Virus record (IMG/VR): IMGVR_UViG_3300046005_000250
Coordinates: 1 to 38,540 of that record
DNA length: 38,540 nucleotides
Source of the DNA: a virus
Direction: 5' to 3' (one strand)
The notes below the pieces were generated by a model, which saw nothing but the letters and a program-made list of their open reading frames with translations, did no database searches and was not told where the DNA came from. The translations under genes were made by a program, and so were the position numbers. This document shows positions 1 through 38,540 of the stretch, in pieces (position 1 is the first letter of the stretch; the number at the start of each line of letters is the position of its first letter).

Positions 1-104
1 TACACAATAGCTACTGGTAGCAATGCGATGTCCACAGGACCAATCACAGTAGCAAGTGGTGCAACTGTCACAGTCCCATCAGGCAGTCGCTGGGTAGTTC
101 TTTA
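1..104. repeat. Left copy of 104-bp terminal direct repeat
   Basis: Bases 1-104 are identical to 38434-38537. The next three bases differ (AGG at 105-107 against TTC at 38538-38540). This is the pattern of a circular or circularly permuted genome assembled with an end overlap. The unique length would be about 38,433 bp. A short genuine terminal repeat is possible, but the repeat falls inside a fibre coding sequence, which fits an assembly overlap better. Confidence 0.85.
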
Positions 105-105
105 A
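1..105 (+). CDS. C-terminal end of tail fibre (partial; continues from right end)
   Basis: Reading frame 1 is open from the first base to TAA at 103-105 and encodes the last 34 residues of the fibre gene that starts at 37264, ending VTVPSGSRWVVL. Joined across the terminal repeat the full protein would be about 424 residues. The same C-terminal motif ends the small protein encoded at 118-279, so this is a reused tail module. The start codon lies at the other end of the window. Confidence 0.8.
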   Translation, partial: YTIATGSNAMSTGPITVASGATVTVPSGSRWVVL

Positions 106-117
106 GGATAAATTAAT

Positions 118-279
118 ATGGCAGTTACATTAAACGCAAGTACGACAGCAGGGTTAGTTACCTCTGCAGACACATCGGGCAACTTAAACCTACAAAGCGG
201 TGGCTCTACTAAGATTGCTGTAACATCAGCAGGTGTAACGGTAACCGTGCCTAGTGGCTCAAGATGGGTAGTTTTATAA
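118..279 (+). CDS. Small 53-aa tail-fibre-like protein (hybrid module)
   Basis: This 53-residue gene starts with ATG 13 bases after the fibre stop, behind an AAGGA-type ribosome site (104-108). Its N-terminal half (MAVTLNAST... then SADTSGNLNLQ) resembles the N-terminus of the next gene (MASTINAST... TADNTGILNIQ). Its last 12 residues, VTVPSGSRWVVL, are identical to the C-terminus of the preceding fibre. It therefore looks like a minimal protein made of an attachment segment and a fibre tip. A structural tail role is inferred from position and these similarities; no enzyme motif is seen. Confidence 0.7.
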   Translation: MAVTLNASTTAGLVTSADTSGNLNLQSGGSTKIAVTSAGVTVTVPSGSRWVVL

Positions 280-289
280 AGGAAAAAAT

Positions 290-1171
290 ATGGCTTCAAC
301 GATAAATGCCTCAACTGCTGGTGTAGGTGGTGTAATTACCACAGCAGATAATACTGGTATCTTAAACATACAAACGGCAGGAACAACTGCGGTTACTGTA
401 AATGCCTCACAGAATGTAGGTATTGGTACTACTAGCCCAACAGAAAAAGTTACTGTTACTGGTAATATGTCTTCAACAGCTAATGGTACATTTTATATAG
501 ATGGCACAAATGCAGGAACGGTAGCCAATCCAACATATAGTTGGGTAGTTGATACAGATACTGGAATGTACCGAATACAAGCAAATACAATAGGTTTTGC
601 CACAGCAGCTACAGAACGCATGCGTGTTGACGCTAGTGGGAACTTGTTGGTGGGGACTACAACAGCACCTGCTGCAAATGGAGGCGGAATAGCTATATAC
701 AAAAGCGATTATGCACGTTTGTCATTTAGAAATAGCACAACAGGAGATGCCGTAGGTGACGGCACTCAAGTGTATGCTGGTGGAGTTGATTTTGTTGTAA
801 ATAATGCAGAAGCAACAGGCAGAATTTATATGACTTCAAATACTAATGGGGTATATCTTGCCGCCAATGCAACTTCATGGACTGCAAACTCTGATGAGCG
901 CCTTAAAACAGATTTAATGCCTATTGAAAATGCAGCAGATAAAGTATCAACACTGCGTGCTGTTACTGGTAGATTTAAAACAGATGATGAAGGTACAAGC
1001 CGTTCATTCTTAATTGCTCAAGATGTTCAAGCAGTATTGCCTGAAGCTGTAAATGTGCAAGACGATGAGCAAGGTACATTAGGCGTTCAATACACCGATG
1101 TAATCCCATTGCTTGTAGCAGCCATCAAAGAATTAAAAGCAGAGATAGACTTGCTTAAAGGAGTTAAATAA
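290..1171 (+). CDS. Tail fibre protein with C-terminal S74 intramolecular chaperone
   Basis: The protein has 293 residues. The N-terminal half is Thr/Ala/Gly-rich beta-type fibre sequence (for example VGIGTTSPTEK near 43-53, a common fibre repeat). Residues from about 199 carry the Peptidase_S74 signature NSDERLK, followed by a region that ends in a coiled-coil-like helix (IKELKAEIDLLKG). In this family the domain trimerises the fibre and then cuts itself off at the Ser of the SDERLK motif (Ser201 here, with Lys206). The start follows an AAAGGA ribosome site, and the stop overlaps the next ATG. The role in receptor binding is inferred from the family. Confidence 0.85.
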   Translation: MASTINASTAGVGGVITTADNTGILNIQTAGTTAVTVNASQNVGIGTTSPTEKVTVTGNMSSTANGTFYIDGTNAGTVANPTYSWVVDTDTGMYRIQANTIGFATAATERMRVDASGNLLVGTTTAPAANGGGIAIYKSDYARLSFRNSTTGDAVGDGTQVYAGGVDFVVNNAEATGRIYMTSNTNGVYLAANATSWTANSDERLKTDLMPIENAADKVSTLRAVTGRFKTDDEGTSRSFLIAQDVQAVLPEAVNVQDDEQGTLGVQYTDVIPLLVAAIKELKAEIDLLKGVK

Positions 1172-1719
1172 TGAGCGGTGTCATAATAGCAGGGAATGTT
1201 TCAGGTAGTGTCACACTAGACGCACCAGCAGTATCAGGAAGTACGGTTATTACTCTGCCTACAACTAGTGGGACTATGATGGTAAATGGCCCAGCGTTTA
1301 GTGCTTTCGCTAATGCAAGTCAAAACAGCATTGGAAATGCTACTTGGACAAAAGTAGCAATTAATGCAGAAATTTTTGATACTAATAATAATTTTGACTC
1401 AACAACTAATTATAGATTTACTCCTACTGTAGCTGGTTACTATCAAATTAACGGAATGGTAAGACTTACTGCTACAGGAGTAACAGAATTTTTATGTGCA
1501 ATATATAAAAATGGAACTGATTATACTTCAGGCATGCAATTAGGTTCTGTAGCTGCAACAACAATACAATTACCAGTATCTGAAGTAATTTATTTTAATG
1601 GGTCTACAGATTATGTAGAATTATATGTATCTATAGCAGCATCTGGAACTAAAAATATTAATTATGCAGCAAATTATGTAACATCAAGATTTTCAGGCGC
1701 AATGGTAAGGAGTGCATAA
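1171..1719 (+). CDS. Putative tail adhesin with C1q/TNF-like C-terminal domain
   Basis: A 182-residue protein. The first 40 residues are fibre-like (repeated VSGS, then PTTSGTMMVNGP). Residues from about 45 onwards have the jelly-roll pattern of C1q-like phage tail domains: TNYRFTPTVAGYYQINGMVR, a central IYKNGT turn, and a terminal aromatic/hydrophobic strand (SRFSGAMVR). Such domains are trimeric binding heads. The ATG overlaps the S74 gene's stop, so translation is probably coupled. The substrate is unknown; the fold call is by pattern only. Confidence 0.7.
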   Translation: MSGVIIAGNVSGSVTLDAPAVSGSTVITLPTTSGTMMVNGPAFSAFANASQNSIGNATWTKVAINAEIFDTNNNFDSTTNYRFTPTVAGYYQINGMVRLTATGVTEFLCAIYKNGTDYTSGMQLGSVAATTIQLPVSEVIYFNGSTDYVELYVSIAASGTKNINYAANYVTSRFSGAMVRSA

Positions 1720-1720
1720 C

Positions 1721-1888
1721 ATGAACTTATACGAAAAAATAATGGCTATCTACCCACAGCTTACAACACAAGACTTTATGACCACTATCCGTTTACAGAA
1801 TGACAGCGATGGTAAAGGTGATTATATAGCTAGTTGGACACATGAACTACCTCAGCCTACTGAAGAACAGTTACAAGGAGTTAAATAA
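1721..1888 (+). CDS. Small XkdW-like tail-associated protein, 55 aa
   Basis: Encodes 55 residues starting MNLYEKIMAIYPQLTTQDF and containing TIRLQNDSDGKGDYIASW. Short proteins of this shape (XkdW-like) are common next to fibre genes in many tailed phages, probably as fibre assembly factors. The start is just after the preceding stop (TAA C ATG). The last base is the A of the next gene's ATG (TAATG), so the genes are coupled. Function is inferred from this context only. Confidence 0.65.
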   Translation: MNLYEKIMAIYPQLTTQDFMTTIRLQNDSDGKGDYIASWTHELPQPTEEQLQGVK

Positions 1889-2679
1889 TGGCTATAGTTT
1901 TAGATGGAACAAATGGGATAAACACCCCAAATACATTTGGCTATAAAAACCTGCTTATTGACGCTGGCTTTACAATCAATCAACGAGCCTATGTTTCAGG
2001 CGCTACGCTTGCTTCAGGTTCTTACGGTCACGACAGATGGAAAGCTGGTGCAAGTGGTGGTAACTACACATTTACACAGTTAGCATCAAGCACAACTATT
2101 ACTATTGCGTCAGGCAAATCTTTAATTCAAGTAATAGAAGATAAGAATGTAAACGGCACTAGCTTTGTACTGTCTTGGACAGGAACAGCACAAGCTCGTT
2201 ACGCTGTTAATAGTGCAACACCTTCAGGTTCTTATGCAGCTAGTCCTATAGTAATTACTGGTCAAACTGTTGGCACAACTATGAGTGTTGAGTTTAATGA
2301 AGGAACATTAAGTAAACCTCAGTTAGAGTTAGGGGCTGTGGCTACATCGTTTGATGTGCGTGACTATGGTCGTGAGTTGATTATGTGTCAAAGGTATTAC
2401 TGGCAAACATCAGTTACATCAGGGCAAGTTTTATTTGATGTATATAGTCCAATTATAGGTGGTCAATTTAAAGGATTATCTATAGCATCTATGTTTGTTG
2501 AGCCTAGAGCAACACCCACAATTACCGTTCCAGTACAAACTGCTGTAAATGTAAGCGGCACTCCTGCATTTGTATACGTTGGTGGTGCTATTCAATGTGG
2601 GAGTGCGTCTACTGCTGTAGGTCGTGCTGTTATTATTACCAATGCTGGATTTATTACAGCTACAGGAATGGAACTATAA
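1888..2679 (+). CDS. Tail fibre/receptor-binding protein, 263 aa
   Basis: The protein starts MAIVLDGTNGINTPNTFGYKN, an N-terminus typical of phage tail adhesins. It then has an INQRAYVSGATLASGSYGHD-type segment and a jelly-roll-like region (residues about 50-150) of the kind used for carbohydrate binding. KPQLELGAVATSF near 139-151 is a recurrent motif in these proteins. No catalytic motif is visible. It begins on the last base of the preceding stop and belongs to the same rightward tail operon. The exact ligand cannot be told. Confidence 0.65.
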   Translation: MAIVLDGTNGINTPNTFGYKNLLIDAGFTINQRAYVSGATLASGSYGHDRWKAGASGGNYTFTQLASSTTITIASGKSLIQVIEDKNVNGTSFVLSWTGTAQARYAVNSATPSGSYAASPIVITGQTVGTTMSVEFNEGTLSKPQLELGAVATSFDVRDYGRELIMCQRYYWQTSVTSGQVLFDVYSPIIGGQFKGLSIASMFVEPRATPTITVPVQTAVNVSGTPAFVYVGGAIQCGSASTAVGRAVIITNAGFITATGMEL

Positions 2680-2680
2680 A

Positions 2681-2818
2681 ATGTATATACTAATAAACAA
2701 AACAATGGTTCAACGTCTATCAGACAACGCAACCATTCCATTTGACCCAGCCAACACAGACTACCAAGCCTATCTTAAATGGGTAGATGAAGGTAATACA
2801 CCTGAGGTTGCTGACTAA
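2681..2818 (+). CDS. Hypothetical 45-aa tail-region protein
   Basis: I take ATG 2681, which lies one base after the adhesin stop, rather than the in-frame ATG at 2624, which would overlap the adhesin and add a leucine-rich leader. The 45-residue product (MYILINKTMVQRLSDNATIP... ending YLKWVDEGNTPEVAD) is acidic and soluble. The YLxWVxEGNTP ending is common in small phage proteins that sit beside fibre genes. Its stop overlaps the next ATG. Function is unknown; a fibre assembly role is a guess from context. Confidence 0.65.
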   Translation: MYILINKTMVQRLSDNATIPFDPANTDYQAYLKWVDEGNTPEVAD

Positions 2819-3102
2819 TGGAAAAGTTCATAGCGAAAGTAAACGAGATACTAAGCAAATTTTGCATCGTGTGCAAAGTACCTTGTGATAAGCAACTTCA
2901 CTTCATCTGCGGCTTTATCATAGCTGCCGTATTGACACCATTCATTGGCTTTTACGCTGTGGTTATCGTGGCTATCATTGCGCTACTTAAAGAGATATAC
3001 GATGCACTACATCCTGATAAGCACACTCCAGACTTTTGGGATTGGGTAGCTACGAGTTTGGGTGGTGTTTTAGGTTATACCCTTATCTCATATATAATTT
3101 AA
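2818..3102 (+). CDS. Small membrane protein, DUF2279/YfiM-like, lysis region
   Basis: A 94-residue protein with two to three hydrophobic helices (about 28-60 and 78-94). The motif DKQLHF...G (24-32), followed by KEIYDA and DFWDWVATSLGGVLG, matches the DUF2279/YfiM-like pattern seen in small phage and bacterial membrane proteins. It opens the lysis cassette, upstream of a holin-like protein and the endolysin. It may help envelope disruption, but this is inferred. Start overlaps the previous stop (TAATG). Confidence 0.65.
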   Translation: MEKFIAKVNEILSKFCIVCKVPCDKQLHFICGFIIAAVLTPFIGFYAVVIVAIIALLKEIYDALHPDKHTPDFWDWVATSLGGVLGYTLISYII

Positions 3103-3120
3103 TAAAAGAAAGAAATACTA

Positions 3121-3327
3121 ATGATAAATATAGACCCAGTTGAATATGGCAAACTAATCTCAAAGGTTGATTCCCTTGAGAAAAAGATTGATAAGATGGA
3201 AAGTGCACTTGAGGAACTACTTGCCTTAGCTAACAAAGGTCGTGGTGGCTTTTGGGCTGGGATGATGATAGCTTCTCTAGTAGGAGCAGTTATATCTTAC
3301 ATTTCTAGGTACATTGTAGGACACTAG
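3121..3327 (+). CDS. XhlA-like holin/hemolysin candidate
   Basis: A 68-residue protein: a coiled-coil (KVDSLEKKIDKMESALEELL, about 15-34), then a Lys/Arg/Gly hinge, then one transmembrane helix (WAGMMIASLVGAVISYI, about 45-61) and a short basic/aromatic tail. That order is typical of XhlA-type cell-surface lysis proteins. It directly abuts the endolysin gene (stop 3327, start 3328). Role in membrane permeabilisation is inferred from topology and neighbours. Confidence 0.7.
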   Translation: MINIDPVEYGKLISKVDSLEKKIDKMESALEELLALANKGRGGFWAGMMIASLVGAVISYISRYIVGH

Positions 3328-3744
3328 ATGCAATTAACACCTCACTTCTCTCTTGCTGAACTTACTACAACTAATACTAAAATAGATAACACACCTTCTA
3401 AAGAAGTAATAGAAGTATTACGCACAACTGCTTTCTACATGGAGAAGGTGAGAGAGATACTAGGCAATGTGGCTATCACTATCAATAGTGGCTACCGTAG
3501 TCCTGATGTTAATCGTAAAGTAGGTGGCACTAGCAACTCGTCACACACTTATGGCTACGCTGTAGACTTCACAGCCTATGGTCATACTCCACTTACTATT
3601 TCTAATATTCTAAGTAAAAGTAATCTTAAATTTGACCAACTAATCTATGAGAAGACTTGGGTTCATATATCATTTGACCCTCGTATGCGTGGGAATATTC
3701 TCACACTCAAGGGTAAAGGTAAATACGTAAAGGGGATTGTATAA
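3328..3744 (+). CDS. Endolysin, M15 family D-Ala-D-Ala peptidase
   Basis: A 138-residue peptidase that should cut peptide crosslinks of peptidoglycan at lysis. The M15A zinc signature is clear: SSHTYGYAVDF gives zinc ligands His73 and Asp80. WVHISF supplies the third ligand His113, with Glu108 as the likely catalytic base. GYRSPDVNRKVGG (55-67) is the usual upstream motif. There is no signal peptide, so a holin is needed, and candidates flank it on both sides. Its stop overlaps the ATG of the next gene. Confidence 0.92.
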   Translation: MQLTPHFSLAELTTTNTKIDNTPSKEVIEVLRTTAFYMEKVREILGNVAITINSGYRSPDVNRKVGGTSNSSHTYGYAVDFTAYGHTPLTISNILSKSNLKFDQLIYEKTWVHISFDPRMRGNILTLKGKGKYVKGIV

Positions 3745-4118
3745 TGTGGTCTGTCTTATTTCCAGCTCTACTACCAGCTTTAACAGATGGTGTTCGTGGT
3801 ATCTTTGCTAAATTTACAAAAGGTGCAGGAGGTAATCCTGTCAATGTAGCTGAACGCATACAACTTATGCAAGCAGAGACAGCTCGCCTACAAGCACTAG
3901 CAGAGATAGATAAACCATCAGGTGAACCTTCTATTTGGGTTACTAACTTAAGGTCTAGCTTTAGGTATATTGCAATTATCATTATTTGGTTAGCGACAGT
4001 AAGTGCAGTATTTACTCCTTCAGTAGCTGAACCTATTACTCTAATTCTATTAGATTTAAGTGGAGCTTGTATGAGCTTCGTTATCGGTGAACGTATGTAT
4101 TTAACTTTAAGGAAATAA
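3744..4118 (+). CDS. Putative holin (3TM/GTA-holin-like)
   Basis: A 124-residue protein. An N-terminal amphipathic segment is followed by a helical region (RIQLMQAETARLQALAEID) and the phrase WVTNLRSSFRYIAIIIIWL. It then has one or two hydrophobic helices (about 75-92 and 96-113) and a short basic end. The pattern of a Gln/Ala-rich helix, a W/R motif and transmembrane segments resembles the Holin_3TMs family found beside endolysins in podoviruses. The call rests on topology and its overlap with the endolysin. Confidence 0.65.
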   Translation: MWSVLFPALLPALTDGVRGIFAKFTKGAGGNPVNVAERIQLMQAETARLQALAEIDKPSGEPSIWVTNLRSSFRYIAIIIIWLATVSAVFTPSVAEPITLILLDLSGACMSFVIGERMYLTLRK

Positions 4119-4120
4119 TT

Positions 4121-4393
4121 ATGCCAATCAAAAAAGGACAAGAAACTTTTAGTGGATATAATAAACCTAAACGTACTCCAGGTCATCCAACTAAATCTCA
4201 TGCTGTATTAGCAAAAGAAGGAGATAAAGAGAAACTAATTCGCTTTGGTCAACAAGGTGTTAGTGGTGCTGGATCTGCTCCTAAGACAGCTAGTGAGAAA
4301 GCTAGACAAAAGTCATTCAAAGCTCGTCACGCATCTAACATTGCTAAGGGTAAAATGAGTGCTGCATACTGGGCTGATAAAGTCAAGTGGTAA
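4121..4393 (+). CDS. Conserved hypothetical protein, DUF6321-like
   Basis: A 90-residue, very basic protein (many Lys/Arg, with Gly and Pro in the first half) ending GKMSAAYWADKVKW. Proteins with a C-terminal MSAAYWAxxVKW motif recur in marine and freshwater podoviruses near terminase or tail genes and are grouped as DUF6321. Function is not known; the charge suggests nucleic-acid or virion binding. It follows the holin candidate by two bases, and a strong promoter begins nine bases after its stop. Confidence 0.65.
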   Translation: MPIKKGQETFSGYNKPKRTPGHPTKSHAVLAKEGDKEKLIRFGQQGVSGAGSAPKTASEKARQKSFKARHASNIAKGKMSAAYWADKVKW

Positions 4394-4401
4394 TAAATAC
4401 C

Positions 4402-4430
4402 TTGACAAACTTAGTCTACTGTGGTATAAT
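4402..4430 (+). promoter_or_regulatory. Consensus sigma70 promoter for tail operon
   Basis: TTGACA at 4402-4407 and TATAAT at 4425-4430, separated by exactly 17 bp. It is a perfect consensus match, in the 62-bp gap before the tail adaptor gene. The transcript would start near 4437, only about 20 bases before the TTG start. Confidence 0.92.
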
Positions 4431-4455
4431 TGTATTATAATTAAGGGATTTTAAA

Positions 4456-5097
4456 TTGACATACTTAGAATGTGTAAATCGAGTTTTAAGACGACTTCGT
4501 GAGAACGAAGTTACTACTGTCAATGAAACTCCATACTCCAAACTAATTGGAGATCTAGTTAACGTAGTAAAAGTAGAAGTAGAGGACTCTTGGGACTGGT
4601 CAGTCTTACGCACAACTCTTTCTGCTACTACTACTGATTCTTTATTTAACTATGTGTTAGTAGACTCAGGAACTCGTTTCCGTATACTAGATGTAGTAAA
4701 TGATACAGATGACTTCTTTATGGAACAACGTAGTGGTCGTTGGTTCGATCAACAGTTCCTCATGTCTACTGTTCAACATTCTTCTCCTTTATACTACAAT
4801 ATTAACGGTGTAGATAGTAATGGTGATAGTCAAATGGATGTATTTCCTATCCCTGATGGTGTATATGATATTCGTGTGAATGTTGTATTACCTCAACAAG
4901 AATTAACTACAGACTCAACACAAATTTTAATTCCTGGTAATCTACTAGTAGAAGGTGTATTAGCTCGTGCTATTAGTGAGCGTGGTGATGATGGTGGTTA
5001 TGTTGAACAAGAACAACGATATCGTTCTCTTGCTGCAGATATGATTGCAATTGAATCAGCTCATCGTCAAGATGAGATTACTTGGATACCTCAATAA
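4456..5097 (+). CDS. Tail adaptor / tail tubular protein A-like
   Basis: A 213-residue protein. The N-terminal region (LECVNRVLRRLRENEVTTVN, then YSKLIGDLVNVVKVEVEDSWDWSVLRTTL) matches the helical head-to-tail adaptor family (T7 gp11-type). It should sit beneath the portal. The start is TTG at 4456, behind TTAAGGGA (4441-4448) with about 8 bases spacing; no better ATG exists near the conserved N-terminus. It is the first gene after the consensus promoter and overlaps the next ATG. Confidence 0.8.
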   Translation: MTYLECVNRVLRRLRENEVTTVNETPYSKLIGDLVNVVKVEVEDSWDWSVLRTTLSATTTDSLFNYVLVDSGTRFRILDVVNDTDDFFMEQRSGRWFDQQFLMSTVQHSSPLYYNINGVDSNGDSQMDVFPIPDGVYDIRVNVVLPQQELTTDSTQILIPGNLLVEGVLARAISERGDDGGYVEQEQRYRSLAADMIAIESAHRQDEITWIPQ

Positions 5098-6686
5098 TGG
5101 CAGGTCCTTTAAAGGCACTTAGTAATGCAGCACTTGGCTTTCTTGGGTTAAATACTCAAGAGAGTGGTGTGACATTGGAGAGTGGATATGCCACAAAAGC
5201 TATTAACTGTATCATAGATAAGTTTGGTCGTTTAGGTAGCCGTAGGGGTTGGACACCAGTTACTACAAGTAGGGGTACTTTAAGTGATACTGATTACTTA
5301 GAATCTTTGTTTGAGTTTATTGATATAGACTTAACAGCCACTATTCTCTCTTGTGGTGGTGGTAAGATGTATAGTGGTTCTACTACCCTTACAGAACTTC
5401 CAGTTAAACAAGCAAACCAAACATCAGATTTAACTATTACTTTTACTGGTAATAGATGGCAATTCTCACAACTAGCAGAAGGTGCTGGTTATGGTAATAC
5501 TATGTATGGATTTGCTGCTCAAACAGGCAATCCACTTCTTGTCTATCGTAAGAAAAATCATACTGATACTTACATTTGGCAACGAATAGGTGATTATGGG
5601 ACTAAACCTACAAGTGTATCTACCTTTGACCCTGACTGTTCACATACAGCATTTGGTCGTCATTGGGTGGCAGGTGTAACGGGTGCTAAGACAACCATTT
5701 ATTATAGTAAATTATTAGATGGTGCTCATTTTACAGGGGTAGGTTCAGGTTTAATTGATATTGAATCTGTTGTTGGTAGTAGTGACCAAATTGTTGGTAT
5801 ATCCTCACATAATAATTATCTTATTATATTCTGCCGTAATAACATTGTAATTTATAATTCACCTGATGACCCTACTAATTTAACTCTTGCTGATGTAGTT
5901 ACGGGTGTTGGATGTATTGCTCGTGACACCATACAACAAACAGGTACAGATTTAATATTCTTAAGTAATAGTGGTGTACGTAGTTTTAATCGAGTAGTAC
6001 AAGACAAGAGTATGCCAATGCGTGACTTGTCTGCTAATGTTCGTGATGACTTAGTTCAGTACATTTCAGGTGAAGTATTAACAGAAGTTAAAAGTATTTA
6101 TTTTGAGAGAGATGCTTTTTATCTATTAGTTTTACCTAATTTAAAACAAGCATTTTACTTTGACTTACGTCAGACATTAGAAAATGGTGCTGCTCGTGTA
6201 ACAACATGGGAAAGTTTCTTACCTAAAGCTCTTTGTAAGACTAGAGATAGAAACTTATATCTAGGTATGGCAGGTGGTATTGGTAAGTACTATGGTTACT
6301 CTGATAATGGTTCCTCATATCGTTTAGAATACTACACTTCTAACATTGATGCAGGTGAACCTTTTAGTCTTAAATTTTTAAAGAAAGCAAGTGTAATTGT
6401 AATTGCTGCTGGTACACAAGATGTTGTATTTAAATATGGGTTTGATTATAAAACAACCTATACAAGTAGAACATTTACAAAAGATTTTATTGGTGGTAGT
6501 GCTGAGTATAATATAGCAGAATACAATGTAGGGGAATTCTCTACTGGTATTGCTATTAATGATATTGTTATGCACTTAGGTGGCTCAGGTAAAATATTAC
6601 AATTTGGTGTGGAAGTTCCAATTGAAGGTGCTCCTGTCAGCTTACAACAATTAACAATCTATTTGAAAACAGGGAAGATGGTATAA
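5097..6686 (+). CDS. Tail tubular protein B-like / tail nozzle protein
   Basis: I start at ATG 5097 (MAGPLKALSNAAL), which overlaps the adaptor stop, rather than at the in-frame 5082. The product is 529 residues, mostly beta, with KAINCIIDKFGRLGSRRGW (about 33-51), a motif common to the N-terminus of podoviral tail nozzle/stabilisation proteins. Order (adaptor, this, fibre, internal proteins) matches T7 gp11-gp12 type tails. Function is by homology pattern and synteny. Stop overlaps the next ATG. Confidence 0.7.
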   Translation: MAGPLKALSNAALGFLGLNTQESGVTLESGYATKAINCIIDKFGRLGSRRGWTPVTTSRGTLSDTDYLESLFEFIDIDLTATILSCGGGKMYSGSTTLTELPVKQANQTSDLTITFTGNRWQFSQLAEGAGYGNTMYGFAAQTGNPLLVYRKKNHTDTYIWQRIGDYGTKPTSVSTFDPDCSHTAFGRHWVAGVTGAKTTIYYSKLLDGAHFTGVGSGLIDIESVVGSSDQIVGISSHNNYLIIFCRNNIVIYNSPDDPTNLTLADVVTGVGCIARDTIQQTGTDLIFLSNSGVRSFNRVVQDKSMPMRDLSANVRDDLVQYISGEVLTEVKSIYFERDAFYLLVLPNLKQAFYFDLRQTLENGAARVTTWESFLPKALCKTRDRNLYLGMAGGIGKYYGYSDNGSSYRLEYYTSNIDAGEPFSLKFLKKASVIVIAAGTQDVVFKYGFDYKTTYTSRTFTKDFIGGSAEYNIAEYNVGEFSTGIAINDIVMHLGGSGKILQFGVEVPIEGAPVSLQQLTIYLKTGKMV

Positions 6687-7360
6687 TGTCAAACTATGTA
6701 AAAGCAACAAACTTCTTTACAAAGGATGCCTTGCTTACAGGTAATCCTAGTAAGATTATTAAAGGTGCTGAGATTGATGATGAGTATAATGCTATTGCAA
6801 CTGCTATAACTAGTAAAGCAGATACTACTTCTCCTACTTTTACTGGTACTCCTATAGCTCCAACTGCAGGTGCAGGTACTAACACCACTCAAATAGCAAC
6901 AACTGCCTTTGTTGTAGCTGCTTTAGCTTTAATGTATCCTGTAGGAACAATCTTTACTTCTACTAGTCTAACTAATCCAGCTACATCCCTTGGTTTTGGT
7001 ACATGGGTAGCATTTGGTGCTGGTCGTGTATTAGTTGGTGTTGGCGGTGCATTTACTGCTGGTGCAACTGGCGGTAGCGCAGATGCAGTTGTAGTAAGTC
7101 ACTCACACACTGCCACATCAAGTGTTTCAGATTCAGGTCATAGTCACGTTGGTCGTGTTGCTACTACTTTAGGTGGATATGTTGGTCAAGATGGTTTTGA
7201 AGAAGGTCGTGGTAATCCTGATTGGTCTACACAAACAAGTACAAATTCTGCAACAACTGGTATTACCGTGGGAACAACTATAACATCTGCTGGTGTAAGT
7301 GGAGTTAATGCTAATCTTCAACCGTATGTTGTAGTTTATATGTGGCAACGCACTGCTTAA
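6686..7360 (+). CDS. Tail fibre with tail-collar C-terminal domain
   Basis: A 224-residue protein. Its N-terminal 35 residues include IKGAEIDDEYNAI, then a TSPTFTGTPIAPTA-type linker. The C-terminal two thirds has the collar/Gp10-like pattern: YPVGTIFTS, GFGTWVAFGAGRVLVG, then His-rich SHSHTATSSVSDSGHSHVG and the ending NLQPYVVVYMWQRTA. In related proteins such HxH motifs bind metal in the trimeric fibre axis. Probably a tail fibre or tip. It starts on the preceding gene's stop. Confidence 0.8.
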   Translation: MSNYVKATNFFTKDALLTGNPSKIIKGAEIDDEYNAIATAITSKADTTSPTFTGTPIAPTAGAGTNTTQIATTAFVVAALALMYPVGTIFTSTSLTNPATSLGFGTWVAFGAGRVLVGVGGAFTAGATGGSADAVVVSHSHTATSSVSDSGHSHVGRVATTLGGYVGQDGFEEGRGNPDWSTQTSTNSATTGITVGTTITSAGVSGVNANLQPYVVVYMWQRTA

Positions 7361-7380
7361 TTATTAAAAGGTAAAAGAAA

Positions 7381-8367
7381 ATGGGATTACTTAAATCAAT
7401 AGGTAAGATAGCTCAAGTTGCTGGTAAAGTTACAGGGCAACCCTGGCTTACTGCTGCTGGTAGTGTAGCTGGTTCACTTGATAGTGGAGGTGGTGGCGGT
7501 GGAGGTAGTGCTACTTCAGCACAAGCACCTGGATTTGTTCCTTATGGAGTAACTACTGGTTTTGGTACCTCTAAAATAGATGCAGCTAACAAAACTGCAA
7601 CTTATTCTCTAGATCCTAGACTACAGTCTTTTAGAGATAGAATGTATGGAGGAGCTACTGCTGCTTTAGACTCTGCTGATCCTGCGTATGCTTATCAGAA
7701 TATAAACTATGCTAAAGGTTTATTTGGTCAAGCTACGAATATGGATATTGGGTCTATGACTCAAGACTATCTAAATAGTCAAATAGCTTTATTAAATCCA
7801 TCTCGTGAAGCTGAGTCTAGTCGTCTAAATGATTTAATGTTTAGTAAAGGTACTCTTGGTGCTGGTGTTGGTATGGAGGGTGGTTATGTGAATCCTCAAC
7901 AGTTTGCTTTAGCTAAGGCTCGTGAACAAGAGAATAGTAGACTTGCTGTAGCATCTGAAGATAGAGCTCGTGCTATACAAGGTGAAACTCTACAAAGAGC
8001 TAACGCTATGTATGGTCTAGGTCAAAGCTACTTGACTCAACCTTATGATACAGCTAATACTCTATTTGGTATGGGTTCTAATATTGAAGCTTTAGGTGCT
8101 AACTCTATGGCTCTAGGTCTTAATATGGGTAGTACTGCAGGTCAATTAAATAATGAAGCTGCTGCATATAATAAAGCTATTAACCAACAAAACTGGGGTA
8201 ATCAATTATATAATCAAGCTACTAGTAGAGATACTTGGAGTGGTGCATTAGATCAAATAGGAACTGTAGACTGGGGTAAGATCTGGGGAAGAACTCCAGA
8301 CTTTAATCCATTACCTGATTCTCAGTCTTTTGACTCCTTTAACAATTCTAACTATGAGAGAGCTTAA
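7381..8367 (+). CDS. Putative internal virion / DNA ejection protein, 328 aa
   Basis: A 328-residue protein with a hydrophobic, Gly/Ala-rich N-terminus (MGLLKSIGKIAQVAGKV, then a polyglycine stretch near 37-45) and a long helical body rich in Gln, Asn and Ala. It lies between the collar fibre and two larger virion proteins, the position of gp14-like ejection proteins in T7-like phages. No catalytic motif is visible. A role in forming the ejection channel is inferred from position. Confidence 0.6.
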   Translation: MGLLKSIGKIAQVAGKVTGQPWLTAAGSVAGSLDSGGGGGGGSATSAQAPGFVPYGVTTGFGTSKIDAANKTATYSLDPRLQSFRDRMYGGATAALDSADPAYAYQNINYAKGLFGQATNMDIGSMTQDYLNSQIALLNPSREAESSRLNDLMFSKGTLGAGVGMEGGYVNPQQFALAKAREQENSRLAVASEDRARAIQGETLQRANAMYGLGQSYLTQPYDTANTLFGMGSNIEALGANSMALGLNMGSTAGQLNNEAAAYNKAINQQNWGNQLYNQATSRDTWSGALDQIGTVDWGKIWGRTPDFNPLPDSQSFDSFNNSNYERA

Positions 8368-8372
8368 TAACT

Positions 8373-10229
8373 ATGGCACAAGCTAATCAACTAATGCCTG
8401 GAGAATGGGACAATGTGTTTGGTCCTTCTGCAGCAACTCTTAGTAAGACTCAGGATCAAGCATTTGAGGATAAGACTCGTCTAAATGCTCAGTTAGATCC
8501 TATGGCTTTAAACTATAACTCTCGTGTAAACATGGGTAGACGTATAGGTAAGGAGATTAATACTCTATTTGGAGGTCAGTCTACTGATCCTGCTCTACGC
8601 AAAGCTGAGATTATAGATCAAATATTTAAAACTCTTTCTCCAGAAGAATTAAAGAATCCTGCACAGGCTCTTAGTACTATTGCTGATCGTTTAGAAGAGC
8701 AAGGTTATCCTAGAGATGCAGCAGAAGCTCGTATGAAGTCTACTGAAATTGCTCAACAAACAATGATAAATGAGGACACAGTTAAGACTTCAGGTATCAA
8801 GAGACAACAAGCAGTGCTAGAACGTATAGCTCAAGGTGCTAATGGTATCTTGGGTATGTATGATCAAGTAGGTCCTGAGTTACAAGATCAACTTTACAAT
8901 CAGCAAGTAGATATGATTGAGAAAGAAGTAGGGGTAGAGGCAGCAAATCAACTGCGTAATGTTAAGCCTACTGAACGAAAAGCTATGCTTAAGAAGATGG
9001 TAGATGAAGCTGATAAAGAGTCTTCTAGAAGTAAAGAAACTATAGCAAATGAAAAGATAGCTGCTTCTCAAAAAGCATATGAATTTAAAGCAGGTGTTGC
9101 AAAAGCAATGCAGACAGAGAGAGAGAATAATGATTTTATTTTACAAGCAAATGAATTAGGATTTAAAGCTACAAAAGCTTATCTTACTAATTTAGAAAAA
9201 AGAGTAGGAGCAACTGATGATGCTCTTAGGAATCAAGCTGATTTATTAGCTATGTACAGTGATCCTATGAAGACTCCTACACTGTCTGAGTCTGAGAGAA
9301 CTATTGCTATTAATCAAATCACCCAGAACATGAAGACTCTTGAGGCTACTAAAGGCAGGCTAAATGCTATGCAAGGTAGTGCTGGACAAGCTATTCAAAA
9401 CCCTGTACTTGCTGGTCCTGGAAGTACTGTAGCAGCTACTGCTGTTCCAGGGGGAACTGCTCCTGCAGCTACTCAAGCTACTCCTGCAAAGACTCAAGCT
9501 AAAACTACAGCAGAGAATGATGATTATATTCAGGCAGAGACAGCTGCAAAACTATATCCTGCAGATGCTGCTCGTATTTGGGCAGAGTATGATAAAGATT
9601 ATCCAGGAGTTAGAGGTGCTACTACTAAACCTGCAGCTCCTGCCGCTGAAACTAAACCTAAACTATCTGCAGAAGAGCAGAAGAAAGCTGACTTTGAAGC
9701 TGCATTCTTAGCTAAATTGAATCAAGAATCTGATTATCAGAAGATAGCTAATGCAGGTAAAGCTATATTAAAACCTTTACAAGACTTTTGGGTTAAGTAT
9801 GAGAATGATGTTAAAGCTCAAGGTGAGTTAATAGATGCTTTTGCTAAACATGCTAAAGTTAAATTAAATGATAAAGCTTATGTTGCTCAACTATCTCCTA
9901 ATGCTAAAGCTAAACTAGAAGAGTTAGCTAATGATTCTAGTGTTAAGTCTATGGAACGTCAACAAGAAGGTACAAAAACTATGTTGGCTTTAGCAGGTAC
10001 TGCTCTAACTGCTGGTATATCTACTATTACTATTAAAGGTCTTCTTAAAATGAGTGCTGCTAAAGCTGCTAAGAATGCTTATAAAACTAGGACTCCTCTA
10101 AAAATAGAAACTAAGATGAAAGGTCTACCTGAGAAAGTTAAGATCTCTCAAGAAAAAGTAGATAGAGCAGCAGGTCTTCGTGAGAAAGAAGATCCAGCCC
10201 TTAGATTTGCAAAACCTTTATTCCAATAA
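8373..10229 (+). CDS. Putative internal virion protein, 618 aa
   Basis: A 618-residue largely alpha-helical protein, Ala/Lys/Gln/Glu-rich, with a low-complexity Ala/Thr/Pro linker at about 350-430. Near the C-terminus there is a hydrophobic segment (MLALAGTALTAGISTITIKGLL, written here as about 538-559) that could insert in a membrane. Its place directly before the transglycosylase and the 981-aa protein matches gp15-type internal core proteins. Its sequence is not otherwise recognised. The start ATG follows the preceding stop by five bases. Confidence 0.6.
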   Translation: MAQANQLMPGEWDNVFGPSAATLSKTQDQAFEDKTRLNAQLDPMALNYNSRVNMGRRIGKEINTLFGGQSTDPALRKAEIIDQIFKTLSPEELKNPAQALSTIADRLEEQGYPRDAAEARMKSTEIAQQTMINEDTVKTSGIKRQQAVLERIAQGANGILGMYDQVGPELQDQLYNQQVDMIEKEVGVEAANQLRNVKPTERKAMLKKMVDEADKESSRSKETIANEKIAASQKAYEFKAGVAKAMQTERENNDFILQANELGFKATKAYLTNLEKRVGATDDALRNQADLLAMYSDPMKTPTLSESERTIAINQITQNMKTLEATKGRLNAMQGSAGQAIQNPVLAGPGSTVAATAVPGGTAPAATQATPAKTQAKTTAENDDYIQAETAAKLYPADAARIWAEYDKDYPGVRGATTKPAAPAAETKPKLSAEEQKKADFEAAFLAKLNQESDYQKIANAGKAILKPLQDFWVKYENDVKAQGELIDAFAKHAKVKLNDKAYVAQLSPNAKAKLEELANDSSVKSMERQQEGTKTMLALAGTALTAGISTITIKGLLKMSAAKAAKNAYKTRTPLKIETKMKGLPEKVKISQEKVDRAAGLREKEDPALRFAKPLFQ

Positions 10230-10230
10230 T

Positions 10231-10689
10231 ATGTCAGGTAATAAATATCTTATAAAGTTAGGTTTAGCACCTGATCTGAATACCGTCGCTACTCACCAAG
10301 TTGAGAGTGGCGGTAGACAGTTTGATAACTCAGGCAATGTAATTACTTCTAAAGCAGGTGCTCTAGGTATAGCTCAAATTATGCCTACCACTGCTCCTGA
10401 AGCAGCCAAGTTAGCAGGTCTACCTTACAACAAGTATTTACTTAAAGCTAGTCAAGAGTACAACGCTAAACTAGGTGCTGCATATCTTAAACAAAAGATA
10501 GCTGACTTTAATGGAGATGTCGAAAAAGGACATGCTGCCTATAATGCAGGTAGTGCTAGAGTATCTAGTGCTATTGAGAAAGCTAAGAGACATGGTGGAT
10601 CTTGGAAAAACTATCTTCCAGATGAAACTAAAAACTATATAATTAAAATAGAATTAGCAAAAGAGAATCTTTCAAAAGGAAAGACCTAA
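10231..10689 (+). CDS. Lytic transglycosylase (SLT domain), virion-associated
   Basis: I choose ATG 10231, just after the preceding stop, giving 152 residues; an in-frame ATG at 10180 would overlap the upstream gene. The SLT signature is clear: catalytic Glu25 in HQVESGG, GALGIAQIMPTTA (43-55), LGAAYLK and AAYNAGSARV (102-111). It should cleave peptidoglycan glycan strands during DNA entry. In T7 this domain is the N-terminus of gp16; here it is a separate gene overlapping the 981-aa protein. Its N-terminus carries the GNKYL motif repeated in that neighbour. Confidence 0.88.
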   Translation: MSGNKYLIKLGLAPDLNTVATHQVESGGRQFDNSGNVITSKAGALGIAQIMPTTAPEAAKLAGLPYNKYLLKASQEYNAKLGAAYLKQKIADFNGDVEKGHAAYNAGSARVSSAIEKAKRHGGSWKNYLPDETKNYIIKIELAKENLSKGKT

Positions 10690-13634
10690 TGGGTAATAAA
10701 TATTTAGAAAGACTTGCAGAACAAGATGCTAAAACTACTACAGGAAATAAGTATATAGATAGACTTGGTATCCAAGAATCTCAATCTCCTCTAGAAACTT
10801 TTGCAACTCATGCTGCTGCTAATCTTCTTCCAGCTGCTGGTGGTCTAGCTGCAGGCTCTCTTGCAGCCACTGCTGGTGCTCCTATAGCTCTTGCATCAGG
10901 TCCTGCTGCTCCTGTAGTGGAGGCTGGTCTATTTCTAGGTGGTATGTTCCTTGGATCAGAGGGTGTTAGACGAGTACAAGAAGAGTTTCTACCTGAGAGC
11001 TTTAAGAACTATTTAGCTGTTGGTGGTAAAGAGAATAAGTATTCTGCTGTAGCTGGTGATTTAGCTTCTTTTGTTCCTTTCACTAAACTAGGCTTAGTTA
11101 AGAAAACACTTGACTCAGGAGAAGTAGTAATTGACAAAGCCACTAACGTAGCCTTAGGTGCTATAGGTGGTGGCATTGATGCTGCTAGTCAGTACATACA
11201 GACAGGTGAAGTAGATCCTACACAAGTAGCTATGAATGTGGTAGCTACTCCTTTCATAGGTGGTAAAGGTTTAAGTAAAGTAGGTCAAGCTATCTCTGCT
11301 AAACCTAAAGAAACTACTACTATTAAAGATGAAGTTGAAACTCAGAATCAACAAGTAGAGCAAGACACTTGGAGAGCTCAGAATCTTATTGATTTAAGAA
11401 AGATTGAGGCAGATAACTACGAGACTATTCTTAGAAAAGAAGTTATATCTAACATGCCTAAAGATAGGGCTACTCCTGAGTTAGAGAAAGAGACCTTTAC
11501 TGAGTTATTCTCAGCGTCTGGTAGAAATGCTGAAGGTGGTAAAGCTCCCACTATCATTATGACTGATGCAGAAGTCCCAGCATTCCGTGGTAACATGGAA
11601 GGTAGATGGCAAAAGCATGAAGTTAAAATACAAGAAGCAAGACAAAAGCTTACTGATCCTACTTTAAGAGAAGGACAAAGATTAGGTCTAGAGTCTGAGA
11701 TAGAAGGTAGACTAAGAAGTCAAGAGAATATTAAATATATTTTAGAGAAACAAGAACGCTTTGGTTCTACTGAATATTTACTTCCTATTCTAGAGAAAGT
11801 TAGAAACACATATGATGAATTAGGTATAAAAGCTAGAGATGCTGGCGTAATTAAGGGTATGTTGTATAACTACGTACCTCTTATGGTAGATAAATCTCAA
11901 AGTAAAATGTCTGAAGAAGGACTAGCATCTGCTTTAGAAGGTTTCTATAAGTTAAAAGATGCTTCTTTCAAAACAGATTCCTCTATGGAACGGGCATTTA
12001 ATACTGCAAATGAGTTGCAAGAGTATCTAAATACTATAGATCCTACACTATATGTTCACAGAGACATAGGCACTGTAACAAATGCTTATATGACTTCTAT
12101 GAATAAAGCAATTGCTCAGAAAGAGTTGATAGATCAGTTAAAGAATACTAATCTTCTTACAGGTACTAAAGATCCAATTATATCAACAGATCCTGCATTT
12201 GCTGTTAGAAATAAGTATGTAGCTTATAATAGTCGTGGGGCTAGTCAAATGGAAGGTGCATTTGTACATCCAGACTATGCTCCTATACTTGATACTATGT
12301 TCCAACGTAATGACATTGGAGCTATCAAGAATGCATTAGTTCAAACAGCTATGCTTACTAAGGCTCTTAACGTAGCAGGTTCTCTATTCCATGCTCCATC
12401 TCTTGGTTGGGCTATGGCTGGTGCATCTCCTAAGTTAGCCTTTAAAGAGATTATCACAGCAGGTAGTGGTATTCGTAAGGCAGTAAATGACCTTAAGAAA
12501 GGAGAGATGTCTGAGTATACAGAGTTAGCCATAAAGACAGGTACTAAGATTGGTACAGAAGACGTACAGAGATCTATTGTGTCTGACTTGGGTGCTTATG
12601 TAGACAAGAAGATCTTTGGTAATGCTAGTGTTTTAAAGAGACTTACTAATCCTATAGATAAGTTTATTCTACAAAAGATGAATACCTTTACTTGGGACTA
12701 CATGCATACTGGTGGTAAATTAGTTCTATTTAAAGATCTAATGACTAAGGCAGAAAAGAATCTTACAGAAGTTCCAGGTACTGCTGCTTATAATGAAGCT
12801 AGATTTAAGTTAGCAGAGCGTATCTCTAACTCAGTGAATCACACTATGGGTGGGTTGCAGTGGTTGCAAGCTGCTGCTTCTATTAAGAATAAAACTACTA
12901 AACAGTTAGCAATCCATGGTGCAGGTATAGAGAGTAGAGCTTGGGCTCAAGTAGCTATGTTTGCTCCTGACTGGACAGTTTCTACTCTAGGTTCTTTCCT
13001 TAAAGGTATGCCTGATAAGATTAATCCTGCTAAGTGGGATGTTAAAGCAGGTGTTAAGGGTATAATGAAACCTATGAATGAGGCTGACTTGTCTCGTAGG
13101 TATATGATTAATACTGGTTTACTATACTTAACTATTCTAGATGCAATTAACTTAGGTACTTCTGGTCAACATATCTGGCAGAATGAAGATCCAACTCGTA
13201 TTCAGCATGCTGATGGTACTACTCAACAGTTAGCTAAACACTCTATGGAAGCTATACACTGGTTGATGGATCCTGCTAAGACCTTGAAGAATAAATTGGG
13301 CTTCTTTCCTAAAGCAGGGTTAGCTTTCTTAGATGATCAAGGTGGAAATTACTTAGAGAGGGCTGGAACAGTTGCTAAGTTAGCTGCACCGTTCTCTGTT
13401 GGTTCTGCTTTACAAGCTCCAGAAGGAGAAGCAGCATGGAGAGCGTTTATGTCTGCTGCTGGATTCCCAATCTATGGTAAACCCCTTTCTTATTTAAGAG
13501 ATCCTAATGATGTTCTTAAAGAGAAAATGGAAAGAAAAGCAGTAAGACAAGAGAATCAGATGGAAAAAGTAGAAGAAATACGAAGGAAGGCAGAAACTAG
13601 TGAATTACGTGGATTATTTAGTGAGTATCTCTAA
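10689..13634 (+). CDS. Large internal virion protein, 981 aa (gp16-like body)
   Basis: The largest gene. The N-terminus has two copies of a GNKY[LI]x+L motif (about residues 2-9 and 19-26), matching one at the start of the transglycosylase. It continues with a long Ala/Gly hydrophobic stretch (about 45-95) that could span a membrane, then helical regions to a charged C-terminus. Length and position fit the large DNA-ejection core protein of T7-like phages with its SLT domain moved to the upstream gene. It overlaps that gene by one base and ends the rightward tail operon. No enzyme motif is visible. Confidence 0.65.
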   Translation: MGNKYLERLAEQDAKTTTGNKYIDRLGIQESQSPLETFATHAAANLLPAAGGLAAGSLAATAGAPIALASGPAAPVVEAGLFLGGMFLGSEGVRRVQEEFLPESFKNYLAVGGKENKYSAVAGDLASFVPFTKLGLVKKTLDSGEVVIDKATNVALGAIGGGIDAASQYIQTGEVDPTQVAMNVVATPFIGGKGLSKVGQAISAKPKETTTIKDEVETQNQQVEQDTWRAQNLIDLRKIEADNYETILRKEVISNMPKDRATPELEKETFTELFSASGRNAEGGKAPTIIMTDAEVPAFRGNMEGRWQKHEVKIQEARQKLTDPTLREGQRLGLESEIEGRLRSQENIKYILEKQERFGSTEYLLPILEKVRNTYDELGIKARDAGVIKGMLYNYVPLMVDKSQSKMSEEGLASALEGFYKLKDASFKTDSSMERAFNTANELQEYLNTIDPTLYVHRDIGTVTNAYMTSMNKAIAQKELIDQLKNTNLLTGTKDPIISTDPAFAVRNKYVAYNSRGASQMEGAFVHPDYAPILDTMFQRNDIGAIKNALVQTAMLTKALNVAGSLFHAPSLGWAMAGASPKLAFKEIITAGSGIRKAVNDLKKGEMSEYTELAIKTGTKIGTEDVQRSIVSDLGAYVDKKIFGNASVLKRLTNPIDKFILQKMNTFTWDYMHTGGKLVLFKDLMTKAEKNLTEVPGTAAYNEARFKLAERISNSVNHTMGGLQWLQAAASIKNKTTKQLAIHGAGIESRAWAQVAMFAPDWTVSTLGSFLKGMPDKINPAKWDVKAGVKGIMKPMNEADLSRRYMINTGLLYLTILDAINLGTSGQHIWQNEDPTRIQHADGTTQQLAKHSMEAIHWLMDPAKTLKNKLGFFPKAGLAFLDDQGGNYLERAGTVAKLAAPFSVGSALQAPEGEAAWRAFMSAAGFPIYGKPLSYLRDPNDVLKEKMERKAVRQENQMEKVEEIRRKAETSELRGLFSEYL

Positions 13635-13653
13635 AAATGACCTCTAGAATCGA

Positions 13654-13719
13654 GCTACAACGCATTTAAATTATAGGTTGATGTACTTGTATCAAAATAT
13701 AGTCTAAACTCGTTGTAGC
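13654..13719. other. Inverted repeat in convergent intergenic region
   Basis: GCTACAACG at 13654-13662 is the exact reverse complement of CGTTGTAGC at 13711-13719, with a 48-nt AT-rich loop that holds a smaller TTGAT/ATCAA stem. It lies between the end of the rightward tail operon (13634) and the end of pqqA (13751). It may be a shared terminator or RNA-end structure, but there is no uridine run directly after either arm. Confidence 0.45.
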
Positions 13720-13750
13720 CCCTTCTAGTAGTGTCTATGACGATTTGACC

Positions 13751-13822
13751 CTATTTATTCATTACATACATTGTAACTTCAAAGCCAAAGCGCATTTCTG
13801 TTGCTGATGGTGATTTCCACAT
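13751..13822 (-). CDS. pqqA: PqqA-like coenzyme PQQ precursor peptide, 23 aa
   Basis: A 23-codon gene on the minus strand. The peptide begins MWK and holds RFGFEVTMY (11-19), with the PQQ-forming Glu15 and Tyr19 spaced ExxxY exactly as in PqqA. Its length equals Klebsiella PqqA, which, as I recall it, aligns without gaps at M1, W2, K3, P5, R11, G13, E15, V16, T17, Y19 and N22. The peptide is the substrate of the host radical-SAM enzyme PqqE with PqqD; later host enzymes finish the quinone cofactor of methanol and alcohol dehydrogenases. A strong ribosome site, AAGGAG (13834-13829), lies six bases before ATG. No other pqq gene is present, so host enzymes must be used. It is the last gene of the leftward arm. 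Confidence 0.88.
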   Translation of the reverse strand: MWKSPSATEMRFGFEVTMYVMNK

Positions 13823-13844
13823 AACATACTCCTTAATATATACT

Positions 13845-13895
13845 ACACAAAATAGTTTGTCTGTAATATTTATTGATTTATTACACACAAAATAG
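13845..13895 (-). repeat. Pair of 11-bp direct repeats in pqqA leader
   Basis: ACACAAAATAG occurs at 13845-13855 and 13885-13895 (CTATTTTGTGT on the coding strand), 40 bp apart, both between the likely pqqA promoter and its ribosome site. Equal orientation and a spacing near four helical turns suggest protein or RNA regulatory sites. Function unproven. Confidence 0.5.
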
Positions 13896-13901
13896 CATAA
13901 A

Positions 13902-13935
13902 CTTATACTATACTAGTATTATAGCATAGTATAAG
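13902..13935. promoter_or_regulatory. 10-bp inverted repeat overlapping a candidate pqqA promoter
   Basis: CTTATACTAT (13902-13911) and ATAGTATAAG (13926-13935) form a perfect 10-bp stem with a 14-nt loop. On the minus strand the loop and arm contain TGCTATAAT (13926-13918), an extended -10 element that would drive pqqA with a leader of about 90 bases. No good -35 box is seen. The palindrome could be an operator, or the 3' end structure of the RNR operon. Confidence 0.5.
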
Positions 13936-13957
13936 CTTTTAGCACTACGTAAAAGTA

Positions 13958-14119
13958 TTAACTTTCCATAATGTATTTACTGAATACTAACCTCAGTATA
14001 CCCACATGAAGTACTACTACCCATTTTAAGTTATCACCTTTGACATCGAAATCTTGATTGTCCATAATCTCAGCACCAAAGACTAAACCACCTACTGTTT
14101 CCCATGTAAATTCTATCAT
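13958..14119 (-). CDS. Hypothetical 53-aa protein after RNR
   Basis: A 53-residue gene whose ATG overlaps the ribonucleotide reductase stop in an ATGA junction, so translation is probably coupled. The product starts MIEFTWETVGGLVFG, then MDNQDFDVKG and ends LRLVFSKYIMES. It has no cysteine pairs or clear catalytic residues. The coding pattern and tight coupling make it a real gene; function unknown. It is followed by the AT-rich palindrome and the pqqA leader. Confidence 0.7.
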   Translation of the reverse strand: MIEFTWETVGGLVFGAEIMDNQDFDVKGDNLKWVVVLHVGILRLVFSKYIMES

Positions 14120-15987
14120 ATCTCACACACTCCTGATACACACGCTAGTTGTTGGGCACCTTCAGTATTATCATCGAGTTCTATAAAATCACTCCAATCA
14201 ATATCTGTTGGCATTTCACTTAGTAACTTATGATAAGTCTCTTCATCGATATCTTCGTAAGGAGCCTGTACATAGGTATGGTTTGAGTGAGGTAAGAAAG
14301 ACACACCACTTACTTCATCAAAGTATTTCCAAACCCAAGCACCTACTTCTACCCACTCCTCATCTTTTACTGAGATAGTGACTGATGGTTTGTGCTCACA
14401 CCAGTGACGCTGATAGATTAACCACAACTCTAACTGTTCGATAGCTGACTTAGAGTTACGAGTAATAGCACCAGTAGGAGCCTTCATCGGGAAGCCAAAG
14501 ACAGCAGTTGAATCTGGTCTAAATGCTTCATCTTCTACTGGTACACCCTTACTTTTTAGATACTCGTAGATCGGATCCTTTTTATCCATACGAATACGTC
14601 GTAAGTAATAATCGTTGTGTCGAGCATGAATGCCACTAGCACTGTCCACCAACTGAGAGACTGTACCTGAAGGCTTAACAGCAGTGATAGCAGCAGAAGC
14701 AGGAATACCAAGTTTTTCAGCAAGTTCTTCATTTGTTCTCCGAGCAACACCACGTAAGTATTCTAGTAATCGAGGATCAGGATTAGAGGTAATCTCAGCA
14801 TCCATAATACCTGTCAAACTAACACCTAACAAACGCTCTTCTGAAGTATTCTCTACCCACTCTTCACTCAAGAAGTTAAACTTATTAAGAGTAGATTGAA
14901 TAGTACCTAAGATAGATGCTAGGTTAACTTTACGTTCAAGAGATTCAAGTGTATCCCCGTTCCGTACAACCACTTCCGTAAGATTGCAGAACTGTTTATC
15001 ACGGAGGATAATCTCTGAGCATGGATTGGTCCCGTAGCTGTGATCTTTAGAACGTCGTCCCCACTTAGCAGCTTGAGTTTGAGCAGCAACACGATTAAAT
15101 ATTCCTCGTTCACCTGACTTGGATTTAACCAAAGATAGCCATTCTTCCATGAAAGTCTCACTATCTGGTCGCTCTGTGTAGGCAACTGAGTTGTTAGCAA
15201 GTCCTCGGTGTGGATTATCATTATACCATGCTCCCATTTTAGCTTCACGCATACGACGATCTGTAAGATTAGAGAGGGAGATTAGAGCACTACGACGTAC
15301 CCCACCTACCACAACAATCTCACCTACCATACACATTATGTCGTGTACTTCAATACTAGTGAGTTTTCGTCCACTAGCTTCTTTAAATGACTTAACCGTG
15401 AAGTCAAAGAGTCGTTTAAGAGGCTCAGGTCCTGATGCTCTTCCACCAAATACTTTAAGTCTTGCTCCAGCTGGTCGAACCTTTGAGTAATCAACTTGAG
15501 GGACATCGCCCTCCCACAAAGAAGAGAGGAGCTTTTTGAATGCTTTTGCCCATCCGAGTTTGCTGTCTTGTACAAATATGACATCATCTACCTCACGTAA
15601 TTTCTCAGGAATAGCTGGTAACTTACTGACTTCTTGACGCTCACAACTGAAGCCTACACCAGTACCATTCATAAGGATGTATAAAGCTTCGCTAAACGCT
15701 CGCTTATTATTGACTGCTAGGTAACTACAGTTATAAGCTGCAATGTTATCTCGCTCTACTGCTTCACCTGCTGACATCATAAGACGCATAGAAGGCATTA
15801 CTTCTAGATTTAGAATAGAAGATCTTAGTTCTTCATAAGGTATCTCTACATCTTTAGTTTGTGTCTTTAAGTATGTGATAAGACGATCTACTGTCTCTTC
15901 CCATGACTCACGACGATGCTCTTTATCAAGGTATCGAGAGTATCGACTCCGATGTATGATTGATTGGTATATACTTGGTAGTTCCAT
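14116..15987 (-). CDS. nrdJ: Class II (adenosylcobalamin-dependent) ribonucleotide reductase
   Basis: Makes deoxyribonucleotides for phage DNA synthesis. I start at ATG 15987 (MELPSIYQS), seven bases after AGAGGAA; a longer frame to 16113 would run into the upstream gene. The 623-residue product has the RTPR-type pattern: redox Cys87 (YNCSYLAV), NPCSEI with Cys323 and Glu325, thiyl Cys334 (QFCNLTE) exactly 11 residues on, AVKPSGTVSQL, and a C-terminal CVSGVC redox pair (616 and 621). This is the monomeric, B12-dependent triphosphate reductase class, slightly short for the family. Vitamin B12 must come from the host. It is the last large gene of the leftward operon. Confidence 0.9.
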   Translation of the reverse strand: MELPSIYQSIIHRSRYSRYLDKEHRRESWEETVDRLITYLKTQTKDVEIPYEELRSSILNLEVMPSMRLMMSAGEAVERDNIAAYNCSYLAVNNKRAFSEALYILMNGTGVGFSCERQEVSKLPAIPEKLREVDDVIFVQDSKLGWAKAFKKLLSSLWEGDVPQVDYSKVRPAGARLKVFGGRASGPEPLKRLFDFTVKSFKEASGRKLTSIEVHDIMCMVGEIVVVGGVRRSALISLSNLTDRRMREAKMGAWYNDNPHRGLANNSVAYTERPDSETFMEEWLSLVKSKSGERGIFNRVAAQTQAAKWGRRSKDHSYGTNPCSEIILRDKQFCNLTEVVVRNGDTLESLERKVNLASILGTIQSTLNKFNFLSEEWVENTSEERLLGVSLTGIMDAEITSNPDPRLLEYLRGVARRTNEELAEKLGIPASAAITAVKPSGTVSQLVDSASGIHARHNDYYLRRIRMDKKDPIYEYLKSKGVPVEDEAFRPDSTAVFGFPMKAPTGAITRNSKSAIEQLELWLIYQRHWCEHKPSVTISVKDEEWVEVGAWVWKYFDEVSGVSFLPHSNHTYVQAPYEDIDEETYHKLLSEMPTDIDWSDFIELDDNTEGAQQLACVSGVCEI

Positions 15988-16060
15988 TAAGTTTCCTCTT
16001 GATATATAGGGTACACTGTAGAGATTTATAGGAGGAAGTGTGAGTTCCCCCCATTTAATG

Positions 16061-16252
16061 CTATTTGTTACCGAACAACTCTTCATCTGTGTATTGCTTA
16101 TGACCGACCTCATAGTTTTTAATGTGTTGTGCGATGTCGTCAGCCACGTTGGGTATGTCTTTCTTGCCCCATATCAAATCGTAGTTGTCTACGTACTGCT
16201 TGCTGTTGGTTTTACTGATCAATTTGTCACCTGTGATATCATTTTTACTCAT
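16061..16252 (-). CDS. Hypothetical 63-aa protein
   Basis: I take ATG 16252 (MSKNDITGDKLISKT) rather than TTG 16258, because GGAG lies nine bases before it. The 63-residue product is hydrophilic and includes YVDNYDLIWGKKDIPNVADDI; DNYDxIxGKK-type sequences are common in small phage early/middle proteins. Its start overlaps the stop of the 58-aa gene. Function unknown. Confidence 0.7.
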   Translation of the reverse strand: MSKNDITGDKLISKTNSKQYVDNYDLIWGKKDIPNVADDIAQHIKNYEVGHKQYTDEELFGNK

Positions 16253-16421
16253 CTTCAAACTCTCCTAATATAAGTTCATCTAAAATTTGTGCATACTTAG
16301 CTTCAAGTTTATCTTCGAAAGCATTGACTAGATCCCAAGTAGTTAGTCCTAGTAAATCTACTAAGTCAAACTCTGTTATCTGTTCTGCTACTTTCTCTTT
16401 TAACTCATTTAACGTCAACAT
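16245..16421 (-). CDS. Hypothetical 58-aa acidic protein
   Basis: Start chosen at ATG 16421 (MLTLNELKEKVAEQ), seven bases after GGAG; the upstream TTG is too close to the ribosome site. The 58-residue product is acidic and helical (TEFDLVDLLGLTTWDLVNAFEDKLE in the middle, 17-41), ending GEFEDE. It overlaps both neighbours, part of a run of small genes between DUF3310 and the reductase. No function recognised. Confidence 0.65.
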   Translation of the reverse strand: MLTLNELKEKVAEQITEFDLVDLLGLTTWDLVNAFEDKLEAKYAQILDELILGEFEDE

Positions 16422-16626
16422 TTTCAAACTCCTTAACTAACTGTATGAAATGTATGGCTTTATCTAAGTCCTGTACGCCCCCTTTGTTACGCCACCTGCA
16501 AAGATACTTAATAGCTGTTGCCTCTAGATAAGGTATCTTGTTTATGTGGCAAAAGTAAGCAGGTTGTATTGGAAATCCTTTGTAGTGATCTCCTCCTACT
16601 TGTACCTCACTAGCTAACTGTTGCAT
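16405..16626 (-). CDS. DUF3310 protein
   Basis: A 73-residue protein with the DUF3310 hallmark: GGDHYKGFPIQPAYF (11-25), then LEATAIKYLCRWRNKGG and DLDKAIHFIQLV. DUF3310 proteins are very common in phage nucleotide-metabolism and replication clusters; a nucleotide-related function has been proposed but not shown. It overlaps the phosphoesterase end by 17 bases and the next gene by 17 bases. Confidence 0.85.
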   Translation of the reverse strand: MQQLASEVQVGGDHYKGFPIQPAYFCHINKIPYLEATAIKYLCRWRNKGGVQDLDKAIHFIQLVKEFENVDVK

Positions 16627-17389
16627 ATTTCTTCCTTAAGTATTTCAAACTAACTGGCATTTCATCGAACGAACCATTGACAACATCATGTAGAATGTAT
16701 AGACCTCTCCAATGATTGTTAGTCTGGTGGTTGAGATAGTGTTCTTCATGTTCGTAGCAACTACCAGCAATCAGAGCAGTCATCTCAGAACCATCAGCAC
16801 GTTTACCGTAGGCAATGTCACGACCCTGTTGATGCCCTGCTATACAAGACTGATGATGCTTAAGTAAAAGCATACGAGCAGTATTACAAGGGTTGCCCAT
16901 AACTCCGCTGACGAAGTAGTGACAAAACGCAATGCCTTCGATAACAATTGGTTGAAGGAACGGAATAAACTCCCAGCCACTTTTCTCATACTCTAGATCT
17001 CCTAATGAAATTAAACCATCAAGCTTTGGATCATTCTGAATAGCCCTATTGATACGATGTTCATGATTGCCACCTAACATAACTAGACGAGGCTTCCACC
17101 TAGCACGTTTAGTCTCAATCAGACGCTTCTGTTCCGCCCTTACGGGCGAAAGCAGAACCTTCATTGCATCTTTAGAAGCTTGGATATCAGCTTTGTAACG
17201 CTGACCTTCCATTGACTTACTACCAGCCTTATCATGAGAAGAGAGTGAAGGCATGTCAGCAAAGTCACCTAGGTGAACAATGATGTCTGGCTTCATATCT
17301 ACTGCATAACGACCAATAGCATCAAGGAAAGCAAAGTCATCTCCAGGTCTAATCTGAGTATCTGGAATTACCATGATACGTTTACCCAT
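16610..17389 (-). CDS. Calcineurin-like metallophosphoesterase
   Basis: I start at ATG 17389 (MGKRIMVIPDTQ), six bases after GGAG, giving 259 residues. Motifs of two-metal phosphoesterases are in order: PDTQIRPGDD, HLGDFAD, GGNHEHRINR, and GHQQGRD near the C-terminal part. Phage members of this family act in DNA or nucleotide metabolism; the substrate cannot be told from sequence. It sits between small genes in the replication operon and overlaps the stop of the 43-aa gene by eight bases. Confidence 0.85.
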   Translation of the reverse strand: MGKRIMVIPDTQIRPGDDFAFLDAIGRYAVDMKPDIIVHLGDFADMPSLSSHDKAGSKSMEGQRYKADIQASKDAMKVLLSPVRAEQKRLIETKRARWKPRLVMLGGNHEHRINRAIQNDPKLDGLISLGDLEYEKSGWEFIPFLQPIVIEGIAFCHYFVSGVMGNPCNTARMLLLKHHQSCIAGHQQGRDIAYGKRADGSEMTALIAGSCYEHEEHYLNHQTNNHWRGLYILHDVVNGSFDEMPVSLKYLRKKYATVS

Positions 17390-17513
17390 AGTGATCTCCA
17401 TCGTTACCATTCTGACCTATGTTATCAATACGATCTTCATCCCATTCATCAGCTGTATCTTCATCAATCATTTCATCTGTTAGCTGATCGTGGGGATCTA
17501 GTGGACAACTCAT
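17382..17513 (-). CDS. Hypothetical 43-aa very acidic protein
   Basis: A 43-residue gene linked on both sides: its ATG forms ATGA with the stop of the 65-aa gene, and its end overlaps the phosphoesterase start by eight bases. It starts MSCPLDPHDQLTDEMIDED and continues TADEWDEDRID, so it is strongly acidic (many Asp/Glu, few Lys/Arg). Such composition is seen in DNA mimics, but also in many short phage proteins. No function can be assigned. Confidence 0.6.
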   Translation of the reverse strand: MSCPLDPHDQLTDEMIDEDTADEWDEDRIDNIGQNGNDGDHYG

Positions 17514-17707
17514 GACGGAACACCTCCTTCTTGTTTAAATAGATCTAACTCTTGTTGTGCATCTGATTCTTGAATCTTGATGATGCCATTGAACACTAAG
17601 TTCTTGATTGCATGGTCCATTAAGAAGCCAGCTTCAGCTTCTGTAACACTGAAGTCAAAGTCTAGACTACCATCTTCTTCATTGCGAACACAATTGTTTA
17701 TACGCAT
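17510..17707 (-). CDS. Hypothetical 65-aa protein
   Basis: A 65-residue acidic protein starting MRINNCVRNEEDGSLDFDFS, then VTEAEAGFLMDHAIKNLV and a Gln/Glu-rich helix (QESDAQQELDLF). AAAGGA lies about eight bases before the ATG. It overlaps the endonuclease end by 29 bases and the 43-aa gene by an ATGA junction. Similar small proteins occur beside T7-like replication genes; function is unknown. Confidence 0.7.
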   Translation of the reverse strand: MRINNCVRNEEDGSLDFDFSVTEAEAGFLMDHAIKNLVFNGIIKIQESDAQQELDLFKQEGGVPS

Positions 17708-18065
17708 TTAACCAATCCTTTCTAAAGTCAAGCCATTCAAAGTTGTTAAGTTCAGCCCACATCGCATACGTTGTCTTACTACCTCTGTGTAACTTATTCG
17801 ATGCATTCTGAAATAACATTATTATTCTGATGTCTGGATTACACTCTCTAAACCATAGCATCTTCTTACGAGTTTCTAGATCTAGTAACCCTTTAGCCTC
17901 AAGATAGATCTCCTTACTCGCATCTGTTTTAAAGTCTGGAGTGTAGGTTCTTTCTTGTACTGGTTGAGTAAACTTAATCTTAGTTGGTTCATACTCTACA
18001 GAAGGATATTCTTTTATTAGTGTATTCCAAACCTTTTCTTCTAACTTACTTTTGAACTTGGGCAT
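17679..18065 (-). CDS. Endonuclease I (T7 gp3-like Holliday junction resolvase)
   Basis: A 128-residue resolvase that should cut branched phage DNA before packaging and degrade host DNA. Fold landmarks: N-terminal FKSKLEEKVWNTL, TYTPDF with catalytic Asp, EIYLEAKG with Glu and Lys, then RKKMLWFRECNPDIRII and a C-terminal KLHRGSKTTYAMWAELN stretch like T7 gp3. It overlaps the exonuclease by 20 bases and the next gene by 29, in a replication/recombination block. Confidence 0.88.
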   Translation of the reverse strand: MPKFKSKLEEKVWNTLIKEYPSVEYEPTKIKFTQPVQERTYTPDFKTDASKEIYLEAKGLLDLETRKKMLWFRECNPDIRIIMLFQNASNKLHRGSKTTYAMWAELNNFEWLDFRKDWLNAYKQLCSQ

Positions 18066-18768
18066 TTAGTAATGTCTCATATCGAGCAGCATAGCTATCT
18101 CCTTCATGACGTAGTAACCATAGGCACTGAGAATCCATAAAGAAGTTTCCTTTACCGATAAGAGATAGACTGTGTACTTTATTGAACATAGCCTGCTCAG
18201 TAGTAAGTCCAGCTAAAGCTTTGCGGGCTTTAACTTCACCTAATCCTGGAATACCCTTAACGTTGTCAGAAGAATCTCCTTTAATGCATTGCTCATAGAA
18301 TAGTCTAAGACCCTCTAACTCTGTTTGTTCTACAAAGTTATCAGGTCTAGACCAACTAAGTGTACCTATAGCCCATTGAAAATGTTTCCCTGGAACCTGT
18401 AACATATCCTTATCTAGAGAGCAGATAGTTGTAGTACCTCCCACCTTATCTTGGTGAATAGACATAGCATCATCTGCTTCTAGAGTATCAGGAGCCCACT
18501 CAGCCCCTAGCTTGTCAAGTGCATACTTCTGTAATGCAATCAAGTGCTTAGGTTTAGGAGCTGTTCTATTAGCCTTGTACTGTGGGTTAATAGTTTTACG
18601 GAAGTTACTTGGTCCTGTTAGAAAGGCTCTGTAAGAGGTAGCACCAACCTTAGATTGAATGCCCTCAAACAGATCCTTCATCCTAGATACGGCTATGCCC
18701 ACTGGTTCTTCTTCAGCACTGGCTGCACTACGAAAGCAAACAAGATCCATATCTATAAGGGCAATCAT
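18046..18768 (-). CDS. 5'-3' exonuclease (T7 gp6 / FEN family)
   Basis: A 240-residue nuclease for primer removal and host DNA breakdown. Motifs: LIDMDLVCFR at the N-terminus, YKANR (about 63-67), LEADDAM, SLDKDMLQVPG, and the helix-hairpin-helix region KGDSSDNVKGIPGLGEVKARKAL. All acidic metal ligands of the FEN/Pol I 5'-nuclease family appear present. The ATG overlaps the stop of the ssDNA-binding protein gene. Confidence 0.9.
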   Translation of the reverse strand: MIALIDMDLVCFRSAASAEEEPVGIAVSRMKDLFEGIQSKVGATSYRAFLTGPSNFRKTINPQYKANRTAPKPKHLIALQKYALDKLGAEWAPDTLEADDAMSIHQDKVGGTTTICSLDKDMLQVPGKHFQWAIGTLSWSRPDNFVEQTELEGLRLFYEQCIKGDSSDNVKGIPGLGEVKARKALAGLTTEQAMFNKVHSLSLIGKGNFFMDSQCLWLLRHEGDSYAARYETLLNAQVQK

Positions 18769-19172
18769 TATACAGCTACTCCTTCAGGGATAGAATCAGA
18801 AGACTCATACTCAATTAGATTATTAATTACTAAGGTGTTAAGAGTAGGAGAAGTACCTTTCTTACCTTTGAACTCCCACTCATAAGAGTTTACAACAGCA
18901 ACTGCATCGCTACCATTACCGATACGAACATCAGTAGCGATAGGTAAGCCATTACTATCAGTAGCTTTGATAGGAAGGGTAGACTTACAGGTAATGTAGT
19001 GTCCTCGGTCGTATTGGTCATCATCACGTTTGTTTACCTTGATACCTAATGTTGATAATTCTTTAACAGCCTCTGGACTTAAGTTAGCTAGGTCTACTTG
19101 ATACTTACCTGACATCTCGTTAGTCTCGTTTAGTTGAGCCCAGAATAGTTTTGCTTTGATTTTAATTGCCAT
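18768..19172 (-). CDS. Single-stranded DNA-binding protein (gp2.5-like)
   Basis: I use ATG 19172 (MAIKIKAKLFWAQLNETN), nine bases after GGAG, not TTG 19187. The 134-residue product is mostly beta and resembles T7-like ssDNA-binding proteins (KAKLFWAQL, GKYQVDLANLS, GHYITCKS, WEFKGKKGTSP). It lacks the acidic C-terminal tip typical of SSBs, ending IPEGVAV; such a tip is on the neighbouring 95-aa protein instead. It lies between polymerase and exonuclease. The SSB call is by pattern and context. Confidence 0.72.
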   Translation of the reverse strand: MAIKIKAKLFWAQLNETNEMSGKYQVDLANLSPEAVKELSTLGIKVNKRDDDQYDRGHYITCKSTLPIKATDSNGLPIATDVRIGNGSDAVAVVNSYEWEFKGKKGTSPTLNTLVINNLIEYESSDSIPEGVAV

Positions 19173-19253
19173 CTTTAAATACTCCAATGTCTATATACGT
19201 TTACAATAATGTGAATACAAGTTACTACTTCTAACACTGTGATCCAAGTCTTA

Positions 19254-19541
19254 CTAGAAGGGAACATCGTCATCTCCTAAAGAAGTATTATTAACTTCCG
19301 TGGTATTGACCCATTGTTCGTAACCTCTTTTATCTTCTTGAACCTCTACATCTACTTCGGTACCCTTAGTCCAGTTGCTTGCAGCTTTGTACACATGTTT
19401 GTTTTTCCAAGAGAATAGTCTCCAGGATTTAACTTGGTCCTCAGTATCTCTAAAGATAACTTCTATAGCTTGATACTCTAAGCCATTAGCTGCTTGATGG
19501 GCTGTGGGGGTACCTACATCCACAATTTTAATTCTAAGCAT
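19254..19541 (-). CDS. Putative OB-fold protein with SSB-type acidic tip
   Basis: A 95-residue beta-rich protein (KIVDVGTPT, LEYQAIEVIFRD, KSWRLFSWKNKHVY, GTEVDVEVQED), suggesting an OB fold. The last residues are LGDDDVPF, almost identical to the DDDIPF tip by which bacterial SSB recruits partners. Located just after the polymerase C-terminal half, overlapping it by eight bases. It may be a second SSB or a polymerase accessory protein; not recognised as a named family. Confidence 0.6.
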   Translation of the reverse strand: MLRIKIVDVGTPTAHQAANGLEYQAIEVIFRDTEDQVKSWRLFSWKNKHVYKAASNWTKGTEVDVEVQEDKRGYEQWVNTTEVNNTSLGDDDVPF

Positions 19542-20247
19542 TTACTTCCTCCATGTTGCCCCAATCAGGTCCTACTTCACACTGAACCCTCATAGGTAGG
19601 TTAAACTCTGTACCAAATATCTTTTTAAAGTTAGCTGGCACATCGTTGAAACAGTTATTAACTAACTGCACTAGACTAATATTATCCCATACTTTGGGAT
19701 CAAAGTCAAGTATTATTGAGTCGTGTACTGTGTTTACCATTAAGACTCCTTCTTTACCTTTTAATCTGTTACGTAGTGATACTCGAGCTAGAGCCATGAG
19801 ATCAGCACCTAGCCCCTGTACTGGATAATTAAGTATCTTAGTACGAGGGAACTTAACCTTACCATACTTAACCTCAGGCTCAAACTTATAGAATCTACCA
19901 GTAGGCATATCGATACGACCATCACGCATAGCACGTTCTAGCAGTTGATCATGCCATACCTTTAGTCCTGCGTACTTTTCGTAGAACTGGTCAATGACTC
20001 CTTGCCAGAACGTTTCATCTCCAATACTTGAGAAGTTAAGATCATTCGCATAAGAGTACGCTGATCCTCCGTAGATGAGTCGAAACACGAACGTTTTAGC
20101 AATAAGTCGACTTGGTAGTCCAAATCGCTGTTGGTTGTCTGCATGTTGGTCTACTCCTAAAAGAATCTCATCGATAGCTACTTGATCTTGACTTAAGTAT
20201 GTGGCTCCTACCCACTCTAATTGTTTAGCATCTGCTTGTAGTAACAT
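19534..20247 (-). CDS. DNA polymerase A, C-terminal (palm/fingers) part
   Basis: A 237-residue ORF with the catalytic core of a family A polymerase: motif A LLQADAKQLEWVGAT (Asp6), motif B RLIAKTFVFRLIYGG with the R-x3-K-x3-F-x3-YG spacing (Arg47, Lys51, Phe55, Tyr59), and motif C VNTVHDSI (His175, Asp176). It begins directly at motif A and lacks thumb and exonuclease, which are in the gene at 20300-21451. The ATG follows TAA of a 30-codon ORF (TAAATG) and has GGGAGG 11 bases upstream. Phe55 corresponds to Pol I Phe762. The two parts presumably assemble. Confidence 0.88.
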   Translation of the reverse strand: MLLQADAKQLEWVGATYLSQDQVAIDEILLGVDQHADNQQRFGLPSRLIAKTFVFRLIYGGSAYSYANDLNFSSIGDETFWQGVIDQFYEKYAGLKVWHDQLLERAMRDGRIDMPTGRFYKFEPEVKYGKVKFPRTKILNYPVQGLGADLMALARVSLRNRLKGKEGVLMVNTVHDSIILDFDPKVWDNISLVQLVNNCFNDVPANFKKIFGTEFNLPMRVQCEVGPDWGNMEEVNA

Positions 20248-20340
20248 TTAGTAGAGATCCTCCCATTGTCGTTCGATATAAATATCTTTCTCGTATGCAT
20301 CAAGTAAAGCGAGAATAGAATAAACCTTTGATTCCTCCAT
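20248..20340 (-). CDS. Possible 30-aa ORF bridging the split polymerase
   Basis: ATG at 20340 overlaps the last 41 bases of the polymerase N-terminal part in another frame and runs 30 codons to TAA immediately before the ATG of the C-terminal part (TAAATG). The peptide starts MEESKVYSILALLDAYEKD and ends RQWEDLY. It could couple translation of the two halves, be a small protein, or be remnant inserted DNA. A GGAG-like site before its ATG is not evident, so expression is uncertain. Confidence 0.4.
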   Translation of the reverse strand: MEESKVYSILALLDAYEKDIYIERQWEDLY

Positions 20341-21451
20341 CGAAGTTCTGCAAGTTTGGTTTACTGCTCGACAGTCGACCTGTCCTCGCAACGCATTGAT
20401 TAAGTTGTCCATGTATCTTGTTCTCCTTCCAGTTAAGTTCAGCTGATAACTTGAGTAAGCCTCTGTAGTACGTTGACACTCTCTTCTCTAAGTCAGACCT
20501 AGTGAGTAGTGTTTGAATAGCTTTTAGAGAGTGCTGGTTCCTACTCTTGAGAGACTTAAGTGTAGCCTCATCAGTAGAGAAGTAACCTTCTTTAGCTAAC
20601 TCTGAACCTCTAGGCGGAGTAAAGAGTCTAGGTAGTTCTACTTGGTAGTCTTCCCACTTTTCTTTTGCTTCTCCTTTACGAGCACCTGTCTTGTAAAAGC
20701 CAGCAGGAACTTTGCGAGAGAGTTTAATACTTCCACCATAAAGTAGACAGCTAAGGTGATCGCCACTATTGGGATTAAAACTATCACAGTTATGGTACTG
20801 ATAAAGCTCGTTATCCAACTCGACGATTTGTGCATCCAATTCATTTGCTAACTCCTCACTCTTTGTTGCGTTATATAATAGACCATTGTATTCCATTTCT
20901 TGTAGAACTAATAGATCTTGATTGTGTATACTGATTAGTCGCTGTAACTGTAACCCACCAGCTTTAACTTCCTCTAACTGTTTGAGATATACTTGGTACG
21001 TTAGATCTAAGTCACCCTGTAGATACTCTTCTAAGATAGATTTAGGTATGTCTGTAGTATCAATACCATTTTTCCAATATTCAGTACTAACCACATCAAG
21101 CTTAGTACCCAAACCATAATGAGCAGCCACCCCGTTAAGTGAGGGATAGCTGGTCGTCTGTCCAGATAGTATGAAGTGAACGAGCTGACAATCCCAAATA
21201 CGCTTAGAGCTAAAAGAAATTCCATATCTGTTTATCCAATGTAAGTCAAATTTAATATTAAACCCTATAAGTATATCACAATCATCAATCTTTTGTTGGA
21301 TCTCTTGAAGCTTAGGTACATAGGGATCATGAGAGTATTCTATATCGAATAGTTTATCTCCGATGCCTACATAGCATAGCTTGTTAGTCTGATCAAAAGG
21401 ATTACCTTTGTTAGAGATTGTTGTTTCTACGTCTAGTACTAACTCTTTCAT
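20300..21451 (-). CDS. DNA polymerase A, N-terminal (3'-5' exonuclease/thumb) part
   Basis: A 383-residue ORF. LVLDVETT gives exonuclease acids Asp7 and Glu9; LIGFNIKFDLHW is Exo II; YLQGDLDLTYQVY is Exo III. The end has the thumb/palm motif GRLSSSKPNLQN, then IKGLFYSRFT and stop, exactly where a normal polymerase would continue within a few residues into motif A. The C-terminal part starts 52 bases downstream. Ribosome site AAAGGA is five bases before ATG. Proofreading residues look intact. A split replicative polymerase is inferred; a sequencing frameshift does not easily explain a TGA, a gap and a new start. Confidence 0.88.
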   Translation of the reverse strand: MKELVLDVETTISNKGNPFDQTNKLCYVGIGDKLFDIEYSHDPYVPKLQEIQQKIDDCDILIGFNIKFDLHWINRYGISFSSKRIWDCQLVHFILSGQTTSYPSLNGVAAHYGLGTKLDVVSTEYWKNGIDTTDIPKSILEEYLQGDLDLTYQVYLKQLEEVKAGGLQLQRLISIHNQDLLVLQEMEYNGLLYNATKSEELANELDAQIVELDNELYQYHNCDSFNPNSGDHLSCLLYGGSIKLSRKVPAGFYKTGARKGEAKEKWEDYQVELPRLFTPPRGSELAKEGYFSTDEATLKSLKSRNQHSLKAIQTLLTRSDLEKRVSTYYRGLLKLSAELNWKENKIHGQLNQCVARTGRLSSSKPNLQNFDGGIKGLFYSRFT

Positions 21452-21551
21452 CGGAATCCTTTAATAAGTAATGTTGTATAAGTAATGTTGTTACGATACC
21501 TAAACCAAAAGCTTGGTAGTAACACTGAATGTATTCAATAAATAGTTGCAT
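21411..21551 (-). CDS. Possible 46-aa membrane micropeptide
   Basis: An ORF that fills the gap between the 64-aa gene and the polymerase and overlaps both. It starts MQLFIEYIQCYYQAFGLGIV and has a hydrophobic stretch (FGLGIVTTLLI) followed by a charged tail (DSDERVSTRRR) read out of frame inside the polymerase start. Ribosome site is weak. It may be a small membrane protein or chance; treat as provisional. Confidence 0.35.
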   Translation of the reverse strand: MQLFIEYIQCYYQAFGLGIVTTLLIQHYLLKDSDERVSTRRRNNNL

Positions 21552-21729
21552 GCCATATGTCCCATGTTGTCCACACATCTCCAAGTTGATTGTAAGTTTT
21601 CTTAGCGATACCGTATGGTGGAGTTACTTCTGCTAATACTTTGCTATCTCTGATTTGATACTTAGCACCTATCTCTATCAGAGGTTTGTTCCGTAACTCA
21701 TGCTCATAAGGTAAATCATTTAGTATCAT
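21535..21729 (-). CDS. Hypothetical 64-aa protein
   Basis: A 64-residue soluble protein (MILNDLPYEHELRNKPLIE... ending GDVWTTWDIWHATIY) between helicase and polymerase. Its ATG overlaps the helicase stop by one base (TAATG). There are no metal-binding or catalytic motifs. The conserved position between two replication genes suggests a role in replication, but function is unknown. Confidence 0.65.
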   Translation of the reverse strand: MILNDLPYEHELRNKPLIEIGAKYQIRDSKVLAEVTPPYGIAKKTYNQLGDVWTTWDIWHATIY

Positions 21730-22967
21730 TACAAGTCCTCATACCTAGCTACTTCTGCTCTAATCAATACCTTAGCACTACCGTGTCGTTTCTCTGGTAG
21801 AGTATCCTTGTCACCTAACAGTTTGTTTTTACAGATGTTAAAGTATCTGAATCGACTAGTGTTATCTGACTCTTTACCAATGCCTAAGATCCAGTCAGCT
21901 TCGCCTTGCTTCGCAGTCTTGCTACCATCAACCATGTCCATCGTTAACCAAGTCTTACCCTCTGCTTCACCTGAAGCTTGAGATACAGCGATGACTGGTG
22001 CATAGTTCTTAGAGATCTCTCGAGCCCATTGATAGATAGCCTTGAGTTCTAGATCCTTACGTTCTGCTTTGAAACCTTTAAGTTTATCGATCTGATCAAA
22101 GATGATAAGTGCTGGGTTAGCAGTCTTAAGAATCTGTTCTATGCGTTGGATAGAAGATGAATCCTCGAAGTCGTAGATCTTAATCTGATCCTTAGTCTTC
22201 ATGTCATACACCTTCTGATTGCGTTCTAGGTCGCCCCACAAGTGATCGGTAGTCATACCTAGAACAGCTTGGAAGCAACGAATACCAACTTTGTTGCCTT
22301 GCTCCTCGTTGTTGAACCACAAGATGTTACCATCTGTTTGTTCTACCATGTGAGAGATTTCACTAGCAAGGAACGTAGTCTTACCTGTCTCTGGTCGAGC
22401 AAATATAAAACCGAAGTCACCCTTGCGTAGAGAACCGAAAGATTCATTCAAGAACTTAAGTCTCCAACGCAGCCCAGGTGTTGCTACTTGGGAAGTATAT
22501 AGATCTGCTAGATTCATGTTGACAGTGACAGGAGTATTGTCCTCTACCTCTTGTAACTCAAACTCAGAGAATAGAGAAAGTAAATCTTCTACTGGAGTCC
22601 TACCATCCTCTACATCTAGAGCCATTTTAGCGATGTCTCCAGCAAGAGAACGTCGACGATGTTCTTCCAGAAGAGTAATTACTCCCTCTACGTTTACCTC
22701 TAGACTATAGATAGATTCTAGTAGTTCTCTAAGTTCCTTACGCTCAGAGTCTTGCAGAAGATAGTTACTTAAATAACATAACTCCAAATCCTCTACGCTA
22801 CAGTTGTCTTTAGTAGAGTACTTAGAGTAATAGATTGAGAGAACGTTAAAGACTTTATAGATGTTAACATAGTTGTTCTTTATATAGGTAATATTAACAT
22901 ACTTATAGTATTTTGTAAAGTCTTTTTTATCCTTCATGAAAAGATTTATGATTTGAAGTTCAACCAT
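21729..22967 (-). CDS. Replicative DNA helicase (DnaB/gp4C-like)
   Basis: A 412-residue RecA-fold helicase. N-terminal helical region (about 1-140), then the motor: Walker A FARPETGKTTF (residues about 189-199), Walker B LIIFDQIDKL (287-296), a downstream VIAVSQASGE stretch and a GSKTAKQGEADWILGI motif typical of DnaB-family sensors. It would unwind DNA ahead of the split polymerase. Start ATG 22967 lies 10 bases after AGGAGG and overlaps the primase gene by 22 bases; primase and helicase are separate here, unlike T7 gp4. The N-terminal 60 residues are unusually Asn/Tyr/Lys-rich. Confidence 0.88.
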   Translation of the reverse strand: MVELQIINLFMKDKKDFTKYYKYVNITYIKNNYVNIYKVFNVLSIYYSKYSTKDNCSVEDLELCYLSNYLLQDSERKELRELLESIYSLEVNVEGVITLLEEHRRRSLAGDIAKMALDVEDGRTPVEDLLSLFSEFELQEVEDNTPVTVNMNLADLYTSQVATPGLRWRLKFLNESFGSLRKGDFGFIFARPETGKTTFLASEISHMVEQTDGNILWFNNEEQGNKVGIRCFQAVLGMTTDHLWGDLERNQKVYDMKTKDQIKIYDFEDSSSIQRIEQILKTANPALIIFDQIDKLKGFKAERKDLELKAIYQWAREISKNYAPVIAVSQASGEAEGKTWLTMDMVDGSKTAKQGEADWILGIGKESDNTSRFRYFNICKNKLLGDKDTLPEKRHGSAKVLIRAEVARYEDL

Positions 22968-23650
22968 TCAGTTAGTTCCTCCTTTGTATATTCTTTGGGA
23001 TCCTCAGGAGAGATAACTATCCTAGTAGGTATTCCACGTTGTTTAAATTCCCTAGAGATTCTCATAGCTTCCTTAGCTTTATCCCTATCTAGCCATAGGA
23101 CAACCATTTTAAATCGTTTGGAGAGCGTTTGTATAGTGTCTCGTGTCATACTACAACCTAACAAAGGTGTAGCACAATAAGATGGTGAGAGTCTAGCTAT
23201 CTTGATTGCCGATAACACATCCTCTACACACACTATAGTATCACTCATACCATAATAAGTCAAGGGTTTTCTACCGTAAGAGGAATACTTAGGTCTACCT
23301 TTCATGAAGCTACGACCTTGCCAATAGGTAGGCATATTAAGTAAAACTAGTAGTTGATTCTTCACATCCCACCCCATCTTTGAGTCAGTAATTTCATCGT
23401 TAGTAATGCCATATTTGAGTAGCCATTGTTTAGGTTCTTTAGGTAAATCATAAGTAAGAGTAGGAGAACTCACATTAGTTTCCCTATTACTGGGACCAGT
23501 TTGATTCTCTACTTTCTCACGTATTGACTTTATGTCATCTTTGTGCTTAGTATACTTGCAACCAAAGCAAAAGAAGTGATCATCATACTCAGCTAAATTG
23601 TCCTTACTACCACATTTTGGACAAGGCAGATGTCTAATGAATTGTGCCAT
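22946..23650 (-). CDS. DNA primase (zinc-binding plus TOPRIM)
   Basis: A 234-residue primase. The zinc ribbon uses Cys10, Cys13, Cys28 and Cys31 (CPKCG and CFGCK). The TOPRIM centre has IVCVEDVLSAIK (Glu143) and LWLDRDKA (Asp188, Asp190). This is the N-terminal portion of T7 gp4 as a stand-alone gene, overlapping the helicase by 22 bases. It should make RNA primers on the lagging strand. A Ser/Thr-rich linker lies between zinc and catalytic parts (about 47-66). Confidence 0.9.
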   Translation of the reverse strand: MAQFIRHLPCPKCGSKDNLAEYDDHFFCFGCKYTKHKDDIKSIREKVENQTGPSNRETNVSSPTLTYDLPKEPKQWLLKYGITNDEITDSKMGWDVKNQLLVLLNMPTYWQGRSFMKGRPKYSSYGRKPLTYYGMSDTIVCVEDVLSAIKIARLSPSYCATPLLGCSMTRDTIQTLSKRFKMVVLWLDRDKAKEAMRISREFKQRGIPTRIVISPEDPKEYTKEELTEWLNFKS

Positions 23651-23658
23651 AACTTCTC

Positions 23659-23853
23659 CTAATTTCCATTAACTTCTGGTATCTCCTCTGATTCAATGGA
23701 AACAACAGTCTCTAAATCCTTACGACTAGTGCTCGGAACTTCGTCCCTCACAGTGAAATAACAGTCACTACAAAGATCTAGGTAGACCCCATGACTATCT
23801 TTACGAGTAGCTTCGTAGTCACTTAGTTCACAATCACACGCTTGACATCTCAT
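23659..23853 (-). CDS. Small zinc-finger protein, 64 aa
   Basis: I start at ATG 23853 (MRCQACDCELSDYEATRK) because AAGGAAGGGG sits about seven bases ahead, and an upstream in-frame ATG (23910) would overlap the 49-aa gene. Cys3, Cys6 (CQAC) pair with a later LCSDC motif, making a four-Cys zinc knuckle; the rest is acidic (SIESEEIPEVNGN). Proteins of this shape are frequent in T7-like early regions. Binding target unknown. Confidence 0.7.
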   Translation of the reverse strand: MRCQACDCELSDYEATRKDSHGVYLDLCSDCYFTVRDEVPSTSRKDLETVVSIESEEIPEVNGN

Positions 23854-23890
23854 AGGTATACCCCTTCCTTTTACGTTATGTAATATTCTA

Positions 23891-24040
23891 CTAAGTTCCA
23901 CATTCGCCACATGCTGGTTGAAACTCAGTCCGTTTTTGTTCTACATACTGAAAGATAATAGCTATTAGCTCTTCATTACTTAGTTTATTCATAGCTAATA
24001 TTGTATCTAATTCATCTAGTATTTCTAATGCATCATTCAT
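23891..24040 (-). CDS. Hypothetical 49-aa protein
   Basis: A 49-residue gene with a good ribosome site (AAAGGAG, about seven bases before ATG). The product is acidic and helical (MNDALEILDELDTILAMNK) and ends in a CxxC pair (PACGECGT). It fills most of the gap between the ATP-grasp gene and the zinc-finger gene. No known family recognised. The remaining 88 bases upstream (24041-24128) show no gene I can support. Confidence 0.65.
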   Translation of the reverse strand: MNDALEILDELDTILAMNKLSNEELIAIIFQYVEQKRTEFQPACGECGT

Positions 24041-24128
24041 TATTTTTCTCCTTTAGTAAATGGGTGGGGTACTCATAACATCTTGCATAGCTCATCCCAG
24101 CTACTGATGTTACTTTCCCCCATAAACT

Positions 24129-24908
24129 TTAATTTAAATAATCTTTGAAAGCTTGTGCATATTTTACTAACGTAGTTCCAGTAAGACCTGGAGCAGTGTT
24201 GACTTCGAATAAGAAGACTTTGTTGTCACGTTCACGATAACCAATGTCGACTGCACCAAAGTCTAGACCTAGAATCTTTACTGCTTGTATAGCAGCTTGC
24301 TCTATTTCTACTGGATAGTTAATGTCAGCACGAGCATAGACATAACCGTTAGAGTGATTACGAATACCTGTGTCACCACCAGTCCAATTAAGTCTACGTT
24401 TCTTTTGCTGAACATCTATGACCGACTCTCTGAATACATGAACACGATACTCATACTTATGTTTAGTACCAAGAGTATACAAGGGTGCCTCGACTAGATC
24501 AAGGATGTTCTTAGCTATTACTATACCACCTCCGCTGTGACTTGTCAAGGAAGTTCTACAATATATAGACTCCTTGCCTAATCGTTCGCCCCCTTCTGTA
24601 GCTATGTAGAGCATGTTAGATGCCTCATACCTAGAGGTACAATAGTTAGGTAGATAGGGATACTCATTCTCATACAGTAGATCAAAGGTCTTAAGCTTGT
24701 TACATGCAATAGCAATAGCACTGTGCTTATTGAGATCAGTCTCTACATAAGGCATACTCTCAGATAGACGAGAGTTGCCCCAGTTAATGATAATGTCTCT
24801 ACGCTTGGCTTCGTAACTAGAACGAACTCGTCGAACTCCAAGTGATTGAGCTAGGGATCGAGCTGACAACGATCCCATCTTGTAGGGAAACACTTTGAGA
24901 AACTTCAT
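24129..24908 (-). CDS. ATP-grasp ligase-like protein
   Basis: A 259-residue protein with ATP-grasp features: NCYC-like N-lobe with INWGNS (41-46), CNKLKTF (69-75), a glycine loop SHSGGGIV (123-130), YRVHVF (154-159), GLDFGAVDIGY (214-224) and the metal-binding FEVNTAPGL (234-242). Such enzymes activate a carboxylate with ATP and join it to an amine. The strong AAGGAG site, seven bases before ATG 24908, fixes the start even though it lies 92 bases inside the upstream gene. Together with the amidoligase and glutaminase genes upstream it forms an amide-bond cassette. Substrate unknown. Confidence 0.85.
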   Translation of the reverse strand: MKFLKVFPYKMGSLSARSLAQSLGVRRVRSSYEAKRRDIIINWGNSRLSESMPYVETDLNKHSAIAIACNKLKTFDLLYENEYPYLPNYCTSRYEASNMLYIATEGGERLGKESIYCRTSLTSHSGGGIVIAKNILDLVEAPLYTLGTKHKYEYRVHVFRESVIDVQQKKRRLNWTGGDTGIRNHSNGYVYARADINYPVEIEQAAIQAVKILGLDFGAVDIGYRERDNKVFLFEVNTAPGLTGTTLVKYAQAFKDYLN

Positions 24909-25281
24909 TTGCTTGCTCCTTTTGTTTTAGTTTAGCTAACTGACGTATCTTGAATCTAGTCTCCATCTGTTTAATCTTGATGGCAATACCACGTAACCTA
25001 GGATCATCAGGTAAAGGGTTAGCCTTAATGTCTAGAGTAATAGGACCTAACTTAGCTTCGTATGCATCTAGGTTATATCCTCGTGAACTAAGACAGATAC
25101 CACCACATGTGTGGAAGTTTTGCTTATCTTCATGATCCCATTCAATAGATACTATGCCAGCATAGCCTCTATCTGGATGGAACTTAAGGATAGTGCCTGT
25201 CATACCTGCTATGAATGATGTACCATCATACTCAAAGTCTTCAGTTACTACAAGTCTTTCACCTTTATTAAATTCTAACAT
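24817..25281 (-). CDS. Hypothetical 154-aa protein of the amidoligase cassette
   Basis: The N-terminal 90 residues look like a small beta barrel (GERLVVTEDFEYDGTSF, then GMTGTILKFHP and YAGIVSIEWDHE), perhaps SH3-like. A charged helix (IAIKIKQMETRFKIRQLAKL) follows, then a Ser/Val-rich tail encoded in the 92-base overlap with the ATP-grasp gene. It sits between the amidotransferase and the ATP-grasp gene, so it may be a partner or substrate carrier; I do not recognise the family. Confidence 0.65.
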   Translation of the reverse strand: MLEFNKGERLVVTEDFEYDGTSFIAGMTGTILKFHPDRGYAGIVSIEWDHEDKQNFHTCGGICLSSRGYNLDAYEAKLGPITLDIKANPLPDDPRLRGIAIKIKQMETRFKIRQLAKLKQKEQANEVSQSVSLQDGIVVSSIPSSITWSSTSSF

Positions 25282-25283
25282 GA

Positions 25284-26192
25284 TTAGATTACTCCATAAG
25301 GATAAATAACTACTGGTTCTACTGGTGCCTCATAATCTTCTTCTAACAACTCAATGTCCATGAACTTGACATTGTAGAGGAAGTTAGGAACATCAGAGTT
25401 CTCATCAGCTGAGTCAGCCATTAAGTCTACTGAGTAGTCACGATTAACTGCAACGATCTCCCATACAGAATCTTTAGGGAAGTAAGACTTAGTGCCTGCA
25501 TCATACTGTCCACTAAGCAGAGTCACTAACTCACCTAGTGCTATGTTCTCTTTCTTGTAAGCCCATGTTTGTTTGTTATCGTAGTAACGATTAGTTAACA
25601 AAGAAGCTTGACGAGTTGGATAATATGTGCTAGGTGGTGGTGGAACATATGGTGGTGGTTTCTTGTAACTAGAATTAGAATACCACACATCGTTATCCCA
25701 TACACCCTTGTCTTCATTAAAGATCTTAGTATTACCTGTGTTATCCATAAAGATTAACTTAGAGTAACCGATACGAGCCTCGATAAGTTTTTGTATAGGG
25801 TCTTGGAATAAACCTAAGTTGCCCCACTTGTCAACGAATGGTTGTAGTATATCCTCATTGAATAACCAAGTGTCAGACTTAGCTGGATCAGTATACCCTG
25901 AGATCATACCATTGTGAACGAATGCAAAGTTGTCATTGATCTTGTATGGATGACAGTTAGCCTCATTGATTAAGCCATGTGTCTTGATACGGAAATGTAT
26001 CACACACTCTTTCTTCTTATCACGACGATATGATTTCCAGAAGTCAGCGAAAGAGAAGAAACCTTTCTTGACATACAGCTTACCATTCTTGTGGAACATA
26101 TAGCCAGCACCATCAGAGTTAGCTTTGTAACACTGAGCTAGAGTTTCTTGAGGAATGTCAATACCCTCTGGTTTATAAATAGCGATACACAT
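25284..26192 (-). CDS. Class II glutamine amidotransferase (Ntn hydrolase)
   Basis: A 302-residue protein beginning Met-Cys, so removal of Met exposes the catalytic N-terminal Cys. The family motifs follow in order: HFRIKTHG (66-73), CHPYKI, FVHNGMISGY (91-100) and SDTWLF (106-111). It should release ammonia from glutamine. A proline-rich linker (about 174-184) leads to a C-terminal part with a beta-rich domain (about 215-290). Its ATG overlaps the amidoligase stop (TAATG), so the two are probably made together and ammonia or an amine is passed between them. Confidence 0.88.
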   Translation of the reverse strand: MCIAIYKPEGIDIPQETLAQCYKANSDGAGYMFHKNGKLYVKKGFFSFADFWKSYRRDKKKECVIHFRIKTHGLINEANCHPYKINDNFAFVHNGMISGYTDPAKSDTWLFNEDILQPFVDKWGNLGLFQDPIQKLIEARIGYSKLIFMDNTGNTKIFNEDKGVWDNDVWYSNSSYKKPPPYVPPPPSTYYPTRQASLLTNRYYDNKQTWAYKKENIALGELVTLLSGQYDAGTKSYFPKDSVWEIVAVNRDYSVDLMADSADENSDVPNFLYNVKFMDIELLEEDYEAPVEPVVIYPYGVI

Positions 26193-27745
26193 TATGCGAA
26201 TCCTTTCAAGCAGTTAGATAATTCAGGATATGATTTACGATTGTTAAGGACCCAATGCATAAAGCTACGATGTCCTGTAAGTTGTTTGAGTGGCATATTA
26301 ACTTGAGCTGGTTGACAGTAGTCAGTCAACGCTTGACAGAACTCTAGTCTAGCAGAGAACTCTTCCCAATTCTTAGGTGTGCTAAAGATACGGAACTCAA
26401 TAGTATCACGATTAGATAAGTTAAGTGCATTGTATCGTTCACCTTGTTGCCCATTGATGAATGGGAAGGTAACAGATCGACCAGTAATTCTAGCATACTG
26501 ATTGTCGATACGACCAGCAATGTGAGCAATGAATGACTTGTTATCCATACGATTAAGGAACTCAGTCATCTTACCAATAGTAAATACATTGAGAGGCTTG
26601 CGACTCACATGCACATGCATACCTGTGTTCTTGTCAGGGAATAGACCAAGAGAACCATATGAACTATAGAACTTCTTGAACTCCTCAAGGTGAATGTCTA
26701 GAGTAGCAGGACAAGTAACAATCTCAAAGCCATTCTTGATAGAGCCATCAGCTTTCATAATGGCATGACCCTGTAAAGCTTTACCTACCTTGATCTTAGA
26801 TACATCACGATCAGAAGACTCATACTCTAACTCTATACCTAGATATACAGTAGAAGGTTTAACATTCTTAGCTTTGAACTTAAGAAGCTCAGGAACTTTG
26901 GTGCTGTAGTTGTGTATCTTGTATAGATTCTCATTACACTTGTGACATGCCCCATCTATGATAGATAAGTCAGGAACCTCACGATGACACACTGGACACT
27001 CACACATAGTAACTTCACTACGTTTGTATACCCTACCTTGGATAAGACACTCGTCATCCCGTAAGAATATGTAACCGTGTTGATACTCGTGACGATTGAA
27101 TCCAAAATCTGTAGGAGAATTAGCACCATGAACCTGACGAATACCCTCAGAGAACTGATAACCTCTACCTAAGTAGTATGGGAATACTCCCCCTGTCAAG
27201 TGGCATTTGAATAGTTCTATGTTAAACATACTACTCATGTAAGCTACAAGAGCACCAGCATCTGCAATTATTACTTCAGGTTGAGCAGCTATACAATGAT
27301 TAAGTAATTCATGAGTGTATCCACTTTTACACCATCTTTCAGAATTTAAACGCTTGGATACTTGTTTATAGATACCCTTACGAATAGTCCCATTCTTTGA
27401 GAATAGTTTAACTGGATTAGATTTGTAATACATAGCATCTACTGTAGCATTCTCACCATCCCAACTGTTACGGATGTGGACTAGCCCAGCTGCTGCTGAT
27501 ACTGTAGAATTGTAATCACGAATCCAGCCTTGATTGCTGACTGAGAATACATGATACCATTCTTCATTGATGATAGTCATACTACTAGTAAGAGATAGCG
27601 CACTACCTTTGACATAGTATCTCTTAAGAGTTACTTCTCTACCATAACTGTTGAATCCCTCTTCTATCTCCATCTTAAAGTCTGGATGTAGATTGGGTAT
27701 TTCACATCTGTTTTTAACGAACTGGCTGTGGGTAAACGGTCTCAT
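26192..27745 (-). CDS. Amidoligase (COOH-NH2 ligase, glutamine-synthetase-like fold)
   Basis: A 517-residue protein. Residues 1-240 are unassigned. A zinc ribbon uses Cys250, Cys253, Cys267 and Cys270. The amidoligase domain follows: GIELEYE (303-309), KADGSIKNGFEIVTCP (331-346), GMHVHVSR (375-382) and RYNALNL...IEFRIF (437-454). These correspond to the ATP- and metal-binding acids and His of the amidoligase_2 family. Phages encode it with amidotransferases and ATP-grasp enzymes in proposed peptide or cell-wall modification systems (Iyer and Aravind's amidoligase work). AAGGAG precedes the ATG. Target unknown. Confidence 0.88.
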   Translation of the reverse strand: MRPFTHSQFVKNRCEIPNLHPDFKMEIEEGFNSYGREVTLKRYYVKGSALSLTSSMTIINEEWYHVFSVSNQGWIRDYNSTVSAAAGLVHIRNSWDGENATVDAMYYKSNPVKLFSKNGTIRKGIYKQVSKRLNSERWCKSGYTHELLNHCIAAQPEVIIADAGALVAYMSSMFNIELFKCHLTGGVFPYYLGRGYQFSEGIRQVHGANSPTDFGFNRHEYQHGYIFLRDDECLIQGRVYKRSEVTMCECPVCHREVPDLSIIDGACHKCNENLYKIHNYSTKVPELLKFKAKNVKPSTVYLGIELEYESSDRDVSKIKVGKALQGHAIMKADGSIKNGFEIVTCPATLDIHLEEFKKFYSSYGSLGLFPDKNTGMHVHVSRKPLNVFTIGKMTEFLNRMDNKSFIAHIAGRIDNQYARITGRSVTFPFINGQQGERYNALNLSNRDTIEFRIFSTPKNWEEFSARLEFCQALTDYCQPAQVNMPLKQLTGHRSFMHWVLNNRKSYPELSNCLKGFA

Positions 27746-27908
27746 TTACTTGCTCCTTAGATATAATTGATAAACTCGATACTAACTGTATCAAGGTCTT
27801 ACGGTCTAACTTACTACCAGTATTTTTAGGAAGCCTGTTAAACTTCTTAAAATACGCATGACAGTATATCTCATTAAGAGTATCTGTCGAATAACTAGAG
27901 AGATTCAT
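27714..27908 (-). CDS. Hypothetical 64-aa protein before amidoligase
   Basis: A 64-residue protein (MNLSSYSTDTLNEIYCHAYF, then KNTGSKLDRKTLIQLV) that overlaps the amidoligase start by 32 bases and has AAAGGGA five bases before its ATG. Mostly helical and slightly basic. It may be a small DNA-binding or adaptor protein, but no motif supports this. It is part of the early leftward gene run. Confidence 0.65.
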   Translation of the reverse strand: MNLSSYSTDTLNEIYCHAYFKKFNRLPKNTGSKLDRKTLIQLVSSLSIISKEQVNETVYPQPVR

Positions 27909-28041
27909 AATAATCCCTTTCTCCTGTTAAAATACTGTGTTCCCCATTCCTATCCGTAAGGACTACATAACATACATTTGATGAAATGTCAACAGATATA
28001 AGAATAATTAACACACTCACTAACACTAATAGAAGTTTCAT
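27895..28041 (-). CDS. 48-aa membrane-anchored or exported peptide
   Basis: MKLLLVLVSVLIILISVDIS forms a signal-anchor-like hydrophobic N-terminus; the rest is a short polar part (CYVVLTDRNGEHSILTGERD). It overlaps the next gene by 14 bases and follows the 45-aa gene's stop closely. No strong ribosome site is visible, so coupling is likely. Function unknown; early phage membrane peptides often act on host physiology. Confidence 0.55.
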   Translation of the reverse strand: MKLLLVLVSVLIILISVDISSNVCYVVLTDRNGEHSILTGERDYYESL

Positions 28042-28047
28042 ATTAGA

Positions 28048-28185
28048 TTATAATTTGTAATCGAAGAACTTGCTAGATCTAGCTTTAGCTTTTCTTCGTT
28101 CTAAGATACTAATACAAAAATCACATACAGCAAACACACCGATAAGAAACATAATAAATACACACAATAAGATGTAGTTTTCCAT
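28048..28185 (-). CDS. 45-aa single-span membrane peptide
   Basis: Starts MENYILLCVFIMFLIGVFAV, one transmembrane helix, then a basic cytoplasmic-type tail (LERRKAKARSSKFFDYKL). TAA of the upstream gene is followed by one base and then the ATG; GGGGA lies seven bases ahead. Topology would be N-out, C-in by the positive-inside rule. Second of two membrane micropeptides in tandem. Role unknown. Confidence 0.6.
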   Translation of the reverse strand: MENYILLCVFIMFLIGVFAVCDFCISILERRKAKARSSKFFDYKL

Positions 28186-28186
28186 T

Positions 28187-28366
28187 TTAATATCCCCATT
28201 GCTCTTTTGATATTCTACTTCTAAAGATATCTACTTCTTTATAGATATCATCTAAGCCTATGTTGACAGGCTCACTATCTAACATTCTCCAACCCTCTTG
28301 CCAGAGATAATCAGACAGTTCAACTACTGGCTGAATCTCGTTGGTATATTTATTTATAACTCTCAT
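28187..28366 (-). CDS. Hypothetical 59-aa acidic protein
   Basis: A 59-residue soluble protein (MRVINKYTNEIQPVVELSDY, later WQEGWRML and DDIYKEVDIFRSR). AAGGAG lies 10 bases before the ATG, inside the end of the upstream gene. It has several Trp/Tyr and acidic residues. I do not recognise the family; tight packing with the membrane-peptide genes suggests common expression. Confidence 0.65.
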   Translation of the reverse strand: MRVINKYTNEIQPVVELSDYLWQEGWRMLDSEPVNIGLDDIYKEVDIFRSRISKEQWGY

Positions 28367-28370
28367 GTGA

Positions 28371-28550
28371 TTAAATCTCCTTAATATAATTCATAGAGAA
28401 AGAGGAACAATCCCCATATGTTTGGGATAACTTCTTATTAGCCTGTTTAACTGCATCTTCCATAGATTGAGCTTCTATATAGAACTCTACTTCTCTATGG
28501 AACTTATTAATTCTACTTATAAACAACACTTCATAACTAATCAACCCCAT
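28371..28550 (-). CDS. Hypothetical 59-aa protein
   Basis: I prefer ATG 28550 (MGLISYEVLFISRINKFHRE). The open frame extends to 28658, but the extra 36 codons overlap the upstream gene and lie in the inverted duplication, where the sister copy has a stop in this frame. The product has an alternating beta pattern then a helix (AQSMEDAVKQANKKL), as in small ferredoxin-like folds. Ribosome site is weak. Function unknown. Confidence 0.6.
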   Translation of the reverse strand: MGLISYEVLFISRINKFHREVEFYIEAQSMEDAVKQANKKLSQTYGDCSSFSMNYIKEI

Positions 28551-28629
28551 ATATGACCGTCTCTTTCTCTCTCTACAATTAATAGATAACTCGTTAGAGA
28601 GAACCGAAGTCCTCTCCAACTTAGCGTGA

Positions 28630-28866
28630 TTAGGCTGTAGTGCCATTACTGCGTTCACGAGCTTCAGCTAACTTCTTTGCTTTCGCACGGATGTCTGTCA
28701 CTTCGTCACGAGCATCCATTAGCTCTTGGAACAGAGGAGATTTGTAGCGAAGCATAGTAGCTAACGCATCACCGAGTAACTGTTCTGCTAGGTATAGTTT
28801 AAGTCCGCTGTTAGCGTTCTCCATTACTTTGTTGTATTCATTGAAATCAAATTGCTGTGTTGCCAT
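28630..28866 (-). CDS. 78-aa protein of inverted gene pair (left copy)
   Basis: First gene of the leftward operon. ATG 28866 has AAGGAG seven bases ahead. The 78-residue helical protein starts MATQQFDFNEYNKVMENANS and contains LAEQLLGDALATMLRYKSPL and a Lys/Ala-rich end (RAKAKKLAEARE). A diverged copy lies in inverted orientation at 29097-29351, with both DNA flanks also conserved. Base use is less AT-rich than neighbours. I do not recognise the family. Being first in the early operon suggests a takeover or regulatory role. Confidence 0.7.
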   Translation of the reverse strand: MATQQFDFNEYNKVMENANSGLKLYLAEQLLGDALATMLRYKSPLFQELMDARDEVTDIRAKAKKLAEARERSNGTTA

Positions 28867-28907
28867 GGTAGTTCTCCTTAGTTAATGTGGCGGTTGCCAC
28901 AGCTGTT

Positions 28908-29055
28908 AGAAACACAAAGACGAGGCGATGTCAGGTGATCTAGCCTTAGCAGGCTGCTGAGACGTAGAACAATGGCGTGCCTTTTCGACATTGTTCTAGG
29001 TCTCTTGCAGATGCTTAGGCTAGAGCACTTGATGTTGACTCGGCTTTGTGTTTCT
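28908..29055. other. 67-bp imperfect hairpin at the centre of the inverted duplication
   Basis: Arm 28908-28974 and arm 28989-29055 are each 67 bases with a 14-base loop (28975-28988). They pair at 51 of 67 positions without any gap, and several mismatches would be G-U in RNA. Both ends pair perfectly (AGAAACACAA outside, TAGAACAATG inside, apart from the intervening differences). It holds no gene. It could be a replication or transcription control element. Confidence 0.8.
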
Positions 29056-29096
29056 ATCAGCGAATTGGGGCGACCGCAACATTAACTTAGGAGAAC

Positions 29097-29351
29097 TTGG
29101 CAACACAGCAATTTGGTTTCAATGAATGCGCTTACAACGAAGTAATGGAGAAGGATAACGGTGGTTACTTAAACTTCCTAGCAGAGCAGTTACTCGGTGT
29201 TGCGATTAGCTACATGCTTCGCTACAAATCTGCTCTGTTCCAAGATAAAGCTAATGAGATGATCGTGATGAAGTGGCAGAGATACGATGCGAAAGCTAAG
29301 AAGTTAGTTGAAGCTCGAGGGTTGAACGCAGTAATGGCACGGAATGCCTAA
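29097..29351 (+). CDS. 84-aa inverted paralogue (right copy, possibly degenerate)
   Basis: Diverged copy of the 78-aa gene, facing the other way: shares MATQQF-FNE, AEQLLG, MLRYKS-LFQ and AKAKKL-EAR. The left copy's ATG region is changed: four bases are missing, leaving TTG only three bases after AGGAG. The last nine codons (LNAVMARNA) are in a shifted frame relative to the left copy after a five-base insertion. No rightward promoter is seen upstream, while the leftward promoter at 29837 would transcribe its antisense. It may be a decaying copy or conserved for structure. Confidence 0.45.
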   Translation: MATQQFGFNECAYNEVMEKDNGGYLNFLAEQLLGVAISYMLRYKSALFQDKANEMIVMKWQRYDAKAKKLVEARGLNAVMARNA

Positions 29352-29836
29352 GCACGCTAAGTTGGTGAAGAGGACTCGGTTATCTCTAACGAGTTATCTC
29401 TCTATAAAATTACTTTAAACAACAACAACTTATCTAGATATTAATACAGCTACTAAATACCTATAGAGGTACCACACTACACATATCTTCTTCACCTAAC
29501 AGCAGAGACAACATGAACAGCATGAGCAACAGAGACAATGCTACTTAACATTGACTTCGTTACTAGGTCACACTACTAGATCAACATAGGGGGGGGGTGT
29601 ATATAGCACGGATGTGGATTTTAATGATGTATCACAACACACACAACAAAGGGTAAAATAGAACGTATCCGCATAATGTGGTATCTATAGGCTAGAACGA
29701 AGTGGAAAGAAAGGAGGGAAGTAGAGGTGATATAGACTATATCGATCTGCGACATTACTACTTAGTAGAAATCTCTTTCTATTTTAAAACAGGAGTTTTT
29801 AGAAGTAGAGTTTCTCTAATTGATCAATATAAGAAT
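29352..29836. other. Long non-coding leader region
   Basis: About 480 bases with no supportable gene on either strand. On the minus strand it would be the 5' leader of the leftward early transcript. Notable content: end of the inverted duplication (to about 29403), repeats of CAGAGACAA near 29510-29555, a G9 tract (29589-29597), purine-rich GGAAAGAAAGGAGGGAAG near 29710, and several short stems. No tRNA was found. Confidence 0.6.
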
Positions 29837-29865
29837 ATTATATCATATTTCTAATCTAAAGTCAA
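29837..29865 (-). promoter_or_regulatory. Leftward early promoter
   Basis: On the minus strand TTGACT (29865-29860), 17-bp spacer, TATAAT (29842-29837). It faces left toward the replication operon; its -35 box is 48 bp from that of the rightward promoter. The first gene ATG (28866) is about 960 bases downstream, leaving a long structured leader. Confidence 0.88.
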
Positions 29866-29913
29866 TATCCTTTCTCTTAAATTCAAATAAATACTTTCTT
29901 CTTTAGAATTTAC

Positions 29914-29942
29914 TTGACTTTTAAAATCTTCTGTGTTATAAT
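29914..29942 (+). promoter_or_regulatory. Rightward promoter for packaging/head operon
   Basis: TTGACT at 29914-29919, 17-bp spacer, TATAAT at 29937-29942. Shares TTGACTTTTAAA with the promoter at 34682. It drives the HNH-like, terminase and portal genes starting at 30006. Confidence 0.9.
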
Positions 29943-30005
29943 GATTACATAGTTAGTTAGATTTTCTATTTTAGAAGTGCACTCTTTAGTGCGAACGGAG
30001 TGAGC

Positions 30006-30275
30006 ATGCCATACATGACGAACGGCAAACGAGATTATAAAAAAGAGTTAGACTGGGAGAAGACTTCTAGTACTAAGCGTGTTAAAGACCGTGCTGCTCG
30101 TAACAAAGCTCGTAAAGAAGCAGGGCTTAAAGTAGGGGATCCGAGGCAAGCTGATCATAAGAAACCTCTAGACTCTGGTGGTTCTACTAAGAAGTCTAAT
30201 GTCCGAGTTATCTCGGCTAAAGAGAATGCAATGAAAGAAGTAAAACGTAAACGTTCTAAACCAGGTAATAACTAA
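30006..30275 (+). CDS. HNH-like small basic protein
   Basis: I start at ATG 30006 (MPYMTNGKRDYKKELDWEK), five bases after CGGAG; GTG 30000 overlaps that site. The 89-residue product is strongly basic. Near the end, QADHKKPLDSGGSTKKSNVRV matches the core of HNH nucleases (DHxxPLxxGGxxxxxN), but without the usual zinc cysteines. HNH proteins next to terminase genes often assist packaging. First gene after the rightward promoter. Activity is inferred. Confidence 0.7.
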   Translation: MPYMTNGKRDYKKELDWEKTSSTKRVKDRAARNKARKEAGLKVGDPRQADHKKPLDSGGSTKKSNVRVISAKENAMKEVKRKRSKPGNN

Positions 30276-30294
30276 TAGAAGGAGTTTTAAATAG

Positions 30295-30582
30295 ATGGCT
30301 ACTAAACCAAAAATGATGGAAGAAGTCCCAAGCGAGATTGCTGATAAACTTCAGACAATGAGGAATAATCGAGCAGCTGAGAATTACAAACGGGCTAAAG
30401 AGTCTGTAGTTGCTACTCCTAAGACAGCTAAACCAGCAGCTAAAGTTGTAGTTAAACCTAAACCTAAAGCTAAGGCTCCTGTAAAAAAGCTAGATCCAAG
30501 AAAAGGTTATAACAGTGAAGGTAAACTCTACCCTCCTTTAGAAGGTTTGTATCATAATGGTATTATGTTTGATGAAGACTAA
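30295..30582 (+). CDS. Hypothetical 95-aa Lys/Ala/Pro-rich protein
   Basis: A 95-residue protein with an acidic-helical N-terminus (EEVPSEIADKLQTMRNNRAA), then a Lys/Pro/Ala/Val low-complexity stretch (about 42-66) and a Tyr/Gly-rich end (GYNSEGKLYPPLEGLYHNG). AAGGAG lies 10 bases before ATG. The basic linker suggests nucleic-acid binding. Not a recognised family; sits in the packaging gene cluster. Confidence 0.6.
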   Translation: MATKPKMMEEVPSEIADKLQTMRNNRAAENYKRAKESVVATPKTAKPAAKVVVKPKPKAKAPVKKLDPRKGYNSEGKLYPPLEGLYHNGIMFDED

Positions 30583-30601
30583 ATAAAGGGAGATATAGAT
30601 T

Positions 30602-30979
30602 ATGGTAGCACCATTAGTAGGAGCATTAGCTCGAGCAGCAGTAGGTTTAGCTGCAAAACAAACAGCTAAGAAGTCTGGAAAAGAAGTAGCTAAGAAAGCA
30701 GCAGTAGAAGCAGCTAAGAAAGAGGTGCGTCCTTCTGTAGCTAAATTTGAAAAGAAATATAAATATGAACCAGGTGAGTATGTAGAAGCTGTAAAGAAAC
30801 ATGGACTTCCTACAACAAAAGGAGAGTTAGGTAAAGCTAATCGAGCAGTCACTAAAGGTAATAAAATAGATCCAGGAGTTACAATAAAAGGAAATCAATC
30901 TTATTATACTAATAAAGCACAACAAGCCTCTAAAAAAACTTCTGAAGGCTATGATGGCGTTAAGTTTCTTAAAGACTAA
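30602..30979 (+). CDS. Hypothetical 125-aa basic protein
   Basis: Begins with a hydrophobic Ala/Val/Leu segment (VAPLVGALARAAVGLAAK), then a Lys/Ala-rich helix and a Tyr/Lys/Gly C-terminal half (YKYEPGEYVEAVKKHGLP). GGGAGA precedes the ATG. Such an Ala-rich amphipathic N-terminus with a basic helix could bind membrane or DNA. Function unknown; it lies between the HNH-like and putative small terminase genes. Confidence 0.6.
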   Translation: MVAPLVGALARAAVGLAAKQTAKKSGKEVAKKAAVEAAKKEVRPSVAKFEKKYKYEPGEYVEAVKKHGLPTTKGELGKANRAVTKGNKIDPGVTIKGNQSYYTNKAQQASKKTSEGYDGVKFLKD

Positions 30980-30983
30980 ATAA

Positions 30984-31433
30984 ATGACGGAAACAATTGA
31001 TACGGCAAAGGCTGCAAAGCCTCGTAGGAAAGGTAGGAGAAGTAGAGAGGAGACTAACAAGATTAGAGCTGCTCTTGGGTTAACCGTTAAGGTTGCTCCC
31101 CCTAAAAGGGACTACACTCCACCTGCTATTCTACCAGAGAAGACTAAGGCTAAGTCGCAAGAGATTCTTGCTGCTATGCTCCAAGGTAAGAGTACTCTTG
31201 TAGTAAAGAAAGTAATGGATAAAGCTTTAGATGACAACGACTCTGATCAGATGGCTTGTCTCAAACTGCTTATAGATCGTATGATCCCTACATCTTATTT
31301 TGAGAAAGAGAATAAGGGTAACAAGGGGATTACTATTCAGATCATGGGCGTAGGTGAAGTAGGCATAAAAGAAAACGAAGACGAGCCGATTGAAGCAGAA
31401 TACGTAGAAGAGGGGGAGCCAATAGATGGCTAA
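30984..31433 (+). CDS. Putative terminase small subunit or packaging accessory
   Basis: A 149-residue protein with a basic N-terminus (PRRKGRRSREETNKIR), a helical middle (SQEILAAMLQGKSTLVVKKV, then DSDQMACLKLLIDRMIP) and an acidic tail. It overlaps the large terminase by eight bases, the usual place of a small subunit. The basic plus helical layout would allow DNA recognition, but the sequence is not diagnostic, so the call is by position. Confidence 0.55.
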   Translation: MTETIDTAKAAKPRRKGRRSREETNKIRAALGLTVKVAPPKRDYTPPAILPEKTKAKSQEILAAMLQGKSTLVVKKVMDKALDDNDSDQMACLKLLIDRMIPTSYFEKENKGNKGITIQIMGVGEVGIKENEDEPIEAEYVEEGEPIDG

Positions 31434-32685
31434 TCTTCAGGTAAAGCTTCATGATAAACAGTTAGAGATATTCAACGATCCACATAGGTTCAAAGTAGTA
31501 GCAGCAGGGCGACGCTTTGGTAAGTCTCGACTAGCAGCTTGGACATTGATCATTGAGGCACTGAAGAGTACTGAAAAGGATGTGTTCTACGTAGCACCTA
31601 CTTATCAGCAAGCCAGGGATATTCTCTGGTCTCTTCTTAAAGAAATAGCAAGGGATGTGACAGCATCTGCCCACGAGAACACTTCGGTGTTAACTTTAAT
31701 TAATGGGCGTAAGATTTATCTTAAAGGTTCAGATAGACCAGATACTCTTCGGGGTGTTGGTCTAGCATATGTAGTGATCGATGAGTACGCTGACATGAAA
31801 CCTCAGGTATTCGAACAGATCTTAAGACCAGCTCTAGCAGACGTTAGGGGTGGTGCTCTATTTATTGGTACTCCTAAAGGTAGGAACCACTTCTACGAAC
31901 TGTTTAAGTACAGTGAGGGTGAGAAGGATCCTGACTGGAAGTCGTTCCACTATACTTCTTATGATAATCCTCTTCTTCCTAAGGATGAGATAGAAGCAGC
32001 TAAGTTGTCTATGTCTAGCTTTGCGTTTAGACAAGAGTTTATGGCTTCGTTTGAAGCTGCATCACGAGATCTATTTAAAGAAGAGTGGGTACACATAGAT
32101 GAAGAAGAACCTAGTGAAGGTCGTTATTTCGTTGCAGTTGACTTGGCTGGCTTTATCAATGTGGATAAAGAGTCTGGTAATAAGAATAAAAAACTAGATG
32201 AGACAGCTATTGCTGTAGTTAAGGTACACGATGGTGGTTGGTGGATTGCTGATGTACTCCATGGTAGGTGGGATATTAAAGAGACTTGTTCTCAGATAAT
32301 GTCTGCAGTTGTTAAGTATGAACCTGTAGCTGTAGGTATTGAAAAAGGGAGTCTAAAGAATGCTGCACTACCTTACCTTACTGACCTTATGCGTAGGCAC
32401 AATCACTACTTTAGGATTGATGACGTTACTCATGGTAATCAAAAGAAAACAGATCGAATTGTCTGGGCTCTCCAAGGTCGCTTTGAACACGGAAAAGTCT
32501 CGTTAAACTATGGGGCTTGGAACAATGAGTTTATTGATCAATTAGTCAACTTTCCTAACTCACAGTTACATGATGACTTGATTGATGCGGTAGCATACAT
32601 AGATCAGATACAGATAGTAGAATACTTTCACGATTACGATAGTGAAGAGCAGTACGAACCTTTAGACAGAGTTAGTGGATTTTAA
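31426..32685 (+). CDS. terL: Terminase large subunit
   Basis: A 419-residue packaging motor. Walker A is AAGRRFGKSRLA (Gly28 to Ser34), Walker B YVVIDEYADM (Asp119, Glu120), followed by LFIGTPKGRNHFYELF, the coupling motif. The RNase-H-like nuclease has FVAVDLAGF (Asp238) and a C-terminal HDDLIDAVAY. It cuts concatemers and drives DNA into the prohead through the portal encoded next. Start ATG 31426 overlaps the upstream gene and has GGGGAG ahead. Confidence 0.95.
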   Translation: MANLQVKLHDKQLEIFNDPHRFKVVAAGRRFGKSRLAAWTLIIEALKSTEKDVFYVAPTYQQARDILWSLLKEIARDVTASAHENTSVLTLINGRKIYLKGSDRPDTLRGVGLAYVVIDEYADMKPQVFEQILRPALADVRGGALFIGTPKGRNHFYELFKYSEGEKDPDWKSFHYTSYDNPLLPKDEIEAAKLSMSSFAFRQEFMASFEAASRDLFKEEWVHIDEEEPSEGRYFVAVDLAGFINVDKESGNKNKKLDETAIAVVKVHDGGWWIADVLHGRWDIKETCSQIMSAVVKYEPVAVGIEKGSLKNAALPYLTDLMRRHNHYFRIDDVTHGNQKKTDRIVWALQGRFEHGKVSLNYGAWNNEFIDQLVNFPNSQLHDDLIDAVAYIDQIQIVEYFHDYDSEEQYEPLDRVSGF

Positions 32686-32699
32686 AAGAGGATAGATAA

Positions 32700-34685
32700 A
32701 TGAGTTCTAATAAACTAGTAGATTGGATTAACGATAATGTCTCTGAGTGGCGAGACCACCGTGATGATAACTATCTCTCTGACTGGAAAGAATACGAACG
32801 TTTATGGCGTGGTATCTGGGCTGCAGAGGACTCTACTCGTAACTCAGAGCGTAGTCGTATTACTTCTCCTGCTCTACAACAAGCTATTGAGAACCACACG
32901 GCTGAGATAGAAGAAGCAGTTTTTGGACAAGGTGATTATCTATTCGACATCGAAGATGATATGAATGATCAGAATCCTGCAGATATAGAGTACATGAAAC
33001 GCTACATGAAGGAATGTTTCAAGAAGAATAAAGTACGCAAAGCAGTTGGTGATGTAATTCTTCTAGCTTCTATCTACGGTACGGGTATTGGTGAGATTAC
33101 TGTTAAGAAGACTAAAGAGATCTATCCTACTACACAACCTATTGAAGGTTTAGATGTATCTGCAATTGGTGTACAAGAAGTAGAGAAAGTACGAGTAGCT
33201 CTACGTCCAATTAATCCTCAGAACTTCCTTATAGACCCTAATGCGACTTCTATTGAAGACGCTATGGGTGTAGCTATTGAAGAGTTTGTATCAGCACATT
33301 CTGTAGCACAAGCTATCAATCAAGGTATCTACCGTGATGTAAAAGACTTAGGTGATGACTCTACTCCAGACAGTGATCTAGAAGCTAGTTTTATTGACAC
33401 AGAGTATAATGATGATAAGATCCGAGTACTACGTTACTATGGTCTAGTTCCTAAAAATCTACTAGAATCTGCTCTTAAAGAAGATGGAGATATTGTTAGT
33501 CTATTTGGTGATGAGGATGAGTCTGGTGAAGTAAGTGAGTTAATGGAAGAGTATGGTGATCTAGTAGAAGCAGTAGTAGTAATTGCTAATGAACACTCTC
33601 TTCTAAAAGCAGAGAAAACTCCTTACATGATGAAAGATCGTCCTGTAGTTGCTTATCAAGATGATACTATCCCTAATCGTTTCTGGGGTCGTGGCGTTGC
33701 AGAGAAGGGCTACAACATGCAGAAAGCTATCGATGCACAGCTACGTAGCCACTTAGATAGTTTAGCCCTTGCAACCGTGCCTATGATGGCTATGGATGCT
33801 ACTCGTCTACCTCGTGGTAGTAAGTTTGAAGTACGTCCAGGTAAAACTATTCTTACTAATGGTAATCCTCAAGAAATCTTGATGCCATTTAAGTTTGGTT
33901 CAGTAGATGGTGCTAACATTCAGACAGCACAACAGTTCGAACAGATGTTATTACAAGCTACAGGTACTATGGATACTGCAGCAATGCAGACTCAACCTGA
34001 AGGTGCTAATATGTCGTTTGCTCTTTCTGCTATTATCAAGAAAAATAAACGTACTTTAGTAAATTTCCAAGACAGTTTCCTTATTCCATTCGTAGAGAAG
34101 GCAGCTTGGAGGTTCATGCAGTTTGATCCTGAGCACTTTAAGACACAAGATTGGAAGTTTATTCCTTCTTCTACTCTAGGTATGTTAGCTCGAGAAGTAG
34201 AACAACAACAATTCATCAATTTAATGAAGACTCTAGGTCCAGATAGTCCTCTAGTTCCTATTTTAATGCAAGGTGTCCTAGAAACTTCTAACTTAGCTAA
34301 CAAAACTCAGCTATTACAGCAGTTAGCTCAAGCACAACAACCAGATCCACAGGCACAACAGATGCAAATGCAGCAAGCACAGCTACAAATGGGTCTAGTG
34401 GCAGCACAAACTGCAGATCTTAACACTAAAGCAGGCAAACAACAAGCAGAAGCTCAACAAATTGCTGTTGAAACACAGCTTGAGCCTGAATTAGTAAAAG
34501 CTAAACTAGTTGCAGCTCTATCTACTAACCTAGATGCAGGTCAAGGTGACGATAAAGAGTTTGAACGTCGTGTTAAAGTTGCTGATCTCCTACTAAAAGA
34601 GAAAACTCTTAATCTAAAAGCAGTAGATAGTGCACAAAACAGGGAAATTGTCAAGATGCAAATGAATAGTAAAAATAACTCTTGA
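32700..34685 (+). CDS. Portal protein
   Basis: A 661-residue head-tail connector. N-terminal WRDHRDDNYLSDWKEYERLWRG and ITSPALQQAIENHTAEIEEAVFG (residues about 50-80) are typical of podoviral portals; a stem-like region (PVVAYQDDTIPNRFWGRGVAE) follows. The C-terminal 120 residues form a Gln/Ala-rich helical barrel-like segment (QQPDPQAQQMQMQQAQL). Between terminase and scaffold genes. The -35 box of the next promoter includes its stop codon. Confidence 0.92.
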   Translation: MSSNKLVDWINDNVSEWRDHRDDNYLSDWKEYERLWRGIWAAEDSTRNSERSRITSPALQQAIENHTAEIEEAVFGQGDYLFDIEDDMNDQNPADIEYMKRYMKECFKKNKVRKAVGDVILLASIYGTGIGEITVKKTKEIYPTTQPIEGLDVSAIGVQEVEKVRVALRPINPQNFLIDPNATSIEDAMGVAIEEFVSAHSVAQAINQGIYRDVKDLGDDSTPDSDLEASFIDTEYNDDKIRVLRYYGLVPKNLLESALKEDGDIVSLFGDEDESGEVSELMEEYGDLVEAVVVIANEHSLLKAEKTPYMMKDRPVVAYQDDTIPNRFWGRGVAEKGYNMQKAIDAQLRSHLDSLALATVPMMAMDATRLPRGSKFEVRPGKTILTNGNPQEILMPFKFGSVDGANIQTAQQFEQMLLQATGTMDTAAMQTQPEGANMSFALSAIIKKNKRTLVNFQDSFLIPFVEKAAWRFMQFDPEHFKTQDWKFIPSSTLGMLAREVEQQQFINLMKTLGPDSPLVPILMQGVLETSNLANKTQLLQQLAQAQQPDPQAQQMQMQQAQLQMGLVAAQTADLNTKAGKQQAEAQQIAVETQLEPELVKAKLVAALSTNLDAGQGDDKEFERRVKVADLLLKEKTLNLKAVDSAQNREIVKMQMNSKNNS

Positions 34686-34710
34686 CTTTTAAATAATCTT
34701 ATGGTATAAT
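34682..34710 (+). promoter_or_regulatory. Sigma70 promoter for scaffold/capsid genes
   Basis: TTGACT (34682-34687), 17 bp, TATAAT (34705-34710). The -35 box overlaps the portal stop codon. Downstream lie two small genes, the scaffold and the major capsid gene, which need high expression; a terminator follows at 37015. Confidence 0.9.
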
Positions 34711-34761
34711 CATTATATAAGTAAAGCTATTATAACACATTCTTATGAAAGGTGCAATAGT

Positions 34762-35004
34762 TTGGAAAGAGAATTACAAGATTATTATGAAGAACGATTT
34801 AGTACGATGTCTTCTAAAGGGTGGAAAGATCTAATAGAAGATGTGGAAAAGATGTATGAAGCAACAAACCAGATAAGTAGTACTGATAACTTTGAGGGGT
34901 TCCATAAACGTAAGGGTCAACTAGATATCTTACAGTGGATTCTCTCTCTACAACAAGTATCAGAACAAGCCTATGAGGAGTTGCTTAATGCGGATAATGC
35001 TTGA
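34762..35004 (+). CDS. Conserved hypothetical protein, 80 aa
   Basis: Start TTG 34762, seven bases after AAAGGTG, gives an 80-residue acidic helical protein (RELQDYYEERFSTMSSKGWK, then DILQWILSLQQVSEQAYEEL). The later ATG (MSSKGW) would remove a conserved-looking helix, so TTG is preferred. Small proteins of this shape are frequent between portal and scaffold genes in marine and freshwater podoviruses. Function unknown. Confidence 0.65.
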   Translation: MERELQDYYEERFSTMSSKGWKDLIEDVEKMYEATNQISSTDNFEGFHKRKGQLDILQWILSLQQVSEQAYEELLNADNA

Positions 35005-35209
35005 TTTTAAGTGTACTGTTTGTGAACATACAGACGAACGGTACGTAGATAATACAACAGAATACACTGAGTGTTCTATATGCAATAGTAAAGCTACTCG
35101 AATGATTAGCACACCTACTATTTCATTAGAAGGATACTCAGGTAGCTTTCCAGGTGCAGCAGCCGCTTGGGAAAAAAAGCACAGAATGGCTGCTACCCCA
35201 AGAGATTAG
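34988..35209 (+). CDS. Zinc-ribbon protein (FmdB-like)
   Basis: I start at ATG 34988 (MRIMLDFKCTVCEHTDERYV), seven bases after GAGGAG; ATG 34973 is too far upstream. The 73-residue product has CxxC (CTVC) and CSIC pairs forming an FmdB-type zinc ribbon, then ISLEGYSGSFPGAAAAWEKKH, a tail seen in many phage ribbons. It overlaps the previous gene by 17 bases. It may act in head assembly or transcription; not established. Confidence 0.7.
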   Translation: MRIMLDFKCTVCEHTDERYVDNTTEYTECSICNSKATRMISTPTISLEGYSGSFPGAAAAWEKKHRMAATPRD

Positions 35210-35269
35210 CTACGATAGCCAAGTAACTAGTTCCTTTCCTAAAATGCTTATATGCACAGGAGACTTAAT

Positions 35270-36058
35270 ATGGCACAAGTAATAGATGAAGTTTTAATTA
35301 ATGATCTAGAGACTGACTCAATTGATAGTATTGACAACTCGGAAACTTTAGATACCTCAACTAGTAAAGAAGAGGTTGTAGACGATCTACCAGAGAAATA
35401 CCGTAACAAATCGCTAAAAGATATTATCGCAATGCACCAAGAAAGTGAAAAGCTAATTGGTAAACAAGGTAATGAAGTAGGCGAACTACGTCGAACAGTA
35501 GATGACTTTATTAAAACGCAAACTTCTAGAAACTTACAGACAGATGTAGCAACAGATCTTAGTGATGATGATTTTTACTCTGATCCTATACAAGCAACTA
35601 AACGGGCTATTGATGAACATCCAGCAATTAAGGATGCTAAACAACAGTCTATAGCTATGAAACAAGCAGCAGTCCAAAATCAGATTGCTACGAAGTATCC
35701 TAACTTCCGTGAAATTGCAACAAGCCAAGAATTTGGTAATTGGGTAAATGGATCAAAAGTACGAATAGAGTTATATAACAGGGCACAGAATGATTATGAT
35801 TTTGACTCTGCTGATGAACTACTTTCTACTTGGATTGAACGTCAGGAGTATACTAAGAAAGTGACTGATACCTCTAAATTAGACCGAGAGCAACAACTTA
35901 AATCGGCAGATATGGGGACATCAGGTGCAACTGAATCTACATCAAAAAAGAAATATCGTCGAAGCGATATTATTAAACTTATGCAAACTGATCCTGATCG
36001 ATACGATAGTATGGCAAACGAAATTATGATTGCTTATCGAGAGAACAGGGTAATATAA
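35270..36058 (+). CDS. Scaffolding protein
   Basis: ATG 35270 (MAQVIDEVLINDLETDS) follows AGGAG by seven bases; the longer frame from 35252 is less likely. The 262-residue product is acidic at the N-terminus, helical in the middle (HQESEKLIGKQGNEVGELRR) and basic at the C-terminus (KKKYRRSDIIKLM), the usual layout of internal scaffolds that bind capsid subunits. It directly precedes the major capsid gene. Call by composition and synteny. Confidence 0.82.
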   Translation: MAQVIDEVLINDLETDSIDSIDNSETLDTSTSKEEVVDDLPEKYRNKSLKDIIAMHQESEKLIGKQGNEVGELRRTVDDFIKTQTSRNLQTDVATDLSDDDFYSDPIQATKRAIDEHPAIKDAKQQSIAMKQAAVQNQIATKYPNFREIATSQEFGNWVNGSKVRIELYNRAQNDYDFDSADELLSTWIERQEYTKKVTDTSKLDREQQLKSADMGTSGATESTSKKKYRRSDIIKLMQTDPDRYDSMANEIMIAYRENRVI

Positions 36059-36084
36059 AAACAATTTAGAAAAGGATTTACAAA

Positions 36085-36996
36085 ATGGCTTTAGGCTCAA
36101 ATCACGTAACAAATACTACAGGCGCATCCTTCATCCCAGAAATTTGGAGTGATGAGATTATCGCTGCTTATAAGAAATCTCTTGTAGCAGCTAACCTATT
36201 TAAGAAAATGTCTTTCTCTGGTAAGAAAGGTGATACTATCCATATCCCTTCTCCTACTCGTGGTACAGCTTCTCTTAAAGCTGCTGAAACACAAGTAACT
36301 CTACAAGCAGCTACTGAAACAGAAGTACAAGTATTAGTAGACAAACACTACGAGTACTCTCGTTTGATCGAAGATATTACAGAAGTACAAGCTCTATCAT
36401 CTCTACGTCGTTTCTACACTGAAGATGCTGGTTATGCTTTATCTAAACAAGTTGATACTTCCTTGATCCAATTAGGTCGTACTTTCAACGGTGGTTCTGG
36501 TGTTACTTACGGTGGTGCTTACATCGGTGGTGACGGTACTACTGCTTACACATCAGGTTCAAGCAATGCTTCTGCATTAACTGATGCTGCTATCCGTCGT
36601 ACAATCCAACGTTTAGATGACAACGATGTTCCTATGGATGGTCGTTTCTTCTTGATTCCTCCTTCAGCACGTAACACATTGATGGGTTTATCTCGCTATA
36701 CTGAACAAGCCTTCGTTGGTGAAGTTGGTAATGGCAACACAATTCGCAATGGTGAAATCGGTAACTTGTATGGTATCCCTGTATTTGTATCAAGCAACTG
36801 TGATACTGCTACTGGTGGTGCTCGTATCGCTTTACTAGGTCACAAAGATGCTGCCGTGTTGGTTGAACAACAAGGTGTTCGTTCACAAACTCAATACAAA
36901 CAAGAATACTTAGGTACTCTATACACTGCTGATACATTGTACGGTGTTAAAGAGCTACGTGATAACGCTTGCTTTGCATTAGCTGTTCCAGCCTAA
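36085..36996 (+). CDS. Major capsid protein (HK97 fold)
   Basis: A 303-residue protein starting MALGSNHVTNTTGASFIPEI, with WSDEIIAAYKKSLVAANLFK and DTIHIPSPTRG, patterns of podoviral capsid proteins. Central glycine-rich strands (about 132-156) and a C-terminal TADTLYGVKELRDNACF segment fit the E-loop/A-domain layout. AAAGGA precedes the ATG. Codon use is the most biased of the window, as expected for a highly made protein. A terminator follows at 37015. Confidence 0.92.
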   Translation: MALGSNHVTNTTGASFIPEIWSDEIIAAYKKSLVAANLFKKMSFSGKKGDTIHIPSPTRGTASLKAAETQVTLQAATETEVQVLVDKHYEYSRLIEDITEVQALSSLRRFYTEDAGYALSKQVDTSLIQLGRTFNGGSGVTYGGAYIGGDGTTAYTSGSSNASALTDAAIRRTIQRLDDNDVPMDGRFFLIPPSARNTLMGLSRYTEQAFVGEVGNGNTIRNGEIGNLYGIPVFVSSNCDTATGGARIALLGHKDAAVLVEQQGVRSQTQYKQEYLGTLYTADTLYGVKELRDNACFALAVPA

Positions 36997-37014
36997 TAAG
37001 TAATTAGGTTTAAA

Positions 37015-37051
37015 CCTCTTACCCACACGATTCTTAGGGTAGGGGGTTTTT
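37015..37051 (+). terminator. Rho-independent terminator after capsid gene
   Basis: CCTCTTACCC (37015-37024) pairs at all ten positions (two G-U) with GGGTAGGGGG (37037-37046), with a 12-nt loop, followed by TTTTT. It lies 19 bases past the capsid stop and should end or attenuate the head transcript. Confidence 0.9.
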
Positions 37052-37081
37052 GCATAATTATTTAACCACGGAGAATATCAA

Positions 37082-37261
37082 ATGGCACAATTCAAATGTT
37101 TAGTATCAGGTACAATAGTTTCCTTTGAGCATGAGCATGATATTGTTGAGATGCATAAACATCCTCAGTACGAATTTGTAGAACCAAAAGCTCAAGCTAA
37201 AGCACCTGAAGGTTTAGTAAAAGAAAAACAAGTAGCAGTAAAATCAATCTTTAAGGACTAA
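37082..37261 (+). CDS. Hypothetical 59-aa head/tail-region protein
   Basis: ATG 37082, with GGAGA about eight bases ahead, encodes 59 residues: MAQFKCLVSGTIVSFEHEHD, then HKHPQYEFVEPKAQ and a Lys-rich end. Proteins with the FEHEHDIxEMxxHPQYE pattern sit just after capsid genes in several related podoviruses; role unknown, perhaps a head-decoration or assembly factor. It follows the terminator and precedes the fibre gene. Confidence 0.7.
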   Translation: MAQFKCLVSGTIVSFEHEHDIVEMHKHPQYEFVEPKAQAKAPEGLVKEKQVAVKSIFKD

Positions 37262-37263
37262 TT

Positions 37264-38540
37264 ATGGCAATCTATCGTGGTGAAGGTGGTAGTGGGGATG
37301 CAACAGCAGATACCTCCAATACCTCTGCTATTGCTATTGCTGCTGCTCTAGATTCTCAGAATAGTGCCATAGCGTCAGCAGCTAGTGCTACTGCTGCTAG
37401 TGGTTCAGCTACTTCTGCTTCAGGTAGTGTAACTACTGCTGCTACTTCAGCAACTAATGCGGCTGCTAGTGCTGCAACAGCTACAACTAAAGCATCTGAA
37501 GCCTCTACAAGTGCTACCAATGCTGCTGCCTCAGCTTCTACTGCTACCACTCAGGCTACTAATGCTTCTTCTAGTGCTACTACTGCAACAACTCAAGCAA
37601 CAACAGCTACCACACAAGCTGGTTTAGCAACCACTCAGGCAACTAATGCTGCTACATCAGCTACGGCAGCTAGTGATTCGGCTACCTCTGCGGCAACTCA
37701 AGCATCTAATGCAAGCACAAGTGCCACAGCAGCTTCAGGTTCAGCCACTACTGCATCAACACAAGCAAGTAATGCTTCTACGTCAGCAACTAATGCAGCT
37801 AGTTCAGCATCAGCGGCTTCTACAAGTGCAACCAATGCGGCATCAAGTGCTACAGCAGCTAGTGGGTCAGCTTCTACAGCATCCACTCAAGCAACTAACG
37901 CAGCAGCGTCAGCTTCTACAGCCACAACACAAGCCACTAATGCAGCATCATCCGCTTCAAGTGCCTCAACATCTGCTGCTACAGCTACAACACAAGCCAC
38001 TAATGCTAGTTCTAGTGCAAGTGCTGCTGCTACCTCTGAAACTAATGCTGCATCGTCTGCTTCAAGTGCTTCAACTTCAGCTACAAACGCAGCCAATTCA
38101 GCTACAACGGCTGCAAGCTTCACACCCAGTCAAACAGGTAACTCAGGTAAATTCCTTACTACAAATGGTACGGCTACCTCTTGGGGAACAGTAGATGCAC
38201 TACCCTCACAGACAGGGAATAGTGGTAAGTATTTAACTACTGATGGTTCTACTTCTTCTTGGGCTACAGTTAATGTAACTCCTGCTATAGATGATTTATC
38301 TGATGTAACTATTACTTCTGTTTCTAGTGGTCAGGTATTAGCTTACAATGGCACTGCTTGGGTTAATACAGCAGCTAGTGGAAACACTACATCTAAAGGT
38401 TTATTTGAACACAGCAATACAATCTCAGCTAACTACACAATAGCTACTGGTAGCAATGCGATGTCCACAGGACCAATCACAGTAGCAAGTGGTGCAACTG
38501 TCACAGTCCCATCAGGCAGTCGCTGGGTAGTTCTTTATTC
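37264..38540 (+). CDS. Tail fibre with Ala/Ser/Thr-rich shaft (partial; runs off right end)
   Basis: ATG 37264 opens a frame that stays open to the window end and, via the terminal repeat, would stop at 103-105, giving about 424 residues. The N-terminus (MAIYRGEGGSGDATADTS) is the tail-attachment type. Residues about 20-280 are an Ala/Ser/Thr repeat shaft (units such as TTQATNA and SASTSAT). Two similar units (QTGNSGKFLTT and QTGNSGKYLTT) follow, then DDLSDVTITSVSSGQVLAYN, a common fibre motif. In the right-hand copy the stop codon position reads TAT. Function: host recognition stalk, inferred. Confidence 0.82.
   Translation, partial: MAIYRGEGGSGDATADTSNTSAIAIAAALDSQNSAIASAASATAASGSATSASGSVTTAATSATNAAASAATATTKASEASTSATNAAASASTATTQATNASSSATTATTQATTATTQAGLATTQATNAATSATAASDSATSAATQASNASTSATAASGSATTASTQASNASTSATNAASSASAASTSATNAASSATAASGSASTASTQATNAAASASTATTQATNAASSASSASTSAATATTQATNASSSASAAATSETNAASSASSASTSATNAANSATTAASFTPSQTGNSGKFLTTNGTATSWGTVDALPSQTGNSGKYLTTDGSTSSWATVNVTPAIDDLSDVTITSVSSGQVLAYNGTAWVNTAASGNTTSKGLFEHSNTISANYTIATGSNAMSTGPITVASGATVTVPSGSRWVVLY
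38434..38537. repeat. Right copy of 104-bp terminal direct repeat
   Basis: Identical to 1-104. The final three bases of the window (38538-38540) do not match 105-107, which may reflect assembly noise or a strain variant of the fibre end. Confidence 0.85.

Follow-up and report, generated by a model that had tools for sequence, protein, structure and literature searches.

A phage gene held in a conserved, co-evolving quasi-palindrome with a non-coding mirror of itself

Why would a phage keep a gene paired with its own inverted copy? In bacterial replicons long palindromes are normally expected to be lost, and a gene that codes for protein should be hard to keep bound to its mirror image. Here, instead, the two have diverged together, as distinct contigs of uncultured phages show. 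The sequence studied, a 38,540-base virus record from IMG/VR, is referred to in its entirety as the window. Its palindrome is a natural system in which to ask how far a long hairpin is maintained by selection and how far by template switching, and it draws attention to a structured locus conserved in a phage group that is abundant and has no close cultured relative.

Geometry and fold of the quasi-palindrome

The original prediction, made by reading the letters, was of an inverted duplication of a gene together with its flanks. Self-alignment of the window bore this out, giving an 816-bp inverted repeat at 28584–29399, centered near 28981.5, with 81% arm identity over 854 columns (E=0). No other inverted repeat in the 38.5-kb record comes close to it in strength. 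The left arm (28584–28977, – strand), conserved in 10 relatives, carries the gene, and the right arm (28986–29399, + strand) is the reverse complement of the gene, its leader and its 3' flank. The arms run unbroken down to an 8-nt apical loop (28978–28985), which lies between innermost 19-nt arms at 28959–28977 and 28986–29004. Folded as a single strand, the element reached –512 kcal/mol, whereas shuffled sequences averaged –209 (z=–47).

The gene (28630–28866, – strand) encodes a 78-aa protein predicted to be all-helical, with three helices. It belongs to no Pfam or PHROG family, no homologue was found in bacterial genomes, and a search of solved structures gave no significant match; structure searching matched only uncharacterized phage proteins. 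Among close relatives the protein is conserved at 90–100% amino acid identity and the gene arm is free of gaps. The ribosome-binding site sits within the predicted duplex.

The palindrome had been placed exactly where the leftward and rightward gene blocks part. That placement needs correction, since a pair of strong divergent promoter-like sites lies 440–540 bp to the right of the palindrome, which puts it within the leader and first gene of the leftward unit. Both sites read TTGACT-17-TATAAT with a TG (11/12 matches) and are conserved. The leftward one (29837–29865, – strand) would transcribe the mirror arm and then the gene arm, and the rightward one (29914–29942, + strand) reads away from the palindrome. 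The pair was present in every palindrome-bearing relative scanned, and in the sister phages described below.

Conservation among relatives

A protein search with the 78-aa gene led to 11 contigs, 10 close and one distant (L011), and further searches returned the same 11. All 10 of the IMG/VR contigs with a close homologue carry the palindrome, as the same arrangement, with arms 77–85% alike. Two pairs of these contigs are identical over the palindrome (L006 and L007, L009 and L010), leaving nine distinct palindrome sequences including the window, eight besides it. The distant homologue in L011, at 52% amino acid identity, is present without the palindrome. Another contig, L088, known as a terminase relative, begins inside the loop.

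The original prediction also held that both frames stay open, the right copy having a damaged start and a shifted C-terminus. For the window this is correct: the mirror copy has lost its ATG, its C-terminus is shifted, and what remains is an 84-aa frame open only from a TTG (29097–29351, + strand). Among relatives the right-hand frame is not conserved as a frame. The alignment showed the mirror ATG missing in eight of the nine distinct genomes, and a six-frame search found stops or frameshifts in most relatives, so that the pair does not consist of two copies each with an open, constrained frame. The mirror arm, judged from these sequences, is a non-coding pairing partner of the gene and behaves as such, rather than as the duplicated gene that had been proposed.

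These observations leave very little room for a plain duplication with two functional divergent copies, or for an assembly artifact. The frames open in the window would fit two genes, but most relatives have the mirror stops, frameshifts and lost start. Misassembly, raised earlier as the alternative, is ruled out by the ten further contigs that span the structure.

Co-variation between the arms

The arms of this real and conserved duplication also co-evolve. The two arms of each genome were aligned with strand-neutral scoring. In the gene region, 29 of the 30 columns that vary in the gene arm vary in the mirror too (Fisher p∼1e-18), and 244 of the 270 cells at gene-variable columns are Watson-Crick. 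Counted on a fixed structure, 45 pairs are altered on both sides, compared with 26.7±2.8 after shuffling and 5–8 when the partners were slid. Covariation exceeding both shuffled and shifted partners is the pattern of a structured non-coding RNA. In many columns two or three kinds of Watson-Crick pair occur and no mismatch does.

In a tree of all arms, the mirror arms cluster together and the gene arms cluster together, with parallel topologies. This grouping by arm type indicates a single old inverted duplication whose arms co-evolved, as far as the sequences tell, without wholesale homogenization. Fixed mismatches and bulges persist between the covarying columns; eight or more of the nine genomes share 14 fixed unpaired features, and many mirror-only mismatches persist as well. 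Retention of the palindrome had been taken to suggest selection, a fair reading for a structure kept in every close relative with compensatory change. Because the mirror changed in step with the gene and the two still pair, the comparison suggests that the hairpin itself may do a job.

Codon positions give some idea of how the arms change. Of the 32 mirror-only columns, 21 face first or second codon positions, at which the gene is seldom free to follow, and 19 of 29 double changes fall at codon position 3. This pattern would fit a drifting mirror with the gene compensating where the code allows, and is compatible with short template switches. Transversions make up about half of the double changes, and there are hardly any gene-only changes; template switching explains both features as well. 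Some double changes are clustered (columns 818–821, 793–794 and 714–715).

Could such copying maintain the palindrome without any function for the hairpin? Template switching would copy arm to arm (quasi-palindrome correction), and selection would only stop full closure of the leftward mRNA, leaving A.C, C.C, A.A and C.U mismatches. The process has been documented to cause compensatory changes of several bases at once (PMC8794818) and has been proposed for the coding palindromes of Nematomorpha (PMC6649704); here the clustered double changes and the scarcity of gene-only changes agree with it. Working against it, the arms cluster by arm type rather than by genome, and the 14 fixed unpaired features and the lasting mirror-only mismatches would confine any such copying to short tracts (median 40 nt, shortest 4). 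Moreover, the nematomorph palindromes for which conversion was proposed are essentially perfect, and the phage arms are not. We consider upkeep without function rather unlikely. A diversity-generating retroelement was rejected as a source of the variation; the changes are not confined to adenines, and there was no reverse transcriptase among the proteins searched.

Strand asymmetry of residual mismatches

An A.C mismatch on either strand reads as G.U on the opposite one, and the leftover mismatches therefore bear on which strand is selected. Read on the + strand, antisense to the gene, the mismatches are of the more stable types G.U, U.U, G.A or G.G in 79 columns and of the less stable types A.C, A.A, C.U or C.C in 27 (p=4e-7, a value that assumes independent columns, an assumption incompletely satisfied by related genomes). 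The G.U to A.C ratio is 26:6 columns on the + strand and is reversed on the gene-sense strand, with A.C in 26 and G.U in 6. By part, the asymmetry is 32:5 in the leader and 42:11 in the gene, but it does not extend to the outermost 3' flank (5:11). Mirror-only changes follow suit, with 10 G.U and 1 A.C on the + strand.

A strand mutation bias is an unlikely cause of this asymmetry, because the adjacent non-palindromic flank has no comparable bias (83 changes from A/C to G/T, 68 in reverse, with A+C at least 53%). The asymmetry of the leftover mismatches suggests instead that a + strand hairpin, of RNA or of single-stranded DNA, is most likely what selection preserves. The same asymmetry could equally be read as selection for a leftward mRNA that stays open at those places.

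This bears on a further explanation, in which a leader transcript from 29837 pairs the mirror with the gene and hides the ribosome-binding site, so that the 78-aa protein is made only from an internal or processed transcript lacking the mirror. The conserved leftward promoter-like site does put the mirror and then the gene in one transcript, and the ribosome-binding site is inside the duplex. Pairing on the leftward strand, however, should tolerate G.U and remove A.C, and the opposite is seen (6 versus 26 columns); nor was a convincing internal promoter recognized. We regard a leader RNA of this kind as improbable.

Folding energies were less useful. DNA folding energy is lower on the + strand in nine of nine distinct genomes, but control windows elsewhere in the genome show strand differences of nearly the size of that of the palindrome (–48 to +33 kcal/mol). 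With controls differing by up to 48 kcal/mol between strands, we dropped the comparison as proof.

RNA or single-stranded DNA

The reading we lean toward, with somewhat less than even confidence, is of a conserved quasi-palindromic hairpin, composed of a coding gene and a non-coding mirror, whose + strand acts as a rod-shaped RNA. In an ancestor, the 78-aa gene, its leader and its 3' flank would have been copied and inverted; the inverted copy would then have lost its coding role and been retained as the pairing partner of the gene. The product would be a rod of ∼800 nt, with ∼350 base pairs and fixed bulges. The selected molecule would be a single strand equal to the + strand of the window, antisense to the gene, probably a long rod-shaped antisense or leader RNA near the parting of the transcription units. 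Such an RNA may keep the 78-aa gene under control, serve as a structural RNA, or both. We infer RNA rather than DNA, as we do the function of the hairpin.

Counting against a + strand RNA, the conserved leftward promoter-like site would make the other strand. No conserved sigma70-type promoter for a + strand RNA across the palindrome was found in the palindrome-bearing relatives and sister phages scanned.

The + strand might act instead as single-stranded DNA, folding during replication or concatemer processing and being recognized by phage enzymes, with the gene as a passenger. G.T, G.G and G.A are stable mismatches in DNA as well, so the strand signal fits single-stranded DNA too, as do the lower + strand DNA folding energies in all nine genomes and the unseen + strand promoter. 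The phage also encodes a Phage_endo_I homologue, PolA, a helicase and a primase. There is moreover a precedent in the hairpin end of the T7 concatemer, reportedly described by Chung et al. in 1990. That structure resembles ours as a hairpin on phage DNA, in a phage whose replication genes are in part comparable (PolA, endonuclease I); it differs in that the palindrome here is long and gene-bearing and comes without evidence of genome ends. Genome ends were indeed not located here, the contig ends of four long relatives falling at unrelated places when a G tract was used as the reference. The arms also exceed by far the length that a hairpin end should require, covering the whole gene, and in sister phages no long palindrome occurs there. 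A DNA-level hairpin is a serious contender that we still judge unlikely.

The G tract just mentioned is a single-copy run after ATA (ATAG7-12; 29586–29597, + strand, with the G tract at 29589–29597), 190 bp to the right of the palindrome. Most relatives whose contigs extend far enough upstream of terminase have it, and it could mark a terminus, an origin or a transcript start.

A different element in sister phages

Sister phages that lack the 78-aa gene have no long palindrome at this site. At the same locus they carry a different covarying structured element, in which 25 of 90 pairs show two Watson-Crick types among five sequences; its consensus energy is –57 on the + strand versus –40 on the –. 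The sister loci lie at 4050–4500 in L059, 4080–4535 in L063, 3600–4330 in L062 and 3700–4415 in L050, and share a conserved loop, GTCACACTCAAACACAATCTATAA. In more distant relatives such structure is weak or absent. Neither the window nor the sister loci gave an Rfam match. Palindromes of 60–226 bp upstream of other terminases were low-complexity AT repeats where read, and were dropped.

Taken most broadly, the favored + strand reading would make this a new kind of phage element in which a protein gene and its non-coding mirror, evolving together, form one ∼400-bp hairpin. The strand antisense to the gene would be the active one, as a very large rod-shaped RNA (or single-stranded DNA), and the hairpin would be one of several interchangeable large structured elements that the phage group maintains near the parting of the transcription units. 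We offer this wider proposal tentatively, as possible but on balance doubtful.

Comparison with known systems

No described family fits the element; each of the nearest precedents shares one feature and fails another. Certain mitochondrial genes of Nematomorpha contain long coding inverted repeats that are perfect, with both arms coding (PMC6649704). These resemble the phage element in being long, in including protein-coding sequence and in being actively maintained, but they come and go between species, whereas the phage element keeps a fixed place in close relatives, has arms only 77–85% alike and codes on one arm, the other being non-coding. Template switching maintains the short hairpin stems of known RNA genes (PMC8794818), likewise through compensatory, partly multi-base changes in the stem halves; the phage stem, by contrast, is ∼400 bp, holds a protein gene and keeps fixed mismatches. 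GOLLD, ROOL and OLE, ornate RNAs of bacteria and phages (PMC12286853), are also large, structured and covarying, and some occur in phage-related DNA. Their folds are ornate, whereas the phage element is a simple rod with a coding gene and is without an Rfam match. A literature search for long phage palindromes or hairpin RNAs of this type found none.

Genome context

The first 107 bases of the record are found again at its 3' end, a terminal repeat from which the phage genome appears to be circular in effect, at 38.4 kb. No close cultured relative was found by DNA or protein search. The best terminase matches were at ∼28–42%, and IMG/VR yielded 516 terminase matches. The rightward block encodes terminase, portal, capsid and tail proteins. 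The leftward block (14.1–28.9 kb) encodes ribonucleotide reductase, exonuclease, helicase, primase, endonuclease I and, in two frames, DNA polymerase A. The cumulative GC-skew minimum is at ∼29 kb, the same place as the switch in gene orientation, and hence is not independent evidence for the origin or master control element that the original prediction suggested there.

The split DNA polymerase A (19534–21451, – strand) consists of frames of 383 and 237 aa that match adjoining parts of phrog_17. The 383-aa part is also a separate open frame in four relatives, at 386–404 aa. Elsewhere in the leftward block, a gene cluster (24129–27745, – strand) matches phrog_2599 (ribosomal protein S6 glutaminyl transferase) and Amidoligase_2, and glutamine amidotransferase weakly; from these matches it is a possible phage peptide-ligating gene set. 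Where the two transcription units converge there are two imperfect palindromes (13644–13728 and 13899–13938), possibly bidirectional terminators.
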